Source: Nereida ignava
Lineage (GTDB): Bacteria; Pseudomonadota; Alphaproteobacteria; Rhodobacterales; Rhodobacteraceae
Assembly (NCBI RefSeq): GCF_001049735.1
Contig: NZ_CVPC01000009.1
Coordinates: 62,001-126,000, forward strand
Length of the DNA: 64,000 bases
Direction: 5' to 3'
Positions within the stretch are counted from its first letter, which is position 1. Every line of letters begins with the position of its first letter. Below the pieces are notes generated by a model. It saw nothing but the letters and a program-made list of their open reading frames with translations. It searched no databases and was not told where the DNA came from. The translations under genes and the position numbers were made by a program. Of the stretch, positions 1 through 64,000 are shown in pieces.

Positions 1-1
1 C

Positions 2-1552
2 GTACGCTTGCGGTCTGGTGGGCGTTCAGTTGGCGGTGCGATGTCGTGGGGCGAGCCGAAATCGCTTGCGCCATTTGCTGCTGATACACCGTTTTATGGC
101 CTCGATGTTCCTGCGGATGTTGCGATCAACAGCCAGCTTGTTGCAGAGCCTGATTCGAATTTGGCACAGCGCGTTCTGGCTGAACTGAGCGATGGCACGC
201 CGCTGGTCACACGCAAGGCACTTGGACAGGGGCAGGTTGTCTTGTTCCACATCACTGCAAACGCCGAGTGGTCTAACCTTCCGTTATCTGGCTTGTTTGT
301 GCAGATGCTGGAACGGCTTTCAATCAGCGCACGCGGACAAGGTGATGCGGCGGGTGATTTGCAGGGAACCACTTGGCAGTTGACGGCAGAACTTGGCGCG
401 AATGGGCGGCTTGAAGCCGTGAACACGCAAGCGGGCCTAAGCGGCGAGCAACTTGAATTAGCCCTCACTGATGGTGGCGTGAATGATCAAGTGCGTCCCG
501 GAATTTACACCAGCGATGCACGCAGTCTGGCGCTTAATGTGTTAGGCAGTGGTGCGCGTCTTGCGGCGCCTGATTGGCCAAGCAGTGTCGTGGTTGAGGG
601 GCTTAGCCTGCCCGCAGAGCAGCCGCTGAAAGGTTGGCTTTTGAGCGTAGCTTTGGCGTTCCTGTCAGTCGACATTATCGCCTCGCTTTGGCTTGCGGGC
701 CGTCTTTTGGGACCAAGCGTCGCGGCGATTTTCCTTGGGGCTTTTTTGCCCAATTTAAGTATTGATCCGGCCTATGCGCAGGGCGGGCAGCCCAATGATA
801 TTCGCGCGATTGAGGCCACGGCAGAGGTCTCGCTTGCTCATGTTTTGACGGGTGATGCGCGTGTGGATGAAATGGCGCTTGCGGGTCTGCGCGGGCTCTC
901 GGATGTACTTTTTCGGCGCACATCGGTTGAGCCAACAGTGCCAACATCCATTGATTTGGGAACTGATGAGCTTGCGTTTTTTCCGTTTCTGTACTGGCCT
1001 ATCACCGCGAACCAGCCCCTGCCGTCGGCGGATGCTTATGCCAAGCTTAACAACTATTTGCGCACTGGCGGTATGATCCTTTTCGACACGCGGGACGGTA
1101 GCACAACCTCGTTTGGTGCAAACAGCCCCGAAGGGAAACGCCTGCAGTTGATTGCGGCACCGCTTGATATTCCCGCGCTGGAGCCGCTTCCGCGCGGGCA
1201 TGTTCTAACGCGGTCGTTTTATTTGCTGCAGGACTTTCCCGGACGTCATACCAGCCGTGATGTGTGGGTGGAGGTGTCGCGCAGTGATGTTGGCGACGGT
1301 ACTGATTTACTCGCCCAAAACCGCAATGACGGTGTGAGCCCTGTGGTGATCGGTGGTAATGACTGGGCGGCGGCATGGGCTGTAAGTCCGTCTGGTGGAC
1401 CTATGGCGCCAATCGGTCGTGGGCGTGCAGGGGAGCGGCAGCGCGAGATTGCTTACCGGTTTGGGGTGAACCTGATCATGTATGTTCTGACGGGCAATTA
1501 TAAGGCGGACCAAGTGCATGTTCCCGCCTTGCTTGAACGGTTGGGGCAGTGA
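2..1552 (+). CDS. DUF4159 domain membrane protein, 5'-truncated by the window
   Basis: The frame is open from base 2 with no start of its own, so this is the last 516 residues of a longer protein (family members are near 900 residues and begin with a BatA-type two-helix domain). About 210 residues of a mixed, probably periplasmic domain come first, then hydrophobic segments near residues 211-234 and 238-252, and a C-terminal DUF4159 domain from about residue 272 that includes the stretch RTGGMILFDTRDG. The stop lies 4 bp before the next start, so the two genes are translated together. In alphaproteobacteria such genes follow a MoxR ATPase and a DUF58 protein; those would lie left of the window. 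The biochemical role is unknown. Confidence 0.8.
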   Translation, partial: VRLRSGGRSVGGAMSWGEPKSLAPFAADTPFYGLDVPADVAINSQLVAEPDSNLAQRVLAELSDGTPLVTRKALGQGQVVLFHITANAEWSNLPLSGLFVQMLERLSISARGQGDAAGDLQGTTWQLTAELGANGRLEAVNTQAGLSGEQLELALTDGGVNDQVRPGIYTSDARSLALNVLGSGARLAAPDWPSSVVVEGLSLPAEQPLKGWLLSVALAFLSVDIIASLWLAGRLLGPSVAAIFLGAFLPNLSIDPAYAQGGQPNDIRAIEATAEVSLAHVLTGDARVDEMALAGLRGLSDVLFRRTSVEPTVPTSIDLGTDELAFFPFLYWPITANQPLPSADAYAKLNNYLRTGGMILFDTRDGSTTSFGANSPEGKRLQLIAAPLDIPALEPLPRGHVLTRSFYLLQDFPGRHTSRDVWVEVSRSDVGDGTDLLAQNRNDGVSPVVIGGNDWAAAWAVSPSGGPMAPIGRGRAGERQREIAYRFGVNLIMYVLTGNYKADQVHVPALLERLGQ

Positions 1553-1556
1553 CGCG

Positions 1557-3623
1557 ATGAATGAGGTGTTGATCAATCCGTTGGTACCTTTGCCCGTCAT
1601 TTTGTTGGCGGGTGCGATCTGTGCTCTGTTGTTGGCGTTTGCTTTGTGGCGTGGCCTTTCGGGTGTTTGGTTGCGGGCCTTGGCTTCGGCTTGCGTGTTG
1701 TCAGCAATGGCCAACCCTTCACTGCAACGTGAAACCCGTGAGCCGTTGAATGACATTGTGATTGTCGCGCTTGATCAGTCTGCCAGCCAAGATATTGCTG
1801 ATCGTTCCACACAAGCTACGCAGGCACTTGATGTAATTGTGACGGCTGTGCAGGCGCGGCCAAGCACGGACTTACGCGTGATAGATGTGCCAGACAGTGC
1901 CGATGATCAGGGTACGAAACTGATGAGCAGCTTGTCGCAAATCCTTGCTGAAGAGCCTCGTGCACGTGTTGCCGGGATTGTGGCGATTACAGATGGTGTG
2001 GTTCATGATCTATCTGTCACCCCAGATTTTCCGGCACCGTTTCATGTCCTTTTGACAGGACGCGCTCAAGATTGGGACAGGAAGCTGACGGTCCAAGACG
2101 CGCCTGCTTTTGCGATTTTGGGCGAAGAGGTTTTGCTGGGTCTGCGTCTGGATGATGTGGGCGCTGTCCCGAATGCTGTGGCCAACGGTCGGGCGGTTTT
2201 GGACATTGCGATTGACGGTGGCGCGCCCCGTCGTTTTGAGGTGCCAGTGGGTGAAGACCTGCAACTGCCCGTGACGCTGCCTCACGGGGGCATGAATGTG
2301 TTGCAGTTTTCAACGCCGGAATTGGATGGTGAGCTAACAGCCCGCAACAACACATCAGTCGTGCAGATCAACGGTGTGCGGGACCGTTTGCGCGTGTTGT
2401 TGGTCAGCGGAGAACCCCACGCCGGCGAGCGGACTTGGCGCAACCTTTTGAAGTCCGACAGCAGCGTGGATTTGGTTCACTTCACAATCCTTCGCCCCCC
2501 CGAAAAGCAAGACGGCGTGCCCATTGACGAGCTGTCGTTGATTGCTTTCCCAACGCGCGAGCTTTTTTTGGAAAAGATCGATGAGTTCGATTTGATTATA
2601 TTTGATCGATACAAACGGCGGGGCATTTTGCCCACGGCCTATATCGATAGCATCCGCACCTACGTTGAGCAGGGCGGTGCGGTTTTGATTGCAGCGGGTC
2701 CTGACTTTGCTTCAGCAGTTTCCATTTACCGCTCTCCGCTGGCCGATGTTTTGCCTGCGCGGCCCACAGCGCGGGTTATTGAACAGGGGTATTTACCGCA
2801 GGTGTCAGAGCTTGGTGCAAAGCATCCGGTCACCCGTGGGTTAACTGGTGCAAATAAAGGCGGGCAGCCACCTACTTGGGGGCGTTGGTTCCGACAAATA
2901 GAGGTTGAGGCTGAGCGGGGACAAGTTGTGATGACAGGCGTGGATGATCAGCCGCTTCTGGTTCTGGACCGCGCGGGTGAGGGGCGTGTGGCGCAGCTTG
3001 CATCGGATCAGGCATGGCTGTGGGATCGTGGTTTTGAGGGTGGTGGTCCGCAGCTTGAACTGTTGCGGCGCCTTGCGCATTGGATGATGAAAGAGCCCGA
3101 GCTTGAGGAAGAAACGCTTACCGCCGAACAAGATGGGGATACACTTGTCATCACGCGGCGTACTTTGTCTGATGACGTGTCCGATGTATTTGTGACAACT
3201 CCTGATGGTGCGGAGCAAACGATTACCCTGAGCGAGGTTGCACCTGGGCAATTTGAGGCGGTGCTTGAGGTGGATGAAATGGGTCTTTACCGCCTGAGTG
3301 ATGGTAAAATTGACGCTGTGAAAGCGATTGGCCCCGCCGCGCCGCGAGAATTTGCTGATACCATTGCCACGCCTGACTTATTGGCCCCCGCCGTGGAGAA
3401 AACACAGGGCGGTATTGTCCCGATAATCGATGATGTGCCGCGTTTGCGGGACGTGCGTGTGGGCCGGCCGGCATCCGGTCGGGGGTGGATCGGTCTAACA
3501 CCGCGAGGGGCGTATCAAACGACGGACGTGGTCCTAACGTCGCTGGTCCCTGCGTGGTTGTTTTTGCTTCTTGCGGCAGGCTTAAGTGTTGCAGCGTGGT
3601 TGCGGGAAGGACGGCGCGCCTAG
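1557..3623 (+). CDS. Membrane-anchored amidotransferase-like protein (VWA/GATase-like)
   Basis: This protein of 688 residues has two N-terminal membrane segments (about residues 8-29 and 34-50), a long exposed region and a final membrane helix (about 662-682). The segment starting IVIVALDQSASQD resembles the start of a von Willebrand A fold, and the middle part (RVLLVSGEPHAGERTWRN, then GGAVLIAAGPDFAS) resembles class I glutamine amidotransferase-like domains. No catalytic Cys is obvious, so enzymatic activity is doubtful. I chose ATG 1557 over the in-frame ATG at 1518, because 1557 follows the upstream stop by 4 bp and begins directly before the first membrane helix. It forms one operon with the DUF4159 gene. 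Confidence 0.75.
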   Translation: MNEVLINPLVPLPVILLAGAICALLLAFALWRGLSGVWLRALASACVLSAMANPSLQRETREPLNDIVIVALDQSASQDIADRSTQATQALDVIVTAVQARPSTDLRVIDVPDSADDQGTKLMSSLSQILAEEPRARVAGIVAITDGVVHDLSVTPDFPAPFHVLLTGRAQDWDRKLTVQDAPAFAILGEEVLLGLRLDDVGAVPNAVANGRAVLDIAIDGGAPRRFEVPVGEDLQLPVTLPHGGMNVLQFSTPELDGELTARNNTSVVQINGVRDRLRVLLVSGEPHAGERTWRNLLKSDSSVDLVHFTILRPPEKQDGVPIDELSLIAFPTRELFLEKIDEFDLIIFDRYKRRGILPTAYIDSIRTYVEQGGAVLIAAGPDFASAVSIYRSPLADVLPARPTARVIEQGYLPQVSELGAKHPVTRGLTGANKGGQPPTWGRWFRQIEVEAERGQVVMTGVDDQPLLVLDRAGEGRVAQLASDQAWLWDRGFEGGGPQLELLRRLAHWMMKEPELEEETLTAEQDGDTLVITRRTLSDDVSDVFVTTPDGAEQTITLSEVAPGQFEAVLEVDEMGLYRLSDGKIDAVKAIGPAAPREFADTIATPDLLAPAVEKTQGGIVPIIDDVPRLRDVRVGRPASGRGWIGLTPRGAYQTTDVVLTSLVPAWLFLLLAAGLSVAAWLREGRRA

Positions 3624-3634
3624 AGTCGCAAGGC

Positions 3635-4045
3635 CTAGAAAGGTTTGACCACGACGAGCCACAAAACACCAATCGCGCCGAAGACGCTCACTTCATTGAA
3701 AACTCTTAGCCAGCGGTCAGAACGTGGGAATTGGCCCTGCTTGGCGGCTGAAACCATCTTGCCGGTGTAGGCGTAATGAGCAGCTAGGCACGCCACAACA
3801 ACCAGTTTCCACCAAACCCATTGCGGGAAGCCCCAAACGCTTGCCAGCCAGATACCAGTGAAGATTGCGATCACTGCAAGGCCTGCGGAAAAACGATACA
3901 GTCGGTACGTCAGATCGCCTAAATCACCGTTAACACCGTGTTTATCAAAGTCGCGCTTCCAATAGATGAGCGCGCGGGGAACGGCGAAGATGGACGTCAT
4001 CCAGCCCATGACGCACAGAATATGTATGATTTTGATCCAATCCAT
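3635..4045 (-). CDS. HemJ-like / CopD-family membrane protein
   Basis: A protein of 136 residues with four predicted membrane helices. Features shared with HemJ (the membrane protoporphyrinogen IX oxidase of many alphaproteobacteria and cyanobacteria) are IHILCVMGWMTSIFAVPR at the N-terminus with a His in helix 1, WWKL in the third helix, and the end motif RVFNEVSVFG followed by VVVKPF. Length also fits HemJ (about 140 residues). It may therefore convert protoporphyrinogen IX to protoporphyrin IX in haem synthesis, but a second HemJ-type paralogue could hold that job, and pipelines often label such genes only CopD family. It is convergent with the amidotransferase-like gene (11 bp gap) and divergent from glcD. 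Confidence 0.65.
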   Translation of the reverse strand: MDWIKIIHILCVMGWMTSIFAVPRALIYWKRDFDKHGVNGDLGDLTYRLYRFSAGLAVIAIFTGIWLASVWGFPQWVWWKLVVVACLAAHYAYTGKMVSAAKQGQFPRSDRWLRVFNEVSVFGAIGVLWLVVVKPF

Positions 4046-4105
4046 ACGCCTTGGGTGAACCTTGCTGCGGCGTTTTGCAAGATGGGAATCCTTGCGCCAG
4101 CGTGA

Positions 4106-4130
4106 AATTGGTTATATTCCCTTACCAATT
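4106..4130. promoter_or_regulatory. Palindromic operator candidate upstream of glcDEF
   Basis: AATTGGT (4106-4112) and ACCAATT (4124-4130) form a perfect 7-bp inverted repeat with an 11-bp AT-rich spacer, 22 bp before the glcD start. TTGGT/ACCAA half-sites are common for FadR-type GntR regulators, the family that includes GlcC, but no regulator gene is adjacent. The assignment is inference. Confidence 0.4.
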
Positions 4131-4152
4131 GTATCAAGCTGGAGCGTTTATC

Positions 4153-5601
4153 ATGGAAATGCCTGTCCCGAATACTGCTGTGTTGTCAAAAAAAGCAGCT
4201 GTTGTGCGTCGGTTGAGTGAGGTTTTGCCCTCCGATGCAGTGATCCATGAAGAACGCGAGGTGAAGGCGTATGAATGCGATGCGCTCACCGCTTACAAGT
4301 GCCCACCGCTTGCCGCGGTATTGCCAAGCACAACTGAACAAGTCGCGGCTGTTTTGAAAATTTGCCACGAAGAAAACGTCCCCGTGGTACCGCGCGGCTC
4401 TGGCACGTCGCTTGCTGGTGGTGCTTTGCCCACTGCGGATTGTGTGATCCTTGGGGTGTCGCGCATGAATGAAGTTCTGGAAACGAACTACGATGACCGC
4501 TACGTGCGGGTCCAATCTGGCCGTACTAATTTGAGTGTGACCGGAGCCGTTGAAGAGAACGAATTCTTCTACGCGCCTGATCCCTCCAGCCAGCTTGCAT
4601 GCGCGATTGCTGGTAACATCGCTATGAACTCGGGCGGTGCGCATTGTCTGAAATATGGTGTGACGACCAACAATTTGATGGGCGTCAAGATGGTCACGAT
4701 GGAGGGTGAAATCCTCGAGATCGGTGGTGCGCACCTGGATGCTGCAGGGCTTGATCTGCTTGGACTTATTTGTGGGTCGGAAGGCCAGCTTGGTGTTGTT
4801 ACCGAAGCGACCCTGCGGATTTTGCGTAAACCCGAAGGCGCGCGCCCGGTGTTGGTGGCCTTTAACGATAATGAGGTCGCGGGCGCCTGTGTCGCAGACA
4901 TTATCAAGGCGGGCGTTCTGCCCGTGGCGATTGAATTTATGGACCGGCTTTGCATCGAGACAACTGAAAACTTTGCCCAAGCTGGCTATCCTGATTGTAA
5001 TGCGCTGTTGATCATTGAGGTCGAAGGGTCTGACGCCGAGATTGATATGCAGCTTGATCTGATTGCTAAGATCGCAGCCAAGCACGATCCAATTGAAGTG
5101 CGCCAAAGCAAAAGCGCCGAAGAAAGTGCCGCGATTTGGTTGGGTAGAAAATCTGCGTTTGGCGCCATTGGTCAGATTAGCGATTACATGTGTCTTGATG
5201 GAACAATCCCCGTTTCTGCGCTGCCCCAAGTGCTTGGTCGGATTGGTGAGTTGTCAGAGCAATATGGCTTGCAGGTTGGTAATGTGTTCCATGCAGGCGA
5301 CGGCAATATGCATCCGCTGATCCTTTATAATGCGAACAAAGACGGTGATTTGGAGCTGTGTGAGCAGATGGGCGCAGATATTTTGCGTCTATGTGTCGAA
5401 GTGGGAGGCTGCCTGACGGGTGAGCACGGTGTCGGCATTGAGAAGCGCGATTTGATGGTCGATCAATACGCCCCTGATGATCTGGATATTCAGATGTCAG
5501 TCAAAGATGTGTTTGACCCCAAGTGGCTTTTGAACCCTGCAAAAGTATTCCCGCTTGCCTCATCTGATGCGCGCCGCGTGAGTAGTATCGCGGCGGAATA
5601 A
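4153..5601 (+). CDS. glcD: Glycolate oxidase subunit GlcD (FAD-linked)
   Basis: FAD-binding catalytic subunit of the glycolate oxidase complex, which oxidises glycolate to glyoxylate at the membrane. The 482-residue protein has the FAD_binding_4 domain (about 45-190, with VPRGSGTSLAGGALP for pyrophosphate binding) and the FAD-oxidase C domain (about 220-470, with HAGDGNMHP and GEHGVGIEK near the end). Start ATG 4153 has GGAG about 9 bases upstream; an in-frame TTG at 4051 would run through the intergenic operator region and is rejected. First gene of glcDEF, with 39 bp to glcE. No glcC regulator, glcB or lactate permease is adjacent, which is common in roseobacters. Confidence 0.93.
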   Translation: MEMPVPNTAVLSKKAAVVRRLSEVLPSDAVIHEEREVKAYECDALTAYKCPPLAAVLPSTTEQVAAVLKICHEENVPVVPRGSGTSLAGGALPTADCVILGVSRMNEVLETNYDDRYVRVQSGRTNLSVTGAVEENEFFYAPDPSSQLACAIAGNIAMNSGGAHCLKYGVTTNNLMGVKMVTMEGEILEIGGAHLDAAGLDLLGLICGSEGQLGVVTEATLRILRKPEGARPVLVAFNDNEVAGACVADIIKAGVLPVAIEFMDRLCIETTENFAQAGYPDCNALLIIEVEGSDAEIDMQLDLIAKIAAKHDPIEVRQSKSAEESAAIWLGRKSAFGAIGQISDYMCLDGTIPVSALPQVLGRIGELSEQYGLQVGNVFHAGDGNMHPLILYNANKDGDLELCEQMGADILRLCVEVGGCLTGEHGVGIEKRDLMVDQYAPDDLDIQMSVKDVFDPKWLLNPAKVFPLASSDARRVSSIAAE

Positions 5602-5640
5602 GCGCCACTTTTTGGATATTTAGAAACAAAAGAAGTTATC

Positions 5641-6744
5641 ATGAGACCTGAAACTGAAGCGGCGTTAGCCGAAAATATTGCGGCTGCTCGTGGTCCATTG
5701 CGTATTGTTGGTGGTGGCACTCGCGATATTGGCACGCCTGTCGCAGGTGAGTTGGTTGAGACCGCTGGCATGTCGGGCATCACGCTTTATGAACCCGGTG
5801 CGCTGACGCTTGTGGCCAAAGCCGGAACGCCTTTGTCGGAGATTGAGGCGGCAGTTGCAGCCGAAAATCAGCGTCTTGCATTTGAACCGATGGATCACCG
5901 CGGTCTGCTTGGCACATCTGGGACGTCGACCATTGGTGGTTGTGTCGCTGCGAACGTAAGTGGCCCGCGCCGCATCTCTGTAGGGGCGTGCCGTGATCAT
6001 ATGCTGGGCGTGCGAATGGTTGATGGAGCTGGCCGCATTTTGAAAAATGGCGGTCGCGTGATGAAGAATGTCACAGGGTACGATCTTGTGAAATTGATGT
6101 CCGGCAGCTTTGGAACTCTGGGTGTCCTGACAGAGGTGTCGCTTAAGGTCCTTCCCGTTGCGCAGACCCAAGCCACAATCATTTTGCATGATGTAGATGC
6201 AGTGCGCGCAGTTGGGGCTCTGTCCGCCGGTCTGGGCAGCCCTTACGAAGTTACAGGCGCCGCCTATGATCCAGCGCTGCGCGAGGCTTACCTGCGCATC
6301 GAAGGATTTGAAGACAGCGTTGCGTATCGCACTGGTGAATTGAAAAAGGTGCTTGCTGGTTTTGGTGAGATGAGCGTTTCCGATGACGTGACCCTGTGGG
6401 AAGGCATCCGGGATGTGTCCGTGTTTCACGGTAAAGAAGGCGATGTTTGGCGTATTTCTGTTCGTCCTTCCGACGCGCCTGCAGTCTTGGAAGCGGCTGG
6501 TGCGGATGCTGCCTTGTTGGATTGGGGCGGCGGTGTGATTTGGCTACGCGTTGCAGAGGGGCGTGACTTGCGAACCGCGTTACAGGGTATTTCGGGCCAC
6601 GCGACGTTGGTGCGCGCCTCTGCGCAAACGCGTGCATCCTTGGCCGTGTTCCATCCGGAAGATGCAGGAGTGCGCCGCTTGAGTGACGCGCTGCGGGCAA
6701 AATTTGACCCACGCGGCATTTTGAATACAGGATTGATGGGGTAG
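5641..6744 (+). CDS. glcE: Glycolate oxidase subunit GlcE (FAD-binding)
   Basis: Second FAD-binding subunit of glycolate oxidase, 367 residues. It has the short FAD_binding_4 fold with RIVGGGTRDIG near the N-terminus and GTSGTSTIGGCVAANVSGPR around residues 96-115, and lacks the long C-terminal oxidase domain of GlcD, as expected for GlcE. The stop is 3 bp before glcF, so the subunits are translated together. GlcE is required with GlcD and GlcF for activity in known systems. Confidence 0.92.
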   Translation: MRPETEAALAENIAAARGPLRIVGGGTRDIGTPVAGELVETAGMSGITLYEPGALTLVAKAGTPLSEIEAAVAAENQRLAFEPMDHRGLLGTSGTSTIGGCVAANVSGPRRISVGACRDHMLGVRMVDGAGRILKNGGRVMKNVTGYDLVKLMSGSFGTLGVLTEVSLKVLPVAQTQATIILHDVDAVRAVGALSAGLGSPYEVTGAAYDPALREAYLRIEGFEDSVAYRTGELKKVLAGFGEMSVSDDVTLWEGIRDVSVFHGKEGDVWRISVRPSDAPAVLEAAGADAALLDWGGGVIWLRVAEGRDLRTALQGISGHATLVRASAQTRASLAVFHPEDAGVRRLSDALRAKFDPRGILNTGLMG

Positions 6745-6747
6745 GCC

Positions 6748-8067
6748 ATGCGTACTGAATTTACCGAAGAACAGTTGTTGGATCCGGCCACGGCACGCTC
6801 GAACAAGATCCTACGAACTTGTGTGCACTGCGGCTTTTGTACTGCGACGTGCCCTACATATCAGGTTTTGGGGGATGAATTGGACAGCCCTCGTGGGCGG
6901 ATTTATCTGATCAAAGATATGCTGGAAAACAATCGTGCGCCTGACCCGGATACGGTCAAGCACGTTGATCGATGCTTGTCATGTTTGGCGTGTATGTCGA
7001 CCTGTCCAAGCGGTGTGCATTACATGCATTTGGTTGATCATGCGCGCGAGTACATCGAACAAAATTATAAACGCCGTTGGGATGATCGTGTGTTGCGGTG
7101 GGTGCTGTCCAAGATTTTGCCATACCCCATGCGTTTTCGTTGGGCGCTTGCAGGTGCGAAATTGGGGCGTCCGTTCGCAAAGTTGATGCCTGATGCGCGG
7201 CTTCGGGCGATGCTTGAGATGGCGCCTAAAACGATACCGCCTGTTAGCCGCAAAGATGATCCGCAAACATTTGCGCCGAAAGCCAAAAAGAAAATGCGTG
7301 TGGCATTGATGACAGGCTGTGCGCAAAAGGCGCTCAACACTGACATTAACGACGCCACTATCCGGCTTTTGACCCGACTGGGGTGCGAGGTTGTGGTGGC
7401 CGAAGGCGCGGGTTGTTGTGGTGCGCTGACCCATCATATGGGCAAAACGTCTGAAAGTCATTCGGCGGCGGGTGCCAACATCAAAGCGTGGATGAAGCAT
7501 GTAAATGGTGACGGTCTTGATGCTGTTGTCATCAACACAAGTGGATGCGGCACCACGATCAAAGATTACGGCCATATGTTTGAGGGCACTGATCTTGCGA
7601 GTGATGCCAAAACAATTGCAGGCCTTGCGATGGATGTATCTGAGGTTTTGATAAAGCTTGATATGCCACCGCTGCCTGAACAAAACATGACTGTGGCGTA
7701 TCACGCAGCTTGCTCATTACAGCACGGCCAACAGATCAAGACGTTTCCCAAAGACCTTTTGCGAAATGCGGGTTTTGACGTGGTTGAACCGGCGGATAGC
7801 CACCTGTGTTGTGGGTCTGCGGGGACGTACAACTTGATGCAGCCTGCCATCTCAAAGCAGCTTAAGGACCGGAAAGTAAGAACCCTTGAGGCCAAGAACC
7901 CAGATGTGATTGCGGCTGGTAACATCGGCTGCATGATGCAAATTGGCTCTGCCGCAAGTGTGCCAATTGTTCATACAGTTGAGCTGTTGGATTGGGCGAC
8001 CGGTGGTCCTTTGCCTCCTGCATTTGAGCGCGACGCGAGTGCGCCGCAGGTTCCCATCTTGCGTTAG
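6748..8067 (+). CDS. glcF: Glycolate oxidase iron-sulfur subunit GlcF
   Basis: Iron-sulfur subunit that carries electrons from the GlcD/GlcE flavins to the quinone pool; 439 residues. Two 4Fe-4S motifs are visible, CVHCGFCTATCP (about residues 26-37) and CLSCLACMSTCP (about 77-88). Two CCG domains follow with GCCGALTHH and CCGSAGTYN, which in this family bind further clusters or haem-like groups. Last gene of glcDEF; a perfect inverted repeat lies directly downstream. Confidence 0.93.
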   Translation: MRTEFTEEQLLDPATARSNKILRTCVHCGFCTATCPTYQVLGDELDSPRGRIYLIKDMLENNRAPDPDTVKHVDRCLSCLACMSTCPSGVHYMHLVDHAREYIEQNYKRRWDDRVLRWVLSKILPYPMRFRWALAGAKLGRPFAKLMPDARLRAMLEMAPKTIPPVSRKDDPQTFAPKAKKKMRVALMTGCAQKALNTDINDATIRLLTRLGCEVVVAEGAGCCGALTHHMGKTSESHSAAGANIKAWMKHVNGDGLDAVVINTSGCGTTIKDYGHMFEGTDLASDAKTIAGLAMDVSEVLIKLDMPPLPEQNMTVAYHAACSLQHGQQIKTFPKDLLRNAGFDVVEPADSHLCCGSAGTYNLMQPAISKQLKDRKVRTLEAKNPDVIAAGNIGCMMQIGSAASVPIVHTVELLDWATGGPLPPAFERDASAPQVPILR

Positions 8068-8080
8068 GGGCTAAAGGCGG

Positions 8081-8105
8081 CCAAAGTTTGCCTTCAAAAC
8101 TTTGG
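8081..8105. repeat. Perfect 9-bp inverted repeat between glcF and the protease gene
   Basis: CCAAAGTTT (8081-8089) and AAACTTTGG (8097-8105) with a 7-base loop. It lies 13 bp after the glcF stop and 11 bp before the protease ATG. It has no U-tract, so it is not a classical terminator. It could be an RNA hairpin close to the protease start or an operator. Confidence 0.5.
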
Positions 8106-8116
8106 TAGAAAAATCT

Positions 8117-8929
8117 ATGCGCTTTGCCTTTCTCTTGGTGTCGTTTTTTCTTTCGGCGACGTTTTTGTTGGCGGAAGACACGCGGCTTAGCCAGTTTCAA
8201 ACAGGTGATGACAACCGTGGTTTTGAAGGTGTGGGTCAGCTTGATATAGCTGGGACGGGCTTTTGCACTGGTGCGCTTATCACGCCGCAGGTGGTGCTGA
8301 CCGCTGCGCATTGTTTGTTTGATAAAGACAGCGGCACGCGGATTGATCACCGTACGATCCGGTTTCTGGCAGGGTTGCGTAATGGGCGTGCGCAGAGTTA
8401 CCGTCAGGTCACACGCGCTGTTGTCGCCGAAGGGTATGATTATTCCAACGCCACTCCTACGACACGCATCCGCATGGACATTGCTTTGTTGGAACTTGAG
8501 CGACCGATCCGTGACACAAGAGTGAAACCCTTTTTGACGGACCGTTTGCCCATGCGGGGGGATAATGTTGGTGTTGTTTCATACGCCCATGACCGTGCAA
8601 GTGCGGCCTCAATCCAAGAGGTATGTGCAGTTTTGGGTAAGCAAGCCGGTGCGCTTGTGCTTTCCTGTGAGGTGGATTTCGGCAGTTCAGGAGCGCCGAT
8701 TTTTCAGTTTCAAAATGGTGTCGCAAAGATCGTTTCTGTTGTGTCTGCTAAGGCGGAAATGGATGGACAGGGCGTTTCTTTGGGGGCGAACCTGCAGCAA
8801 AACCTGGAAGGTCTTGCCAGCCGCCTGAACGCAGGCGAAGGGCAATGGAAAGGACAATCAGGTGCGCGCAGCAAAACAATTTTAAGTGGCCAACGGTCCG
8901 AGACTGGCGCGAAGTTTATCAAACCCTAG
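8117..8929 (+). CDS. Secreted trypsin-like serine protease
   Basis: Exported chymotrypsin-fold (S1 family) peptidase of 270 residues with a clear signal peptide (MRFAFLLVSFFLSATFLLAE). The triad is visible: His in VVLTAAHCLF, Asp in RMDIALLELE, and Ser in DFGSSGAPIF. Substrate is unknown; roseobacter homologues are usually annotated only as trypsin-like. ATG 8117 is chosen because it begins the signal peptide; the in-frame TTG at 8102 lies inside an inverted repeat. The gene follows glcF on the same strand but is separated by that hairpin, so it may have its own expression. Confidence 0.85.
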   Translation: MRFAFLLVSFFLSATFLLAEDTRLSQFQTGDDNRGFEGVGQLDIAGTGFCTGALITPQVVLTAAHCLFDKDSGTRIDHRTIRFLAGLRNGRAQSYRQVTRAVVAEGYDYSNATPTTRIRMDIALLELERPIRDTRVKPFLTDRLPMRGDNVGVVSYAHDRASAASIQEVCAVLGKQAGALVLSCEVDFGSSGAPIFQFQNGVAKIVSVVSAKAEMDGQGVSLGANLQQNLEGLASRLNAGEGQWKGQSGARSKTILSGQRSETGAKFIKP

Positions 8930-8948
8930 CTGCGCACAACCTGAGGGG

Positions 8949-8981
8949 CTTGAAACGTTGCAAAGCCGTTCCCAACTATAT
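8949..8981 (+). promoter_or_regulatory. Candidate heat-shock (RpoH) promoter for hsp20
   Basis: CTTGAAA (8949-8955) matches the sigma-32 -35 element exactly. CCCAACTATAT (8971-8981) is an imperfect -10 element after a 15-bp spacer. It would give a 5' leader of roughly 80 bases before hsp20, a normal length for a ROSE-controlled mRNA. The -10 match is weak. Confidence 0.45.
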
Positions 8982-8986
8982 TTCAC

Positions 8987-9069
8987 GGTCGCCAATACTG
9001 GGACCGTCGAACTATTGGACCATGCCCAATCGGGATGGCCGCACATCTATCGCTTCTAGGAGGATACCC
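8987..9069 (+). promoter_or_regulatory. ROSE-like RNA thermometer in the hsp20 leader
   Basis: Three hairpins can be drawn by hand. Hairpin 1: GGT + CCAATA (8987-8997) pairs with TATTGGACC (9013-9021). Hairpin 2: CAT + CCC pairs with GGG + ATG (9021-9037). Hairpin 3: TATC-G-CTT (9048-9055) pairs with GAGGATA (9060-9066) over loop CTAG, leaving G9052 bulged. The last one contains TCGCT, matching the U(U/C)GCU signature of ROSE thermometers, and buries the Shine-Dalgarno AGGAGG (9058-9063). ROSE elements precede small heat-shock genes in many alphaproteobacteria. Confidence 0.65.
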
Positions 9070-9537
9070 ATGCGAACTCTTGATATGTCACCGCTTTACC
9101 GCGCCACTGTTGGCTTTGATCAGATTGCTGATTTGATGGACCGCGTCATGACGAATGACGCAGGCACACAAAGCTACCCACCCTATAACATAGAGAAAAC
9201 TGACGAAGATGGATACCGGATTTCCATCGCAGTTGCAGGTTTTTCTGAAGATGATCTTGAGGTCGAGGTAAAGGAAAATGCTCTGCATATCACCGCCAGC
9301 AAACCCCAAGAAACCGCCAAGCGCACCTATCTGCATCGCGGTATCGCGACCCGTGCGTTTTCGCGGCGGTTCCATCTGGCAGACCATGTCCGTGTAACAG
9401 GTGCGGTCCACAAGGACGGTATGCTGCACATTGATTTGCTGCGCGAAGTGCCTGAGGCGTTGAAGCCGCGACAAATCCCCATTCAAAGCCAGCCGCCGGT
9501 TACTTCTGACGTGGTGGACGCGAAGGCTGTAAATTAA
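9070..9537 (+). CDS. Small heat-shock protein, Hsp20/IbpA family
   Basis: Alpha-crystallin-type ATP-independent holdase of 155 residues that keeps unfolding proteins soluble for refolding by DnaK/ClpB. The crystallin domain spans about residues 38-130: YNIEKTDEDGYRISIAVAGF opens it and the end contains GMLHIDLLREVPE, close to the class A (IbpA) layout with KPRQIPI as a C-terminal I-X-I-like motif. ATG 9070 is set by an ideal AGGAGG six bases upstream; an upstream in-frame start would run through the promoter and thermometer. Expression is probably controlled by RpoH and by leader melting. Confidence 0.9.
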   Translation: MRTLDMSPLYRATVGFDQIADLMDRVMTNDAGTQSYPPYNIEKTDEDGYRISIAVAGFSEDDLEVEVKENALHITASKPQETAKRTYLHRGIATRAFSRRFHLADHVRVTGAVHKDGMLHIDLLREVPEALKPRQIPIQSQPPVTSDVVDAKAVN

Positions 9538-9570
9538 ACCACGCTATCAATCCCGCTGAACAATAAAAAA

Positions 9571-9600
9571 GGCGCGGCATTATATGTGCCGCGCCTTCGT
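9571..9600. terminator. Bidirectional terminator between hsp20 and gabD
   Basis: GGCGCGGCA (9571-9579) pairs with TGCCGCGCC (9587-9595) over a 7-base loop. A-rich sequence on the left and TTCGTTTT on the right give a U-tract for transcripts from either side. Confidence 0.85.
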
Positions 9601-9620
9601 TTTGCCTGTCGTGTCGTCGG

Positions 9621-11087
9621 TCAAACGGACATGCACATGTATTTCAGCTCAAGATATTCTTCGATGCCGTGGTGGCTGCCTTCGCGGCCAAGGCCCGATT
9701 GCTTGATACCACCAAAGGGGGCGTTCTCGGTGCTGATGATGCCTGTGTTGATGCCAACGATGCCGTATTCCAGCGCCTCTGCGACTTTGTAAACGCGGCT
9801 CAGGTCTTTGGCGTAGAAGTAGCAGGCAAGACCAAAGATCGTATCGTTTGCCATCTCAATCACCTCATCTTCGTTCTCAAATTTGAACAAAGGTGCCATT
9901 GGCCCAAAGGTTTCTTCTTGGCTGACTTTCATCTCTTGGGTCACGTCGGTCAAAATGGTGGGCGCAAAGAACAGCGGGCCAGTGTTGTCACGTGAGCCGC
10001 CCATCAGCACTGACGCGCCTTTGGATGTGGCATCTGCGATATGATCTTCGACTTTTTCAACGGCTTTGGCCGAAATCAATGGGCCAAGGTCTGCGCCGTC
10101 AAAACCACTACCGATTTTCAATTTTGCCACTGCTGCTGCAAATTTTTGGGCGAAGGCGTCATAGACGCCGGCCTGCACATAAATGCGGTTTGCACAGACG
10201 CATGTCTGGCCGTTGTTGCGGAATTTGCACGCAATCGCGCCAATCACAGCTTCATCCAGATCGGCGTCATCAAACACGATGAACGGTGCGTTTCCACCCA
10301 GCTCCATTGAGCACTTCATCACTTGATCGGCGGCCTGAGATAGCAAAATGCGCCCCACAGTGGTTGAACCAGTGAATGTCAATTTGCGTACAGTCGGGTT
10401 TTCGCAGAACTCTTTGCCCGTTGATGAGGCGTCAGATGTGGTCACCACTTGGAAGAGCCCTGCAGGCAGTCCGGCACGGGTGGCCAATTCACCGATAGCC
10501 AAGGCAGATAGCGGTGTAAGCTCGGAAGGGCGGGCTACAAATGCGCAGCCTGCTGCCAACGCGGGCGCTGCTTTGCGGGTGATCATTGCATTGGGGAAGT
10601 TCCACGGGGTGATCGATGCGGCAACGCCGATTGGTTGTTTGATCACTGTGATGCGCTTGTCCGCTTGGTGTCCGGGGATTGTCTCACCGTAGATGCGTTT
10701 GGCTTGCTCTGCGAAGAATTCCACAAATGAAGCACCATATCCGATCTCGCCGCGTGCCTCGGCAAGTGGTTTGCCCATTTCTGCGGTAAGGATGATCGCG
10801 AGGTCTTCTTGCGCGGCCATCATCAAATCAAACCATTTCCGCAGGACCTGCGAGCGTTCCTTGGCGGCCAGTTTTGCCCATGCCTTTTGTGCGCTTTGTG
10901 CGTGACCAATTGCGGCTGCAACTTGGGCGCGCGACAGATCTGCGACTTGGGCTACCACATCACCTGTGGCAGGGTCGGTCACATCAAACGTGCCTTCATC
11001 GCCATCCACCCATTCGCCGTTAACATAGGCTTGGGTGCGCAATAAAGCGGTGTCATTCAGGCGTGAAATCAGGTCTTGTGTCCCCAT
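9621..11087 (-). CDS. gabD: NAD(P)-dependent succinate-semialdehyde dehydrogenase
   Basis: Oxidises succinate semialdehyde to succinate, the last step of GABA breakdown; 488 residues, the normal GabD length. It opens with TQAYVNGEWVDG. The catalytic Glu lies in MELGGNAPFI and the catalytic Cys in GQTCVCANR, the GabD version of the aldehyde dehydrogenase signature. The end GLGREGSHHGIEEYLELKY is typical of the GabD group. ATG 11087 has AGGAG (11095-11099) at the right distance; an in-frame upstream Met at 11153 has no ribosome site. No gabT is nearby, so it stands alone and could also handle glutarate semialdehyde. Confidence 0.88.
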   Translation of the reverse strand: MGTQDLISRLNDTALLRTQAYVNGEWVDGDEGTFDVTDPATGDVVAQVADLSRAQVAAAIGHAQSAQKAWAKLAAKERSQVLRKWFDLMMAAQEDLAIILTAEMGKPLAEARGEIGYGASFVEFFAEQAKRIYGETIPGHQADKRITVIKQPIGVAASITPWNFPNAMITRKAAPALAAGCAFVARPSELTPLSALAIGELATRAGLPAGLFQVVTTSDASSTGKEFCENPTVRKLTFTGSTTVGRILLSQAADQVMKCSMELGGNAPFIVFDDADLDEAVIGAIACKFRNNGQTCVCANRIYVQAGVYDAFAQKFAAAVAKLKIGSGFDGADLGPLISAKAVEKVEDHIADATSKGASVLMGGSRDNTGPLFFAPTILTDVTQEMKVSQEETFGPMAPLFKFENEDEVIEMANDTIFGLACYFYAKDLSRVYKVAEALEYGIVGINTGIISTENAPFGGIKQSGLGREGSHHGIEEYLELKYMCMSV

Positions 11088-11254
11088 TGGGAAAACTCCT
11101 CGTTCGTTTTTCTTGTTTGATGACACGGCGCGCGTAACCTGTCTAGCAACCATGGGTGTGCATGAAGAAGGTATAAAGACATGACGGTAAACAGTGCGCG
11201 ATATCTTTGGAGATGGATGAGGTCGTCAGGCTTGGTACGCAAGGTACCCATGCA

Positions 11255-11554
11255 ATGAGCTTGGGAGTGCTGTATTGGTTGGGTGTCGCGGTGCTGGCGG
11301 CATATGTCGGTTGGAAAAGTCTTGCGGATGATGTCACCCAACTTCGCAGTGTTGTGCGGACGCTAGGTGTCACACTTTTGTGGCTTGCAGGGTGGCAAAC
11401 CCTTCTCGCGCTGGCCTACCTTGGATTGCGGACGCAGGGCGCGGTTTTGTATGAGCTTCAAGTTGTCCTCTTGTTGAGTGCCACTGCGGCAATTATCTGG
11501 ATACCAGTAGGCGTGATCGCATATCTCGGACGCGCGCTGCGCGAACGGCGGTAA
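11255..11554 (+). CDS. Small membrane protein, unknown function
   Basis: About 99 residues with three predicted membrane helices (around residues 3-23, 33-55 and 64-92) and a basic end, RALRERR. I do not recognise a family. ATG 11255 starts just before the first helix and has AAGG about 10 bases upstream; in-frame starts at 11213 or 11207 would add 14-16 polar residues but have GGAG touching the codon. It heads a run of three small membrane genes on the same strand. Confidence 0.6.
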   Translation: MSLGVLYWLGVAVLAAYVGWKSLADDVTQLRSVVRTLGVTLLWLAGWQTLLALAYLGLRTQGAVLYELQVVLLLSATAAIIWIPVGVIAYLGRALRERR

Positions 11555-11576
11555 CAGAAAAAGGGCGGATTGAACG

Positions 11577-11834
11577 ATGTGGCGTATTTTGGTCTTGTTT
11601 CTTCTGGTGCTGACTGCGCTGTATGTGTGTCTGTTGATGTATTTTCGCACAGCACACCGCGAACGGCTGATCGCTAGATGGGCTTCTGAATTACGCGTAG
11701 GTGACCGCGATGCCTTCATCAATGAAGAGATGACCGGCTATATGAAGTCGCTCAAGCTTTGGTTGGCCGTGGTGATCTACATCGTCCCAATTGGTGTCGG
11801 TGCGACGCTGATTTACGTCCAGAACTTTATGTAG
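11577..11834 (+). CDS. Small two-helix membrane protein, unknown function
   Basis: 85 residues: helix 1 at about residues 2-22, a charged middle stretch (RTAHRERLIARWASELRVGD), and helix 2 at about 60-80. It sits 22 bp after the three-helix protein and 15 bp before the DUF1523 gene, so the three are probably one operon. No known domain is recognised. Codon use looks like that of its neighbours. Confidence 0.65.
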   Translation: MWRILVLFLLVLTALYVCLLMYFRTAHRERLIARWASELRVGDRDAFINEEMTGYMKSLKLWLAVVIYIVPIGVGATLIYVQNFM

Positions 11835-11849
11835 AAAAGAGCCTGTCCG

Positions 11850-12452
11850 ATGCGTTTCATTAAGTGGTCGATTATTACCGTGTTTTGGCTGAGCGTCGGC
11901 TCGGTTCTGTATTACAGTCTGCCACAGCGCGACATCGTTCAGATCAAAGGGACCGAGATTTTGCGCGCTGATTTGTCCGGCTGGAACCGCGTGTTCTATG
12001 CGCAATCCGACAGCGGCAATGACGCGACCCTGCAAAACCGTGATTTACGGTTGATCAACACGCGCACGGCCCGCGAGCGGCCTTATGTATTTCGTAACGA
12101 AGATACGGGCTTTGGCTGGCCGTTTTATTTCAAACTCGACAGTTCAAACCTACAGGCCGAAGCCCAGTCTGTTGAGCGTGATGAGTGGTACGCTGTTACC
12201 CATTACGGTTTGCGCAGCGAGTTTCTTTCGATCTATCCAAACGCGATCAGCATCAGACGTGTCACAGGGCCGGATGTGCAGTTGATCCCTTGGTTCAATA
12301 TTGTTTTCTTGACCATACTCGCAGCTGTCTTTTGGGCCGTTTGGGTGCGGTGGCGTAGGTTCCGCGTTGCCAAGATTGATCCGCTTTGGGACGAGGTTGA
12401 TGAAAGCCTTGATGGAACACGCACGCGCATCCGTGGCTGGCTTGGCCGTTAA
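11850..12452 (+). CDS. DUF1523 family membrane protein
   Basis: 200 residues with an N-terminal signal anchor (about 5-25), a periplasmic middle domain with LINTRTARERPYVFRNEDTG and GWPFYFKLDSSNLQ, and a second helix near 148-166 followed by a basic cytoplasmic tail. These fit DUF1523, a family of unknown function found mainly in Rhodobacterales. It ends a three-gene operon of small membrane proteins and is convergent with the double aldehyde dehydrogenase gene (11 bp gap). Confidence 0.8.
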   Translation: MRFIKWSIITVFWLSVGSVLYYSLPQRDIVQIKGTEILRADLSGWNRVFYAQSDSGNDATLQNRDLRLINTRTARERPYVFRNEDTGFGWPFYFKLDSSNLQAEAQSVERDEWYAVTHYGLRSEFLSIYPNAISIRRVTGPDVQLIPWFNIVFLTILAAVFWAVWVRWRRFRVAKIDPLWDEVDESLDGTRTRIRGWLGR

Positions 12453-12463
12453 ACCAAGCCGCT

Positions 12464-14788
12464 TTATTCGCCGTAAGGCACCCAGATATTTTTCACTTGG
12501 GTGGCATGCGTCAGCATTTGTTTCGTCTGGTCACGGCTCCAGTCTGTTTCTAGCCCGTTGTTGACCCATGTACGTTTTAGATTGCCCACGGACGCGATTT
12601 CGACAGCCTTAGACACATCCGCGTTGCCGAAACTCCAACAGGCCTCAATGCCCATGTGACCTGCAAGATGCGGCGCCAGTTCACTATGCGAGCCGGTTAA
12701 AATATTCACGACGCCCGCAGGGATATCTGACGTTTCCAACACTTGGATCAGGTCTGTCGCGGCCAATGGAAAAGGCTCTGAGGCGCACAAAATAACGCGG
12801 TTCCCCATCGCCAATGCAGGGGCCAGTGTGCTGATCAGACCCAACAGCGGTGCCTCATTGGGCGCGATAATCCCGATGGTGCCGATTGGTTCGTGCATTG
12901 CCATTGCGACACCGCGCATGGGTACATCATGGATATTGCCGTCGTATTTATCTGCCCAAGCTGCCGCACTAAACAAGCGATCAAGGGACGCTGCGACTTC
13001 GGCGGCTCCGCCTTTGCCGCCCTGCATGGCGTCAAGGCGCGCGGCAAATTCATCGCTGCGCGCTGCCAAGTTCTCGGCGAGATAGTATAGAATTTGCGCG
13101 CGCAGGTGGCCTGTTGTTGCGGACCATGATTTTGCGGCTTGGGTGGCTTCGGCAGCGTTGCGGATATCTTTGCGGCTTGCCAAGCTGACATGCCCCAAAA
13201 GGTCGCCCTTTTTGCCAAAAATAGCTTTTGAATATCCGCTGTCTGGACGTGCGTGTTTGCCGCCTATGTAAAGCTTGGCCGTACGGTCTATCGCGTCAGC
13301 GGGGGCTGCATCACCGGTATAGGCGGTCAGGGTGCCAAGCGGTTTGCGCACAGTTTTCGGCTTTGTGTAAGCGCTGAGCCCTTCCCATCCGCCTTCGCGC
13401 CCAAAGCCGCTTTCGCGGACGCCGCCAAAGCCGCTGGCTGCGTCCATCATGTTCGTGCCGTTGATCCAGACGATGCCGCTGACAAGCTTGGGGGCGATGT
13501 CTAGTGCGAGGTTGATGTTCTCTGACCACACAGAGGCGGCCAAGCCGTAACGGGTGTTGTTAGCAACTTCCACAGCCTCTGCGGGGGTGCGGAATGTAGT
13601 TGCGCACAGCACAGGGCCAAAAATTTCCCGCTGCATCAAATCATCTGCCGGATGCAGGCCCGTGATGAGTGTTGGGGGGTAAAAGCACCCGTCGGGGGCT
13701 GATGTTTGGAACAGCTCACCATCTTCGTTGGACGCCACAAGTGAACTGATTGCCTCAAGCTGAACTGGATCAACGATTGCACCCACGTCGATTGATTTAT
13801 CAAGCGGATTGCCCACGCGGAGCGCTTTCATGCGGGTTTTGAGGCGTGCATAAACATCATCTGCGATGCCTTCTTGAACCAACAGGCGCGAGCCTGCGCA
13901 GCACACTTGACCTTGGTTGAACCAAATCGCATCGACCAGCCCTTCAACAGCGCTGTCGATATCGGCGTCGTCGAAAATAATGTAAGGGGACTTGCCCCCC
14001 AACTCGAGGGTCAGGGCTTTGCCGGTGCCTGCTGTGGCCTCGCGGATGATCCGCCCAACTTGGGTTGAGCCGGTGAACGCAATTTTGTCGACGTTCGCCG
14101 CCACGATCATTTCACCTACCGCTGCATCACCGGTCACAATGTTCACAACGCCCTTGGGAACGCCCGCTTGTTGACAGATTTGGGCAAATAACAATGCGGT
14201 GAGCGATGTGTATTCTGCAGGCTTCAGCACAACTGTGTTGCCCATTGCCAGTGCCGGCGCGATCTTCCAGGCCAACATCAATAGCGGAAAGTTCCACGGG
14301 ATGATCTGACCGCAAACGCCCAGTGGTTCTGCGTCAGGCAACTCGCTGCGCATCAGTTGCGCCATGCCTGCGTGATAATAGAAATGACGCTGCGCCAAGG
14401 GCACATCAATGTCGCGGCTCTCGCGGATTGGTTTGCCATTATCGAGCGTTTCAAGAACAGCAAAAAGACGGCTGTGTTTTTGTAAAAGGCGCGCAATTGC
14501 ATAAAGCACTTTTGCACGAGCGTGACCGTCTTTGGCCCATGTCGGCTGGGCCTTGCGGGCGGCTTTCACGGCGGCATCTACATCTGATTGATGAGCCTGA
14601 CTAATCTGTGCCAGAGCCTCGCCGGTAGCGGGGTTGTTGCTTGCAAAGCCATTGCTATGCGCGGTGAACGCCCCGTCAATGAAATGTCCGAATGCTGCAT
14701 TATGTTCGGCCAGCCACGCCATGGCCTCTGATGTGCTTTCAGGCGCGGTTCCGTAATCCATCGTTTCGAAAATGTCTTTTACTGTCAT
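12464..14788 (-). CDS. Tandem-domain aldehyde dehydrogenase (774 residues)
   Basis: Two aldehyde dehydrogenase folds in one chain. The first (about residues 30-480) is complete, with Glu in LELGGKSPY and Cys in GQVCCAGSRLL. The second (about 510-774) keeps the NAD-fold signature EPIGTIGIIAPNEAPLLG but is short and lacks the Glu and Cys catalytic segments, so it is probably structural. The gene starts 4 bp after deoC, whose product releases acetaldehyde, so oxidation of that acetaldehyde is the likely role. Such double ALDHs beside deoC recur in alphaproteobacteria. The substrate is inferred from context. Confidence 0.85.
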   Translation of the reverse strand: MTVKDIFETMDYGTAPESTSEAMAWLAEHNAAFGHFIDGAFTAHSNGFASNNPATGEALAQISQAHQSDVDAAVKAARKAQPTWAKDGHARAKVLYAIARLLQKHSRLFAVLETLDNGKPIRESRDIDVPLAQRHFYYHAGMAQLMRSELPDAEPLGVCGQIIPWNFPLLMLAWKIAPALAMGNTVVLKPAEYTSLTALLFAQICQQAGVPKGVVNIVTGDAAVGEMIVAANVDKIAFTGSTQVGRIIREATAGTGKALTLELGGKSPYIIFDDADIDSAVEGLVDAIWFNQGQVCCAGSRLLVQEGIADDVYARLKTRMKALRVGNPLDKSIDVGAIVDPVQLEAISSLVASNEDGELFQTSAPDGCFYPPTLITGLHPADDLMQREIFGPVLCATTFRTPAEAVEVANNTRYGLAASVWSENINLALDIAPKLVSGIVWINGTNMMDAASGFGGVRESGFGREGGWEGLSAYTKPKTVRKPLGTLTAYTGDAAPADAIDRTAKLYIGGKHARPDSGYSKAIFGKKGDLLGHVSLASRKDIRNAAEATQAAKSWSATTGHLRAQILYYLAENLAARSDEFAARLDAMQGGKGGAAEVAASLDRLFSAAAWADKYDGNIHDVPMRGVAMAMHEPIGTIGIIAPNEAPLLGLISTLAPALAMGNRVILCASEPFPLAATDLIQVLETSDIPAGVVNILTGSHSELAPHLAGHMGIEACWSFGNADVSKAVEIASVGNLKRTWVNNGLETDWSRDQTKQMLTHATQVKNIWVPYGE

Positions 14789-14791
14789 GAG

Positions 14792-15766
14792 TTATCCAAT
14801 CGGATGGCGGTGGGTGGCGGAGTAGCGCCCCGTTAGATGATGTTCGAGTTGGCGCTCAATGTCGCCAAGAAGAGAGGAAGCCCCAAAGCGGAACAGATCG
14901 GGCTGTAGCCAGCGGTCACCAAGTTCCTCTTTGATCATCGCAAGATAGGTGATTGCATCCTTGGCCTTTGAAATACCGCCTGCAGGTTTGTAGCCCACCA
15001 TGAGGCCCGTTCTGGCGTGATAGGCCCGAATTGCCCGCAGCATCGTCAGGGTCACTGGTAAGGTCGCATTGACCGGCTCTTTGCCGGTGGATGTCTTGAT
15101 GAAGTCAGAGCCTGCCATCATGCACACCAAGCTGGCGCGGGCGACATTGCGTAACGTGCCCAACTCGCCTGTTGCAAGAATGGCTTTCATGTGCGCTGGC
15201 CCGCAGGCTTCACGCATTGCCTTTGTCTCATCATAAAGCGCCTGCCAGTTGCCTGTGAGGGCGTGACGGCGCGAGATGACGATGTCGATTTCACAGGCAC
15301 CCGCCTTTACGCTTTCGCGGATTTCTTCAAGCCTTAGGTGCAGTGGGGATAGGCCCGCTGGAAAGCCAGTTGAAACAGCCGCCACTGGAATGCCAGTGCC
15401 CTCAAGGGCATTGACGGCGGTTTGAATCATGTCGTGGTACACACATACTGCGCCCGTCGTCAGGTTTGGCAGGCCGAAAATATCTAATGTTTGGGATGCA
15501 ACGGGCTGTTTGGCCTTGGCGCACAGCCTGCGAACGCGCCCTTGCGTATCATCACCGGACAGGGTGGTCAGATCGATGCATGAAATTGCTTTCAGCAACC
15601 AAGCGGCTTGATGGTCTTTCTTGACGGAGCGGCGCGCAGGCAGCGTTTTGGCGCGTCGCTCAATCGCTGAGGTGTTGGCCTGAACGCTTGCGACCCAATC
15701 AAGATCAAGTGGGATGCCATCGTTGCGCGGCAGCGTGACAGAGGAAAGTTGAGACAAGGTTTGCAT
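14792..15766 (-). CDS. deoC: Deoxyribose-phosphate aldolase
   Basis: Cleaves 2-deoxyribose-5-phosphate to glyceraldehyde-3-phosphate and acetaldehyde in deoxynucleoside breakdown; 324 residues, the long DeoC form. The Schiff-base lysine is in SDFIKTSTGK and the second active-site lysine in VGYKPAGGISKAKDA. The first ~60 residues are an extension relative to the E. coli enzyme. It precedes the aldehyde dehydrogenase on the same strand. DeoD, which acts earlier in nucleoside breakdown, is encoded about 38 kb away in this window. Confidence 0.92.
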   Translation of the reverse strand: MQTLSQLSSVTLPRNDGIPLDLDWVASVQANTSAIERRAKTLPARRSVKKDHQAAWLLKAISCIDLTTLSGDDTQGRVRRLCAKAKQPVASQTLDIFGLPNLTTGAVCVYHDMIQTAVNALEGTGIPVAAVSTGFPAGLSPLHLRLEEIRESVKAGACEIDIVISRRHALTGNWQALYDETKAMREACGPAHMKAILATGELGTLRNVARASLVCMMAGSDFIKTSTGKEPVNATLPVTLTMLRAIRAYHARTGLMVGYKPAGGISKAKDAITYLAMIKEELGDRWLQPDLFRFGASSLLGDIERQLEHHLTGRYSATHRHPIG

Positions 15767-15770
15767 AAAT

Positions 15771-15939
15771 TTACGATGACGCCTTTGCCGAATTGGTGCA
15801 AGATTTGCCCCACCGATACACCCAAAGTGAAACGGTGCAAAGCGCGGCGATCACTAGCTGTGCGACAAATCCTAGCCAAAAGGGGTCGGGGGCGCTAAGA
15901 GCTTGCCAAACCCAAGCTGGAGTCTCTGCCCAATGTCAT
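15771..15939 (-). pseudogene. Small membrane-protein ORF upstream of deoC, apparently frameshifted near its start
   Basis: On the minus strand a frame ends with TAA at 15771-15773, 4 bp before the deoC ATG, and reads back as a convincing short protein with one membrane helix ([20 protein letters not shown]) and a basic tail. It has no usable start: the frame is closed by TGA at 15936-15938. An ATG at 15937-15939 is one base out of frame; losing one G of the GGG at 15929-15931 would join it and give a product of about 53 residues beginning [12 protein letters not shown]. Either a real frameshift or an assembly error is possible. It would overlap the divergent rpe start. Confidence 0.45.
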
Positions 15940-16610
15940 TTGATCGCTCACTGAAAATCGCCCCTTCCATTCTGTCTGCGGATTTTGCCAATTTCGGCGC
16001 AGAGTGTGAGGCCGTTGAGGCGCAAGGCGCTGATTGGGTCCACGTGGACGTAATGGACGGTCATTTCGTGCCTAACATCACCTTTGGTCCCAGCACCTGC
16101 AAAGCGATCCGTCCGCACATCAAAGGCGTGATGGACGTACACTTGATGATTGCGCCGGTTGATCCCTACATCGAAGCATTTGCCGAAAGCGGCGCAGATT
16201 TCATCACGGCGCACGTTGAGGCGGGTCCGCATATCCACCGGACTTTGCAGGCGATCCGTGGTGCGGGTGCCAAAGCGGGTGTTGCGTTGAACCCCGCGAC
16301 TCCTGCCAGTGCGGTAGAAGAGTTGCTTGATATGGTTGATTTGGTCTGTGTCATGACCGTGAACCCCGGCTTTGGGGGCCAGTCGTTTATCGACATGACC
16401 GCAAAAGTTGCCAAGCTGCGCGCAATGATTGGTGATCGCCCAATTCATATCGAAATCGACGGCGGCGTGACCCCTGCTACGGCACCTCTGGTTGCCAATG
16501 CTGGCGCTGATGTGTTGGTGGCGGGTTCTGCAGTTTTCGGTGGTGGATCAGTTTCAAACCCCGCACCTTACGGCGAAAACATTCGTGCGATCCGAGACGC
16601 CTGCGCCTAA
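15933..16610 (+). CDS. rpe: Ribulose-phosphate 3-epimerase
   Basis: Interconverts ribulose-5-phosphate and xylulose-5-phosphate in the pentose phosphate pathway and Calvin cycle. 225 residues with the TIM-barrel signatures [23 protein letters not shown] (metal-binding His and Asp), [10 protein letters not shown] and EIDGGVTP plus the phosphate-binding [16 protein letters not shown] 15933 gives the standard N-terminus; an ATG 30 bases upstream is rejected. No cbb genes are nearby, so a role in the pentose phosphate pathway is the safest reading. Confidence 0.95.
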
Positions 16611-16613
16611 GCT

Positions 16614-18830
16614 TCAGTGCTGGGTGTCTTGACGCTCGACAGTGAAGAAAAAGTCGTCCGGATGCTCTTGAAAAACCACGTCATTAGGCACGGTTTCAGG
16701 GCCGCCCAAGAACACGTTGGCCCCGAAGTGTTTGTGCAGCCGGCCCAGACGTTCCATGCGTGGGCTGGTTATTTCGGTGTAGAATTTCTCGAAGCTGTCT
16801 GACTTGCGGAGCGCTTTAATTTTGTCGCGGTGCGCAAGAACGCATGCGCTGTGCTGCGCCGAAATTTTGGGGTCCGACAACATTTGCGCAAGCTCCGCTT
16901 TGAGGCGGGGCACCATGCGCAGGATTGAGGTGTCTTCCTCTTCGTTGTTATTCATTCGGAACCAATAGGCGAGGCCCTGATCGCGATCGACATGATTGAC
17001 GCGGCCGCGGTCGCGTTTGACCAAAAAGCTTTCAGCGGATCGCACCGCATAGTGGTTCAAGGATACCAGATCATACCCATAGGTATCGGACGTTGAGCGC
17101 CATGCGTTGCGAAAACTGTCCTGCGGCATCGGGCGGCCTGAGCCGTTCACCCACCGCAAACTGTCTTTGAGCTGTGGCCGCAATCCTTTGGGGCGGTGAA
17201 CACCTAGTTTTTTGAAAATACCGTCTTGGCGAAACAGGGTTTTGAACCCCCATGCTTGGTGCGGTTTATTGGCAAATTCGCGCGCACATCTGGTGTAGTT
17301 TTCGGTGAGTAGATGATCCTCAAATTCATGGATTTCAGCGTTGCCAAACAAGCGCCATGTAATGCTGATCATGTTCGCATCGGGTACCGCATCAAATAAA
17401 GCGCCAAGCGTGCCGTCACCGGTGTGAACACAAATGAACTCGTCCACGTCCATTGATACGGCCCACGCAGAGTTTTGAACAATCGCCTCGTTTTCCGATG
17501 CAGCAAGGGCCGCGTGCTGTGGCTTTAGATCAGTGCCCTTAAACGGATTTTCGCGGTGTTGCAGATAGCCCTTTGCTTGGAGCAGATCCAGAAAAGTATC
17601 CGTTCCATCATCACAATCGTTGGTGTAGACAATGAAATTCTCAACGCCGATCGCGCGGTGATAAGCGATCCATTCAAGAATAAACGGCCCTTCGTTTTTC
17701 ATGCAGGTTACGATCACCGTAGATCGATCGTTCGGATCCCTCTTACGCAGTTTTTCAGCAGGGACGCGGACAGGGGACGCCCCCCAAGCCTGCCGTGATA
17801 AAGCCAATAAATGTGAGTCTTCAACCAGCGAGGTTTTGGGCACAATCGCGCTGATGTTTTGGTGGCGATGGCGCATATTCATGCAATTGTAATAGAGCAT
17901 CGCCTGCGCAGGGTCTGCATCTGCGCCGACAACGCGGATCATCCGCCAAACTGTATCGGGACCGGTTATTGATGGCGCGACACACCAGCGTTTCTTGGCT
18001 TTGTTGGTATCAAATTGCACGCAGGTATGATCGCTAAAATGGGGGGCGTGGCCCTGGCGAACCCGCCACGGAAAACATCGTCGCCCCGCCAAGGTAATGA
18101 CACCACCTTGCGCTGATACGGCCGCGTCAAAAATGTTCTTGCCATCAACGGGCGCTAGCAAATCGCAAACTTCAATGTTTGCGACAGCCCGTGCTTTGGC
18201 CAGAAAGCGTATCTTGGCGATTTCATAGATTAACAGCTCTCTAAGTGGGCTATCCCAAGGCGACGGCGGCGGAACTTTCATCCGATCTTTGCCGGGGGCT
18301 GTTGGCGCGCAATAAGGGTGAGTTTCTGACGGCAGGGTCGCGTCACCCAATGGTAGCTGGCTGCGTAAGACCACAATGCGGGTCAAACCCACTACTGAGC
18401 GCAAAGCGTCATCAAGATGTGGGTCATTGGGCGCGCGGTCAACAATCAAGGCCGCTTGCGCGCCGTGGTGTTCATGGTGGTAGGTAAGCCAGTCGACTAC
18501 GTCTTGCGGGCTTTCGCCGTTGCGTACTGAAAGCAATGTATTGAGGCTCTCAAAGAGATCAGTTTCAACTTTAGATGGCGTGAAAAGTGGTGAGTCTACC
18601 AGGGGTAGGGTGTTGTTATCGCTGGTGCCGCGCACCAACAGCCCTTCGCCTATGCTGCGCACATCGTCGATAGGATGCTCAGGCGTTGAAAACACGGTTT
18701 CCACGTTGGTGCCGCGGGCGAGATACGTGCGAGAAACACCATCGTCGATCACTTGATCCAACACGCGAACAGTGCCGCTTGGTATAGGAACATCCTTCGC
18801 TGGTAGGGTGCGAAACAGAAGGTCAGGCAT
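16614..18830 (-). CDS. Two-domain glycosyltransferase family 2 protein (Glyco_tranf_2_4 type)
   Basis: 738 residues. The C-terminal half (about 370-700) is a GT-A-like domain of the Glyco_tranf_2_4 group: TVIVTCMKNEGPFILEWIAY opens it, NDCDDGTD follows, and AVSMDVDEFICV gives the D-x-D metal site at residues 461-463. The N-terminal half repeats the pattern weakly (DVVDWLTYHHEHHGAQAALI near 110-129, VCDLLAPVDG near 221-230) but has no D-x-D, so it looks like a degenerate copy. ATG 18830 overlaps the previous stop by 8 bp (ATGCCTGA), showing translational coupling to the paralogue upstream. Sugar donor and acceptor are unknown. Confidence 0.8.
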   Translation of the reverse strand: MPDLLFRTLPAKDVPIPSGTVRVLDQVIDDGVSRTYLARGTNVETVFSTPEHPIDDVRSIGEGLLVRGTSDNNTLPLVDSPLFTPSKVETDLFESLNTLLSVRNGESPQDVVDWLTYHHEHHGAQAALIVDRAPNDPHLDDALRSVVGLTRIVVLRSQLPLGDATLPSETHPYCAPTAPGKDRMKVPPPSPWDSPLRELLIYEIAKIRFLAKARAVANIEVCDLLAPVDGKNIFDAAVSAQGGVITLAGRRCFPWRVRQGHAPHFSDHTCVQFDTNKAKKRWCVAPSITGPDTVWRMIRVVGADADPAQAMLYYNCMNMRHRHQNISAIVPKTSLVEDSHLLALSRQAWGASPVRVPAEKLRKRDPNDRSTVIVTCMKNEGPFILEWIAYHRAIGVENFIVYTNDCDDGTDTFLDLLQAKGYLQHRENPFKGTDLKPQHAALAASENEAIVQNSAWAVSMDVDEFICVHTGDGTLGALFDAVPDANMISITWRLFGNAEIHEFEDHLLTENYTRCAREFANKPHQAWGFKTLFRQDGIFKKLGVHRPKGLRPQLKDSLRWVNGSGRPMPQDSFRNAWRSTSDTYGYDLVSLNHYAVRSAESFLVKRDRGRVNHVDRDQGLAYWFRMNNNEEEDTSILRMVPRLKAELAQMLSDPKISAQHSACVLAHRDKIKALRKSDSFEKFYTEITSPRMERLGRLHKHFGANVFLGGPETVPNDVVFQEHPDDFFFTVERQDTQH

Positions 18831-19833
18831 TGCGATAGGCCTGCTGGAAACGGTGTAAATGGGCTTGTGCCATTTCGGCTGTCGGCGCTGATGAACTGCC
18901 CGCAAGCATCAACTGCCAATATCTCTGCACTGCGTCTGCGTCCTGCATCAATTTCTCAAAAGTACATCGGTGCCAGTTTTGTGCACGCGTCTCTATGTTC
19001 AAAATCTCTGGGGTCTCAATTGCGCTTCTGTCCGGAGGCGGTAGCGGATCATGGGTTTCGTCGTTCCAATTGCGGCTGACCCAATAACCAATATCAATAT
19101 CACGCTCCATCTTGTTCGGCAGGCCCCGTTGCGCCTTAAGCATGAACTCTGCGGTTGAGCGGATTGAATAATGGTTCAGTTGCACAAGCGGGCGCGGGCA
19201 ATCGTTGCCGAATAAATTGATCCTTCCGTTTGATGTTACGAATTGAGTGGGCAACGGGTTTAGGCCGTTGTCTACCCATGTCGCAGTCTTGTTTTTGATC
19301 GGTTTGGGCCGGTGGATGCCCGCCTCACGAAAAGCACTGCGTCGGAAGAGAGTTTTGAAAAAATGCGCAAGAGGTAGCGCGATGTCGCGGGGTGCGGATT
19401 GCGTAAAGCGGGTCGTTACCGGTTCAAACGATATGTTGTGACGCCCTGCGTTGCCAAACAGGCGCCAAGGCATGGCGATTGCGTCCGCACCGTCTGCGCG
19501 TTCGATCAAATCCCGCAGGTTTGTGACCCCTTTGGAAAGGCAGACATATTCATCAACGTCGATGAACATGATCCAGTCGGCAGCATGATACGCAGGGTCC
19601 TGTGCGGCGGTTTTCAGCGCTTGCCATTGAAGTGTTCGCACGCCCCCGTGTGTTTGTCGGTGATGGGTCAGCCAACCCTGAGCGGCACATGCATCAAGCA
19701 GCTGATCCGTGCCATCATCGCACTCGTTTGAGAACGCCAGAACGTGGTCAATCCCGATGGCGCGCAGATGTGCCAGCCAGTCAACAAGGTACGGTCCCTC
19801 GTTCTTGACGCAGGTAATTGCGAGTATGTTCAT
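18823..19833 (-). CDS. Glycosyltransferase family 2 protein (Glyco_tranf_2_4 type)
   Basis: 336 residues forming one catalytic domain: NILAITCVKNEGPYLVDWLA at the start, SNECDDGTDQLLD, and MFIDVDEYVCL carrying the D-x-D. The end (PLVQLNHYSIRSTAEFML) matches the same region of the next gene, so the two are paralogues. ATG 19833 begins the domain exactly; the 69 extra upstream codons lie in the divergent promoter region and show no conserved features. It probably builds a surface glycan with its neighbours; the product cannot be told. Confidence 0.8.
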   Translation of the reverse strand: MNILAITCVKNEGPYLVDWLAHLRAIGIDHVLAFSNECDDGTDQLLDACAAQGWLTHHRQTHGGVRTLQWQALKTAAQDPAYHAADWIMFIDVDEYVCLSKGVTNLRDLIERADGADAIAMPWRLFGNAGRHNISFEPVTTRFTQSAPRDIALPLAHFFKTLFRRSAFREAGIHRPKPIKNKTATWVDNGLNPLPTQFVTSNGRINLFGNDCPRPLVQLNHYSIRSTAEFMLKAQRGLPNKMERDIDIGYWVSRNWNDETHDPLPPPDRSAIETPEILNIETRAQNWHRCTFEKLMQDADAVQRYWQLMLAGSSSAPTAEMAQAHLHRFQQAYRNA

Positions 19834-19991
19834 CGAATGCCTTCGTGGCTTGCTGCTCGTTACTGGCATGATGATAGCGAACCTTGCTGCAAAACGACAA
19901 CCTTTGTTCCTTAAAATGCCAGCTAAATGCCTTGCTTTGGTAACAAACAGTTGGTGAAGTAGCGGTAGTTGATGAGTACCCACGTATGAAA

Positions 19992-20008
19992 AGCGCCAAA
20001 GGGGCGCT
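19992..20008 (+). repeat. Leader hairpin before the divergent glycosyltransferase
   Basis: AGCGCC (19992-19997) pairs with GGCGCT (20003-20008) over a 5-base loop, 24 bases before the start at 20033. There is no T-tract. It could affect mRNA stability or be a protein site in this roughly 200-bp divergent promoter region. Confidence 0.35.
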
Positions 20009-20032
20009 GGCTTCAGTGGGCGAGGTGGTGTG

Positions 20033-21040
20033 ATGTCCAAACTTCCTAAAATAGCCAGCCTGTGGATTGGCGGCCGTCTTTCATGGCTTGAACAGCTGTG
20101 CCTGAAAAGCTTCGCGGATGCGGGGCATGAGACTACTTTGTATAGTTACAGCCCCATTGAGAACGTGCCCGACGGTGTGAAGGCTGCCGATGCGGAAGAA
20201 ATTTTCCCGGCCGAGCCGATGTACCGCCATGCGCGCACAGGATCCCCCGCGATCCATGCGGATTTATGGAGACTGAATATGATCAAGCAAACCGGTCAAG
20301 TGTGGGTTGACGCGGATATGTATTGCTGGCGTCCTTTTGATATTGCGGGCGGGCATATTTTTGGCTGGGAGAAACCCAATCTTGTGTGCAACGCGGTGTT
20401 AGGCCTGCCGCAAGACAGCCCCGCGCTTGATATGATGTTGGCGTTTTTCAAAGATGAATATGCGATTGGTCCGTGGCTTAAGCCGTGGCAGCAAAAAGAG
20501 TTGCAGGCAGAAAAAGATGCGGGCCGGCCTGTTCATATGACAGAGCAAAATTGGGGCTTTACCGGACCTGCGGCAGTGACTTATTTCCTTCAGCAGACCG
20601 GTGAAATTGACAGAGCCCAGCCTGAGACGGGCTTTTATCCAATCAGTTTTCCTGATCGAAATCATATGATCATGTCGCGGTTCAATATTGAAGAGCGTCT
20701 CACAGAAGGTACTTACGGGGTGCACTTTTGGGCCCGCCGTATGAAGCCACGGCTTGAGGAAAAAGAGGGTGGCATTCCCCGCAGGGGAAGCTTCATGGCG
20801 GGTTTGATTGATAAGCATGCGATCAAACCGGATGACGCGCCAATCCCAACGAAGATTGTGACCGCACCGGCCATCGCGAGTGATCCTGACGGATGTGCGC
20901 AGATTGCTTTGGCTGCACTCGCCAAAGATGCCTCAATCGATGCGCTAAGTCGTAAATACCGCGTTGAAAAGTCCTTCATCAAAGAATGCCGAGACACGCT
21001 TGTGCGCAGCGCGCCATCACTTTTCAAAACGGGATCGTGA
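20033..21040 (+). CDS. Glycosyltransferase with DXD sugar-binding region
   Basis: 335 residues. The N-terminal part resembles the Gly_transf_sug (GT32-like) family: IASLWIGGRLSWLEQLCLKS, then HADLWRLNMIKQTGQVWVDA followed by DMYCWRP, in which D-A-D is the metal/sugar-nucleotide site. The C-terminal 80 residues look like an added helical region. ATG 20033 follows GAGGTGG; a GTG one codon earlier is possible. It is divergent from the two Glyco_tranf_2_4 genes and 2 bp from the hydrolase-like gene downstream. Confidence 0.75.
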   Translation: MSKLPKIASLWIGGRLSWLEQLCLKSFADAGHETTLYSYSPIENVPDGVKAADAEEIFPAEPMYRHARTGSPAIHADLWRLNMIKQTGQVWVDADMYCWRPFDIAGGHIFGWEKPNLVCNAVLGLPQDSPALDMMLAFFKDEYAIGPWLKPWQQKELQAEKDAGRPVHMTEQNWGFTGPAAVTYFLQQTGEIDRAQPETGFYPISFPDRNHMIMSRFNIEERLTEGTYGVHFWARRMKPRLEEKEGGIPRRGSFMAGLIDKHAIKPDDAPIPTKIVTAPAIASDPDGCAQIALAALAKDASIDALSRKYRVEKSFIKECRDTLVRSAPSLFKTGS

Positions 21041-21042
21041 TA

Positions 21043-21993
21043 ATGGCGGATGACCTTACGCCGTCGCAAGAACCTAGAGTAAGCAAAGGTGACTGGCGCG
21101 CAGAGCTGGCGCATGTGGGTGAGCAACGTGGTTTTTACGAAGAGATCGGCGCTGAGCATACGGGTCTGTTTGTTCGTGGCGAAGGTGCAGGGGCCAAGAC
21201 GTTAATCGTTACTTTCGAAAACCTTGACCATGTATTTGAAGGCGCGGATGACCGCATGCCATGGGGCTATGATTTTGTGACATCACGGGGGTGGTCGATG
21301 CTTGGGATGATGGCCCATGGCTGGACATGGTACCGCGATGAGCATGTGTTTGACTTCTTTGACCGGCTTCAGGCCGAAGGCTTTTTCGAACAGTTCGATA
21401 ATGTCGTATTTTACGGCGCATCCATGGGGGGCTATGCTGCATCGGTGTTTTGCGCCGCCGCGCCGGGCTCAACGGCGATTTTGCTCAGCCCACAAGCCAC
21501 GCTGTCGCGCGATGTTGCGCCGTGGGAAACGCGGTACCGTAAAGCATGGGCACGCAGCTATTCAGGACGGTATGCCTATGGTCCGGATCAAGTAGAAAAT
21601 GCGAACCGCGTGCATCTTTTCTATGACCCCCGAGAACCGCTTGATGCGATGCATGCGGCACTTTTTCGGGGGCACAACATCACCAAGTACTACTGTCGGT
21701 TCATGGGGCATCGTATCGCGTCACTTTGGATGCGGATGGGTGTTTTGAAGCAGGTTGTGATGGGCTGCGTGGACGGCACGATGAACCGGCAAATGTTTTA
21801 TAAATTGATGCGCGCCCGCCTACTGACTGTGCGGTACCAACAAGAGATGCTGCGGCGTTTGCAAAAGCTTGACCGGCCTTGGCTCATCGCAAATTACACC
21901 CGTGCAGTGCTTAATACCCGCAGAGGCCCCAAGTTTCGCCGCGCGCTAGCAAAGGCCGAAGCGCAGCTGACTGCCCAAAAACGAGGCAAATAA
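21043..21993 (+). CDS. Alpha/beta-hydrolase-fold protein of a surface-glycan cluster
   Basis: 316 residues. A nucleophile elbow, VVFYGASMGGYAASVFCA (G-x-S-x-G), a strand-turn FENLDHVFEG before it, and HLFYDPREPLDAMHA after it fit an alpha/beta hydrolase. Homologues in roseobacters are sometimes labelled phosphoadenosine phosphosulfate reductase, but I see no PP-loop or reductase motif to support that. The position 2 bp behind a glycosyltransferase suggests esterase or acyl-transfer work on the same glycan. The C-terminal ~100 residues are basic and helical, with no assigned function. Confidence 0.6.
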   Translation: MADDLTPSQEPRVSKGDWRAELAHVGEQRGFYEEIGAEHTGLFVRGEGAGAKTLIVTFENLDHVFEGADDRMPWGYDFVTSRGWSMLGMMAHGWTWYRDEHVFDFFDRLQAEGFFEQFDNVVFYGASMGGYAASVFCAAAPGSTAILLSPQATLSRDVAPWETRYRKAWARSYSGRYAYGPDQVENANRVHLFYDPREPLDAMHAALFRGHNITKYYCRFMGHRIASLWMRMGVLKQVVMGCVDGTMNRQMFYKLMRARLLTVRYQQEMLRRLQKLDRPWLIANYTRAVLNTRRGPKFRRALAKAEAQLTAQKRGK

Positions 21994-22000
21994 TCCTGCT

Positions 22001-22036
22001 TTACGCTTTGGTCCAAAAAGCTTGGACCTATCGTAA
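22001..22036 (+). repeat. Long imperfect hairpin between the glycan genes and the TRAP operon
   Basis: TTACG (22001-22005) + GGTCCAA (22010-22016) pair with TTGGACC (22022-22028) + CGTAA (22032-22036). It lacks a clean U-tract, so it may be a weak terminator for the upstream gene or a leader structure for dctP. Confidence 0.4.
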
Positions 22037-22119
22037 GCTTGCCTGTTGCCAAATGCGGGCAAACAAGTTTCACTCTCACTTCGTCGTCATTGACATGACC
22101 GTTTTTGGGAGGAAACAAG

Positions 22120-23130
22120 ATGAACAAACTACTACAACGTACCGCGATCGCAGCCCTGTCACTAGCATTTGCTGGTGAGGCTCTTGCGACTGAATGGAAT
22201 GTCTCGCTGTGGGGTAAACGCCGCGCCTTTACTGAGCATGTCGAAAAGCTTGCTGAATTGGTTAGCGAGAAAACAGGCGGTGAGTTTACACTCAACATCA
22301 GCTACGGTGGCTTGTCTAAGAACCGTGAAAACCTTGACGGCATCAGCATCGGTGCATTCGAAATGGCGCAATTCTGTGCCGGTTATCACCGCGATAAAAA
22401 CCCGTCGATCACTGTTTTGGAACTGCCGTTTCTGGGCGTAAGCAGCCTTGAGCAAGAGCGCGAAATTTCGCAAGCGCTCTATCAACAGCCCGCGGTCCAA
22501 GAGGATTTGGCCCGTTGGAATGCGACCCTTTTGATGCCCTCGCCACTGCCACAGTACAACATTGTGGGTGTCGGTGATGCGCCAACAACACTTGCGGCCT
22601 ACGAAGGTCTGAGTGTTCGCGCCACGGGCGGGATCGGCAAAGCCATGGAAGCCGTCGGTGCTGTGCCCACATCTATGTCAGCGACCGAAGTGCGTCAGGC
22701 CATGGACAGCGGCGTCGTCAAAGCGGTCAGCTTTGCGCCCCACGCGCATATGTCATTCGGCACCATTGAGAACGCCAAGTGGTGGACCACAAACCTGAAC
22801 CCGGGCACAGTCAACTGCCCAGTTGTGGCAAATACCGATGCGCTGAATGATTTGTCTGACGCGCACCGCGCGGCGCTTTTGGGCTCGATCGATGAGGCGC
22901 TTGATCACTACATCGCCACATACAACGGTGCGACAATGGACGCTTGGGGGCCTGCTTTGGATGAGCGCGGCATTGAGCGCGTGACATATTCCGACAGCGA
23001 ACTGGCGGCGTTCAAAGACAAAGTGGCAGGCCCCGCGGCGGCAGCTTGGGTTGCGGACAACACCGCCAAAGGCTTGCCCGCGCAGGAGTTGCTCGATTTT
23101 GTGTCAGGCATGATTTCAAGCGGTAGCTAA
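22120..23130 (+). CDS. TRAP transporter substrate-binding protein (DctP family)
   Basis: Periplasmic receptor of a tripartite ATP-independent transporter, 336 residues, with a signal peptide ending near GEALATEW. DctP-type features include the N-terminal strand WNVSLWGKRRAF, the ligand-contact Arg region EGLSVRATGGIGKAMEAVGA and the conserved VPTSMSATEVRQAMDSG. The ligand is probably a carboxylate but cannot be named. ATG 22120 is set by GGGAGG 8 bases upstream. A terminator-like hairpin separates it from the permease genes, which would allow more receptor than permease to be made. Confidence 0.88.
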   Translation: MNKLLQRTAIAALSLAFAGEALATEWNVSLWGKRRAFTEHVEKLAELVSEKTGGEFTLNISYGGLSKNRENLDGISIGAFEMAQFCAGYHRDKNPSITVLELPFLGVSSLEQEREISQALYQQPAVQEDLARWNATLLMPSPLPQYNIVGVGDAPTTLAAYEGLSVRATGGIGKAMEAVGAVPTSMSATEVRQAMDSGVVKAVSFAPHAHMSFGTIENAKWWTTNLNPGTVNCPVVANTDALNDLSDAHRAALLGSIDEALDHYIATYNGATMDAWGPALDERGIERVTYSDSELAAFKDKVAGPAAAAWVADNTAKGLPAQELLDFVSGMISSGS

Positions 23131-23148
23131 GCACGACCTATGAGCTAA

Positions 23149-23185
23149 GCACCTCGCGCAAAATACCCGCGCGGGGTGCATTTTT
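23149..23185 (+). terminator. Terminator/attenuator between dctP and the permease genes
   Basis: An 11-bp stem with one G-T wobble (GCACCTCGCGC at 23149-23159 with GCGCGGGGTGC at 23169-23179) and a 9-base loop is followed by ATTTTTG. Partial read-through would explain unequal SBP and permease levels. Confidence 0.75.
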
Positions 23186-23242
23186 GCCGGACATTACAGC
23201 TGGCAGTTATTTCAAGAATTTGATCCGCTGAGGGAGATACCG

Positions 23243-23893
23243 ATGGCTGGCGCAGCAAATGTGACAACCGACACTTCCGTTTTGAGCCGCCTTGATCAGC
23301 AGCTTTTGAAAGCTGAGCGGGTCTTGGCCTTGTGCAGCGGTCTGGCCGTATTTGGCCTTATGGTGCTGGCTGTTGTTTCGGTCAGCGGACGGAATTTCTT
23401 CAACGCGCCCGTACCGGGCTACGTTGATTATATTGAGCAAGCCATGCCGCTAATCGCGTTCATGGGGGTCGCCTACACACAGCGCGACGGTGGTCACATC
23501 CGGATGGATATGTTGGTCGGGGCGTTGAAGGGGCGGCTTCTTTACGCGGTTGAGTTAATCACGACGCTGCTGATTTTGATCCTGATGGTCCTGTTAGTTT
23601 GGGGCACTTGGGCGCACTTCCAACGCAGTTTTGATTTCGGATCCCCGATGTGGAGCCGCGACAGCTCAATGGATATTGCGCTCCCTATTTGGCCTGCGAA
23701 ACTTTTGGCACCAGTGGCCTTTTCGGTTCTGTCAGTGCGTTTGGCGCTTCAGGTGTGGGGGTATGGGCGCGCGGTTTTGACAGGGCACGCGGTGGCGGTA
23801 CCGCTTCCGATTGATGCGGCGACGGCTGCCGCACTTGAAGCAAAAGCTGTTGAGGCGAATGACCGTAAGGAGGCCGCACATGGAACCGATTGA
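23243..23893 (+). CDS. TRAP transporter small permease (DctQ family)
   Basis: Four-helix membrane subunit that joins the large permease, 216 residues. Helices are visible at about residues 29-50, 65-82, 102-126 and 148-168, with the DctQ-type AYTQRDGGHIRMDMLVG between helices 2 and 3. The C-terminus is a charged tail rich in Ala/Glu. It overlaps dctM by 14 bp. GAGGGAG lies just upstream of ATG 23243. Confidence 0.87.
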   Translation: MAGAANVTTDTSVLSRLDQQLLKAERVLALCSGLAVFGLMVLAVVSVSGRNFFNAPVPGYVDYIEQAMPLIAFMGVAYTQRDGGHIRMDMLVGALKGRLLYAVELITTLLILILMVLLVWGTWAHFQRSFDFGSPMWSRDSSMDIALPIWPAKLLAPVAFSVLSVRLALQVWGYGRAVLTGHAVAVPLPIDAATAAALEAKAVEANDRKEAAHGTD

Positions 23894-25280
23894 GATCGGC
23901 CTTTGGGTCACGGGTGCAATGCTGGTGGTGGTACTGCTTGGCATGCGGGTTGCGTTTGCTGCTGCTATGGCGGGCATGGTTGGGCTTGTTTGGATATTCT
24001 GGGCCAAGAAAGGCATGGCGCCCGATCAATTCATGTGGGCGTTGCAGGTTGCTGCCAAAACCGCCGGTCAGGTGCCGCATTCAAAAGTTAGCTCTCAGGC
24101 GCTTAGCCTCATTCCTACATTTATCATGATCGGTTATTTGGCGTATCACGCAGGCCTTACCAAAGCGCTTTTTGAGGCAGCCAAGCGCTGGATCGCATGG
24201 GTGCCCGGTGGCTTGGCCGTGTCCACCATCTTTGCCACAGCTGGCTTTGCTGCCGTATCTGGTGCGTCGGTTGCGACTGCGGCGGTTTTTGCGCGGATCG
24301 CCATCCCAGAAATGCTTAAGATCGGTTACGACAAACGCTTCGCAGCTGGTGTGGTGGCTGCGGGTGGTACGTTGGCCAGCCTCATTCCGCCTTCCGCCAT
24401 TTTGGTGATTTACGCGATTATTGTTGAACAGGACGTGGGTAAGTTGTTGCTTGCGGGCTTTATCCCCGGCGTCTTTAGCGCGATCGTATACGCTATTTTG
24501 ATCATCGGTATGGCGCTAACGATCAAGGGGTTCGGCCCGCCGGTACGCGGCTTTACGTGGGGCCAGCGTTTTGCGTCATTGCCACCGGCCTTGCCGATTA
24601 TCTTCGTTGTCGTGATCATCATTATGTTCGTCTACAATCCGTTCGGCGGTGATGCTTGGGGAACGCCAACCGAAGGTGGAGCCATTGGCGCGTTCGTTGT
24701 CTTCCTGATGGCCGTTTATCGCGGGATGCGCTGGCCCGAGTTGAAGGCGGCGCTGTTGGAAACGGCAAAGCTGAGCGTGATGATCTTTACCATTATTTGG
24801 GGCGTTTTGATCTATGTCCGCTTTCTTGGGTTTGCGGATTTGCCCGGTGCGTTTGCGGACTGGATTACCAGTTTACCTTATGAACCAATGGCGATTTTGA
24901 TCTGTATTTTGTTGGCCTATGCGGTGTTGGGCATGTTCATGGATGCGATCGGGATGCTTTTGTTGACGCTGCCTGTTGTTTATCCAGCTGTGATGGCCCT
25001 TAACGGCGGCGAAGCGGTTTCTGCAGCTGACAGTGCGTTTGGCATGTCTGGGCCGATGTGCGCGATTTGGTTCGGAATTTTGGTGGTGAAAATGGCCGAA
25101 TTTTGCCTGATCACACCGCCCATTGGTTTGAACTGTTTTGTGGTTGCGGGCGTGCGTGACGACATCAGCGTGCAAGACGTTTTCAAGGGCGTTACCCCGT
25201 TCTTCATCGCTGATGCCATTACAATTGGCTTGCTGGTCACTTTCCCGTGGATTGTGCTGTGGCTGCCTTCATTGGCATAG
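23880..25280 (+). CDS. TRAP transporter large permease (DctM family)
   Basis: The ion-coupled transport subunit, 466 residues with about 12 membrane helices. Family hallmarks include ATAGFAAVSGASVATAAVFA, AAGGTLASLIPPSAILVIYA and the late LGMFMDAIGMLLLTLPVVYP. ATG 23880 is chosen because GTAAGGAGG lies just upstream within dctQ and the N-terminal helix then starts normally. Ends the dctPQM operon; 31 bp separate it from convergent znuA, with no clear terminator. Confidence 0.9.
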   Translation: MEPIEIGLWVTGAMLVVVLLGMRVAFAAAMAGMVGLVWIFWAKKGMAPDQFMWALQVAAKTAGQVPHSKVSSQALSLIPTFIMIGYLAYHAGLTKALFEAAKRWIAWVPGGLAVSTIFATAGFAAVSGASVATAAVFARIAIPEMLKIGYDKRFAAGVVAAGGTLASLIPPSAILVIYAIIVEQDVGKLLLAGFIPGVFSAIVYAILIIGMALTIKGFGPPVRGFTWGQRFASLPPALPIIFVVVIIIMFVYNPFGGDAWGTPTEGGAIGAFVVFLMAVYRGMRWPELKAALLETAKLSVMIFTIIWGVLIYVRFLGFADLPGAFADWITSLPYEPMAILICILLAYAVLGMFMDAIGMLLLTLPVVYPAVMALNGGEAVSAADSAFGMSGPMCAIWFGILVVKMAEFCLITPPIGLNCFVVAGVRDDISVQDVFKGVTPFFIADAITIGLLVTFPWIVLWLPSLA

Positions 25281-25311
25281 GGTCACGGGGCAAGTGCCTT
25301 AGAGCCCTTCG

Positions 25312-26403
25312 CTAATTTGAAGTGCCTTCAAAGCAGCTCGCCATTGCATCCGCGATGTTGGCGATAAGGTCCGTGTAGGCCATTTCAGGTGTGCCGAGCG
25401 GATCAACTGTAGCAAAGCGTACATCAAGCCCTTCGGTGGCCACGCCAAGCAAACGCGTATCTGTCGCGGGCTCCGCGAAGGTGCATGTCACGTTTGCTTC
25501 GGTGAGTGTTTCGCGCAGGCTCGCAATATGCGCGGGACTTGGGCTTTGCGCATCGGTCAGGGTGATTGCTCCGGCGGGTTCAAGGCCAAACCGAGTTTCG
25601 AAATATGCAAATGCGTCGTGCAAAACAGCGTAAGATGCGTCTGTGTGCGGCGCCATTCTGAAGTCAATTGCTGACATGGTTTGCACTATTTCAGCCGCCG
25701 TCGTTGCCGCGTTTTGCTCGTAAGTTGCTTGGTTTTCGGGATCCACCTTCGACAGAGCCGCCGCAATTACATCTAACCACGCAATGGCATTGCTTGGGTC
25801 AAGCCACGCGTGTGGGTCAACAAGATTGCCCTGTGCATCTGTGTGATTGTGCTCGTCATGGTCATGGTCGTCGTGTTCTTTTTCGTGGTCATGCTCGTCG
25901 TGATCGTGGTCTTTATGTTCATCATGGTTATGGTCGTCATGTTCTTCCTCATGATCGTGCTCGTCATGGACATGCTCTTTTTCGTGATCGTGATCATGAT
26001 CATCATGTTCGTCGTGTTTGTCCGCGCCGTGATCATGATGGTCGTGACCAAGATCACGCGGCTCGATCAGTTTTGTCGCTTCCGCATTCAAAAGGGATAC
26101 ATGCTCTGCGTTTTTGCTGAGTGTCTCAAGGGGTGCCTCTAACCACGGAGTAAGTGCACCGCCGATCCAGAAAACTACGTCTGCATCGCGTAACGCGCGG
26201 GCATCAGATGGGCGCAGGGCGTAATCATGTGGCGATGCGCCGGGTTTGATCAAGTTGCGCGGTGTGCCCAAATCACCCATCACATGTGCGGCAAGGCTTG
26301 CGACAGGGGCGATGTCAGTGACCACGTTTGGCGTTTGTGCAGCAGCAGGAAGCGCTGCCAGTGTGGTGGTTGTCAGCAGAGCTGTGAAACGGGAAGAAAA
26401 CAT
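25312..26403 (-). CDS. znuA: Zinc ABC transporter substrate-binding protein ZnuA
   Basis: Periplasmic zinc receptor for the ZnuBC transporter; 363 residues with a signal peptide (about 1-22). Likely zinc ligands are His59 in GASPHDYAL, His198 in VDPHAWLDP, a His in VLHDAFAYF and an acidic residue near TVDPLG. Between the first two lies an unusual His/Asp/Glu-rich loop (residues 120-187) with 26 His in 68 residues, thought in ZnuA proteins to bind or sense extra zinc. It is divergent from zur-znuCB with Zur-box-like sites in the shared 111-bp promoter region. Confidence 0.93.
   Translation of the reverse strand: MFSSRFTALLTTTTLAALPAAAQTPNVVTDIAPVASLAAHVMGDLGTPRNLIKPGASPHDYALRPSDARALRDADVVFWIGGALTPWLEAPLETLSKNAEHVSLLNAEATKLIEPRDLGHDHHDHGADKHDEHDDHDHDHEKEHVHDEHDHEEEHDDHNHDEHKDHDHDEHDHEKEHDDHDHDEHNHTDAQGNLVDPHAWLDPSNAIAWLDVIAAALSKVDPENQATYEQNAATTAAEIVQTMSAIDFRMAPHTDASYAVLHDAFAYFETRFGLEPAGAITLTDAQSPSPAHIASLRETLTEANVTCTFAEPATDTRLLGVATEGLDVRFATVDPLGTPEMAYTDLIANIADAMASCFEGTSN
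25843..26046 (-). repeat. Low-complexity His/Asp/Glu repeat inside znuA
   Basis: About 200 bp built from CAT/CAC and GAC/GAG codons encode the His-rich loop of ZnuA. The DNA is internally repetitive and so prone to length change by slippage; the length can be expected to vary between strains. Confidence 0.8.
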
Positions 26404-26420
26404 GAGCAGAACCTTGGGAG

Positions 26421-26434
26421 TGTTATAATATCAC
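26421..26434. promoter_or_regulatory. Candidate Zur box 1 (znuA side)
   Basis: TGTTATAATATCAC lies 18 bp from the znuA start. It shares TGTTATA with the second, longer palindrome in the same intergenic region and resembles the TGTTATA-type motifs of alphaproteobacterial Zur sites. One half is degenerate. Confidence 0.5.
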
Positions 26435-26447
26435 GCGGGTTGATATA

Positions 26448-26467
26448 TGTTATAGTATATCATAACA
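26448..26467. promoter_or_regulatory. Candidate Zur box 2 (zur side)
   Basis: TGTTAT (26448-26453) and ATAACA (26462-26467) form perfect 6-bp arms around an AT-rich centre, 48 bp before zur. Its position between znuA and zur-znuCB and its shape fit a Zur operator repressing both directions when zinc is plentiful. Confidence 0.65.
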
Positions 26468-26514
26468 AGTCTAAAATGCGTCGGACTTTGCGGCGTATTG
26501 CAGGAGGTGCGCTG

Positions 26515-26994
26515 ATGCAGCCAATCGGATTTAAATCCCATGATCACGGAACGTGCATCGCGCACAGCGTGACATCTGTGCAAAAGCAATGCGCTGAGCG
26601 GGGCCTTCAACTCACGCCCGTACGTCAACGTGTGCTGGAAATCCTGTTGGCAAAACATCAAGCCATGGGCGCATATGATATTCTCGCCGTTCTTAAGGCT
26701 GACGGTTTTAGTGCGCAGCCACCTGTTGCGTATCGTGCGCTCGACTTTCTTGTAGGCAACGGCTTTGCTCATAAGATCGAACGGCTGAACGCCTTTGTCG
26801 CCTGTTCGCACCCGTCGTCCGAACATGTGCCGGCATTTTTGATTTGCCGTGTTTGCGAAAACGTAGCCGAAGGAATTGCGAACTTGTCCGAGGATACCGT
26901 TGCGGCATCTGCAAGAGACGCTGGATTTATCATTGAACGCGCAGTAGTCGAGGCCGAAGGCGTTTGCCCAAACTGTGACGGAGCGCAACCGTGA
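26515..26994 (+). CDS. zur: Zinc uptake regulator Zur (Fur family)
   Basis: Fur-family repressor of 159 residues that shuts off zinc uptake when zinc is bound. The winged-helix region is LTPVRQRVLEILLAKHQAMG to VAYRALDFLVGNGFAHKI. Metal ligands are visible in CSHPSSEHVPAFLICRVC and the structural GVCPNC pair near the end. ATG 26515 is set by AGGAGG (26502-26507); upstream in-frame codons run through the Zur boxes. The stop overlaps the znuC start (GTGA). A role in iron is unlikely given the znu context. Confidence 0.93.
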   Translation: MQPIGFKSHDHGTCIAHSVTSVQKQCAERGLQLTPVRQRVLEILLAKHQAMGAYDILAVLKADGFSAQPPVAYRALDFLVGNGFAHKIERLNAFVACSHPSSEHVPAFLICRVCENVAEGIANLSEDTVAASARDAGFIIERAVVEAEGVCPNCDGAQP

Positions 26995-27746
26995 AGACTT
27001 TGCTTGAAGCCCGCGATGTAGATGTTCGCATCGGCGCATTACGCGTTCTGGACCGTGTGAACTTTCGTCTTGAGCCGGGCGAAATCGTCACGATCGTAGG
27101 ACCCAACGGCTCTGGCAAGTCGACATTTCTGCGCACACTGATTGGGGCGCATCAGCCGACGTCTGGCACAGTTACGCGCGCGGATGGCTTGCGCATTGGC
27201 TACATCCCGCAAAAACTACAGATCGACAGCACGCTGCCCATCACTGTTGCGCGTTTTTTAAACCTGCCCTCGCGGGTTGGGGCCACCAAAGTGCGTGAAG
27301 CACTGGCGCAGGCGGGTGTGGGCGATTTGGCACAACGGCCTATGGTGGGTTTGTCCGGCGGTCAGTTTCAACGGGTCTTGTTGGCGCGTGCGCTGTTGGC
27401 GTCACCTGACGTGCTGGTTCTTGATGAGGCAACTCAGGGGCTTGATCAAACGGGGTCGGCGTCATTCTACCGCCAGATTGAGGAAGTGCGCCAAACCCTT
27501 GGGTGTGCTGTGTTGATGGTCAGCCATGAGTTGCATGTTGTCATGGCCGCCTCGGACCGCGTGATTTGCCTGAATGGCCATGTGTGTTGCGAAGGTGCGC
27601 CGGAACATGTGGCCTCAGCGCCAGAATACCGCGCGCTTTTCGGCACAGGTACCCAAGGTGCATTGGCTCTTTATCGCCATGATCACGACCACGCGCATGA
27701 TGAGGCCGGAAACTGTGTTCACGACCATCAAGAGGCCCACGGATGA
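26991..27746 (+). CDS. znuC: Zinc ABC transporter ATP-binding protein ZnuC
   Basis: ATPase of the zinc importer, 251 residues. Walker A is GPNGSGKST, the signature is LSGGQ, and Walker B is VLVLDEAT. The C-terminal 25 residues are His-rich (YRHDHDHAHDE, then HDHQEAHG), an added metal-binding tail that mirrors the loop in ZnuA. The start is GTG 26991, overlapping the zur stop by 4 bp; the stop overlaps znuB (ATGA). Confidence 0.93.
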   Translation: MKTLLEARDVDVRIGALRVLDRVNFRLEPGEIVTIVGPNGSGKSTFLRTLIGAHQPTSGTVTRADGLRIGYIPQKLQIDSTLPITVARFLNLPSRVGATKVREALAQAGVGDLAQRPMVGLSGGQFQRVLLARALLASPDVLVLDEATQGLDQTGSASFYRQIEEVRQTLGCAVLMVSHELHVVMAASDRVICLNGHVCCEGAPEHVASAPEYRALFGTGTQGALALYRHDHDHAHDEAGNCVHDHQEAHG

Positions 27747-28549
27747 GCTACCTAGATGACTTTTTGGTTCGCGCAGCGCTTGCGGGGATCGGTGTTGCGC
27801 TGGCGGCAGGGCCACTTGGATGTTTTGTCGTATGGCGCCGCATGGCCTACATTGGTGACGCGACAGCGCACGCGGCCATCCTTGGGGTGGCGCTTGCATT
27901 GGCGTTGAGCATTTCAGTCTCTGCGGGGATCATGGTGGTTTGCCTTCTCATGGCCACAGCTGTTTCAGGGATGAGCGGCAGGGGGCTGTCTGGGGATGCG
28001 CTTCTTGGCGTGATGGCCCACGGCACTTTGGCGTTTGGATTGGTTGGGGTGTCGTTCCTGCAAGGCAACCGCATTGATCTGAACAGCTATCTTTTCGGCG
28101 ATATTCTGGCCGTCAGCCCGACTGATCTTGGGGTGATTTGGGGTGGCGTGCTTATCATCTTGGGACTGCTTTGGTGGCGCTGGTCCGCGTTGCTGACATC
28201 AACCATGAGTGAAGATTTGGCGTTTGCGGCAGGTATCAATCCGCGCCGCGAGCAGTTTGTTTTGACGGTTGCCTTGGCATTAGTTGTAGCTGTGGCGATC
28301 AAAGTGGTGGGTGCGCTTTTGATTGCGGCCTTGCTCATCATCCCGGCGGCAACCGCACGTTCACTTGCCCGTAGTCCGGAAACCATGGCCGTTTTGGCGG
28401 CCTTAATTGGCGCGGCAAGCGCGCTTGGTGGTTTGGGGGCTGCGTTCGCTTTTGATACGCCAACGGGTCCAACCATCGTCAGCCTTGCTGCGGTCTTCTT
28501 CACTGTGTCGGCGATGACCCGTTTGGTGTGGGGCGTGCGGGGGACTTAG
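27743..28549 (+). CDS. znuB: Zinc ABC transporter permease ZnuB
   Basis: Membrane subunit of the zinc importer, 268 residues, ABC-3 family, with about eight helices. Recognisable parts are the N-terminal LGCFVVWRRMAYIGDATAHA with the conserved H-A, HGTLAFGLVGVSFL, and VVGALLIAALLIIPAATAR. Translationally coupled to znuC by ATGA. Its last 4 bp overlap the end of the convergent otnC, leaving no room for a terminator between them. Confidence 0.92.
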   Translation: MSYLDDFLVRAALAGIGVALAAGPLGCFVVWRRMAYIGDATAHAAILGVALALALSISVSAGIMVVCLLMATAVSGMSGRGLSGDALLGVMAHGTLAFGLVGVSFLQGNRIDLNSYLFGDILAVSPTDLGVIWGGVLIILGLLWWRWSALLTSTMSEDLAFAAGINPRREQFVLTVALALVVAVAIKVVGALLIAALLIIPAATARSLARSPETMAVLAALIGAASALGGLGAAFAFDTPTGPTIVSLAAVFFTVSAMTRLVWGVRGT

Positions 28550-29193
28550 TCGTCCCAGCTGATGTCAAACTTTGTGACGACTTGTGCAACTTGATCAGTC
28601 GTAAGGCCGTTTGCGTGCATGCCGCGCGTCATCATCGCAAGCCGCGCGCCGTCTTCCAATTCTTCGATCGCGTTGCAGGCCGCTTCAACGTCTTTGCCGG
28701 CCACCACAGGGCCGTGATTGGCCAGCATGACCGCACTTCGCTTGCCTGCTAAGCTTCGCACCGCTTCGCCCATCGCGGGATCGCCGGGTAGGAAAAATGG
28801 CAAAAGTTTTACGCGGCCCAATTTCATAATGCCGTAGGGCGTCAGTGGTGGGATGAAATTATCTGTATCTGCGTCAGGCATCATCGAAAGGGCCACGGAA
28901 TGGCATGAATGCAAATGCACCACGGCGCCTGCAGTGCTGCGCGTGTCATAAAACGCTGTGTGCAAAGGCATTTCCTTGGTGGGGCTGTCACCACCAACAT
29001 GGTGCCCGTTCGCGTCAAAACGGCTGAGCCGTGCGGGATCAAGGCGGCCAAAACTGGTACCCGTGGGAGACACCAAAAGTCCGCCATCTTCGGTACGCAC
29101 AGAAATATTGCCGGTGCTGCCGTGCGTCAGCCCGCGATCAAAGAGTGATTTAGCGAGCGTGCAGATTTGCTCTCTGAGGTGGGTGTCGCTCAT
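28546..29193 (-). CDS. otnC: 3-oxo-tetronate 4-phosphate decarboxylase (class II aldolase family)
   Basis: Zinc-dependent class II aldolase/decarboxylase of 215 residues. Metal and substrate motifs: RGLTHGSTGNISVR, HLHSCHSVALSM (two His ligands) and MLANHGPVVAG (third His). With the kinase next to it, it would convert 3-oxo-tetronate 4-phosphate to dihydroxyacetone phosphate in four-carbon acid sugar breakdown. Start codon overlaps the kinase stop by 4 bp. Isomerase and dehydrogenase partners (OtnI, LtnD) are not in the window. Confidence 0.82.
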   Translation of the reverse strand: MSDTHLREQICTLAKSLFDRGLTHGSTGNISVRTEDGGLLVSPTGTSFGRLDPARLSRFDANGHHVGGDSPTKEMPLHTAFYDTRSTAGAVVHLHSCHSVALSMMPDADTDNFIPPLTPYGIMKLGRVKLLPFFLPGDPAMGEAVRSLAGKRSAVMLANHGPVVAGKDVEAACNAIEELEDGARLAMMTRGMHANGLTTDQVAQVVTKFDISWDD

Positions 29194-30428
29194 ACCGAGC
29201 CACCCAAGACGCCCGCCGCTTTTTCAAAGAAATCAAGTGCACCAAAATTGCCGGACTTAAGCGCGAGGGTCAGGTCTTTGCTGGCGCGCAATGCGGGTAC
29301 ACCGGGGTCAATTTCAGGGCCGATTTCAAGCTGGGCAAGCTTTAGGCCTTCTACAACCGCGCCTGATGTCTCACCGCCCGCGGTTAACAAGCGGGTCACA
29401 CCGCCCGCAACCAGCAGGGCCGCAACATCAGAAAAGAGCGTTTCAATGGCCTGCGACGACTGCTCAAGGCCGTATTCATTTTGGACCGATTTAATGACCT
29501 CAGGATCAGCCGAACTGTACGCAAGCGGGATGCCGTCAGCCTGCAGCGCCCATGACGCGATGTCTTGGGCGGTTTGGCGGCCCTCGATCACATTGGCGGC
29601 AATGATCTCAAGGCTGGGGTGTTTTTCTTTGTGACGCGTTACTTGTTCGCGGGTCGCGACCGAGCATGATCCAGACAGGGCCACACATTTGCCGTCCTGA
29701 CTGGTCCAGTCGGGGCGGCTTGGGCTGCAGTCAAAATTTGCAGGTAGACCAAGCGCCACGCCAGACCCACCCGTAATTAACGGCAGATCGGCGGCAGCTT
29801 TGCCGATGGCTATGAGATCTTCATTGCGGATTGCATCAACAATGATGTGGGTGTTGCCAAGGGCGTGCTGCGCGTCAAGCTCGGCTGAAATCGCATCAGC
29901 GCCAGCAAACACTGTCGGGGCTGTGACATGCCCGACCGCATGCTGAGTTTGCAGACCCAACCAACGGCGCAGATCAGGGTCAGTCATTGGCGTGAGAGGG
30001 TGATGGCGCATGCCACTATCACTTAGTAGCTGATCTTGGACAAACAGATGCCCCTGATAAACTGAGCGGCCCGTTGTTGGAAAAGCAGGGCAGGCGATCA
30101 CGCGTGTGGCGTTAAGCCGCGCGGCTAGCGCATCCATGACAGGACCAATGTTACCTTCGGGCGTACTGTCAAACGTTGAGCAATATTTGAAAAATATCTG
30201 CGTGCAACCTTGAGCCAACAACCAATCAAGCGCCACAAGAGACTGCTCAACAGCTTGGGCTACGGGAACGGATCGTGACTTAAGCGCAACCACACCGGCC
30301 TCAACATCAACAGATGCAGGGCCTGACGGAACTCCAGTGTATTGCGTAACGCGCATCCCGCCTTTGGCCAGCGTGTTTGCGAGGTCACTTGATCCAGTAA
30401 AATCATCACCAATACAGCCGAGTTTCAT
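29190..30428 (-). CDS. otnK: 3-oxo-tetronate kinase (DUF1537 family)
   Basis: Four-carbon acid sugar kinase, 412 residues. The N-terminal domain opens LGCIGDDFTGSSDLANTLAK (the DUF1537 signature with the catalytic Asp pair), and the C-terminal nucleotide-binding domain has TAGGETSGAVVEGL. It phosphorylates 3-dehydro-tetronates for cleavage by OtnC. First gene of a two-gene operon; substrate stereochemistry cannot be read from sequence. Confidence 0.85.
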   Translation of the reverse strand: MKLGCIGDDFTGSSDLANTLAKGGMRVTQYTGVPSGPASVDVEAGVVALKSRSVPVAQAVEQSLVALDWLLAQGCTQIFFKYCSTFDSTPEGNIGPVMDALAARLNATRVIACPAFPTTGRSVYQGHLFVQDQLLSDSGMRHHPLTPMTDPDLRRWLGLQTQHAVGHVTAPTVFAGADAISAELDAQHALGNTHIIVDAIRNEDLIAIGKAAADLPLITGGSGVALGLPANFDCSPSRPDWTSQDGKCVALSGSCSVATREQVTRHKEKHPSLEIIAANVIEGRQTAQDIASWALQADGIPLAYSSADPEVIKSVQNEYGLEQSSQAIETLFSDVAALLVAGGVTRLLTAGGETSGAVVEGLKLAQLEIGPEIDPGVPALRASKDLTLALKSGNFGALDFFEKAAGVLGGSV

Positions 30429-30608
30429 ATGCTATCCGCCTGTTCATGTCGTTGAGGTAAGGGATAGCGGCTGGTCCGACGGATTGTCTAGGGGTATGTC
30501 CAAACACCCTTCGCTGTGAGCGGCAGGCTCTCTTCGGATATGCCTGATTGTATTGCGTTTGGCAGAAATAGCAGTATCAGGAATGCACGAAACAATCGAG
30601 TAGACCGC

Positions 30609-31658
30609 ATGAGCCAAAACGCCGACGAAAGCCTGCCGACACAAATGGTGGGACCCGCCAGAGATTGGCTTAAAACCTTGGGCAAATACCGCGAACCGGA
30701 TGCGTGGCGCAGCAGCTTTGAAATTGCTGTGACGCTTTGCCCGTTTGTGGTTCTGTGGGCCTGTGCGTGGTGGGCGTTGTCGGTGTCTTGGACCTTGGCG
30801 CTTTTCCTGTCGGTCATCAACGCGGCGTTCCTTTTGCGCCTGTTTTGTATCCAGCATGATTGCGGCCACGGTGCGTTTTTCAAAAACCGCGCGGTCAGTG
30901 ATTGGGTCGGACGCGGTTTGGGGGTTTTGACCCTTACGCCCTACGATGTCTGGCGTCGCTCACATGCAATTCATCACGGCGCTGCTGGCGACTTGGGCCG
31001 GCGCGGTATTGGTGATGTGCAAACGCTGACCGTGTCAGAATATCGCGCTTTGTCGTGGGGTGGCCGGTTAAAGTATCGGGCCTACCGAAATCCGATCGTG
31101 ATGTTTGGTTTGGGGCCTGGCTATTTGTTTTTGCTCCAAAACCGTCTGCCTTTGGGCTTTATGTCACAAGCGCGCTTTTGGGTAAGCGCCATGCTGACAA
31201 ATGTTGTTATTCTCTGTGCGCTTGGCGCCATCGTTTACTTCAAGGGTCTGCAGCCGATCTTGTTGATCTTTATGCCAACCACATTGGTGGCGGCGACCAT
31301 TGGTGTTTGGCTGTTTTACGTGCAGCATCAATTTGAGAACACGTATTGGGAAGAAACACCCGACTGGGATTTGCACGACGCAGCTTTTCATGGAAGCTCT
31401 CATTATGTTTTGCCGCCTGTGCTGCAATGGCTCACTGCAAATATCGGGATTCATCACATTCACCACCTGTACAGCCGCATTCCATTCTACCGGTTGCCGC
31501 AAGTGTTGGTCGACTGCCCTGCTCTTGGGACTATGAACCGGCTGACCATACGCCAGAGCTTTGCCCAAGCGCGGTTGCATCTGTGGGATGAGGAAAGAAA
31601 ACGTTTGGTCGCATTTTCGCAAATCAGAACACCTGCAACCAGCGCTGTGCCAAGCTAA
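30609..31658 (+). CDS. Membrane fatty acid desaturase family protein
   Basis: Di-iron membrane desaturase or hydroxylase of 349 residues with three His boxes: QHDCGHG (about residue 87), HAIHHG (about 122) and HIHHLYSR (about 283), between four to five membrane helices. It probably introduces a double bond into acyl lipids, but this superfamily also includes carotenoid and sterol-type enzymes. ATG 30609 is preferred over an in-frame start 93 bases upstream because it avoids a polar non-conserved extension; ribosome binding is weak for both. No clear operon partners. Confidence 0.8.
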   Translation: MSQNADESLPTQMVGPARDWLKTLGKYREPDAWRSSFEIAVTLCPFVVLWACAWWALSVSWTLALFLSVINAAFLLRLFCIQHDCGHGAFFKNRAVSDWVGRGLGVLTLTPYDVWRRSHAIHHGAAGDLGRRGIGDVQTLTVSEYRALSWGGRLKYRAYRNPIVMFGLGPGYLFLLQNRLPLGFMSQARFWVSAMLTNVVILCALGAIVYFKGLQPILLIFMPTTLVAATIGVWLFYVQHQFENTYWEETPDWDLHDAAFHGSSHYVLPPVLQWLTANIGIHHIHHLYSRIPFYRLPQVLVDCPALGTMNRLTIRQSFAQARLHLWDEERKRLVAFSQIRTPATSAVPS

Positions 31659-31757
31659 GCCATTCCCCCCACACTTGCAGGGAGCGCGGCGCAGGTTACT
31701 TACGGTCGACACGATCCAAATTGTATCACCGGCTCATGGCCGCTGGAGTAAGAAAAC

Positions 31758-32630
31758 ATGATTATTCTCGATGGCGGCATGGGGCAGGAACTTATCAAAC
31801 GTGCTGGGCGGGCAACAGACCTGTGGTCGATGCAGGCGCTGTTGGATGCGCCGCAGATGGTCCGTGAGGTGCATGACGAGTATTTTGCCGCAGGAGCGTC
31901 AATTGCTACGACGAATACCTATTCAATACTGCCAGATCGGTTGTTGTCCAAAGGGTTAGGGGATCAATTGATCCCCATGACAAGAACCGCCTGCGAAATG
32001 GCTGTGGCTGCACGTGATGCGCACGGGTCGGGACTGGTTGCGGGATCGTTGGGGCCGCAAGGGTTTTCATACCAACCGGACCAATGCCCACCCGCGGAAC
32101 AGGCGGCCGAGGTCTATGCTGACCTTGCGAGGTTGCACGCAAATTATGTGGACTTTCATTTGCTGGAAACGATGTCCTCTATCGATCAGGCACGCGGTGG
32201 GTTGATGGGGGCACAGCTCACTGGGCTGCCTGTTTGGGTCGCGTTCTCAGTTAGTGACGATGACGGCCGTTTGCTGCGCTCTGGAGAGCCTTTGGCAGAT
32301 GTGTTGCCGCTACTAAAAGAGTATCGCCCCGAAGCGGTCTTGATCAATTGCTCATCGCCCGAGGCGGTTTCAGACGGCCTGAGCAGCTTGGTAGGTCATG
32401 ACTTTAAAGTTGGAGCCTATGCAAATGGGTTCACCAAAATTCATGCAGACTTCAATTCGATCAACGCAACAGTTGATTTGTTGGAAGCGCGCACGGATTT
32501 GGGGCCAGATGCGTATTTGACGTTTGCAAAAGGTTGGGCCGCAACCGGCGCATCAATCATCGGCGGTTGCTGTGAAGTAGGGCCAAAGCATATCGAGGCA
32601 CTGGCGGAGTATTTCGCAGAAGTGCGGTAA
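31758..32630 (+). CDS. Homocysteine S-methyltransferase family protein
   Basis: 290 residues, TIM-barrel S-methyltransferase. It opens ILDGGMGQELIKR; the zinc-binding Cys residues are in LINCSSPEAV and near the end in IIGGCCEVGP. Members move a methyl group from S-methylmethionine, betaine or a related donor (such as DMSP in marine relatives) to homocysteine, giving methionine. The donor cannot be read here. It appears to be a single-gene unit with no riboswitch that I can recognise upstream. Confidence 0.85.
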   Translation: MIILDGGMGQELIKRAGRATDLWSMQALLDAPQMVREVHDEYFAAGASIATTNTYSILPDRLLSKGLGDQLIPMTRTACEMAVAARDAHGSGLVAGSLGPQGFSYQPDQCPPAEQAAEVYADLARLHANYVDFHLLETMSSIDQARGGLMGAQLTGLPVWVAFSVSDDDGRLLRSGEPLADVLPLLKEYRPEAVLINCSSPEAVSDGLSSLVGHDFKVGAYANGFTKIHADFNSINATVDLLEARTDLGPDAYLTFAKGWAATGASIIGGCCEVGPKHIEALAEYFAEVR

Positions 32631-32678
32631 CCTTGGCACATTTACGTCAAGGCTGGTCTCAATGATCGAAGTGCGGCC

Positions 32679-33020
32679 CTAGGCGTAGGCCGCGTCAACG
32701 ATGAACTCGACCTTTAGCTCAGGACGCGCAAGCTTGGCTTCCCCGCACGCGCGTGTAGGTGCATGGCCGGCGGGGACCCAAGCGTTCCACACTTCGTTGA
32801 GGCCTGCGAAATCACTCATGTCGGCCAGCCAGATCGTGACACGCAGCATGTCGTTGCGCGATGAACCCGCCTTGATCAACAGCGCGTCGATTTTCTCAAG
32901 ACACGCGCGTACTTGATCTTGGATTGTGTCACCCTCGGCAACCTGACCGGTTAGATACGCCACACCGTTGTGCTTCACGATTTTGGACGAGCGTTCGCCT
33001 GTTTCAATGCGTTCAATCAT
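32679..33020 (-). CDS. RidA family protein
   Basis: Small Rid/YjgF trimer protein of 113 residues. Rid proteins hydrolyse reactive enamine/imine intermediates made by PLP enzymes. The conserved Arg appears in PTRACGEAKLARPELKVEF, with a typical Rid ending. ATG 33020 gives the usual length; a longer in-frame start lies in the upstream intergenic DNA. Convergent with the methyltransferase gene. Subfamily (archetypal RidA or Rid1-7) is not resolved. Confidence 0.82.
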   Translation of the reverse strand: MIERIETGERSSKIVKHNGVAYLTGQVAEGDTIQDQVRACLEKIDALLIKAGSSRNDMLRVTIWLADMSDFAGLNEVWNAWVPAGHAPTRACGEAKLARPELKVEFIVDAAYA

Positions 33021-33088
33021 GGTGGGGCTCCTATGGCAGCAATGTCTATCGTTCAGGGCATATAATGCGCTTTGGTCAGTGGGGTACA

Positions 33089-33097
33089 GGGGGGGGG
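33089..33097 (+). repeat. G9 homopolymer in an intergenic region
   Basis: Nine consecutive G bases about 70 bp upstream of the RidA start, the longest single-base run noticed. It may vary in length or be an assembly uncertainty. Confidence 0.6.
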
Positions 33098-33235
33098 AAG
33101 CTGGCGGGGGTATAAGTTGGCCCGCCACGACATGTTTGGTCAACACGGTGATTGCCGACCTCATTCGTGACTAGGTTCAAGCCAGACTAGTTTATGGTCG
33201 GCTCAAGAGTCGCGCGCGATATCATAAAAGGAAGA

Positions 33236-33311
33236 TGGTGGACCCTAGCGGGATCGAACCGCTGACCTCCTGCATGCCATGCAGGCGCTCTCCCAGCTGA
33301 GCTAAGGGCCC
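33236..33311 (-). tRNA. tRNA-Ala (GGC anticodon)
   Basis: 76 bases on the minus strand with the 3' CCA encoded. The acceptor arm GGGCCCT pairs with AGGGTCC (one G-U), the D arm has AGCTCAGCTGGGAGAGC, the anticodon stem CCTGC/GCAGG encloses loop ATGGCAT with anticodon GGC, and the T arm has GGTTCGATCC. It reads GCC and GCU Ala codons. A 7-bp hairpin (33318-33333) lies just upstream. Confidence 0.95.
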
Positions 33312-33317
33312 TATGGT

Positions 33318-33333
33318 GCGGCTAAGTAGCCGC
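33318..33333. repeat. Short perfect hairpin between the FYDLN-acid gene and tRNA-Ala
   Basis: GCGGCTA and TAGCCGC separated by 2 bases. No T-run follows on the minus strand, so it may be an RNA processing site or weak pause rather than a full terminator. Confidence 0.35.
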
Positions 33334-33378
33334 GTGGTGAGGGGAGTTCAAGAGAAAAACACCCCCCACATTCGCTAA

Positions 33379-33711
33379 TTAATTGTCGTCGTCGCCTTCG
33401 GCAGCAACATCGGCGATTTCGTCCAAAGAAACGTTATCTTCGTCGTCATCATCGTCGAGCACATCATCACCCAGATCGACTTCGAGATCATCCTCGTCAT
33501 CGAGTACGAGCTCTTCGCCGTCTGCTTCTGTATCTTCAGCTTTTGCGGCTGCTGGATCAGCTTTGTCGGCGACCATTGTGCGGTTCTTGTTGACATCAAC
33601 GGTGACTTCTTCACCCGTGTATGGGCTCACGATTGGCGTACGGCCAAGATCGTAGAAGCGTTTACCGGTGGTTGGGCAAAGGCGTTTGACGCCCCATTCG
33701 TCCTTAGGCAT
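33379..33711 (-). CDS. TIGR02300 / FYDLN acid domain protein
   Basis: 110 residues. The N-terminus (WGVKRLCPTTGKRFYDLGR) is the defining FYDLN motif with a probable zinc-ribbon-like start, followed by PIVSPYTGEEV. The last ~55 residues are extremely acidic (runs of D and E), as in the family. Function is unknown; members are restricted to alphaproteobacteria and lie near tRNA or aroA genes. The acidic tail suggests binding to a basic partner or nucleic-acid mimicry, which is speculation. Confidence 0.88.
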   Translation of the reverse strand: MPKDEWGVKRLCPTTGKRFYDLGRTPIVSPYTGEEVTVDVNKNRTMVADKADPAAAKAEDTEADGEELVLDDEDDLEVDLGDDVLDDDDDEDNVSLDEIADVAAEGDDDN

Positions 33712-33865
33712 ATCGGATCCCTTGGGTAATCGAGGGTTGAAACTATCTCACAGGCACGCCCTAATGGCATCGCTTGCGATGTGTATCGCTGGCAGGTGCC
33801 ACACTCAGGCGGCTCTGTCAAAGTGATTCCGTCGCAATGTGGCTAGGATGGGCAGAATTCAGGCA

Positions 33866-34555
33866 ATGACGACACTTGTTTTGGAAGGTGATCCTGTTGT
33901 GCGGGTCCATTTGCGGCGCTCTGCGCGGGCGCGGCGGCTGTCACTTCGGGTTTCTCGATTGGATGGTAAGGTCAGCCTGACAGTGCCGACACGCGCGCCT
34001 GAGCGTGAAGCACTGGCTTTTCTGCGCGAAAAAGAAAATTGGTTGCGGCACCAATTGGCGGACCAACCGGTTGAGCAAATCGTTGGGATGGGTGCGCAAG
34101 TCCCGCTTGGCGGTCAACTTTTTGAGATCGTTCAGGGGCAGGGCCGTAGGATTAGTATTCAGGGTGCTCAATTGCAGGTGCCTGGACGCGCTGAAACGGC
34201 CGGTGCGCGTGTGCAGGGGTATCTCAAGGCGCAGGCGCGGCTGGTCCTGCACCGCGAAGTTGAGCAATTTGCGACAACCTTGGGTAAGCCGTTTGGCCGT
34301 ATCACGTTGCGCGATACCAGATCACGTTGGGGCTCATGCTCGTCCACTGGGAATTTGAATTTCAGTTGGCGCTTGGTTATGGCGCCGCCAAATGTGTTGT
34401 CATACGTGGCAGCCCATGAAGTGGCGCATCTTGCACAGATGAACCATTCCGAGCGTTTCTGGCGGGTTTGCGAAGAACTCTTCGGCCCCTACAAGGCTGA
34501 ACGCGCATGGTTGCGCACCGAGGGCACCGCATTGCACCGATACCGATTTGGATGA
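33866..34555 (+). CDS. YgjP-type M48 metallopeptidase (DUF45)
   Basis: 229 residues. The zinc site is AAHEVAHLAQMNHSERFW: H-E-x-x-H plus a third His. Before it comes RDTRSRWGSCSSTGNLNFSW, the DUF45/WLM family signature. The start is uncertain among ATG 33866, ATG 33848 and GTG 33839; 33866 has CAGG four bases upstream. Cytosolic metal-dependent protease of unknown target. Divergent from the FYDLN-acid gene. Confidence 0.8.
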   Translation: MTTLVLEGDPVVRVHLRRSARARRLSLRVSRLDGKVSLTVPTRAPEREALAFLREKENWLRHQLADQPVEQIVGMGAQVPLGGQLFEIVQGQGRRISIQGAQLQVPGRAETAGARVQGYLKAQARLVLHREVEQFATTLGKPFGRITLRDTRSRWGSCSSTGNLNFSWRLVMAPPNVLSYVAAHEVAHLAQMNHSERFWRVCEELFGPYKAERAWLRTEGTALHRYRFG

Positions 34556-34570
34556 TTGACGAAGGCTGAC

Positions 34571-34584
34571 TTTGTGATCACAAA
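34571..34584. promoter_or_regulatory. Autoregulatory operator of the GntR regulator (TGTGATCACA type)
   Basis: TTTGTGATCACAAA is a perfect 14-bp palindrome ending 6 bases before the regulator's ATG. The core TGTGATCACA recurs in pairs upstream of sucC and sdhC. Lying over the expected ribosome-site and start region, it would act as an autorepression site. Confidence 0.7.
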
Positions 34585-34590
34585 TAACAC

Positions 34591-35241
34591 ATGTTGATAC
34601 AAACTCGCCAAGATGCCTCCCCGACTGCGGCCCATGACCGTCTCTACCGCTCGCTGAGAACGCGCATTATGCATGGTGAGTTGTTGCCCGGCCAAGCGTT
34701 GACCCTGCGCGGGGTTGGTAAAGAATACGAGATGTCGATGACGCCCGTGCGTGAGGCAATGCGCCGTTTGGTGGCGGAAGGCGCATTGTCTTTGTCATCG
34801 TCAGGTCGGATCACCACGCCAGAGCTAAGCAATGAGCGGATTGAGGAGCTTGCAGCCATTCGTGCGCTGTTAGAGCCAGAGTTAGCCAGCCGTGCACTGC
34901 CGCGGGCGCATATGGCGCTTATTGAGCGGCTTGAGGCGATCAACGGACAGATTGATCAGGTCATCGCCCGTTCGGATGCGGTGGGATATCTCAAGCACAA
35001 CCTTGAATTTCATCGCACGCTTTACCTGCGCGCCCAAGCCCCTGCGATGCTCGCATTGGCTGAAACGGTTTGGCTGCAATTGGGGCCTACAATGCGCAAG
35101 CTTTATGGCCGTTTGCGCCGTACAGAGAGCCCACGCAATCACAGGCTTATTCTGGCGGCCCTAAAAGCCGGTGATGACCCGGGCTTGCGTATTGCGCTTC
35201 GCTCGGATGTTACAAGCGGTTTGCGAATGCTCAAGCAATAG
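34591..35241 (+). CDS. GntR/FCD-family regulator, candidate AkgR-like controller of TCA genes
   Basis: 216 residues: a winged helix-turn-helix (about 15-80, with LTLRGVGKEYEMSMTPVREA) and an all-helical FCD effector domain (about 85-210) with HNLEFHRTLY. ATG 34591 has no Shine-Dalgarno and sits 6 bp after a perfect palindrome that is repeated at the sucC and sdhC promoters. A GntR protein named AkgR activates TCA genes in Rhodobacter sphaeroides; location beside the suc-lpd operon and the shared palindrome make this a likely counterpart, but orthology is not proved. A terminator follows. Confidence 0.75.
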   Translation: MLIQTRQDASPTAAHDRLYRSLRTRIMHGELLPGQALTLRGVGKEYEMSMTPVREAMRRLVAEGALSLSSSGRITTPELSNERIEELAAIRALLEPELASRALPRAHMALIERLEAINGQIDQVIARSDAVGYLKHNLEFHRTLYLRAQAPAMLALAETVWLQLGPTMRKLYGRLRRTESPRNHRLILAALKAGDDPGLRIALRSDVTSGLRMLKQ

Positions 35242-35253
35242 GTCCAAGAACGA

Positions 35254-35286
35254 AAAAAGCGGGCCCCATAAGACGCCCGCTTTTTC
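35254..35286. terminator. Bidirectional terminator between the GntR gene and lpd
   Basis: AAAAAGCGGGC (35254-35264) pairs with GCCCGCTTTTT (35275-35285) around a 10-base loop. It serves both the regulator and the end of the sucC-to-lpd operon. Confidence 0.88.
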
Positions 35287-35307
35287 AAAATAATATCTGT
35301 CTCAGGG

Positions 35308-36696
35308 TTAGGCGTGGATCGCGCCGTCACCACAAGCAAGTGCCGCTTCGCGCACAGCCTCGGAGTAGGTGGGGTGTGCGTGGCAGGTACGTGCAAGGTC
35401 TTCTGCAGCCGCACCAAACTCCATGGCCACGCAAATTTCGTGCAACAAATCACCGGCCATTGGCCCAATGATGTGCGCACCCAAAATGCGATCTGTTTGT
35501 GCATCAGCCAGAATTTTCACAAAGCCATCGGCTGCAAAGTTTGCTTTTGCACGACCGTTGCCCATGAAGCTGAACTTGCCCGCTTTGTAGCTGCGACCTT
35601 GCTCCTTCAGGCTCTCTTCGGTTTCGCCGACTGAAGCCACTTCAGGGTGGGTGTAAATCACACCTGGGATGACGTTGTAGTTCACGTGCGGGTGCTGACC
35701 TGCAAGCCCTTCTGCGACTGCCATGCCTTCATCTTCCGCTTTATGCGCAAGCATCGGGCCTTCAATGGCGTCACCAATTGCATAGATGCCTGCGACATTG
35801 GTGGCGTAGTTGGCGTTCGTTTTGATCTGGCCACGGTCACTCATTTCAACGCCAAGCGCTTCTAGCCCCAAACCATCGGTGAACGGCTTACGGCCCGTTG
35901 CCACAAGTACCGTGTCCGCGTCGATCGTTGTTTCGCTATCGTCTTTGCGGGATTTGTAGGTGACTTTCGCCTTGTTGCCTTTGACTTCAACACCTTGAAC
36001 AGCAGCACCAAGTGTGAAGGAGATGCCTTGCTTGGTCAGCAGTTTTTGGAAGGTGCGCTGGACCTCGGCGTCCATGCCGGGTGTGATGACGTCAAGGAAC
36101 TCAACAACTTCAACTTCTGCGCCAAGGCGGGCGTAGACAGAGCCCAACTCAAGTCCGATGACACCTGCGCCAATCACAACAAGCTTTTTCGGGATTTTGG
36201 GCAGTTCAAGCGCGCCAGTGCTGTCCACAACGATCTTTTGGTCAACTTCGATACCGGGCAGGGCCGATGGTACGGAGCCTGACGCGATGATGATGTTTTT
36301 GGAGCTATGCACCTCGTCACCAACTTTTACCTGACCGGCTGCAGGAATGCTGCCCCAGCCTTTGAGCCAATCGATTTTGTTCTTTTTGAACAAGAACTCG
36401 ATGCCTTTGGTGTTGGTTTCGATTGTGTCGCTTTTGTAGGACTGCATCTGCTTCCAATCAACGGAAGGTGCTTTGCCCTTGAGGCCCATAGCCGCAAAGT
36501 TGTGCTCTGCTTCGTGCAGCATATGTGACGCGTGCAGCAGGGCCTTTGACGGGATGCAGCCAACGTTGAGGCACGTGCCGCCAAGCGTATCGCGGCCTTC
36601 AACAACAGCGGTTTTGAGGCCCAATTGGGCACAGCGGATTGCACAGACATAGCCGCCGGGGCCGCTGCCGATTACGATGACGTCATAGTTGGCCAT
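35308..36696 (-). CDS. lpd: Dihydrolipoyl dehydrogenase (E3)
   Basis: FAD enzyme that reoxidises lipoyl groups of 2-oxoacid dehydrogenases with NAD; 462 residues. FAD motif [16 protein letters not shown], redox-active disulfide [16 protein letters not shown]-binding [19 protein letters not shown], and the catalytic His-Glu in [13 protein letters not shown] at the C-terminus. Last gene of the sucC-sucD-sucA-sucB-MAPEG-lpd operon, so it mainly serves 2-oxoglutarate dehydrogenase. Confidence 0.95.
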
Positions 36697-36712
36697 GGGG
36701 GTCTCCTTGGTA

Positions 36713-37102
36713 TTAAATGAGGGCAGCGATTAGCATCGCAACAGTTGCGCCAAAACCAACCACCCAGATGTAGCTGCGCCACGGCACAAGGCCCTGAACA
36801 TAGGCAGGCACGTAGAGCAGGCGAGCGATCAGATAGATGTGCGCGCAGGCTTCGGTGAATGGGCTGGATTGATCCGAGAGCGTCACCACAACCACAGCAA
36901 TGGTGAACATGATCAACCCTTCGAAGTGGTTGTTCATGGCGCGTTGCAGACGCCCTGCGGTGCCTTGCAGTTCAACTTTCTTGTCGCGCGGTGACATGGC
37001 GGCTTTTGTACCGACCTGCATTTGCGCGGTGATTGAATAGAGCGTGAACTGAACAACCTGCAAAAGGGCCGCGAGGGTGAGGACGTAAATCTCTGTAGTC
37101 AT
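36713..37102 (-). CDS. MAPEG family membrane protein
   Basis: 129 residues with four predicted helices. [20 protein letters not shown] matches the MAPEG signature (membrane-associated proteins in eicosanoid and glutathione metabolism). Such proteins in bacteria may be glutathione transferases, but no activity can be assigned. It lies between sucB and lpd in the TCA operon (16 bp from lpd), so it is transcribed with 2-oxoglutarate dehydrogenase genes; why is unknown. Confidence 0.82.
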
Positions 37103-37137
37103 TTTAGCGTGCCTTTAATTGCAGCAAGTGTCGAAGC

Positions 37138-37168
37138 GGCCCGCGCGGTCAAAAGCGACCTGCGGGCC
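37138..37168 (-). repeat. Stable intercistronic hairpin between sucB and the MAPEG gene
   Basis: GGCCCGC (37138-37144) pairs with GCGGGCC (37162-37168); inside, GGTC pairs with GACC. No U-tract follows, so it is more likely an mRNA stability or processing element within the operon than a terminator. Confidence 0.5.
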
Positions 37169-37178
37169 ACGCCAGGGA

Positions 37179-38681
37179 TTACAGATCCATCAGCAGACGA
37201 CGTGGGTCTTCCAGCGCTTCTTTGACGCGCACGAGGAACGTCACCGCACCTTTGCCGTCAACGATACGGTGATCGTAGGACAACGCCAGATACATCATCG
37301 GACGGATCACCACTTGACCATTGATCGCCATCGGACGGTCTTGGATTTTGTGCATGCCCAAGATGCCTGACTGTGGGGGGTTCAAGATGGGCGAAGACAT
37401 CAGCGAGCCGTAGACACCACCGTTCGAGATGGTGAATGTGCCGCCTTGCATTTCGGCCATGCTTAGCTTGCCGTCACGGGCGCGCGCCCCTTTTTCAGCA
37501 ATCGCTTTCTCGATGCCTGCAAAGCTCATGGCGTCTGCATCGCGAATAACGGGCACAACCAAACCAGTTGGCGTACCTGCGGCAATGCCCATGTGGACGA
37601 AGTTTTTGTAGACGATGTCTGTGCCGTCAATTTCTGCGTTCACTTCAGGAACTTCGCGCAGGGCGTGGATACAGGCTTTGGTGAAGAACGACATAAAGCC
37701 AAGTTTTACACCGTGCTTTTTTAAGAACAGGTCTTTGTATTCGTTGCGCAGCGCCATCACCTCGGTCATGTCGACCTCGTTGTAGGTGGTCAGCATCGCG
37801 GCGGTGTTCTGGCTGTCTTTCAAACGCTTCGCGATGGTCTGACGCAGGCGTGTCATCTTCACGCGTTCTTCGCGGGATGCGTCGTCTGCTGAAACCGGTG
37901 CGCGTGGCGCGGATGGGGCGGCCGCAGTGGCGGCTGGTGCAGATGCGATTGCTTTCATAACATCTTCTTTCATAATCCGTCCGTCGCGGCCTGAGCCGGT
38001 AACTTGGTCTGCAGACATGCCTTTTTCGGCCATCAGTTTTTTGGCAGAGGGCGCGTCTTCAACGTCTTTGCCAGATGCGGCTGGCGCAGGAGACGCTTCG
38101 TCTTTGGCTGCGGGCGCAGATGAAGCAGCACCCGAGGCGCCACCGATCACGGCCAGTTTCGCTGTTGCATCCACAGTCGTGCCTTCGGTTGCGATGATTT
38201 CTGACAACACACCCGCGGCAGGGCTTGGAACTTCGACGCTGACTTTGTCTGTTTCCAGCTCACACAGCATCTCGTCTTGCGCGACAGTGTCGCCCACTTT
38301 TTTGAACCATGTCGACACAGTCGCTTCGGTCACGCTTTCGCCCAATGTGGGCACCATGACGTCGACGGCTTGTGGTGCGTCACCTGCGTCGGCCTTGGGT
38401 GCAGCATCCGCCTTTGGGGCGTCTGTATCGCCCGCAGGCTTGGCATCACCCGCGCTGATTTGTGCCAACAAGGCATCGACGCCAACGGTTTCACCTTCAG
38501 GCGCCACGATCTCGGACAATGTGCCTGCAGCGGGGCTTGGTACTTCGACGGTTACTTTGTCTGTTTCCAGCTCGCACAGCATTTCGTCAACGGCCACTGC
38601 GTCGCCCGGCTTTTTGAACCAGGTTGCAACAGTTGCTTCGGTGACTGATTCACCCAGTGTAGGAACACGAACTTCGGTCAT
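37179..38681 (-). CDS. sucB: Dihydrolipoamide succinyltransferase (E2o) with two lipoyl domains
   Basis: Core enzyme of 2-oxoglutarate dehydrogenase that passes the succinyl group to CoA; 500 residues. Two nearly identical lipoyl domains stand in tandem (about 1-77 and 107-181), each with the lipoyl-lysine in ELETDKV (K42 and K146). Then comes an E1/E3-binding domain (about 208-245, ending [15 protein letters not shown]) and the acyltransferase domain with [13 protein letters not shown] at the C-terminus. E. coli SucB has one lipoyl domain; two are seen in some alphaproteobacteria. Start overlaps the sucA stop by 1 bp. Confidence 0.95.
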
Positions 38682-41647
38682 TATTTCTTTCCTTTGATCG
38701 TCAGGGCTTCGTCCACAAGGGCGGCCTGTTGTGCTTTGTGCGCGCTTGCCAAACCTGTGGCTGGCGATGCGGATGTTGCGCGGCCAACATAGGCCGGACG
38801 TTTTGATTTTGCGCCAATCCGCTCAAGGACCCACTCAATGTTGGGTTCGATGAATGACCATGCGCCTTGGTTCTTGGGCTCTTCCTGACACCACACCATG
38901 TCAGCACCTTTGAAGCGCTCCAGTTCTTTGACCAGCGACATCGCGGGGAACGGATAGAACTGTTCAATGCGCAACAGGTACACATCATCAAGGCCGCGCG
39001 CGTCGCGTTCTTCGAGCAGGTCAAAGTAGACCTTGCCTGAACACATCACCACGCGCTTGATCTTATCATCAGCGGCCAGTGTCAGCTCAGAGTTGCCTTG
39101 TTGTGCGTCATCCCAAAGTACGCGGTGGAAGGACGAGCCGGTCGTAAAGTCCTCGCGTGTGCTGACAGCCATTTTGTGGCGCAACAGCGATTTCGGCGTC
39201 ATCATCACCAGCGGCTTGCGGAAGTCACGGTGCAGTTGACGGCGCAGGATGTGGAAATAGTTAGCTGGCGTGGTACAGTTTGCCACGATCCAGTTGTCAC
39301 CGCCGCACATTTGTAAGAACCGCTCAAGACGCGCCGAGGAGTGCTCGGGGCCTTGGCCTTCATAGCCGTGTGGCAACAACATAACGAGGCCGGACATCCG
39401 CAGCCACTTGCTTTCGCCAGAGCTGATAAACTGATCGAACATGATCTGTGCACCGTTGGCGAAATCGCCAAATTGTGCTTCCCAAAGTGTCAGCGCGTTA
39501 GGCTCCGCCAAAGAGTAGCCATATTCAAAGCCAAGCACCGCGTATTCAGACAGCATCGAGTCGATCACTTCGTACTGTGATTGGCCCTCGCGAATGTTGT
39601 TCAGCGGGTAGTAGCGATCTTCGGTATCTTGGTTGATCAGGCCAGAGTGGCGGTGGCTAAATGTGCCACGTGTACTGTCTTGGCCAGATAAACGAACAGG
39701 GAAGCCTTCGGTTAGCAAAGAGCCAAACGCAAGCGCTTCACCGGTTGCCCAATCAATGCCTTTGCCTGCACCAAGTGCCTTCTTTTTAGCGTCCAGCATA
39801 CGCTGCACAGTCTTATGAAGCGGATAGCCCTCAGGCGCGTGTGTCAGCGCGTTCGCTACTTCATCAAAAGTCTCATCCGCGATGCCTGTAGTGCCGCGCT
39901 GATAGTCATCACCATCGCGACGGTCGAGGTGCGACCAGCGGCCATCAAGCCAATCTGCTTTGTTCGGTTTAAAGTCTTTTCCGGCCTCAAACTCGGTGTT
40001 GAGCATGGACTGGAACGCGGCTTTCATATCCTCGATTTCGCCTTCGGGAATGAGGCCGTCTTTCACCAAACGATCCGTATAAAGCGTCAGAGTTGTCTTT
40101 TGCTTTTTGATCTTTTTGTACATCAGCGGGTTTGTGAACATGGGCTCGTCGCCCTCGTTATGTCCGAACCGGCGATAGCAAATAATGTCGAGAACCACGT
40201 CCTTGTGGAACTTCTGGCGGAACTCTGTTGCCACTTTCGCAGCGTGGACCACGGCCTCTGGGTCGTCGCCGTTCACGTGGAAAATTGGCGCTTCAACCAT
40301 TAACGCGATGTCAGTGGGGTATGGTGATGAGCGGCTAAAGTGCGGTGCAGTTGTGAAACCAATCTGGTTATTCACAACGATGTGCATCGTGCCGCCTGTG
40401 CGGTGGCCGCGCAGACCAGAAAGGCCAAATCCTTCGGCGACCACACCCTGACCGGCAAATGCCGCATCACCGTGCAGCAAGATGCCCATGACGGCTGTGC
40501 GGTCTGTGTCGTTCAGTTGGTCCTGCTTGGCACGCACTTTACCCAAAACGACAGGGTTCACGGCTTCAAGGTGCGAGGGGTTTGCGGTCAGTGACAAGTG
40601 TACATCATTGCCGTCAAAGGACCGGTCGGATGATGCACCAAGGTGATACTTAACGTCACCTGAACCGTCCACGTCCTCGGGCTTGAAGCTGCCGCCTTGG
40701 AATTCGTTGAAAATGGCGCGGTAAGGTTTGCTCATGACATTTGCCAAAACAGACAAACGGCCACGGTGGGGCATGCCCACGATGATCTCGCGCAGGCCCA
40801 GTTGGCCGCCGCGCTTGATGATTTGCTCCATCGCGGGGATCAAGCTTTCACCGCCATCAAGGCCAAAACGCTTGGTGCCCATGTACTTCACATGCAGGAA
40901 TTTCTCAAAGCCCTCGGCCTCAACCAACTTGTTAAGGATCGCTTTACGGCCTTCGCGGGTGAACTGGATTTCTTTGCCCAGACCTTCGATGCGCTCTTTT
41001 AGCCAGCTCGACTCTTCGGGGTTTGAAATGTGCATATACTGCAGCGCAAAAGTGCCACAGTAGGTCCGCTTCACGATATCAACGATCTGACGCATGGTTG
41101 CGATTTGCAGACCAAGCACGTTGTCGATGAAAATTGGGCGGTCCATGTCGGCGTCAGTGAAGCCGTAGGATTTCGGGTCAAGCTCTGGGTGCGCGGTTGT
41201 CTCGCGCATGCCGAGTGGATCAAGATCAGCAGCAAGGTGGCCGCGAATACGGTAGGCACGGATCAGCATTAGCGCGCGAATGCTGTCCAAAACTGCGCGC
41301 TGGATGGCGTCATTGCTGACTTCAACACCCGCGTCGGCGGCTTTGTCTGTGATTTTCTTGGCTGCTGTTTTCGCTTCGGCAGGCGCTGGATACTCGCCAG
41401 TGATCGCAGAAGTCAGATCATCGTGCGGCATGGGGGGCCAGTCTGCACGCGCCCATGATGGCCCGCTTGCTTCGGCTTTTACATCAAGTTCCGCATCGCC
41501 AAGTGCGCGAAAGAATTCCTGCCACGCTTCGTCCACTGCGTTGGGATCGTTGGCATATTGAGCGTAAAGCTGCTCGAGATATTCCGCATTGTGCCCCTGC
41601 ATAAACGAGGATGCATGGAATTGATCATTCGCGGGGTGGTCGGTCAT
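38681..41647 (-). CDS. sucA: 2-oxoglutarate dehydrogenase E1 component
   Basis: Thiamine-diphosphate enzyme that decarboxylates 2-oxoglutarate and loads the lipoyl arm; 988 residues. The N-terminal flexible segment for E2 docking is seen ([19 protein letters not shown]), then [33 protein letters not shown] and [19 protein letters not shown] for thiamine diphosphate and substrate, and the C-terminal RIEQFYPFP. It is directly followed by sucB. A strong hairpin in the gap before it may tune expression relative to sucCD. Confidence 0.96.
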
Positions 41648-41692
41648 GTGTTTGGCCTCATGGCAAGGAAGGACGAGCGAAAAATAAGGATG

Positions 41693-41718
41693 GGGCGCGG
41701 CAGGGAGGTGCCGCGCCC
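41693..41718 (-). terminator. Attenuator-like hairpin between sucD and sucA
   Basis: GGGCGCGGCA (41693-41702) pairs perfectly with TGCCGCGCCC (41709-41718) over 6 bases. On the minus strand it is followed, after a short gap, by CTTATTTTTCG, so it may terminate part of the transcripts between sucCD and sucAB. Confidence 0.6.
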
Positions 41719-41726
41719 GTTATGTG

Positions 41727-42608
41727 TTAGCCGATGGCTTCTTTAACGGCTTCGCCCAAAGTCGCGGGGCTGTCCGCAACGATGATACCCGCAGATTTCA
41801 TGGCTTCGATTTTGCTTTCCGCATCACCTTGGCCACCGGCAACAATCGCGCCAGCGTGGCCCATGCGACGGCCGGGAGGTGCCGTGCGGCCAGCAATAAA
41901 GCCAGCGGTTGGTTTCCAGCGGCCTTTCTTGCGTTGCTCTGCGAGAAACTCGGCTGCTTCTTCTTCGGCTGTACCGCCGATTTCACCGATCATGATGATT
42001 GAGTGCGTCTCATCGTCATCAAGGAACATGTCCAGCACGTCGATGTGCTCGGTGCCTTTGATGGGGTCACCACCGATGCCAACAGCCGTAGATTGGCCGA
42101 GGCCCATATCAGTTGTTTGCTTCACGGCTTCGTATGTGAGCGTGCCAGAGCGTGACACAACACCCACGCTGCCGCGACGGTGAATATGGCCGGGCATGAT
42201 GCCGATTTTGCAAGCGTCCGGAGTGATTACACCGGGGCAGTTCGGGCCAACAAGACGTGATGTTGATCCCTCAAGCGCACGCTTGACGCGCATCATATCA
42301 AGCACAGGAATGCCTTCGGTGATGCAAACGATCAGCGGCATATTTGCGTCAATTGCTTCCAGAATACTGTCTGCCGCAAAGGGGGGCGGCACATAGATCA
42401 CGGACGCGTTTGCTTCTGTGACGTGCATTGCTTCGTGCACAGAGTTGAAGATTGGCAGATCAAGATGCGACTGACCACCTTTGCCGGGTGTTACGCCACC
42501 AACCATTTTGGTGCCGTAAGCAATCGCCTGCTCGGAGTGGAAAGTACCTTGGCTGCCGGTCAAACCCTGACAGATGACTTTTGTGTTTTCGTTAATAAGG
42601 ACGGCCAT
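41727..42608 (-). CDS. sucD: Succinyl-CoA ligase subunit alpha
   Basis: Catalytic subunit of succinyl-CoA synthetase, 293 residues. CoA-binding fold at the N-terminus ([20 protein letters not shown]), [21 protein letters not shown], and the phospho-accepting His in [13 protein letters not shown]. Forms the alpha/beta enzyme with SucC that makes ATP or GTP from succinyl-CoA. 73 bp from sucC. Confidence 0.96.
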
Positions 42609-42681
42609 TTTGCGTCTCCTTAAATGTTGTGCGCGGGCGGTGTCGCCTCGGGCGCGAAGAGGTTGCGAATGGGCGAGGGCC

Positions 42682-43875
42682 TTAGCCCTTCACCGCCTTA
42701 ACGATTTTCTGAGCACCATCTTTGAGGTCGTCAGCAGCAATCACATCAACGTCTGAGTTGTTGATGATCGCCTTACCTTGCTCAACGTTGGTTCCTTCAA
42801 GACGCACAACCAGCGGTACTTTCAGGCCAACTTCTTTCACGGCTGCAACAACGCCTTCCGCAATAACATCACAGCGCATGATGCCGCCGAAGATGTTAAC
42901 CAAGATGCCTTTGACGTTCGGGTCAGATGTGATGATCTTGAACGCTTCGGTAACTTTCTCTTGGGTAGCGCCGCCACCCACATCGAGGAAGTTTGCAGGC
43001 TCTGCACCGTAAAGCTTGATGATGTCCATCGTTGCCATGGCAAGACCAGCGCCGTTAACCATACAACCGATTTCACCGTCGAGTGCGATGTAGTTGAGGT
43101 CAAATTTGGACGCCGCAAGTTCTTTGGGGTCTTCTTCAGTTTCATCACGAAGGGCCGCGATATCAGCGTGGCGATAGATCGCGTTGCCGTCAAAGCTGAC
43201 CTTGGCATCAAGCACCTTAAGATCACCGGCATCAGTTACGATCAGCGGGTTGATCTCCAGCATCTCCATGTCTTTTTCCATGAAGGCTGTATAAAGCTGG
43301 CCCATCAATTTGACGCACTGCTTAACCTGCTGACCTGTAAGGCCGAGTGTGAATGCGATACGGCGACCGTGATACGCTTGGAAACCTGTTGCAGGATCAA
43401 CGCTGAACGACAGGATTTTTTCAGGGGTCGCTGCTGCTACTTCCTCAATGTCCATACCGCCTTCGGTTGAGCACACGAATGATACGCGGCTTGTTTGGCG
43501 GTCAACGAGTAGGGCAAGATACATTTCCGTTTCGATGCCGGAACCGTCTTCGATGTAGATGCGGTTTACTTGCTTACCTGCGGGGCCTGTTTGGTGTGTC
43601 ACCAATGTGCGGCCCAACATGCGTTTTGCTTCTTGTGCTGCTTCTTCAGCAGATTTTGCCAAACGTACACCACCAGCTTCGCCAGCGTCGGCTTCGACAA
43701 ATTTACCTTTGCCGCGTCCGCCTGCGTGAATTTGTGCTTTTACAACCCAAAGCGGGCCGTCCATTTCACCTGCGGCTGTTTTTGCGTCTTCGGCTTTGAG
43801 AACGGCACGGCCATCACTCACTGGGGCACCGTAAGTGCGCAACAAGGCTTTGGCCTGATATTCGTGGATATTCAT
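42682..43875 (-). CDS. sucC: Succinyl-CoA ligase subunit beta
   Basis: Nucleotide-binding subunit, 397 residues with an ATP-grasp domain ([20 protein letters not shown] at the start, [17 protein letters not shown] for nucleotide binding) and a C-terminal flavodoxin-like CoA ligase domain ([20 protein letters not shown]). First gene of the sucC-to-lpd operon. Two TGTGATCACA palindromes lie 98-130 bp upstream, so the operon is probably under GntR control. Confidence 0.96.
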
Positions 43876-43972
43876 GGAAAATATGTCCCGTTTGGCTGCA
43901 ATTAGAGCACCCTAAGCACGAAGCGCGCTTAAATAAGAGTAACTTTTTGCGCAGATTGGGAAAAAAGCGACA

Positions 43973-44007
43973 TTTGTGATCACAGCTGAAAAAAGTGTGA
44001 TCACAAA
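43973..44007. promoter_or_regulatory. Paired TGTGATCACA operators upstream of sucC
   Basis: TGTGATCACA at 43975-43984 and again at 43996-44005, centres 21 bp apart (two DNA turns), with a T-rich 11-bp spacer when read toward sucC. The same arrangement stands upstream of sdhC. Confidence 0.72.
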
Positions 44008-44062
44008 TTTGGATGCTGAAGTGATTTCTGTGACTGGATTCACACATCAGCGAATCTTGAAT

Positions 44063-44092
44063 ATAAAAAGGCGCCCCAAAATGGAGCGCCTT
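44063..44092 (-). terminator. Terminator of mdh
   Basis: AAGGCGC (44068-44074) pairs with GCGCCTT (44086-44092), with extra CC/GG pairs inside. Read on the minus strand it ends GCGCCTTTTTATATT. It isolates mdh from the sucC promoter. Confidence 0.85.
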
Positions 44093-44113
44093 AAAGACTG
44101 TCTAAGTGGTAGT

Positions 44114-45115
<1,002 letters not shown>

Positions 45116-45242
45116 TCAAGGGCGGTGCCTAGACCCAAAGTATGTTGCTTGCAAGGTTTTGAATGGATGCGCACCCTTGCTGAGCTGACCTGCGCTGACG
45201 TAAAGAAATGGCAATACGACAATTTTCAAAGGCTTAGCCGCG

Positions 45243-45995
45243 ATGGACCTGACATTTTCGTTTTTCGCTCTCGCGGTACCTGCAGTGATCTTTGCGGGGA
45301 TTTCAAAAACCGGATTTGGCTCGGGTGCGGCCTTTGCGGCTGCATCGATTCTCGCGCTTGTGCTTGATCCGGCGATGGCGCTTGGAATCATGTTGCCGTT
45401 GTTGATGCTCATCGATGTTGCCGCCCTTCGGGCTTATTGGGGGAAATGGGACTGGCAAGAAGCCCGCCGTCTTATTATCGGCAGTTTACCGGGGATTGCT
45501 TTAGCGATTTGGTTGTATCAGGTGGCAGACGCTGATGTGTTTCGCTTTTTGATCGGCGCGGTTTCTTTGTTGTTTGTCGCGTTTCAGTTGGCCAAGGCAC
45601 GCAACCTAATCCCGAGCCGTGAGAAGGCGTATCCGGGGTGGGCCGGAGTTTTATCTGGCTGTGTCGCAGGCTTCACAAGCTTTGTTAGTCACGCAGGCGG
45701 GCCTCCGGTGGCTGTGTATTTGCTTGCGCAACGGCTCGATAAAACGACCTATCAAGCGACCACGGTTCTTACATTCTGGGCGATCAATGCGCTCAAATCG
45801 CTTCCTTACGCCATTTTGGGCGTTTTTACGTGGCAAACCCTTTATATTGACCTGCTGCTCGCGCCGTTTGCGCTGATCGGGGCGTGGCTTGGTGTTCGGG
45901 CGCATCGCATCATCTCTGAGCGCGCATTTTTCACGCTGACTTATGTTTTGTTGGTCATTACTGGCAGCAAGCTGATCTGGGACGCGCTAACCTAA
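45243..45995 (+). CDS. TauE/SafE family sulfite exporter-like protein
   Basis: 250 residues with about eight membrane helices and the internal half-repeat of this family: GISKTGFGSGAAFAAASILA in the first half, CVAGFTSFVSHAGGPPVAVY in the second. Members export sulfite or organosulfur anions; the substrate here is not known. Divergent from mdh. The last 4 bp overlap the convergent secreted-protein gene. A second family member is cut by the right end of the window. Confidence 0.85.
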   Translation: MDLTFSFFALAVPAVIFAGISKTGFGSGAAFAAASILALVLDPAMALGIMLPLLMLIDVAALRAYWGKWDWQEARRLIIGSLPGIALAIWLYQVADADVFRFLIGAVSLLFVAFQLAKARNLIPSREKAYPGWAGVLSGCVAGFTSFVSHAGGPPVAVYLLAQRLDKTTYQATTVLTFWAINALKSLPYAILGVFTWQTLYIDLLLAPFALIGAWLGVRAHRIISERAFFTLTYVLLVITGSKLIWDALT

Positions 45996-46276
45996 AGGCT
46001 TTTGCCGGTCACGCTTAGCTGATCTGTGTTTTCAAATGCACGGCCCGAGGCAACAAGGCAGGTGGGGCCGCCCGCTTTAGTTACCGTAATGGTCCAACTG
46101 CCCGTGGCGTTTGAAGCGAATATCTCGACCAAAGCGTTATCAGCGCCAAGGCCAACAGATTGTCGTGTCTCACCGTATTTTGTGGAAAGGTTATCCACAA
46201 TCGTCGCTCGGTTTCCGCATTGGGCCAAATGCTGACTGGACGCAGCTAACGTCATTGCGGCTAGCAATAAATTCAT
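45992..46276 (-). CDS. Small secreted protein, unknown function
   Basis: 94 residues with a signal peptide (MNLLLAAMTLAASSQHLAQ) and two Cys in the mature part (AQCGNR and GPTCLVASG) that could form a disulfide. The core reads VDNLSTKYGETRQSVGLG and LVEIFASNATGSWTITVTKA, a pattern that recurs in uncharacterised alphaproteobacterial exported proteins. ATG 46276 begins the signal peptide; a Met seven codons earlier is less likely. Confidence 0.7.
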   Translation of the reverse strand: MNLLLAAMTLAASSQHLAQCGNRATIVDNLSTKYGETRQSVGLGADNALVEIFASNATGSWTITVTKAGGPTCLVASGRAFENTDQLSVTGKSL

Positions 46277-46381
46277 ACCAAAATTCCTCGTAAACAAACA
46301 CGCGCCATATATCCCATACTAACCTTTTCATTTGGTTAACTTGGGTCAAGCGCTGCATCGCAGCAATTCGTGCTTGTAATC

Positions 46382-46400
46382 ATCGCATGAATAATGCGAT
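46382..46400. promoter_or_regulatory. Palindrome upstream of mcl2
   Basis: ATCGCAT (46382-46388) and ATGCGAT (46394-46400) form perfect 7-bp arms with a 5-bp spacer, 36 bp before the mcl2 start. Position and symmetry fit a regulator site for the mcl2-nnrU-DUF1737-mch operon; the factor is unknown. It is unlike the TGTGATCACA sites. Confidence 0.45.
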
Positions 46401-46436
46401 ATCTGCGCAAGATAATTACTCAACCGAGGTAAGAAG

Positions 46437-47276
46437 ATGTCTCAGCGCCCTGTCCGTTCTGTCCTTTATATTCCGGCTTCAAAAGAGCGTGCCCTTGAAA
46501 AGGCCAAAGGTTTGGCGTGCGACGCGATCATTTTCGATCTCGAGGACGCAGTAGCTATCGACGAAAAAGTGCCTGCGCGTACTTTGCTGGCCGAAACACT
46601 ACCGACAGCTGATTATGGCGCGCGTTTGCGGATTGTACGTGTGAACGGGCTTGATACCACTTGGGGCCGTGAGGATGTTTTGAGTGTTGTAGATGCAGAT
46701 GCGGTTCTGCTTCCCAAAGTGAACTCCGCTGCAGATGTAGATGCCATTGCGGCACTAACGACCTTGCCGATTTGGGCGATGATGGAAACACCTGTGGGTA
46801 TTCTTAACGCCGCTGAAATCGCCGCTCATCCCCGCCTTGAGGGGATGGTTATGGGTACCAACGATTTGGCAAAAGATCTCAATACGCGTCACCGGCCGGA
46901 TCGTGAACCGCTGCTTACGTCGCTGCAGATGTGCCTGCTTGCAGCGCGTGCCCATGGGGTCACTATTGTCGATGGGGTTTACAATGCCTTCAAGGATGAT
47001 GCGGGCCTGAAGATAGAATGTGACCAAGGTCGTGACATGGGATTTGAGGGCAAAACCTTGATTCATCCTGCTCAGCTGGAGGTTGCTAATGCCGCCTTTG
47101 CGCCGTCGGAGGCCGAAATTGATCTGTCGAAGCGCCAAATCGAAGCGTTTGAACAGGCAGAGCGCGACGGGCAGGGTGTTGCTGTTGTGGACGGAAAGAT
47201 CGTAGAAAACCTTCATATCGTAACGGCGCGCGCGACACTCGCAAAAGCGCACGCCATTGAGGCAATGAAGGATTAA
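46437..47276 (+). CDS. mcl2: (3S)-malyl-CoA thioesterase (CitE/HpcH family)
   Basis: 279 residues of the CitE-like lyase family: SVLYIPASKERALEKAKGLA, IIFDLEDAVAIDEK (Mg-binding acid), MMETPVGI and GTNDLAKDL. Shorter than the true malyl-CoA lyase Mcl1 (about 318 residues) and lacking its N-terminal extension, it fits Mcl2, which hydrolyses (3S)-malyl-CoA to malate and CoA in the ethylmalonyl-CoA pathway. Location beside mch, sdh, ecm and ccr supports this. A plain lyase role cannot be excluded. Confidence 0.82.
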   Translation: MSQRPVRSVLYIPASKERALEKAKGLACDAIIFDLEDAVAIDEKVPARTLLAETLPTADYGARLRIVRVNGLDTTWGREDVLSVVDADAVLLPKVNSAADVDAIAALTTLPIWAMMETPVGILNAAEIAAHPRLEGMVMGTNDLAKDLNTRHRPDREPLLTSLQMCLLAARAHGVTIVDGVYNAFKDDAGLKIECDQGRDMGFEGKTLIHPAQLEVANAAFAPSEAEIDLSKRQIEAFEQAERDGQGVAVVDGKIVENLHIVTARATLAKAHAIEAMKD

Positions 47277-47279
47277 ACA

Positions 47280-47834
47280 ATGGGTCTTCTGATCGCAGGT
47301 GTTATTTTGTGGAGTGCTGCGCACTTCTTTAAAGGGTTAGCGCCCGCAGCGCGGGCAGGACTGGGCGATAGAGGACGCCTTTTGGTGACTGCGGCTTTGG
47401 GCGCAAGCTTGCTTATGATGATTTTCGGCTACCGAATGGCCGACTTCATTCCTGTTTACACGCCACCGGAGTGGGCGCGCGGTGTGAACAACCTCGCCAT
47501 GATTGCAGCGTTTTATGTTTTTGGGGCGTCTGCCGCAAAGCCCGCGAAAGTCTGGCTCGGTACGAAACTTCGCCACCCACAACTTGCTGCAGTGGCGATT
47601 TGGGCGGTGGCGCATTTACTGGTCAATGGTGATGCGGCTTCTTTGGTGTTGTTCGGCGGACTGCTGGCATGGGCCTTTGGCGCTATGGCTTTGATCAATC
47701 GCGCAGAAGGGCCGTGGGACGTGCCTGCTCAGGCACCAGTGAAAAAGGAAATCACCCTCATCGTGATTGCGGTGGTTCTTTATAGTCTTGTTGCGGCTAT
47801 TCACATCTGGCTGGGTGTGAACCCGTTCGTTTAA
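47280..47834 (+). CDS. NnrU family membrane protein
   Basis: 184 residues with five to six helices: GLLIAGVILWSAAHFFKGLA opens it, and HPQLAAVAIWAVAHLLVNGD carries the conserved His motif. NnrU was first linked to nitric oxide reduction in Rhodobacter, but members also occur away from denitrification genes, as here, and relatives act in carotenoid isomerisation. It starts 3 bp after mcl2, so it is in that operon. Function in this context is unknown. Confidence 0.82.
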   Translation: MGLLIAGVILWSAAHFFKGLAPAARAGLGDRGRLLVTAALGASLLMMIFGYRMADFIPVYTPPEWARGVNNLAMIAAFYVFGASAAKPAKVWLGTKLRHPQLAAVAIWAVAHLLVNGDAASLVLFGGLLAWAFGAMALINRAEGPWDVPAQAPVKKEITLIVIAVVLYSLVAAIHIWLGVNPFV

Positions 47835-47849
47835 TTGAAGGTGAAAGCT

Positions 47850-48053
47850 ATGAAATTGTATCGATTTTTGTCCGAAGATGACACGTCTGACTTCTGCCAC
47901 AAGGTGACGGATGCCTTGAATAAAGGATGGGAGCTTTACGGCGGCCCGACCCAAGCATGGGATGCCGCAAACGGAGTAATGCGCTGTGGTCAGGCCGTGA
48001 CCAAAGAGGTTGAGGGCACATATACCCGCGACACAAAGCTCGGCGAACATTAA
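47850..48053 (+). CDS. DUF1737 small protein
   Basis: 67 residues. KLYRFLSEDDTSDFCHKVTD and NKGWELYGGPTQAWD match DUF1737, a family of small cytosolic proteins of unknown function. It sits 15 bp after nnrU and 18 bp before mch in the same operon. ATG 47850 gives the standard N-terminus; a Met five codons earlier is possible. Confidence 0.82.
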   Translation: MKLYRFLSEDDTSDFCHKVTDALNKGWELYGGPTQAWDAANGVMRCGQAVTKEVEGTYTRDTKLGEH

Positions 48054-48071
48054 GACCAGAAAGGCACTTAC

Positions 48072-49106
48072 ATGACCTCAAACAAAACAAACGCGGGCCG
48101 CTTTTTTGAAGACTATGCGGTCGGTGATGTAATCCGTCATGCGGTGCCTCGAACGTTATCCGGGGGGGAGCGCGCACTTTACCACGCGCTCTACCCTGCG
48201 CGTCACGCACTTTATTCGTCTGACCAGTTTGCACAATCGTGCGGGCTGCGCGGTAGCCCCATCGATGACATGATCGTTTTTCATACTGTCTTTGGCAAAA
48301 CCGTACCTGATATCTCTTTGAATGCAGTCGCAAATTTAGGGTATGCCGAGGCACGTTTTTTGAAGCCTGTCTGGCCCGGTGACACGCTGCGGTCTACATC
48401 AGAAGTGATCGGCGTTAAGCAAAATTCCAACGGCAGAACTGGTGTGGTTTGGGTGCTTACACGGGGCTTGAACCAGCATGATGATGTTGTGCTGGAATAC
48501 GTGCGCTGGGTCATGGTGCGCAAAAATAACCTTGATGCACCCGTACCGCACGCAGTCATACCCGAACTGAGTGACGTGGTACCAGTGAGCGAGTTGAACG
48601 TACCCGAGGGACTTGATTTCAGCGCCTATGACACCGAATTGGCTGGTGAAGCGCACCGGCTTGGTGATTATGCCGTCGGCGAGATCATTGATCACGTTGA
48701 TGGGGTCACCGTTGAAGAAGCCGAGCATATGCTTGCGACACGTCTTTGGCAAAATACCGCAAAGGTTCATTTTGACGCCACCAACCGGCCAGATGGCAAG
48801 CGGTTGATTTACGGTGGTCACGTCATCTCAATGGCGCGTGCTTTGTCATTTAACGGGCTGGCAAATGCGCAAATCATAGCTGGCATCAACTCTGGTGCCC
48901 ATGCGAACCCGTGTTTTGCAGGCGATACAATACGTGCGTGGTCAGAAGTCTTGGAGACCGCACAAACCGCCGTGCCGGGTGTTGGTGCGATCCGGTTGAG
49001 GCTTGTGGCGACAAAGGGTGATGCAGGAATTCTACGTGGCGACGACGGGAAATATGCACCAGACGTGCTGCTTGATCTGGATTATTGGGCGCTGATGCCG
49101 ACTTAG
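48072..49106 (+). CDS. mch: Mesaconyl-CoA (beta-methylmalyl-CoA) hydratase
   Basis: MaoC-type hydratase with a double hot-dog fold, 344 residues, converting mesaconyl-CoA to beta-methylmalyl-CoA in the ethylmalonyl-CoA pathway. N-terminal part GRFFEDYAVGDVIRHAVPRT and YSSDQFAQSCGL; second repeat begins LGDYAVGEIIDHVDGVTVEE. Ends the mcl2 operon; the two sdhC operator palindromes lie just downstream. Confidence 0.92.
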   Translation: MTSNKTNAGRFFEDYAVGDVIRHAVPRTLSGGERALYHALYPARHALYSSDQFAQSCGLRGSPIDDMIVFHTVFGKTVPDISLNAVANLGYAEARFLKPVWPGDTLRSTSEVIGVKQNSNGRTGVVWVLTRGLNQHDDVVLEYVRWVMVRKNNLDAPVPHAVIPELSDVVPVSELNVPEGLDFSAYDTELAGEAHRLGDYAVGEIIDHVDGVTVEEAEHMLATRLWQNTAKVHFDATNRPDGKRLIYGGHVISMARALSFNGLANAQIIAGINSGAHANPCFAGDTIRAWSEVLETAQTAVPGVGAIRLRLVATKGDAGILRGDDGKYAPDVLLDLDYWALMPT

Positions 49107-49133
49107 GCGTCTATGAACGCGAGAGCCCCTAAA

Positions 49134-49164
49134 TGTGATCACAGATTTTTCGTGTGTGATCACA
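49134..49164. promoter_or_regulatory. Paired TGTGATCACA operators upstream of sdhC
   Basis: TGTGATCACA at 49134-49143 and 49155-49164, centres 21 bp apart with a T-rich 11-bp spacer, exactly as at sucC. They lie 150-180 bp before the sdhC start. A 12-bp palindrome TTTTTCGAAAAA (49165-49176) follows at once. Confidence 0.72.
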
Positions 49165-49313
49165 TTTTTCGAAAAAGATGCGAATTAGGACAATTCGAAG
49201 CAGTTTTTCTCCATCTGCGCGCGTGACTCACATTCAAAAAGAGATACAAAGGGGTTAGCCCCGCCGTGCGACCTTTTTAAGGTGCGCATTGCAAGCCAAC
49301 GAAGGGAACACCT

Positions 49314-49697
49314 ATGGCCGATGTAAACCGTGGCAATCGCCCGCTTTCGCCGCATTTGGCAATTTACCGTCCTCAGTTGACGTCAATGACGTCGATCCTG
49401 ACGCGGATTACTGGCAATGCACTCTTGATCTCAACTTTGCTTGTCGTGTGGTGGTTTTTGTCCGCTGCTATTTCGCCGGAGTACTTTGCGTACGCTGACG
49501 GTGTTCTGACCAGCTGGTTTGGCGACATTGTATTGACGCTTTCTGTGTTGGGCCTTTGGTACCACACGCTGGCCGGCCTGCGTCACCTTATCTGGGATAT
49601 GGGATACGGCCTTGAGGTGGAGCAGGCTGAAAAAATGGGCATCGTCTGCCTCGTTGGATCAGTCGTTCTGACCCTAATCACCGTCCTCGTCGTTTAA
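49314..49697 (+). CDS. sdhC: Succinate dehydrogenase cytochrome b556 subunit
   Basis: Membrane anchor of complex II, 127 residues with three helices. NRPLSPHLAIYRPQLTSMTS is the SdhC signature, and the haem-ligand His is in WYHTLAGLRHLIWDMG. Takes part in ubiquinone reduction with SdhD. First gene of sdhC-D-A-lipoprotein-B; AAGGGAAC precedes ATG 49314. Confidence 0.95.
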   Translation: MADVNRGNRPLSPHLAIYRPQLTSMTSILTRITGNALLISTLLVVWWFLSAAISPEYFAYADGVLTSWFGDIVLTLSVLGLWYHTLAGLRHLIWDMGYGLEVEQAEKMGIVCLVGSVVLTLITVLVV

Positions 49698-49712
49698 TCG
49701 GAGCGCACAGAC

Positions 49713-50084
49713 ATGGCTTATTTGACAGATCGTAAACGCGCCGCTGGACTTGGGGCTGCGAAGACAGGCACGGAACATCATTGGTCCATGATGGTTTCCT
49801 CTGTGGCGCTGCTTTTGCTGGTCCCACTATTCGTTTTCACCGTTGGTCCCGTAATCGGCAGTAGCCACGGCGAAATGGTCGCATATTTTGCAAAACCTTT
49901 TCCTGCTATTGTAGCGGCACTCACACTAACCGTGGGTTTGATGCACTTTAAGAATGGTGCACAGACCCTGATCGAAGACTACGTACACGGCCCCGCTAAG
50001 AAGCTGACAATCATTGGTGTGATTTGTCTCAGCTACGCGGCCGCTGGAACCGCCCTTTTCTCAATCGCGCGCATCGCGCTGTAA
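49713..50084 (+). CDS. sdhD: Succinate dehydrogenase hydrophobic anchor subunit
   Basis: 123 residues with three helices. TEHHWSMMVSSVALLLLVPL at the N-terminus and GLMHFKNGAQTLIEDYVHG are typical of alphaproteobacterial SdhD, the second His region being the haem/quinone side. Stop is 15 bp before sdhA. Confidence 0.94.
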   Translation: MAYLTDRKRAAGLGAAKTGTEHHWSMMVSSVALLLLVPLFVFTVGPVIGSSHGEMVAYFAKPFPAIVAALTLTVGLMHFKNGAQTLIEDYVHGPAKKLTIIGVICLSYAAAGTALFSIARIAL

Positions 50085-50099
50085 TATCGGAGCACCCTC

Positions 50100-51905
50100 A
50101 TGACTGCATACGATTACGAAACACACGAATATGACGTAGTTGTCGTTGGCGCCGGTGGCGCCGGCCTGCGTGCAACGCTTGGTATGGCCGAGCAGGGCCT
50201 GCGTACGGCTTGTGTAACCAAGGTTTTCCCAACCCGCTCGCACACGGTTGCAGCGCAGGGTGGCATCGCGGCCTCTTTGTCTAACATGGGCCCTGATAAC
50301 TGGCAGTGGCACATGTATGACACCGTCAAAGGATCTGACTGGCTGGGTGATACAGACGCGATGGAGTATCTGGCGCGCGAAGCACCCAAGGCCGTTTATG
50401 AGCTTGAGCACTACGGTGTGCCTTTCTCACGGACCGAAGAAGGTAAAATTTACCAACGCCCGTTTGGTGGTCACACAACCGAATTCGGTGAAGGCCCGCC
50501 CGTGCAGCGTACCTGTGCGGCCGCCGACCGTACTGGTCACGCGATTTTGCACACGCTTTACGGTCAAAGCCTGAAGAACAACGCCGAGTTCTACATTGAG
50601 TATTTCGCAATTGACTTGATCATGTCCGATGACGGTCAGTGTCAGGGTGTTCTGTGCTGGAAGCTTGATGACGGAACACTGCACCTGTTCAGCGCGAAGA
50701 TGGTCGTTCTGGCCACCGGCGGTTATGGCCGTGCATACTTCAGCGCAACGTCTGCCCACACATGTACTGGTGACGGTGGCGGTATGGTTGCCCGTGCTGG
50801 ATTGCCATTGCAGGACATGGAATTTGTTCAATTCCACCCAACTGGTATTTACGGCGCAGGTTGCCTCATTACAGAAGGTGCGCGCGGCGAGGGTGGTTAT
50901 TTGACCAACTCCGAGGGCGAGCGCTTTATGGAGCGTTACGCGCCAACTTACAAAGACCTTGCCAGCCGTGATGTTGTTTCGCGCTGCATGACGATGGAAA
51001 TTCGTGAAGGCCGCGGTGTTGGGGCAGAAGGCGATCACATCCACCTTCACCTGAACCACTTGCCAAAAGAAACGCTTGATCTGCGCTTGCCCGGTATTTC
51101 GGAATCCGCACGGATTTTTGCAGGCGTTGACCTGACCAAAGAGCCGATCCCAGTGCTTCCAACTGTGCACTACAACATGGGCGGCATTCCAACGAACTAT
51201 TGGGGTGAAGTTCTTGCCCCGACCAAAGATAATCCTGACAACGTGGCACCGGGCCTTATGGCCGTTGGTGAAGCAGGTTGTGCGAGTGTTCACGGTGCAA
51301 ACCGTTTGGGCTCAAACTCACTGATCGACTTGGTTGTGTTCGGTCGTGCCGCTGCGATCCGTGCGGCGGAAGTTGTTGACCCGAAAACGCCTGTCCCAAC
51401 GCCGAACCAACGTTCTGTAGAAGCTGCGATCAGCCGCTTTGACGGGTTGCGTTATGCCAAAGGTCACGTGCCAACCGCTGAGCTTCGGCTTGATATGCAA
51501 AAGACAATGCAGTCAGACGCAGCCGTGTTCCGTACAGACAAAACTCTGGCGGAGGGTGTTGAAAAGATGAACGACGTTGCCGCACGCATGAGCGATGTTC
51601 AGGTGACCGACACATCAATGGTTTGGAACTCAGACCTGATGGAAACGCTTGAGCTTGGTAACCTGCTGCCAAACGCAGTTGCTACTGTTGTTGCCGCTGA
51701 GGCGCGCAAGGAATCACGTGGTGCACACGCCCACGAAGATTATCCGGACCGTGACGACGAGAACTGGCGCAAGCACAGCCTTGTTTGGTTCGAGGGTATG
51801 AAGGCGGGCTTGGGCTATCGCGGTGTTCACCTGAATCCATTGACCAGCCATAACGACGGCGGCATCGACCTCAAGAAAATCGCGCCAAAGGCACGTGTCT
51901 ACTAA
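50100..51905 (+). CDS. sdhA: Succinate dehydrogenase flavoprotein subunit
   Basis: Catalytic subunit that oxidises succinate to fumarate, 601 residues. FAD site [20 protein letters not shown], covalent FAD His in [16 protein letters not shown], active-site region [20 protein letters not shown] and the Arg-rich [14 protein letters not shown]. Full length. Confidence 0.97.
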
Positions 51906-51948
51906 TGGTGCGCAGCTTTGCGATAACTTCATTGGCAGGAGCGGCAGC

Positions 51949-52278
51949 ATGATCCGTGCTGCGCTTTGCCTTTCTGCGGTGCTGGCCCTTGGTGCCTGTG
52001 ACAAAGCCGAGCAGGCCGTCGATAAAGCGGCCCGTACAACGGCCAAAGCCGCTGTGGATGAGGTCCTCGTAACGCAGTTTCCGTTTATCCCGAAGAACCA
52101 GATCACACCCTATTCTGACTGTGTGATCGATAGTGCATCATCTGGTGAAATTCTGTCACTGACCCGCGACGCGATTGGTCAAATCAGTCAGAGCACTTTG
52201 AACACGGTTCAAACCATCCTCACACGACCTGAAGCGATTAAGTGTATCGCCGAAGCGGGTCTGACAACTCAAGGCTAA
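51949..52278 (+). CDS. Lipoprotein encoded inside the sdh operon
   Basis: 109 residues with a lipobox (LALGAC, acylated Cys at about position 17) after a short signal peptide. The mature part is helical and Ala/Lys-rich, then has two Cys (SDCVIDSA and IKCIAEAG) that could form a disulfide. It lies between sdhA (43 bp) and sdhB (11 bp) and must share their transcript. I recall an uncharacterised gene at this place in Rhodobacter sphaeroides too. A role in complex II biogenesis is possible but untested. Confidence 0.75.
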
Positions 52279-52289
52279 GGAGAAATTCC

Positions 52290-53069
52290 ATGGTTCAACT
52301 ACGCCTCCCTAAAAACAGCCGCATGACCGCAGGCAAGACTTGGCCCAAGCCTGAAGGCGTGACCAACCTGCGCAAAGTTCAAGTGTACCGTTGGTCGCCT
52401 GATGACGATAAGAACCCCGCACTTGATACGTATTGGGTTGATATGGACACCTGTGGACCGATGGTTCTGGATGTTCTGATCAAGATCAAAAACGAGATTG
52501 ATCCGACGCTTGCGTTCCGCCGTTCATGCCGCGAGGGCATCTGTGGATCGTGCGCCATGAACATTGATGGCATCAACACACTTGCGTGTATTTACGGTGC
52601 CGATGAAGTGAAGGGTGATATCAAAATTTACCCTCTGCCGCACATGCCTGTTATCCGCGATTTGATCCCTGACCTGACACACTTTTATGCGCAGCACGCA
52701 AGCATCATGCCGTGGCTCGAAACAAAAACGAACCGCCCTGCAAAAGAGTGGCGCCAGTCGATTGAAGACCGCAAGAAGTTGGATGGTCTCTATGAATGCG
52801 TAATGTGCGCGTCATGTTCAACGTCATGCCCATCCTACTGGTGGAACGGCGACAAATACCTTGGGCCAGCAGCATTGTTGCATGCGTATCGCTGGATCAT
52901 TGATAGCCGCGATGAAGCGACAGGCGAGCGCTTGGATGATCTTGAGGATCCGTTCAAGCTGTATCGCTGCCACACCATTATGAACTGTGCAAAGACCTGC
53001 CCGAAGGGATTGAACCCAGCGAAAGCCATTGCGTCTATTAAGCAAATGATGGTTGAGCGCACCGTCTAG
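52290..53069 (+). CDS. sdhB: Succinate dehydrogenase iron-sulfur subunit
   Basis: Electron-transfer subunit of complex II, 259 residues. 2Fe-2S ligands in CREGICGSC plus a later Cys in NTLAC; 4Fe-4S ligands in [16 protein letters not shown]; 3Fe-4S ligands in [20 protein letters not shown] 52290 has AAGGAG upstream; the in-frame extension into the lipoprotein gene is rejected. Followed by a strong terminator. Confidence 0.97.
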
Positions 53070-53099
53070 GGTGTCCGTTCAGACTGAGGCAAATAATCA

Positions 53100-53132
53100 A
53101 AAAGCCCCGCCAATTGGTGGGGCTTTTTCTTT
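53100..53132. terminator. Terminator of the sdh operon (and of deoD)
   Basis: GCCCC (53104-53108) plus CC pair with GG plus GGGGC (53119-53123) around AATT, flanked by AAAA and TTTTTCTTT, so it works for transcripts from both sides. Confidence 0.88.
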
Positions 53133-53152
53133 GTGGCGGCTAGGCTGATGCG

Positions 53153-53860
53153 TTAGTTGGGAAACGCAGCCTCAAGCGCGATTTCCACCATTTCCCCAAA
53201 GCTGCTTTGGCGTTCATCAGCAGGAATAGCATCGCCCGTTAGCAGGTGGTCTGACACAGTCATAACAGCCAGTGCCTTACGGCCAAACCGCGCCGCCAAG
53301 TTGTAAAGCTCGGCCGCTTCCATCTCGACTGCCAGAACACCGTGGCGTGTCATCATTTCATTCAGATCAGGGCGCTCGTCGTAGAAGACATCCGACGAGT
53401 AGATATTGCCTACATGCACGTTAGAGCCTTTGGCCTGCGCGGCTGTAACCGCCTGTGACAACAGCCCATAGTCTGCGCAGGGGGCAAAGTTCACCTCTTT
53501 GAAGACGCCTGCGGACGGGGTGGAAATGGATGATGCAGTCATCGCTATCACAACGTCACGGATACCAACGTGATGCTGCATTGATCCGGTTGAACCGATG
53601 CGGATCAGGTTTTGCACATCATATTCGTTAATCAACTCATGGGCATAGATCGATAGGGATGGCATCCCCATCCCCGAGCCGTGGATCGTTACACGGTTGC
53701 CTTTCCACATGCCTGTAAAGCCAAGCATGCCGCGGATTTCGTTGATGCACTTCACGTCATTAAGAAACGTCTCAGCGGCCCATTTGGCGCGCAGTGGATC
53801 ACCGGGCATCAAAACAGTTTCAGCAATGTCGCCTTTTTGTGCGCCAATATGGTGGGTCAT
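53153..53860 (-). CDS. deoD: Purine-nucleoside phosphorylase
   Basis: Splits purine (deoxy)nucleosides with phosphate to base and (deoxy)ribose-1-phosphate; 235 residues, the hexameric DeoD class. [16 protein letters not shown] holds the phosphate-binding Gly-Asp-Pro, [16 protein letters not shown] and IRIGSTGSM follow, and [17 protein letters not shown] gives the base/ribose contacts with [10 protein letters not shown]. 77 bp from ecm on the same strand. Confidence 0.94.
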
Positions 53861-53937
53861 GATCGTGCTCCGCGTTTGGGTGTTTGGCGTTAAACTGCCT
53901 TTGCACGCGCTGCTCTACAAGCCCCTCTATTGTGCGG

Positions 53938-55917
53938 TTATTGCGCCGCGACGTCTTGTGGCTCAACCAACTCCACCAAATCTGTCATGATGCGATTCAG
54001 CTCGAAGTCTTTTGGTGTGTAGACTTTAGCAACACCCATGGCGCGCAAACGGTCTGCGTCATCCTCTGGAATAATGCCACCAACGACGACGGGGATGTGC
54101 GCAAGTCCGGCGGTGCGTAGCTTCTCCATCAAGTCACCCATAAGCGGAATGTGACTACCAGACAGGATCGACAGACCAATCACATGGGCGTCATCTTCCA
54201 AGGCGGCTGACACAATCTCATCAGGAGTGAGGCGAATCCCTTCATAGCTGATGTCCATTCCGCAATCACGGGCGCGTGCTGCGATTTGCTCTGCGCCGTT
54301 GGAATGTCCATCAAGACCAGGTTTGCCCACAAGAAACTTTAGGCGGCGGCCCAGTTTGTCACTGACTGCGTCAACGGCGGCACGGATGTTCTCAAGGCCT
54401 TCGGTCCGGTTGGAGGGATTTTTGGACACACCAGTGGGCCCGCGGTACTGCCCAAAGGCGGTGCGGACAACATTGCCCCATTCGCCTGTGGTTGCACCGG
54501 CTTTGGCCGCTTTGATCGAGGCAGGCATCACGTTGAGACCTGTCGCGGCCGCTTGGCGCAGCTCATCAAGGGCTCCTTTAACGGCGCTGTCGTCACGCTC
54601 GCTGCGCCATGCATTCAGCCGCTCTATCTGGTCGCGCTCTGCGTCCGCATCCGCCACCATAATTGCCTCATCGCCGGCGGTAAGGGGCGAGGGTTCTCCG
54701 GTTGTGAATTTGTTGACCCCAACCACAGTGGTTTCGCCTTGCTCAATATCGCCAATCCGTTCTGCGTTGGCTTCGACAAGACGTGACTTCATGTATTCGA
54801 TCGCTTCAACAGCGCCGCCCATGCCGTCAATCGTCGCAAGTTCTGCGCGCGCGCCCTCTTTCAGGCTTTCGACTTTCCGGTCAACTGCTGGGTTACCGTC
54901 AAACAGATCGTCGTATTCCAGTAGGTCCGTTTCAAACGCCATGATCTGCTGCATGCGCAAAGACCATTGTTGGTCCCAGGGACGTGGCAGGCCCAATGCT
55001 TCGTTCCAAGCGGGCAGTTGAACTGCGCGGGCGCGTGCTTTCTTGGAAAGGGTCACCGCAAGCATTTCGACCAAGATACGATAGACGTTATTTTCAGGCT
55101 GTTGCTCGGTCAGGCCAAGAGAATTTACCTGAACGCCGTACCGGAAACGGCGGAACTTTGGGTCATCCACGCCGTAACGCTCGCGGCAAATTTCGTCCCA
55201 AAGGTCTACAAACGCGCGCATTTTGCACATCTCGGTTACAAACCGGATGCCTGCGTTTACGAAAAAGCTGATCCGGCCAACCATGGCGGGGAAGTGTTCG
55301 GCGGGGACTTTGCCTTTCAGATCGTCAAGTACAGCGGTTGCCGTAGCAAGCGCAAAGGCGAGTTCTTGCTCTGGTGTCGCACCAGCCTCTTGGAGGTGGT
55401 ATGAGCAAATGTTCATGGGGTTCCATTTTGGCAGATGCTCGCGGGTGTAGGCGGCAACGTCCGTAATCATACGCATGGATGGTTTGGGTGGGCAGACGTA
55501 TGTGCCGCGTGACAGGTATTCTTTGATGATATCGTTTTGCACTGTGCCTTGCAGCGCGGAGATGTCCGCGCCTTGTTCTTCAGCAACCGCGATATAAAGC
55601 GCTAACAACCACGGTGCCGTGGCGTTGATCGTCATCGATGTGTTCATCTGATCTACCGGGATATCATCAAACAGGGCACGCATGTCCCCAAGATGAGCCA
55701 CTGGCACGCCAACTTTGCCAACTTCGCCGCGCGACAGTTCATGATCACTATCATATCCTGTTTGTGTCGGCAGATCAAAAGCAACGGAAAGCCCCGTCTG
55801 TCCTTTTGCCAAGTTCCCACGGTAAAGTGCATTAGATGCTTTTGCCGTTGAGTGGCCCGCATATGTTCTGAAGAGCCAAGGGCGATCTTTGGTGCGGTCT
55901 TGAGTGGCGTTGGTCAT
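53938..55917 (-). CDS. ecm: Ethylmalonyl-CoA mutase
   Basis: Coenzyme B12-dependent mutase turning (2R)-ethylmalonyl-CoA into (2S)-methylsuccinyl-CoA; 659 residues in one chain. The substrate domain starts DRPWLFRTYAGHSTAKASNA and QTGLSVAFDLPTQTGYDSDH; the C-terminal B12 domain has PGLDGHSNGAEQI (D-x-H-x-x-G, cobalt-binding His). It differs from methylmalonyl-CoA mutase in the N-terminus and lacks the linker; ccr nearby supports Ecm. ATG 55917 gives the usual start; a longer frame to 56037 is not conserved. Confidence 0.93.
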   Translation of the reverse strand: MTNATQDRTKDRPWLFRTYAGHSTAKASNALYRGNLAKGQTGLSVAFDLPTQTGYDSDHELSRGEVGKVGVPVAHLGDMRALFDDIPVDQMNTSMTINATAPWLLALYIAVAEEQGADISALQGTVQNDIIKEYLSRGTYVCPPKPSMRMITDVAAYTREHLPKWNPMNICSYHLQEAGATPEQELAFALATATAVLDDLKGKVPAEHFPAMVGRISFFVNAGIRFVTEMCKMRAFVDLWDEICRERYGVDDPKFRRFRYGVQVNSLGLTEQQPENNVYRILVEMLAVTLSKKARARAVQLPAWNEALGLPRPWDQQWSLRMQQIMAFETDLLEYDDLFDGNPAVDRKVESLKEGARAELATIDGMGGAVEAIEYMKSRLVEANAERIGDIEQGETTVVGVNKFTTGEPSPLTAGDEAIMVADADAERDQIERLNAWRSERDDSAVKGALDELRQAAATGLNVMPASIKAAKAGATTGEWGNVVRTAFGQYRGPTGVSKNPSNRTEGLENIRAAVDAVSDKLGRRLKFLVGKPGLDGHSNGAEQIAARARDCGMDISYEGIRLTPDEIVSAALEDDAHVIGLSILSGSHIPLMGDLMEKLRTAGLAHIPVVVGGIIPEDDADRLRAMGVAKVYTPKDFELNRIMTDLVELVEPQDVAAQ

Positions 55918-56078
55918 GGCAGGCTCCACAGTTGGCTGTTGGCCCAAAGGGGCCGAATCTAGTTGCGCAATAAAATTACACATAGGTAGGGTGTATCGGA
56001 CACAATATACTTCTGTCAATCCGCTGCGCCGCAGCATGTGGGCATTTACCCCGCTGCAGCAACATGCGAGTTATAGAT

Positions 56079-57461
56079 ATGTTTGAAACAGTTGCTCTGC
56101 CCGCGTGGGTTCTCGTTCTGATCGGCATCGCAGCTGCTATCTCTATCGGAGAGCGGCTCCTGTTTCCTTCTGTTCGGTGGTTTTTGCGCAAACGTGCCGA
56201 GCGGGTTGTGGCGAAAGTAAACGAGCGGCTGACCCGCCCTATCCAACCTTTCAAGCTGGCGCGCCGCGCTGATATGATCCAACGACTGACGTATGATCGT
56301 GATGTATTGGCGGCTGTGTCAGAATATGCCTCTGAGGAAGGGATGCCTGATGAGGTCGCCCTGGAAATGGCCCGCAGATACGCCCGCGAGATTGTTCCAT
56401 CATTTAGTGCGACAGCGTATTTTGGTGTGGGCATTCGGGTGGCACGTTGGCTCGGCAATACGCTGTATCACGTACGTCTCGGCCATGTTGAACGCGCTGA
56501 GATTGATCAGGATGCTACGGTCGTGTTCATCATGAACCACCGCTCCAACATGGATTACATGCTGGTCACTTACTTGGCGGCTGATGCTTCTGCGTTGTCT
56601 TATGCGGTCGGTGAGTGGGCTCGTGTCTGGCCCCTCTCACGACTAATCCGTTCAATGGGTGCGTATTTTATCCGGCGCCGTTCACGTAATGCGCTCTACC
56701 GGCGCGTTCTTGCGCGGTATGTGCAAATGGCTACGGAGAACGGTGTGACGCAGGCAGTGTTTCCTGAGGGTGGTCTAAGCCTTGATGGAAAAGTGGCGGC
56801 GCCCAAGCTGGGGCTGTTGAACTACATTATTGAAGGGTGGACCCCCGAAAGCCGTGATGTGGTTTTTGTGCCAGTTGCCTTGAATTACGACCGGATACTT
56901 GAAGACCGCATTCTTATTTCAGCCGGTCAGCGGGGTGACCGTAAGTTTAACGCCCGCATGTCTGTAGTGGGCGGCTTCATTTTAAAGCACGTATGGCTTC
57001 GTATTTGTCGGCGCGCTTATAAATTTGGGGTTGCGAGCGTTAGTTTTGGCAAGCCGCTGTCCTTGCGTGAATTTGCAACACATCATGCGGAGTTGCCGCG
57101 TGCATTGGGCCGCGAACTGATGATGCGGATTGAAAACGTAATGCCTGTCTTGCCGATCCCTGTATTGAGCACTGTCTTGCTGGAGGCCACGGATGGTGCA
57201 ACCCGTGCTGATCTTGAGCTGGCCGTCACGAAATACTTTGCAGGCCTTGATGATGATACCGCGCACAACGTGTCCTGTGGTGATGCAGCGTCAATTGTTG
57301 CTGAAGGCTTGAAGGTCATGACGGCCCGCCGCTTGATTACACAGACTGGTACAATCGTGCGAGTGAAAGACGATCAACGTCATATTCTTGAGTATTATTC
57401 GAACTCTATCGTGCATGTGCAGCGTAGAAATGTAGAAAATGCTGCGACTGCTGGGTTATAA
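56079..57461 (+). CDS. PlsB-like glycerol-3-phosphate acyltransferase family protein
   Basis: 460 residues with an N-terminal membrane helix (about 5-25). Acyltransferase motif I is NHRSNMDYMLV, motif II includes GAYFIRRRSRNALYRRVLAR, and motif III is VFPEGGLSLDG, the set used by PlsB-type enzymes that acylate glycerol-3-phosphate with acyl-CoA or acyl-ACP. It is about half the length of E. coli PlsB. Start is uncertain between ATG 56064 and 56079; neither has a clear ribosome site. It lies between ecm and ccr, divergent from ecm. Confidence 0.75.
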   Translation: MFETVALPAWVLVLIGIAAAISIGERLLFPSVRWFLRKRAERVVAKVNERLTRPIQPFKLARRADMIQRLTYDRDVLAAVSEYASEEGMPDEVALEMARRYAREIVPSFSATAYFGVGIRVARWLGNTLYHVRLGHVERAEIDQDATVVFIMNHRSNMDYMLVTYLAADASALSYAVGEWARVWPLSRLIRSMGAYFIRRRSRNALYRRVLARYVQMATENGVTQAVFPEGGLSLDGKVAAPKLGLLNYIIEGWTPESRDVVFVPVALNYDRILEDRILISAGQRGDRKFNARMSVVGGFILKHVWLRICRRAYKFGVASVSFGKPLSLREFATHHAELPRALGRELMMRIENVMPVLPIPVLSTVLLEATDGATRADLELAVTKYFAGLDDDTAHNVSCGDAASIVAEGLKVMTARRLITQTGTIVRVKDDQRHILEYYSNSIVHVQRRNVENAATAGL

Positions 57462-57575
57462 AATTACAAAGATATGTAAAAAATAGTTGCTATATTACCT
57501 TCGCGATCATATTCAAAGAGGTGTCGACAGTGATTCTGCGCTGCGGCACCTGAAATTTGGAACGGAGACCGCGCA

Positions 57576-58862
57576 ATGGCTTTGGATACTAACAGCAACT
57601 TGATTTCATATGATGCGGTCGAGAAAGAGCTCTACGAAGTGGGTGAAATCCCCCCGATGGGCTTTGTGCCGCCAAAGATGTACTCATGGGCAATTCGCCG
57701 CGAACGTCACGGCAACCCAGATAGCGCGATGCTTCAGGAAGTGGTCGATGTTCCCACGCTGGATAGCAACGAAGTGTTGGTTCTCGTGATGGCTGCCGGT
57801 ATTAACTATAACGGAGTTTGGGCCGCCCTCGGCGTGCCAATCAGCCCGTTTGATGGCCACAACCAGCCCTATCACATCGCGGGTTCTGATGCGTCGGGCA
57901 TTGTTTGGGCTGTGGGTGATAAAGTGACGCGCTGGAAAGTTGGCGACGAAGTTGTGATTCATTGCAACCAAGATGATGGCGATGATGAGGAGTGTAACGG
58001 CGGTGATCCGATGTACTCGCAAAGCCAACGGATTTGGGGGTATGAGACACCTGACGGCTCGTTCAGCCAGTTTACGCGGGTGCAATCGCAACAATTGATG
58101 CCGCGTCCAAAGCATCTGACGTGGGAGGAAAGCGCTTGCTACACTCTTACGCTCGCCACCGCGTACCGGATGCTATTTGGCCACGCGCCTCATGATCTTA
58201 AGCCGGGCCAGAACGTTCTTGTTTGGGGCGCATCCGGTGGGCTTGGATCCTACGCGATCCAACTGATTAAGACTGCTGGTGCCAACGCAATCGGCGTTAT
58301 CTCGGACGAAAGTAAACGCGATTTCGTGATGTCACTGGGTGCCAAGGGTGTTTTGAACCGCAATGACTTTGACTGCTGGGGCCAGATGCCAACGGTTAAC
58401 ACACCAGAATATGCCGAGTGGTTCCGCGCCGCGCGTAAGTTTGGTGCTGCGATTTGGCAGATTACCGGCAAAGGTAACAACGTTGATATGGTGTTTGAGC
58501 ACCCTGGTGAGTCCACCTTCCCGGTCTCGACCTTCGTGTGCAAGAAAGGTGGCATGGTCGTGATTTGTGCTGGCACGACTGGCTTCAACATGACCTTTGA
58601 CGTCCGCTATATGTGGATGCACCAAAAGCGTCTTCAGGGCTCGCACTTCGCGCACCTCAAGCAAGCGGCTGCGGCGAACCAATTGATGGTAGAGGAACGT
58701 CTTGACCCTTGTATGTCGGAAGTTTTTGAATGGAACGACCTGCCTGAGGCCCACATGAAAATGCTCCGGAACGAGCATAAGCCGGGCAATATGTCCGTAT
58801 TGGTTCAAGCGCCAAAGACCGGTCTGCGGACGCTGATCGATACGGTTGAGGCCGGAAAGTAA
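57576..58862 (+). CDS. ccr: Crotonyl-CoA carboxylase/reductase
   Basis: Key enzyme of the ethylmalonyl-CoA pathway: reduces crotonyl-CoA with NADPH while fixing CO2 to give (2S)-ethylmalonyl-CoA. 428 residues, MDR superfamily, with the long N-terminal part KELYEVGEIPPMGFVPPKMY, the NADPH fold VLVWGASGGLGSYAIQLIKT, and TVEAGK at the end. Codon use looks like that of a well-expressed gene. It has its own ~110-bp leader and a terminator. Confidence 0.96.
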   Translation: MALDTNSNLISYDAVEKELYEVGEIPPMGFVPPKMYSWAIRRERHGNPDSAMLQEVVDVPTLDSNEVLVLVMAAGINYNGVWAALGVPISPFDGHNQPYHIAGSDASGIVWAVGDKVTRWKVGDEVVIHCNQDDGDDEECNGGDPMYSQSQRIWGYETPDGSFSQFTRVQSQQLMPRPKHLTWEESACYTLTLATAYRMLFGHAPHDLKPGQNVLVWGASGGLGSYAIQLIKTAGANAIGVISDESKRDFVMSLGAKGVLNRNDFDCWGQMPTVNTPEYAEWFRAARKFGAAIWQITGKGNNVDMVFEHPGESTFPVSTFVCKKGGMVVICAGTTGFNMTFDVRYMWMHQKRLQGSHFAHLKQAAAANQLMVEERLDPCMSEVFEWNDLPEAHMKMLRNEHKPGNMSVLVQAPKTGLRTLIDTVEAGK

Positions 58863-58903
58863 CCTTTCATAACGGTTTGCAGGCTCCCCCTGCGCGCCGA
58901 ATC

Positions 58904-58942
58904 GAAGCCCAATGCCATGAAGGTGTTGGGCTTCTTTCGTTT
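58904..58942 (+). terminator. Terminator of ccr
   Basis: GAAGCCCAA (58904-58912) pairs with TTGGGCTTC (58926-58934) over a 13-base loop and is followed by TTTCGTTTT. Confidence 0.88.
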
Positions 58943-59063
58943 TGAACGACTTAAATTTGACTGCCTCACTATATCTGGGGAGCTAGGATGCGCGAATTTC
59001 ATATAAAATAAATACAAGTTAAGGTTGTGTTTATGTGAGATTAACTATTTTAGGGTGAGTGTA

Positions 59064-59264
59064 GTGCAGAATGAATGGATATTAGACGTCCTCGTAGATC
59101 TTCGTGTTTTCGCCCGTTCCAATGGTTTGGGGCGCTTGGCTGAGCATCTTGATGACGTCGCTTTGATTGCGGCAAGTGATATCTTGGCCGCCAGGGGAGA
59201 CGCACTCAATGAGTGGGGCACTGGAGAGTATCGTGAACGACCTCGAGCAAGCGAACACGCTTGA
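59064..59264 (+). CDS. Small ORF translationally coupled to luxR
   Basis: 66 residues from GTG 59064, with AGGG about 9 bases upstream (GTG 59055 is an alternative). The product is acidic and helical: VDLRVFARSNGLGRLAEHLD then DVALIAASDILAARGD, a pattern I recall from short roseobacter proteins of unknown function. It overlaps the luxR start by 56 bp in another frame, so translation of the two is linked. It could act as a small partner or only as a translational leader. Confidence 0.5.
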   Translation: MQNEWILDVLVDLRVFARSNGLGRLAEHLDDVALIAASDILAARGDALNEWGTGEYRERPRASEHA

Positions 59265-59919
59265 GGATTTTCAACGGATTACCGAGAACCTTCGGGATTA
59301 TTACAAATTAGATCATTTTATTTACCATTGGGTTAATTCTGTCGGTGAGCGCTTTGGAGCAGGCACCTACAGTACCGAGTGGGTCGATCGGTACGTCGAA
59401 AAGGACTACCTGCGGATGGACCCCGTTATCCTTGGCGCGCTACAGCGATTTCATCCGCTGAATTGGAAAGACCTTGATTGGTCCAGTAAGGGGGCCAAAG
59501 CGTTTCTGCGCGAGGCCATTGAATACGGTGTAGGCAATCAAGGGCTGTCCATTCCGGTGCGTGGGCCGTCTGGTCAGTTTGCCTTATTGTCATGCAACGC
59601 GAACACCAATGATGAGGCATGGGCAGAATTTATTGATTTAAATCAGCAATCTCTGATCATTATCGCCCATAAGTTTAATGAGCGTGCCCTCGATTTTGAC
59701 ACAGGCTTTGATAACACAATCGTCAATCTTTCGCCCCGCGAACTATCCGCGATGGCGCTGCTAGCAAGGGGATACTCACGCTCTCAGGCGGCTCATGATT
59801 TGCAGATTTCAGAGCACACGCTGCGGGTCTATGTTGAGGGCGCGCGTCATAAGCTGGGTGCGCTTAACACCACCCATGCGGTTGCTCGTGCGCTGACCAA
59901 AGGATTGATCGTCGTATAG
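59209..59919 (+). CDS. LuxR-family quorum-sensing regulator
   Basis: 236 residues. The autoinducer-binding domain (about 15-165) keeps all key residues of the TraR/LuxR pocket: Trp58, Tyr62, Asp71, Pro72, Trp86 and a Gly at about 112 in QGLSIPVRG. The C-terminal LuxR helix-turn-helix (about 174-236) reads LSPRELSAMALLARGYSRSQ to RHKLGALNTTHAVARA. It should sense an acyl-homoserine lactone, most likely the one made by the adjacent luxI product. ATG 59209 is chosen for standard N-terminal length. Confidence 0.9.
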   Translation: MSGALESIVNDLEQANTLEDFQRITENLRDYYKLDHFIYHWVNSVGERFGAGTYSTEWVDRYVEKDYLRMDPVILGALQRFHPLNWKDLDWSSKGAKAFLREAIEYGVGNQGLSIPVRGPSGQFALLSCNANTNDEAWAEFIDLNQQSLIIIAHKFNERALDFDTGFDNTIVNLSPRELSAMALLARGYSRSQAAHDLQISEHTLRVYVEGARHKLGALNTTHAVARALTKGLIVV

Positions 59920-60014
59920 TGCAAACATTCCCTTTGGTGTTGCGTTCGGCGCTCTGCCGCCGCGCGTTGGCGTAAGCAGCCTTTAACAGGCCTAAACACA
60001 TGATGAGGCAATCT

Positions 60015-60036
60015 TCCTGTCCGGTTTGCGACAGGA
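60015..60036. promoter_or_regulatory. Lux-box-like palindrome upstream of luxI
   Basis: TCCTGT (60015-60020) and ACAGGA (60031-60036) are perfect arms (8 bp counting inner C/G and T/A: CCTGTC...GACAGG) like the ACCTGT/ACAGGT arms of lux boxes, but the CCTGT/ACAGG spacer is 10 bases, not 8. It lies 29 bp before the luxI ATG. Confidence 0.45.
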
Positions 60037-60065
60037 GCCACCTTCATCAGTGATAGGACGCCCGC

Positions 60066-60779
60066 ATGCTTCGCTACATCTACGCAGATCAGCTCGACCA
60101 ATTTCCACGCCTTGCACACACCATGTTCCGTGATCGGGCAGTTCAGTTTAAAGACCGTCTTGGATGGGAAGTAAGCGTCGATTATAACGGGCATGAGCGT
60201 GACGAGTACGACGACATGTGCCCGCTCTATGTCATTTGGGAACTGCCCGATGGCACCCATGGTGGCTCAATGCGGTTCTTGCCCACAACGGGCCGGACCA
60301 TGGTGCATGACTATTTTGCCCACCTTACCGGTGGGGTCCATATCGAAAGTCCGCTTATTTGGGAATGTACACGGTTCTGCATCAGCCCGCGCGCAGATGA
60401 TATGCGCTCCTGTGCGGCGGCATTGGTGCTCGGGGCAGGCGAGGTCATGCGACGCTTTTCTTTGCGCCACTACATTGGTGTTTTTGACCCGCGGATGGCG
60501 CGGATTTATCGTCTATACGGTGTAAGCCCTGATATCATCGGGCAAGCGGGCTCGGGTGCGGGCGAAATTTGCGTAGGCCTTTGGCAGATGCAAGATGGGG
60601 CCTGGGCAAAGACGTATGCACGCTTGGGCATTGAGGCAGCAACGTCGGATCAGTGGTTCAAGGCGTCTTTGCAAACGTTAAATGCAAAAACTCCAGCCCA
60701 AGCTGAGACAGCCACTGGCAGCGACTGGTGCGCCGATATAGTGTCGCGCCATGAGCATACCCAGCATCCAGTTTTCTGA
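60066..60779 (+). CDS. Acyl-homoserine-lactone synthase (LuxI family)
   Basis: 237 residues. All invariant LuxI residues are present: Arg24, Phe28, Trp34, Asp47, Asp50, Arg70, Glu100 and Arg103 (in RDRAVQFKDRLGW, DEYDD, GGSMRFLPT and WECTRF). It makes an acyl-homoserine lactone from S-adenosylmethionine and an acyl carrier; acyl chain length cannot be read. 146 bp after luxR, with a lux-box-like palindrome between. Its 3' end overlaps the helicase gene by 29 bp. Confidence 0.93.
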   Translation: MLRYIYADQLDQFPRLAHTMFRDRAVQFKDRLGWEVSVDYNGHERDEYDDMCPLYVIWELPDGTHGGSMRFLPTTGRTMVHDYFAHLTGGVHIESPLIWECTRFCISPRADDMRSCAAALVLGAGEVMRRFSLRHYIGVFDPRMARIYRLYGVSPDIIGQAGSGAGEICVGLWQMQDGAWAKTYARLGIEAATSDQWFKASLQTLNAKTPAQAETATGSDWCADIVSRHEHTQHPVF

Positions 60780-62292
60780 AGACCAAGCCCATGCTTTTGA
60801 CAGCATTTCTGATCTGTTGAAGCGCGCGGGCGTCGATATTGAAAACGATGTGGTGCTACCGCCACAAGACAGTAAATCCAGTGTGATGGCCGTGATCGGC
60901 AAGGCTGGCAGCGGTAAAACACTGCTGCTGGCCGAATTGTACCGTGCCATTGAAGCCGCCGGTGTTGAGGTTGTTTCAGGCGACTACGAGTCCCGTAAAT
61001 CTAAAGACAAACGCACGCTGGCCATTCTTGCCCCTACCAACAAAGCTGCAAGTGTACTGCGTAACCGCGGTGTTCCCGCAACGACGATCCACCGGATCTT
61101 GTACACGCCCATGTATGATCCTGAGTATGAAAAAATTGCTGAATGGTTGGCGGGCAACACCCTTGAGCGGCCTGACGTAGAAGACCTGACGGATTTGGCG
61201 CTTGATCGCGCGTGGGCATATTATCAGACCAACAAATCAATACCGGGTGCGCTTGCTGCGGCGGGCTTGCGCGGTTCTGATTTTATCACCGGCTGGAAAC
61301 GGCGTGAGAACCCCCTTGATATTGGGTTCATCGATGAATCCTCAATGCTGGACGCTAAGCAGTACGAAGACCTTCAGGAAATTTTTCCAACGCTTGTGTT
61401 GTTTGGTGATCCCGCACAGCTTGCGCCCGTCAACCAATCTGGGGGTATGGTGTTTGATGGTCTCAAGGGGCCGCGCAAGCATGAGCTGAGCCGTGTCCAC
61501 CGGCAAACCAAAGACAATCCCATTCTTGATTTGGCTCATGCGTTGGCGGACCCGTCGCTTGAGTTTCATCACTTTGAACAGATGGTAAGAGACGCCTCCC
61601 AAAAAGATGATCGGGTCGTATGGGCCGAGCGGGTGAATTGCGATTTGATGGCGCGCTCGCCGTGTCTTGTGTGGCGTAACGCGACGCGGATCAAACTGAT
61701 CAATGCGTTTCGCGGTGCCTACAGCGCGCCCGAAGAAGAGCTGTTGGAAGGTGAGCCGCTTATTTGTGATGGTATTGAATTGCCCATGAAGCACCGCAAA
61801 AAGCGGCTCGATCTTGAGGCGCGAGGTCTGATTAAGGGCGCGCAGGTCATCTATATGGGCCTTGGCCGCAAGCCTGGCTTTTCACGCCTGCACGTCATGG
61901 GGGCAGAGGACCCGCAGGTGAGTGCCGCGTCAATTATGAAGTTAGAAAAACCCGGCGAGGAAGAGCCTGTCATTCCGTTTGCCGCGCGCATGGGCGCCAC
62001 TTTTCTGCACGGTGCTGCGGTGACAATTCACAAGGCGCAGGGCTCGCAATGGGATGAAGTGCAGGTGTTTGCGCCAGATATTTTTGTTGCCGCGCGCATG
62101 GGCCGTTCTGAGGCGGGGCAGCCGCTGTGGAAGCGCTTGGCATATGTTGCAATCACGCGTGCAGAGACTCGCCTCCATTGGTGTGTACGTGCTGCGTTGG
62201 CCCGTCCCAAGGGGCCGCTGATCATTGATGATTTGCCGAGCAAGCCCGCACCACTTACCCTTGAAGCTGAACCTTTAGAGGCAAACTCATGA
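60751..62292 (+). CDS. RecD-like SF1 DNA helicase / AAA ATPase
   Basis: 513 residues, superfamily 1B. Walker A is IGKAGSGKT, motif Ia has LAPTNKAASVL, Walker B is DIGFIDESSM, motif III is LFGDPAQLAPV, motif V is VTIHKAQGSQWDEV and motif VI is YVAITRAETR. No exonuclease domain is present. It resembles stand-alone RecD-like helicases of alphaproteobacteria acting in repair or fork restart. The 29-bp overlap with luxI and ATGA overlap with the SDR gene place it in the quorum-sensing operon, which is unusual. Confidence 0.85.
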   Translation: MSIPSIQFSEDQAHAFDSISDLLKRAGVDIENDVVLPPQDSKSSVMAVIGKAGSGKTLLLAELYRAIEAAGVEVVSGDYESRKSKDKRTLAILAPTNKAASVLRNRGVPATTIHRILYTPMYDPEYEKIAEWLAGNTLERPDVEDLTDLALDRAWAYYQTNKSIPGALAAAGLRGSDFITGWKRRENPLDIGFIDESSMLDAKQYEDLQEIFPTLVLFGDPAQLAPVNQSGGMVFDGLKGPRKHELSRVHRQTKDNPILDLAHALADPSLEFHHFEQMVRDASQKDDRVVWAERVNCDLMARSPCLVWRNATRIKLINAFRGAYSAPEEELLEGEPLICDGIELPMKHRKKRLDLEARGLIKGAQVIYMGLGRKPGFSRLHVMGAEDPQVSAASIMKLEKPGEEEPVIPFAARMGATFLHGAAVTIHKAQGSQWDEVQVFAPDIFVAARMGRSEAGQPLWKRLAYVAITRAETRLHWCVRAALARPKGPLIIDDLPSKPAPLTLEAEPLEANS

Positions 62293-63014
62293 AGTCGATT
62301 ATCATCACTGGGGCAAGCAGCGGTATTGGCGCAGTTACAGCACGCTATTTCTTGCAGAACGGTTGGCGCGTTGGTCTGATGGCGCGCACGGCATCTGCGT
62401 TAGAAGGCATAGCAGATGGCCATGAGAACGCCGTTTGTCTACCGTGTAGCGTGACTGATGAAGCAGCGGTTGATGCCGCGTTTAAAACCTTTTCAGGCAA
62501 TCACCGTTTAGATGTTTTGTTCAATAACGCGGGCCAGTTTGGGCCGCAAATGAGCATTGATGAAATCCAGTTGGCCGATTGGCAGGCGACCGTTGATGTG
62601 AACTTAACGGGGATGTTTTTGTGTGCCCGTGCTGCGTTTCGAACCATGCGGCACCAATCCGATCAGGGCGGTCGGATCATAAACAACGGCTCGATCAGTG
62701 CGCATACCCCGCGCGAAGGGTCGACGTGTTATACGACGACAAAACACGGCGTTTCTGGTCTGACCAAGACAATCACGCTTGATGGGCGCCCGTTTGGCAT
62801 TGCTTGCGGTCAAATTGACATTGGCAACGCACGTACAGATTTAGTGGCGAACCTTGAAGTAAAGCGCGCGGCCGAAGGCTTGCCGCCGTTGCCCACAATG
62901 GCCGTTGAAGATGTGGCAAAGTCCGTCTTTCACATGGCCAGTTTGCCGGAGGAAGCGAACGTCCAGACCATGATGGTGATGGCCAGCGCAATGCCCCATA
63001 TCGGGCGCGGCTGA
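62289..63014 (+). CDS. SDR family oxidoreductase
   Basis: Short-chain dehydrogenase/reductase of 241 residues. Cofactor motif TGASSGIGAVTARYF, NNAG in LFNNAGQFGP, catalytic Ser in NNGSISAHTP and Tyr-x-x-x-Lys in CYTTTKHG. The residues after the glycine motif (MARTASALEG) allow NADP preference. Substrate unknown. Coupled to the helicase gene by ATGA, so the last gene of luxI-helicase-SDR. Confidence 0.88.
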   Translation: MKSIIITGASSGIGAVTARYFLQNGWRVGLMARTASALEGIADGHENAVCLPCSVTDEAAVDAAFKTFSGNHRLDVLFNNAGQFGPQMSIDEIQLADWQATVDVNLTGMFLCARAAFRTMRHQSDQGGRIINNGSISAHTPREGSTCYTTTKHGVSGLTKTITLDGRPFGIACGQIDIGNARTDLVANLEVKRAAEGLPPLPTMAVEDVAKSVFHMASLPEEANVQTMMVMASAMPHIGRG

Positions 63015-63034
63015 CGATACTGAATACCGTTATC

Positions 63035-63790
63035 TTATCGTTGGAACACACGGAAAATTGCTGAGGCACCCCAACCGGCACTGATTGCGATGATCAGCGA
63101 CAGGATGCCGTAGTAGAACGGTTGTTGGCGTGACAGGTTGTACATCCAACGCTCAAGCCCCGCTTTGCGCACATCAAGAACAGTGCTGTAGGTTGAGATG
63201 ACCTTTTTGTCTTTTAGCAGAAAAACGCTGACTTCGTAGGCGCCTTCAACAAGGTTAGCAGGCAACTCAACGTCTGTGCGGAACAACGTATTGTCGATTA
63301 GCGCGGCATCCCATTCGCGCAATTGGTATTTGTTGGCGTCTTGGCGGATGCGCATCAAAGCTTCGGTGAATAGCGCCACATCGTTGTTGCCGTGGCCCTC
63401 CGCGCTTGGCTTGATGACGCGGGGTAGGGTGATCTCGTAATAGCGATCGGCTTCGTCCCCCAAGATATCTGCGATGGGGCGCGTTGTTTCGATCGCGTAA
63501 AACGATGGCGCTGCGTCGACCTCAACGGTTGCGGCGTTGACCCATATGCCAAAGCGGCGGTCTTTGCGGTAAACTGTGGTTGCTTGATCGGGGCCCTTTA
63601 CGGTGACGATCAGGTCAAGTTTGGCTTCTTGCGTCACCGCACTTTCGTGCTTGATTGCACCAAAAACCAAAATGTCTGAGCCATCGAAGGTTGTTGTAAT
63701 GGCCACTTCACTCTCTGACAGGCCAAGTACTAAGTTCTGCGCAGCGGCTGGCGTCGCCAGCAAAAGCGCGATGAGAAAAGCACGTAGCAT
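63035..63790 (-). CDS. TIGR02186 family exported membrane-anchored protein
   Basis: 251 residues with a signal peptide (MLRAFLIALLLATPAAAQ), a beta-rich periplasmic part starting NLVLGLSESEVAITTTFDGS, and one C-terminal helix (about 225-245). This is the TIGR02186 pattern, a family found next to TauE/SafE exporters as here (1 codon apart on the same strand). It may be a partner subunit of that exporter. Function unproved. Confidence 0.85.
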   Translation of the reverse strand: MLRAFLIALLLATPAAAQNLVLGLSESEVAITTTFDGSDILVFGAIKHESAVTQEAKLDLIVTVKGPDQATTVYRKDRRFGIWVNAATVEVDAAPSFYAIETTRPIADILGDEADRYYEITLPRVIKPSAEGHGNNDVALFTEALMRIRQDANKYQLREWDAALIDNTLFRTDVELPANLVEGAYEVSVFLLKDKKVISTYSTVLDVRKAGLERWMYNLSRQQPFYYGILSLIIAISAGWGASAIFRVFQR

Positions 63791-64000
63791 CTAGTGCCCT
63801 CCCAAGCCGATAGAATAAAGCTCCGATGGGGTCAGCAGCAGATCCAGTGCAAGCTTGGAACAGACACCAAGCACCATCAGCGCAAGCAGAATGCGCAACT
63901 GCTCTGCCTTCATCTTTGCACCAATCCGCGTTCCGATCTGTGCGCCAATAACGCCGCCGACCAACAGCAAAACTGCCAGCATCATATCTACGGTATAGTT
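63791..64000 (-). CDS. TauE/SafE family exporter, N-terminus cut by the window
   Basis: Only the last 69 residues are visible; the frame runs open to base 64000. They hold GGVIGAQIGTRIGAKMKAEQ and two helices, matching the C-terminal repeat of TauE/SafE sulfite-type exporters. Its stop directly precedes the TIGR02186 start. Confidence 0.8.
   Translation of the reverse strand, partial: NYTVDMMLAVLLLVGGVIGAQIGTRIGAKMKAEQLRILLALMVLGVCSKLALDLLLTPSELYSIGLGGH

Follow-up and report, generated by a model that had tools for sequence, protein, structure and literature searches.

The window analysed here is a stretch of 64,000 nucleotides from Nereida ignava, a member of the Rhodobacteraceae, in which the genes for succinate-CoA ligase, 2-oxoglutarate dehydrogenase and succinate dehydrogenase are found close to a gene for a GntR-family regulator, akgR (Table 1). 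On the minus strand sucC, sucD, sucA, sucB and lpd follow each other, and a gene for a MAPEG-family membrane protein sits inside this 2-oxoglutarate dehydrogenase operon; on the plus strand the sdh genes are arranged in the order sdhC, sdhD, sdhA and sdhB. The family match of the latter covers residues 42-274, and hence its true start is probably later than the start of the ORF. Upstream of sucC the intergenic region extends to the 3′ end of mdh (44114-45076, minus strand), and as a terminator-like hairpin parts mdh from the sucC promoter region, the palindromes found in between most likely serve sucC-sucD-sucA-sucB-(MAPEG)-lpd.

These palindromes were first pointed out in a sequence-only reading of the same DNA, which had claimed two perfect 10-bp palindromes with centres 21 bp apart within 43973-44007 and the same word at the nearby GntR gene and at sdhC. 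Exact matches to TGTGATCACA were indeed found at the positions claimed upstream of sucC, and a single exact copy stands before the GntR gene. For sdhC the presence of the word was borne out, but not its occurrence as a single copy, as two exact copies form a second pair there, again with a spacing of exactly 21 bp.

Table 1. Genes, predicted operators and putative promoter elements of the suc-sdh region in the window, in order of position.
Feature	Position	Strand	Basis and remarks
Putative -35 of akgR, TTGACG	34556..34561	+	sequence; 35 bp upstream of the ATG
Predicted single AkgR operator at akgR	34573..34582		exact TGTGATCACA; ends 8 bp before the start codon; overlaps the putative -10
Putative -10 position of akgR, CACAAA	34579..34584	+	partly within the operator; from 17-bp spacer arithmetic; assumes transcription from the A of the ATG
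akgR, GntR-family regulator with FCD domain, 216 aa	34591..35241	+	Pfam PF00392 and PF07729; ortholog of the R. sphaeroides gene taken as RSP_0981
lpd, dihydrolipoyl dehydrogenase	35308..36696	-	NCBIfam; convergent with akgR
MAPEG-family membrane protein, between sucB and lpd	36713..37102	-	Pfam PF01124
sucB, dihydrolipoyllysine succinyltransferase	37179..38681	-	NCBIfam
sucA, 2-oxoglutarate dehydrogenase E1	38681..41647	-	NCBIfam
sucD, succinate-CoA ligase subunit alpha	41727..42608	-	NCBIfam
sucC, succinate-CoA ligase subunit beta	42682..43875	-	NCBIfam; first gene of the target operon
Predicted AkgR operator, proximal at sucC	43975..43984		exact TGTGATCACA; 100 bp upstream of the sucC ATG
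Predicted AkgR operator, distal at sucC	43996..44005		exact match; 21 bp from the proximal copy
Terminator-like hairpin behind mdh	44068..44092	-	1 found against 0.3 expected
Predicted AkgR operator, distal at sdhC	49134..49143		exact TGTGATCACA
Predicted AkgR operator, proximal at sdhC	49155..49164		exact TGTGATCACA; 21 bp from the distal copy
sdhC	49314..49697	+	NCBIfam
sdhD	49713..50084	+	NCBIfam
sdhA	50100..51905	+	NCBIfam
sdhB (ORF as listed)	52242..53069	+	NCBIfam

With no or one mismatch to TGTGATCACA the window holds seven matches against 2.5 expected, a number reached in one of 100 shuffles. The whole genome (2.88 Mb, 69 contigs) contains seven exact copies, five of which are those at the three promoters of the window, and the remaining two are located on contig C11 within long ORFs (310 and 254 aa). 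For five of seven random points to fall within 14.6 kb a probability of ~7e-8 was calculated analytically, and none of 2,000,000 simulations produced such a cluster, so that the random scatter across the genome by which the sequence-only reading could have been refuted was not encountered. By count, the 10-mer as such is not over-represented: at up to one mismatch 132 places were found in the genome, 125 of them with exactly one mismatch, i.e., about four for each of the 30 neighbouring words. The significance of TGTGATCACA therefore lies in clustering, position and pairing and not in its raw count. In Nereida sp. MMG025, of the same genus, both pairs and the operator at akgR are present as well.

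Conservation and spacing of the operator pair

With up to two mismatches the pair was recovered in 163 of 198 Rhodobacteraceae genomes (197 genera), and the reversed control in none of the 198. Genomes with a clear GntR ortholog (E <1e-50) possess the pair in 160 of 177 cases, compared with three of 21 genomes in which the GntR relative is weak or absent (Fisher 3e-13); the line at 1e-50 was set after viewing the list and falls into a gap between 1.4e-47 and 1.1e-58. Among the 35 genomes without a pair at this stringency, five display one when three mismatches are allowed, and each of these five has a clear ortholog. Of these, the pair of G058 alone was placed, namely at sucC, and the three-mismatch pairs of G155, with mismatches in the core, may be due to chance. 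When the sucC promoters of the 35 genomes were inspected, the pair was detected in 11 of 11 genomes with ortholog and true sucC (ten at 20 bp, one at 21 bp with three mismatches) and in none of 16 with a true sucC and no clear ortholog. Genomes without a true sucC were left out (G061, G122, G147, G155, G166 and G190 with a strong ortholog, G021 and G172 with a weak one). Combined, the usable genomes have the pair in 171 of 171 cases where the ortholog is clear and in three of 19 where it is not (Fisher 1e-20, not corrected for shared ancestry). In this tally a pair at any place in the genome sufficed for the 160 strong-ortholog genomes, and the sucC promoter decided for the 11 and 16 others.

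The three exceptions (G019, G096 and G114) have pairs, and the GntR relatives in their assemblies are only 35-36% identical or weaker; the assemblies consist of 210, 50 and 320 contigs with a completeness of 91, 77 and 100%, respectively. In G109 an akgR-like gene (locus L295, G109:C56 1489-2096) is broken across frames and sucC keeps one altered copy of the operator, which looks like a joint decay of akgR and the pair, an assembly error being possible too. On the level of the order an exact-core pair at 20 or 21 bp was found in 147 of 149 genomes, a sample which comprises Rhodobacteraceae only and partly overlaps the earlier genome set. On the level of the class the pair occurred in five of five Rhodobacteraceae versus two of 332 genomes outside the family, and the reversed control matched in one of 337 genomes (G271, five times). 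One of the two pairs outside the family (G344, L230 991-1021) has the same core and a spacing of 21 bp and lies before a GntR gene whose product is 29% identical to AkgR, with TonB-receptor-like and short-chain-dehydrogenase-like genes, named from sequence alone, as neighbours; the other is located inside an ORF.

The first 30 pair loci fetched were found at sucC (23), sdhC (6) and sucA (1). Of 56 sucC pairs 46 show a spacing of 21 bp and ten a spacing of 20 bp; at sdhC 21 bp was counted 35 times, with one extra combination at 57 bp, and pairs at 20 bp are present in G219 and G055. Since the 21-bp pattern served to pick loci L040-L069 and L190-L229, and its absence to pick L080-L109, these spacing counts, as well as the invariance of the core in 45 sucC sequences, are partly a matter of construction. 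The 80 akgR loci were not selected by spacing and include eight sucC pairs, all at 21 bp; where at least 260 bp upstream of sucC were available, four of four had the pair, with 21 bp as the best spacing in a scan from 10 to 40. Runs of T or A flank the outer sides of the sucC pairs, and the proximal site is situated 96-154 bp (sucC) or 107-191 bp (sdhC) upstream of the start codon. The earlier claim that the spacing puts two regulator dimers on the same face of the DNA thus holds, as centres 20 or 21 bp apart, bar the 57-bp combination and in loci mostly selected by spacing, place two dimer sites two helical turns from each other on one face. In two genomes (G135, L248; G191, L249) three sites stand in a row upstream of sucC, each 21 bp apart.

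Identity of the regulator and extent of the regulon

AkgR was reportedly defined in a study in mBio in 2015, the abstract of which is said to describe it as an activator in R. sphaeroides. Passages of a further study predict that RSP_0981 controls RSP_0967-6, 0974-6 and 0965-62 in that species and give sucCD, sucAB-lpd and sdh as predicted AkgR targets (PMC4344238), and in passages of another study GTGATCAC is listed among the AkgR binding sites (PMC6365646). The protein encoded in the window carries both the GntR helix-turn-helix and the FCD domain above cut-off and is 75-76% identical to the best of 13 GntR matches in genome G051, whereas other GntR matches in its own genome are only 24-25% identical to it. 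G051 was taken as R. sphaeroides 2.4.1 because three published RSP_0489 ChIP motifs are located in it inside the published chromosome-1 peaks, as given in the excerpted Table 3 of PMC4344238. The akgR ortholog of this genome lies about 0.75 kb past sdhB, as the gene numbers predict for RSP_0981, and it was on identity and position, rather than on a tag read off an annotated record, that the assignment was based. The GntR protein of the window is an ortholog of AkgR.

Motif and targets point in the same direction. Five exact copies of GTGATCAC stand at the three promoters of the window, and the comparison with the published AkgR motif that the sequence-only reading had proposed ended in agreement of the core (passages of PMC6365646). 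The pairs before sucC-sucD-sucA-sucB-lpd and sdhCDAB match the published predicted targets. The idea of a compact tricarboxylic acid cycle regulon of the AkgR type was likewise upheld, as the 75% ortholog, the reported motif, the predicted targets and the co-occurrence of motif and regulator across the family agree with each other. The palindromes are very probably operators of AkgR, a previously described regulator of energy-metabolism genes; this reading is supported and mostly already known. The loci of the window extend the known AkgR regulon by a new member and add to it the conservation of the tandem geometry and, probably, a loop of autorepression.

Compared with the AkgR (RSP_0981) regulon of R. 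sphaeroides, the orthologous GntR-FCD protein, the GTGATCAC core, the targets and the 21-bp pairs in both the sucC and the sdhC promoter (in G051) are shared. The position of akgR differs: in the window it is found tail to tail with lpd and has an operator of its own, whereas in R. sphaeroides it lies past sdhB and has no such site. By sequence, which alone was compared, the nearest solved relative is McbR (PDB 4p9f; E 5.5e-24 against the AkgR profile), which we take to come from another organism and to belong to another regulon. PS417_07240, a GntR protein of Pseudomonas simiae which is 32% identical to AkgR, resembles it in having a GTGATCAC palindrome before its own gene, but is concerned with deoxyribonate oxidation, and its description, in the passages at hand, mentions a single site, from -47 to -40 relative to the start codon, and no tandem pair (PMC6365646).

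With regard to the extent of the regulon, the expectation that a genome-wide scan would reveal further genes such as gltA, acnA, icd or fumC was disappointed: in a search by motif, not by gene name, no third pair was present in the whole genome at up to three mismatches, and the other exact copies are in ORFs. In one relative, a 21-bp pair stands upstream of fumC (L073, G042:C16, 2793-2823; gene named from its sequence), which indicates that the regulon can grow. There are 23 further places with TGTGATCAC in the genome. At 18 of them the site falls within a frame whose codon score, taken over its whole length, exceeds 10. The five others have scores of 10 (C15), 6 (C37), -5 (C36), -6 (C45) and -13 (C18:19936), with local codon scores around the site of +17 for C36 and +15 for C37. 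The 18 also include places at which the best frame scores below zero locally (C2:163769, C11:12127, C11:26763). A few intergenic single TGTGATCAC sites, with unnamed flanking ORFs, may therefore be hidden among these five and some of the 18. Extra single copies of GTGATCAC were noticed near or inside sdhC or sdhD in relatives (L244 of G125 at 1174, L233 of G075 at 764, L239 of G219 at 1265).

The promoter of akgR

Upstream of akgR in the window TTGACG is followed by 17 bp, CACAAA, 6 bp and the ATG. CACAAA is a weak match to a -10, and a scan for the sigma-70 consensus reported no promoter here. The arrangement is widespread in the family: 70 of 80 loci, and 23 of 30 further loci, partly of the same genomes, have an operator (up to one mismatch, or exact core) just ahead of the akgR start codon, and in 60 of the 70 the distance to the start codon amounts to 7-9 bp. 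In 57 of these 70 loci the operator follows the first base of TTGAC at a distance of exactly 17 bp, and in 55 of the 67 loci having TTGAC this box is found 34-36 bp before the start codon. A gene for a YgjP-like metallopeptidase (33839-34555) directly precedes akgR in the window, with 35 bp between them, and many relatives have a long open frame, probably that of the YgjP-like gene, which stops at the TGA within the TTGAC box. An explanation of the conserved TTGAC as the mere stop codon of an upstream gene is countered by the 17-bp distance: of 25 loci in which this TGA closes no open frame of at least 120 codons, 23 keep that distance; the 120-codon line was of our own choosing, and as three of the 25 frames run over 66-108 codons, a few shorter ones may be real genes.

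The promoter of R. sphaeroides akgR retains the TTGAC box 36 bp before the ATG and has no operator within 300 bp (best match with four mismatches). As the operator is missing there and in ten of the 80 loci, autorepression would not be universal. Where it is present, the position of the operator between TTGAC box and start codon suggests an akgR promoter that is leaderless and autorepressed. The literature passages covered, a scope outside of which the original AkgR description in mBio 2015 lies, contained no statement on such a loop.

Possible activation, repression and self-limitation

In the explanation we prefer, two AkgR dimers would occupy each tandem pair of sites, separated by two turns of the helix (21 bp in the window) and facing the same side of the DNA, and the bound pairs would recruit RNA polymerase upstream of the sucC and sdhC promoters, in neither of which a sigma-70 consensus was found in the window. 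Succinyl-CoA synthetase, 2-oxoglutarate dehydrogenase and succinate dehydrogenase would thereby be switched on jointly. At akgR, a single dimer over the putative -10 of the leaderless promoter would block polymerase, and AkgR would in this way limit its own synthesis. Binding by the AkgR of the window, cooperative activation, leaderless start and autorepression are what we infer, with motif, activator role and predicted targets taken from the R. sphaeroides literature. As a whole, i.e., AkgR operators with tandem activation at sucC and sdhC and autorepression at akgR, this explanation is considered highly likely. The more specific proposal of a dual-mode AkgR, in which dimers bound in tandem and in phase would switch on the operons for making and using succinate and a single dimer would jam its own leaderless core promoter, in an architecture kept across most of the family, is somewhat favoured.

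The main alternative is that the pairs are operators of a repressor and AkgR holds sucC and sdhC off until a metabolite releases it. GntR proteins usually work by such metabolite-released repression, repressors are numerous among GntR-FCD proteins, and the operator at akgR, overlapping the putative core promoter, has the geometry of one. The location of -10-like hexamers relative to the centre of the proximal operator bears on the choice between the two modes: a -10 at +10 to +14, if real, would let the proximal operator cover the promoter spacer and suit repression over classical activation, and one at +28 to +36 would suit a classical activator. Weak excesses were detected at +10 to +14 in both promoter sets (sdhC 8/35, P 0.026; sucC 14/56, P 0.022) and at +28 to +36 for sdhC (9/35, P 0.034) but not for sucC (11/56, P 0.16), these being six windows without correction for multiple testing. 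In a scan by position the best count for sdhC was 5/35 at +12 (95% of the shuffle maxima were 4 or lower, the largest 6), and that for sucC, 5/56 at +13, was not above shuffles. Given these ambiguous positions, our confidence in the explanation as a whole and in the dual-mode proposal was slightly lowered and that in repression slightly raised. However, the proximal sites lie far upstream of the start codons at sucC and sdhC alike (distances above), the lack of a sigma-70 consensus at either window promoter fits activation, and AkgR is termed an activator in the passages of PMC6365646. Repression at sucC and sdhC is thus regarded as unlikely.

TGTGA and TCACA are CRP-like half sites, which in CRP sites keep 6 bp between them, and RSP_1663 is presumably the regulator later named CceR. 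It could be assumed that one of these, a CRP/FNR-type or the LacI-type protein, reads the palindrome in place of AkgR, in particular as RSP_1663, a regulator of central carbon metabolism, is predicted to control sdh in R. sphaeroides, as AkgR is (passages of PMC4344238). However, the half sites abut in all five copies, by which CRP/FNR sites of the form TGTGA-N6-TCACA are rejected, and RSP_1663 differs from AkgR in protein family and motif, its inverted repeat GTT N6-8 AAC (passages of PMC4344238) being a form that the palindromes, when read by eye, do not have. Furthermore, among genomes without the 21-bp pair but with a true sucC, the pair follows the ortholog (11/11 with it, 0/16 without), the motif is present at the GntR gene itself, and a Pseudomonas relative of AkgR is proposed to use GTGATCAC too (passages of PMC6365646). 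Another regulator is therefore very improbable. That the words arose by chance or as a general genomic repeat without function, as the unremarkable genome-wide count might suggest, is ruled out by their clustering, by a paired spacing kept throughout the family and absent from the reversed control, and by the location of the first 30 pair loci exclusively at suc or sdh genes, and its probability is negligible.

With activation by tandem AkgR dimers and self-limitation at akgR as the preferred reading, a single regulator is linked, together with three promoters and an operator geometry fixed at two turns, to the central oxidative pathway in a large family of bacteria, and testable predictions are given with the spacing rule, the autorepression and the leaderless start. 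If the reading is true, a negative loop would be present in most Rhodobacteraceae loci examined and absent from the model species R. sphaeroides, and hence would have been missed there. The results further suggest that in newly obtained Rhodobacteraceae genomes the sequence by itself may suffice to read AkgR control, also for the minority of the family that appear to have lost the AkgR system.
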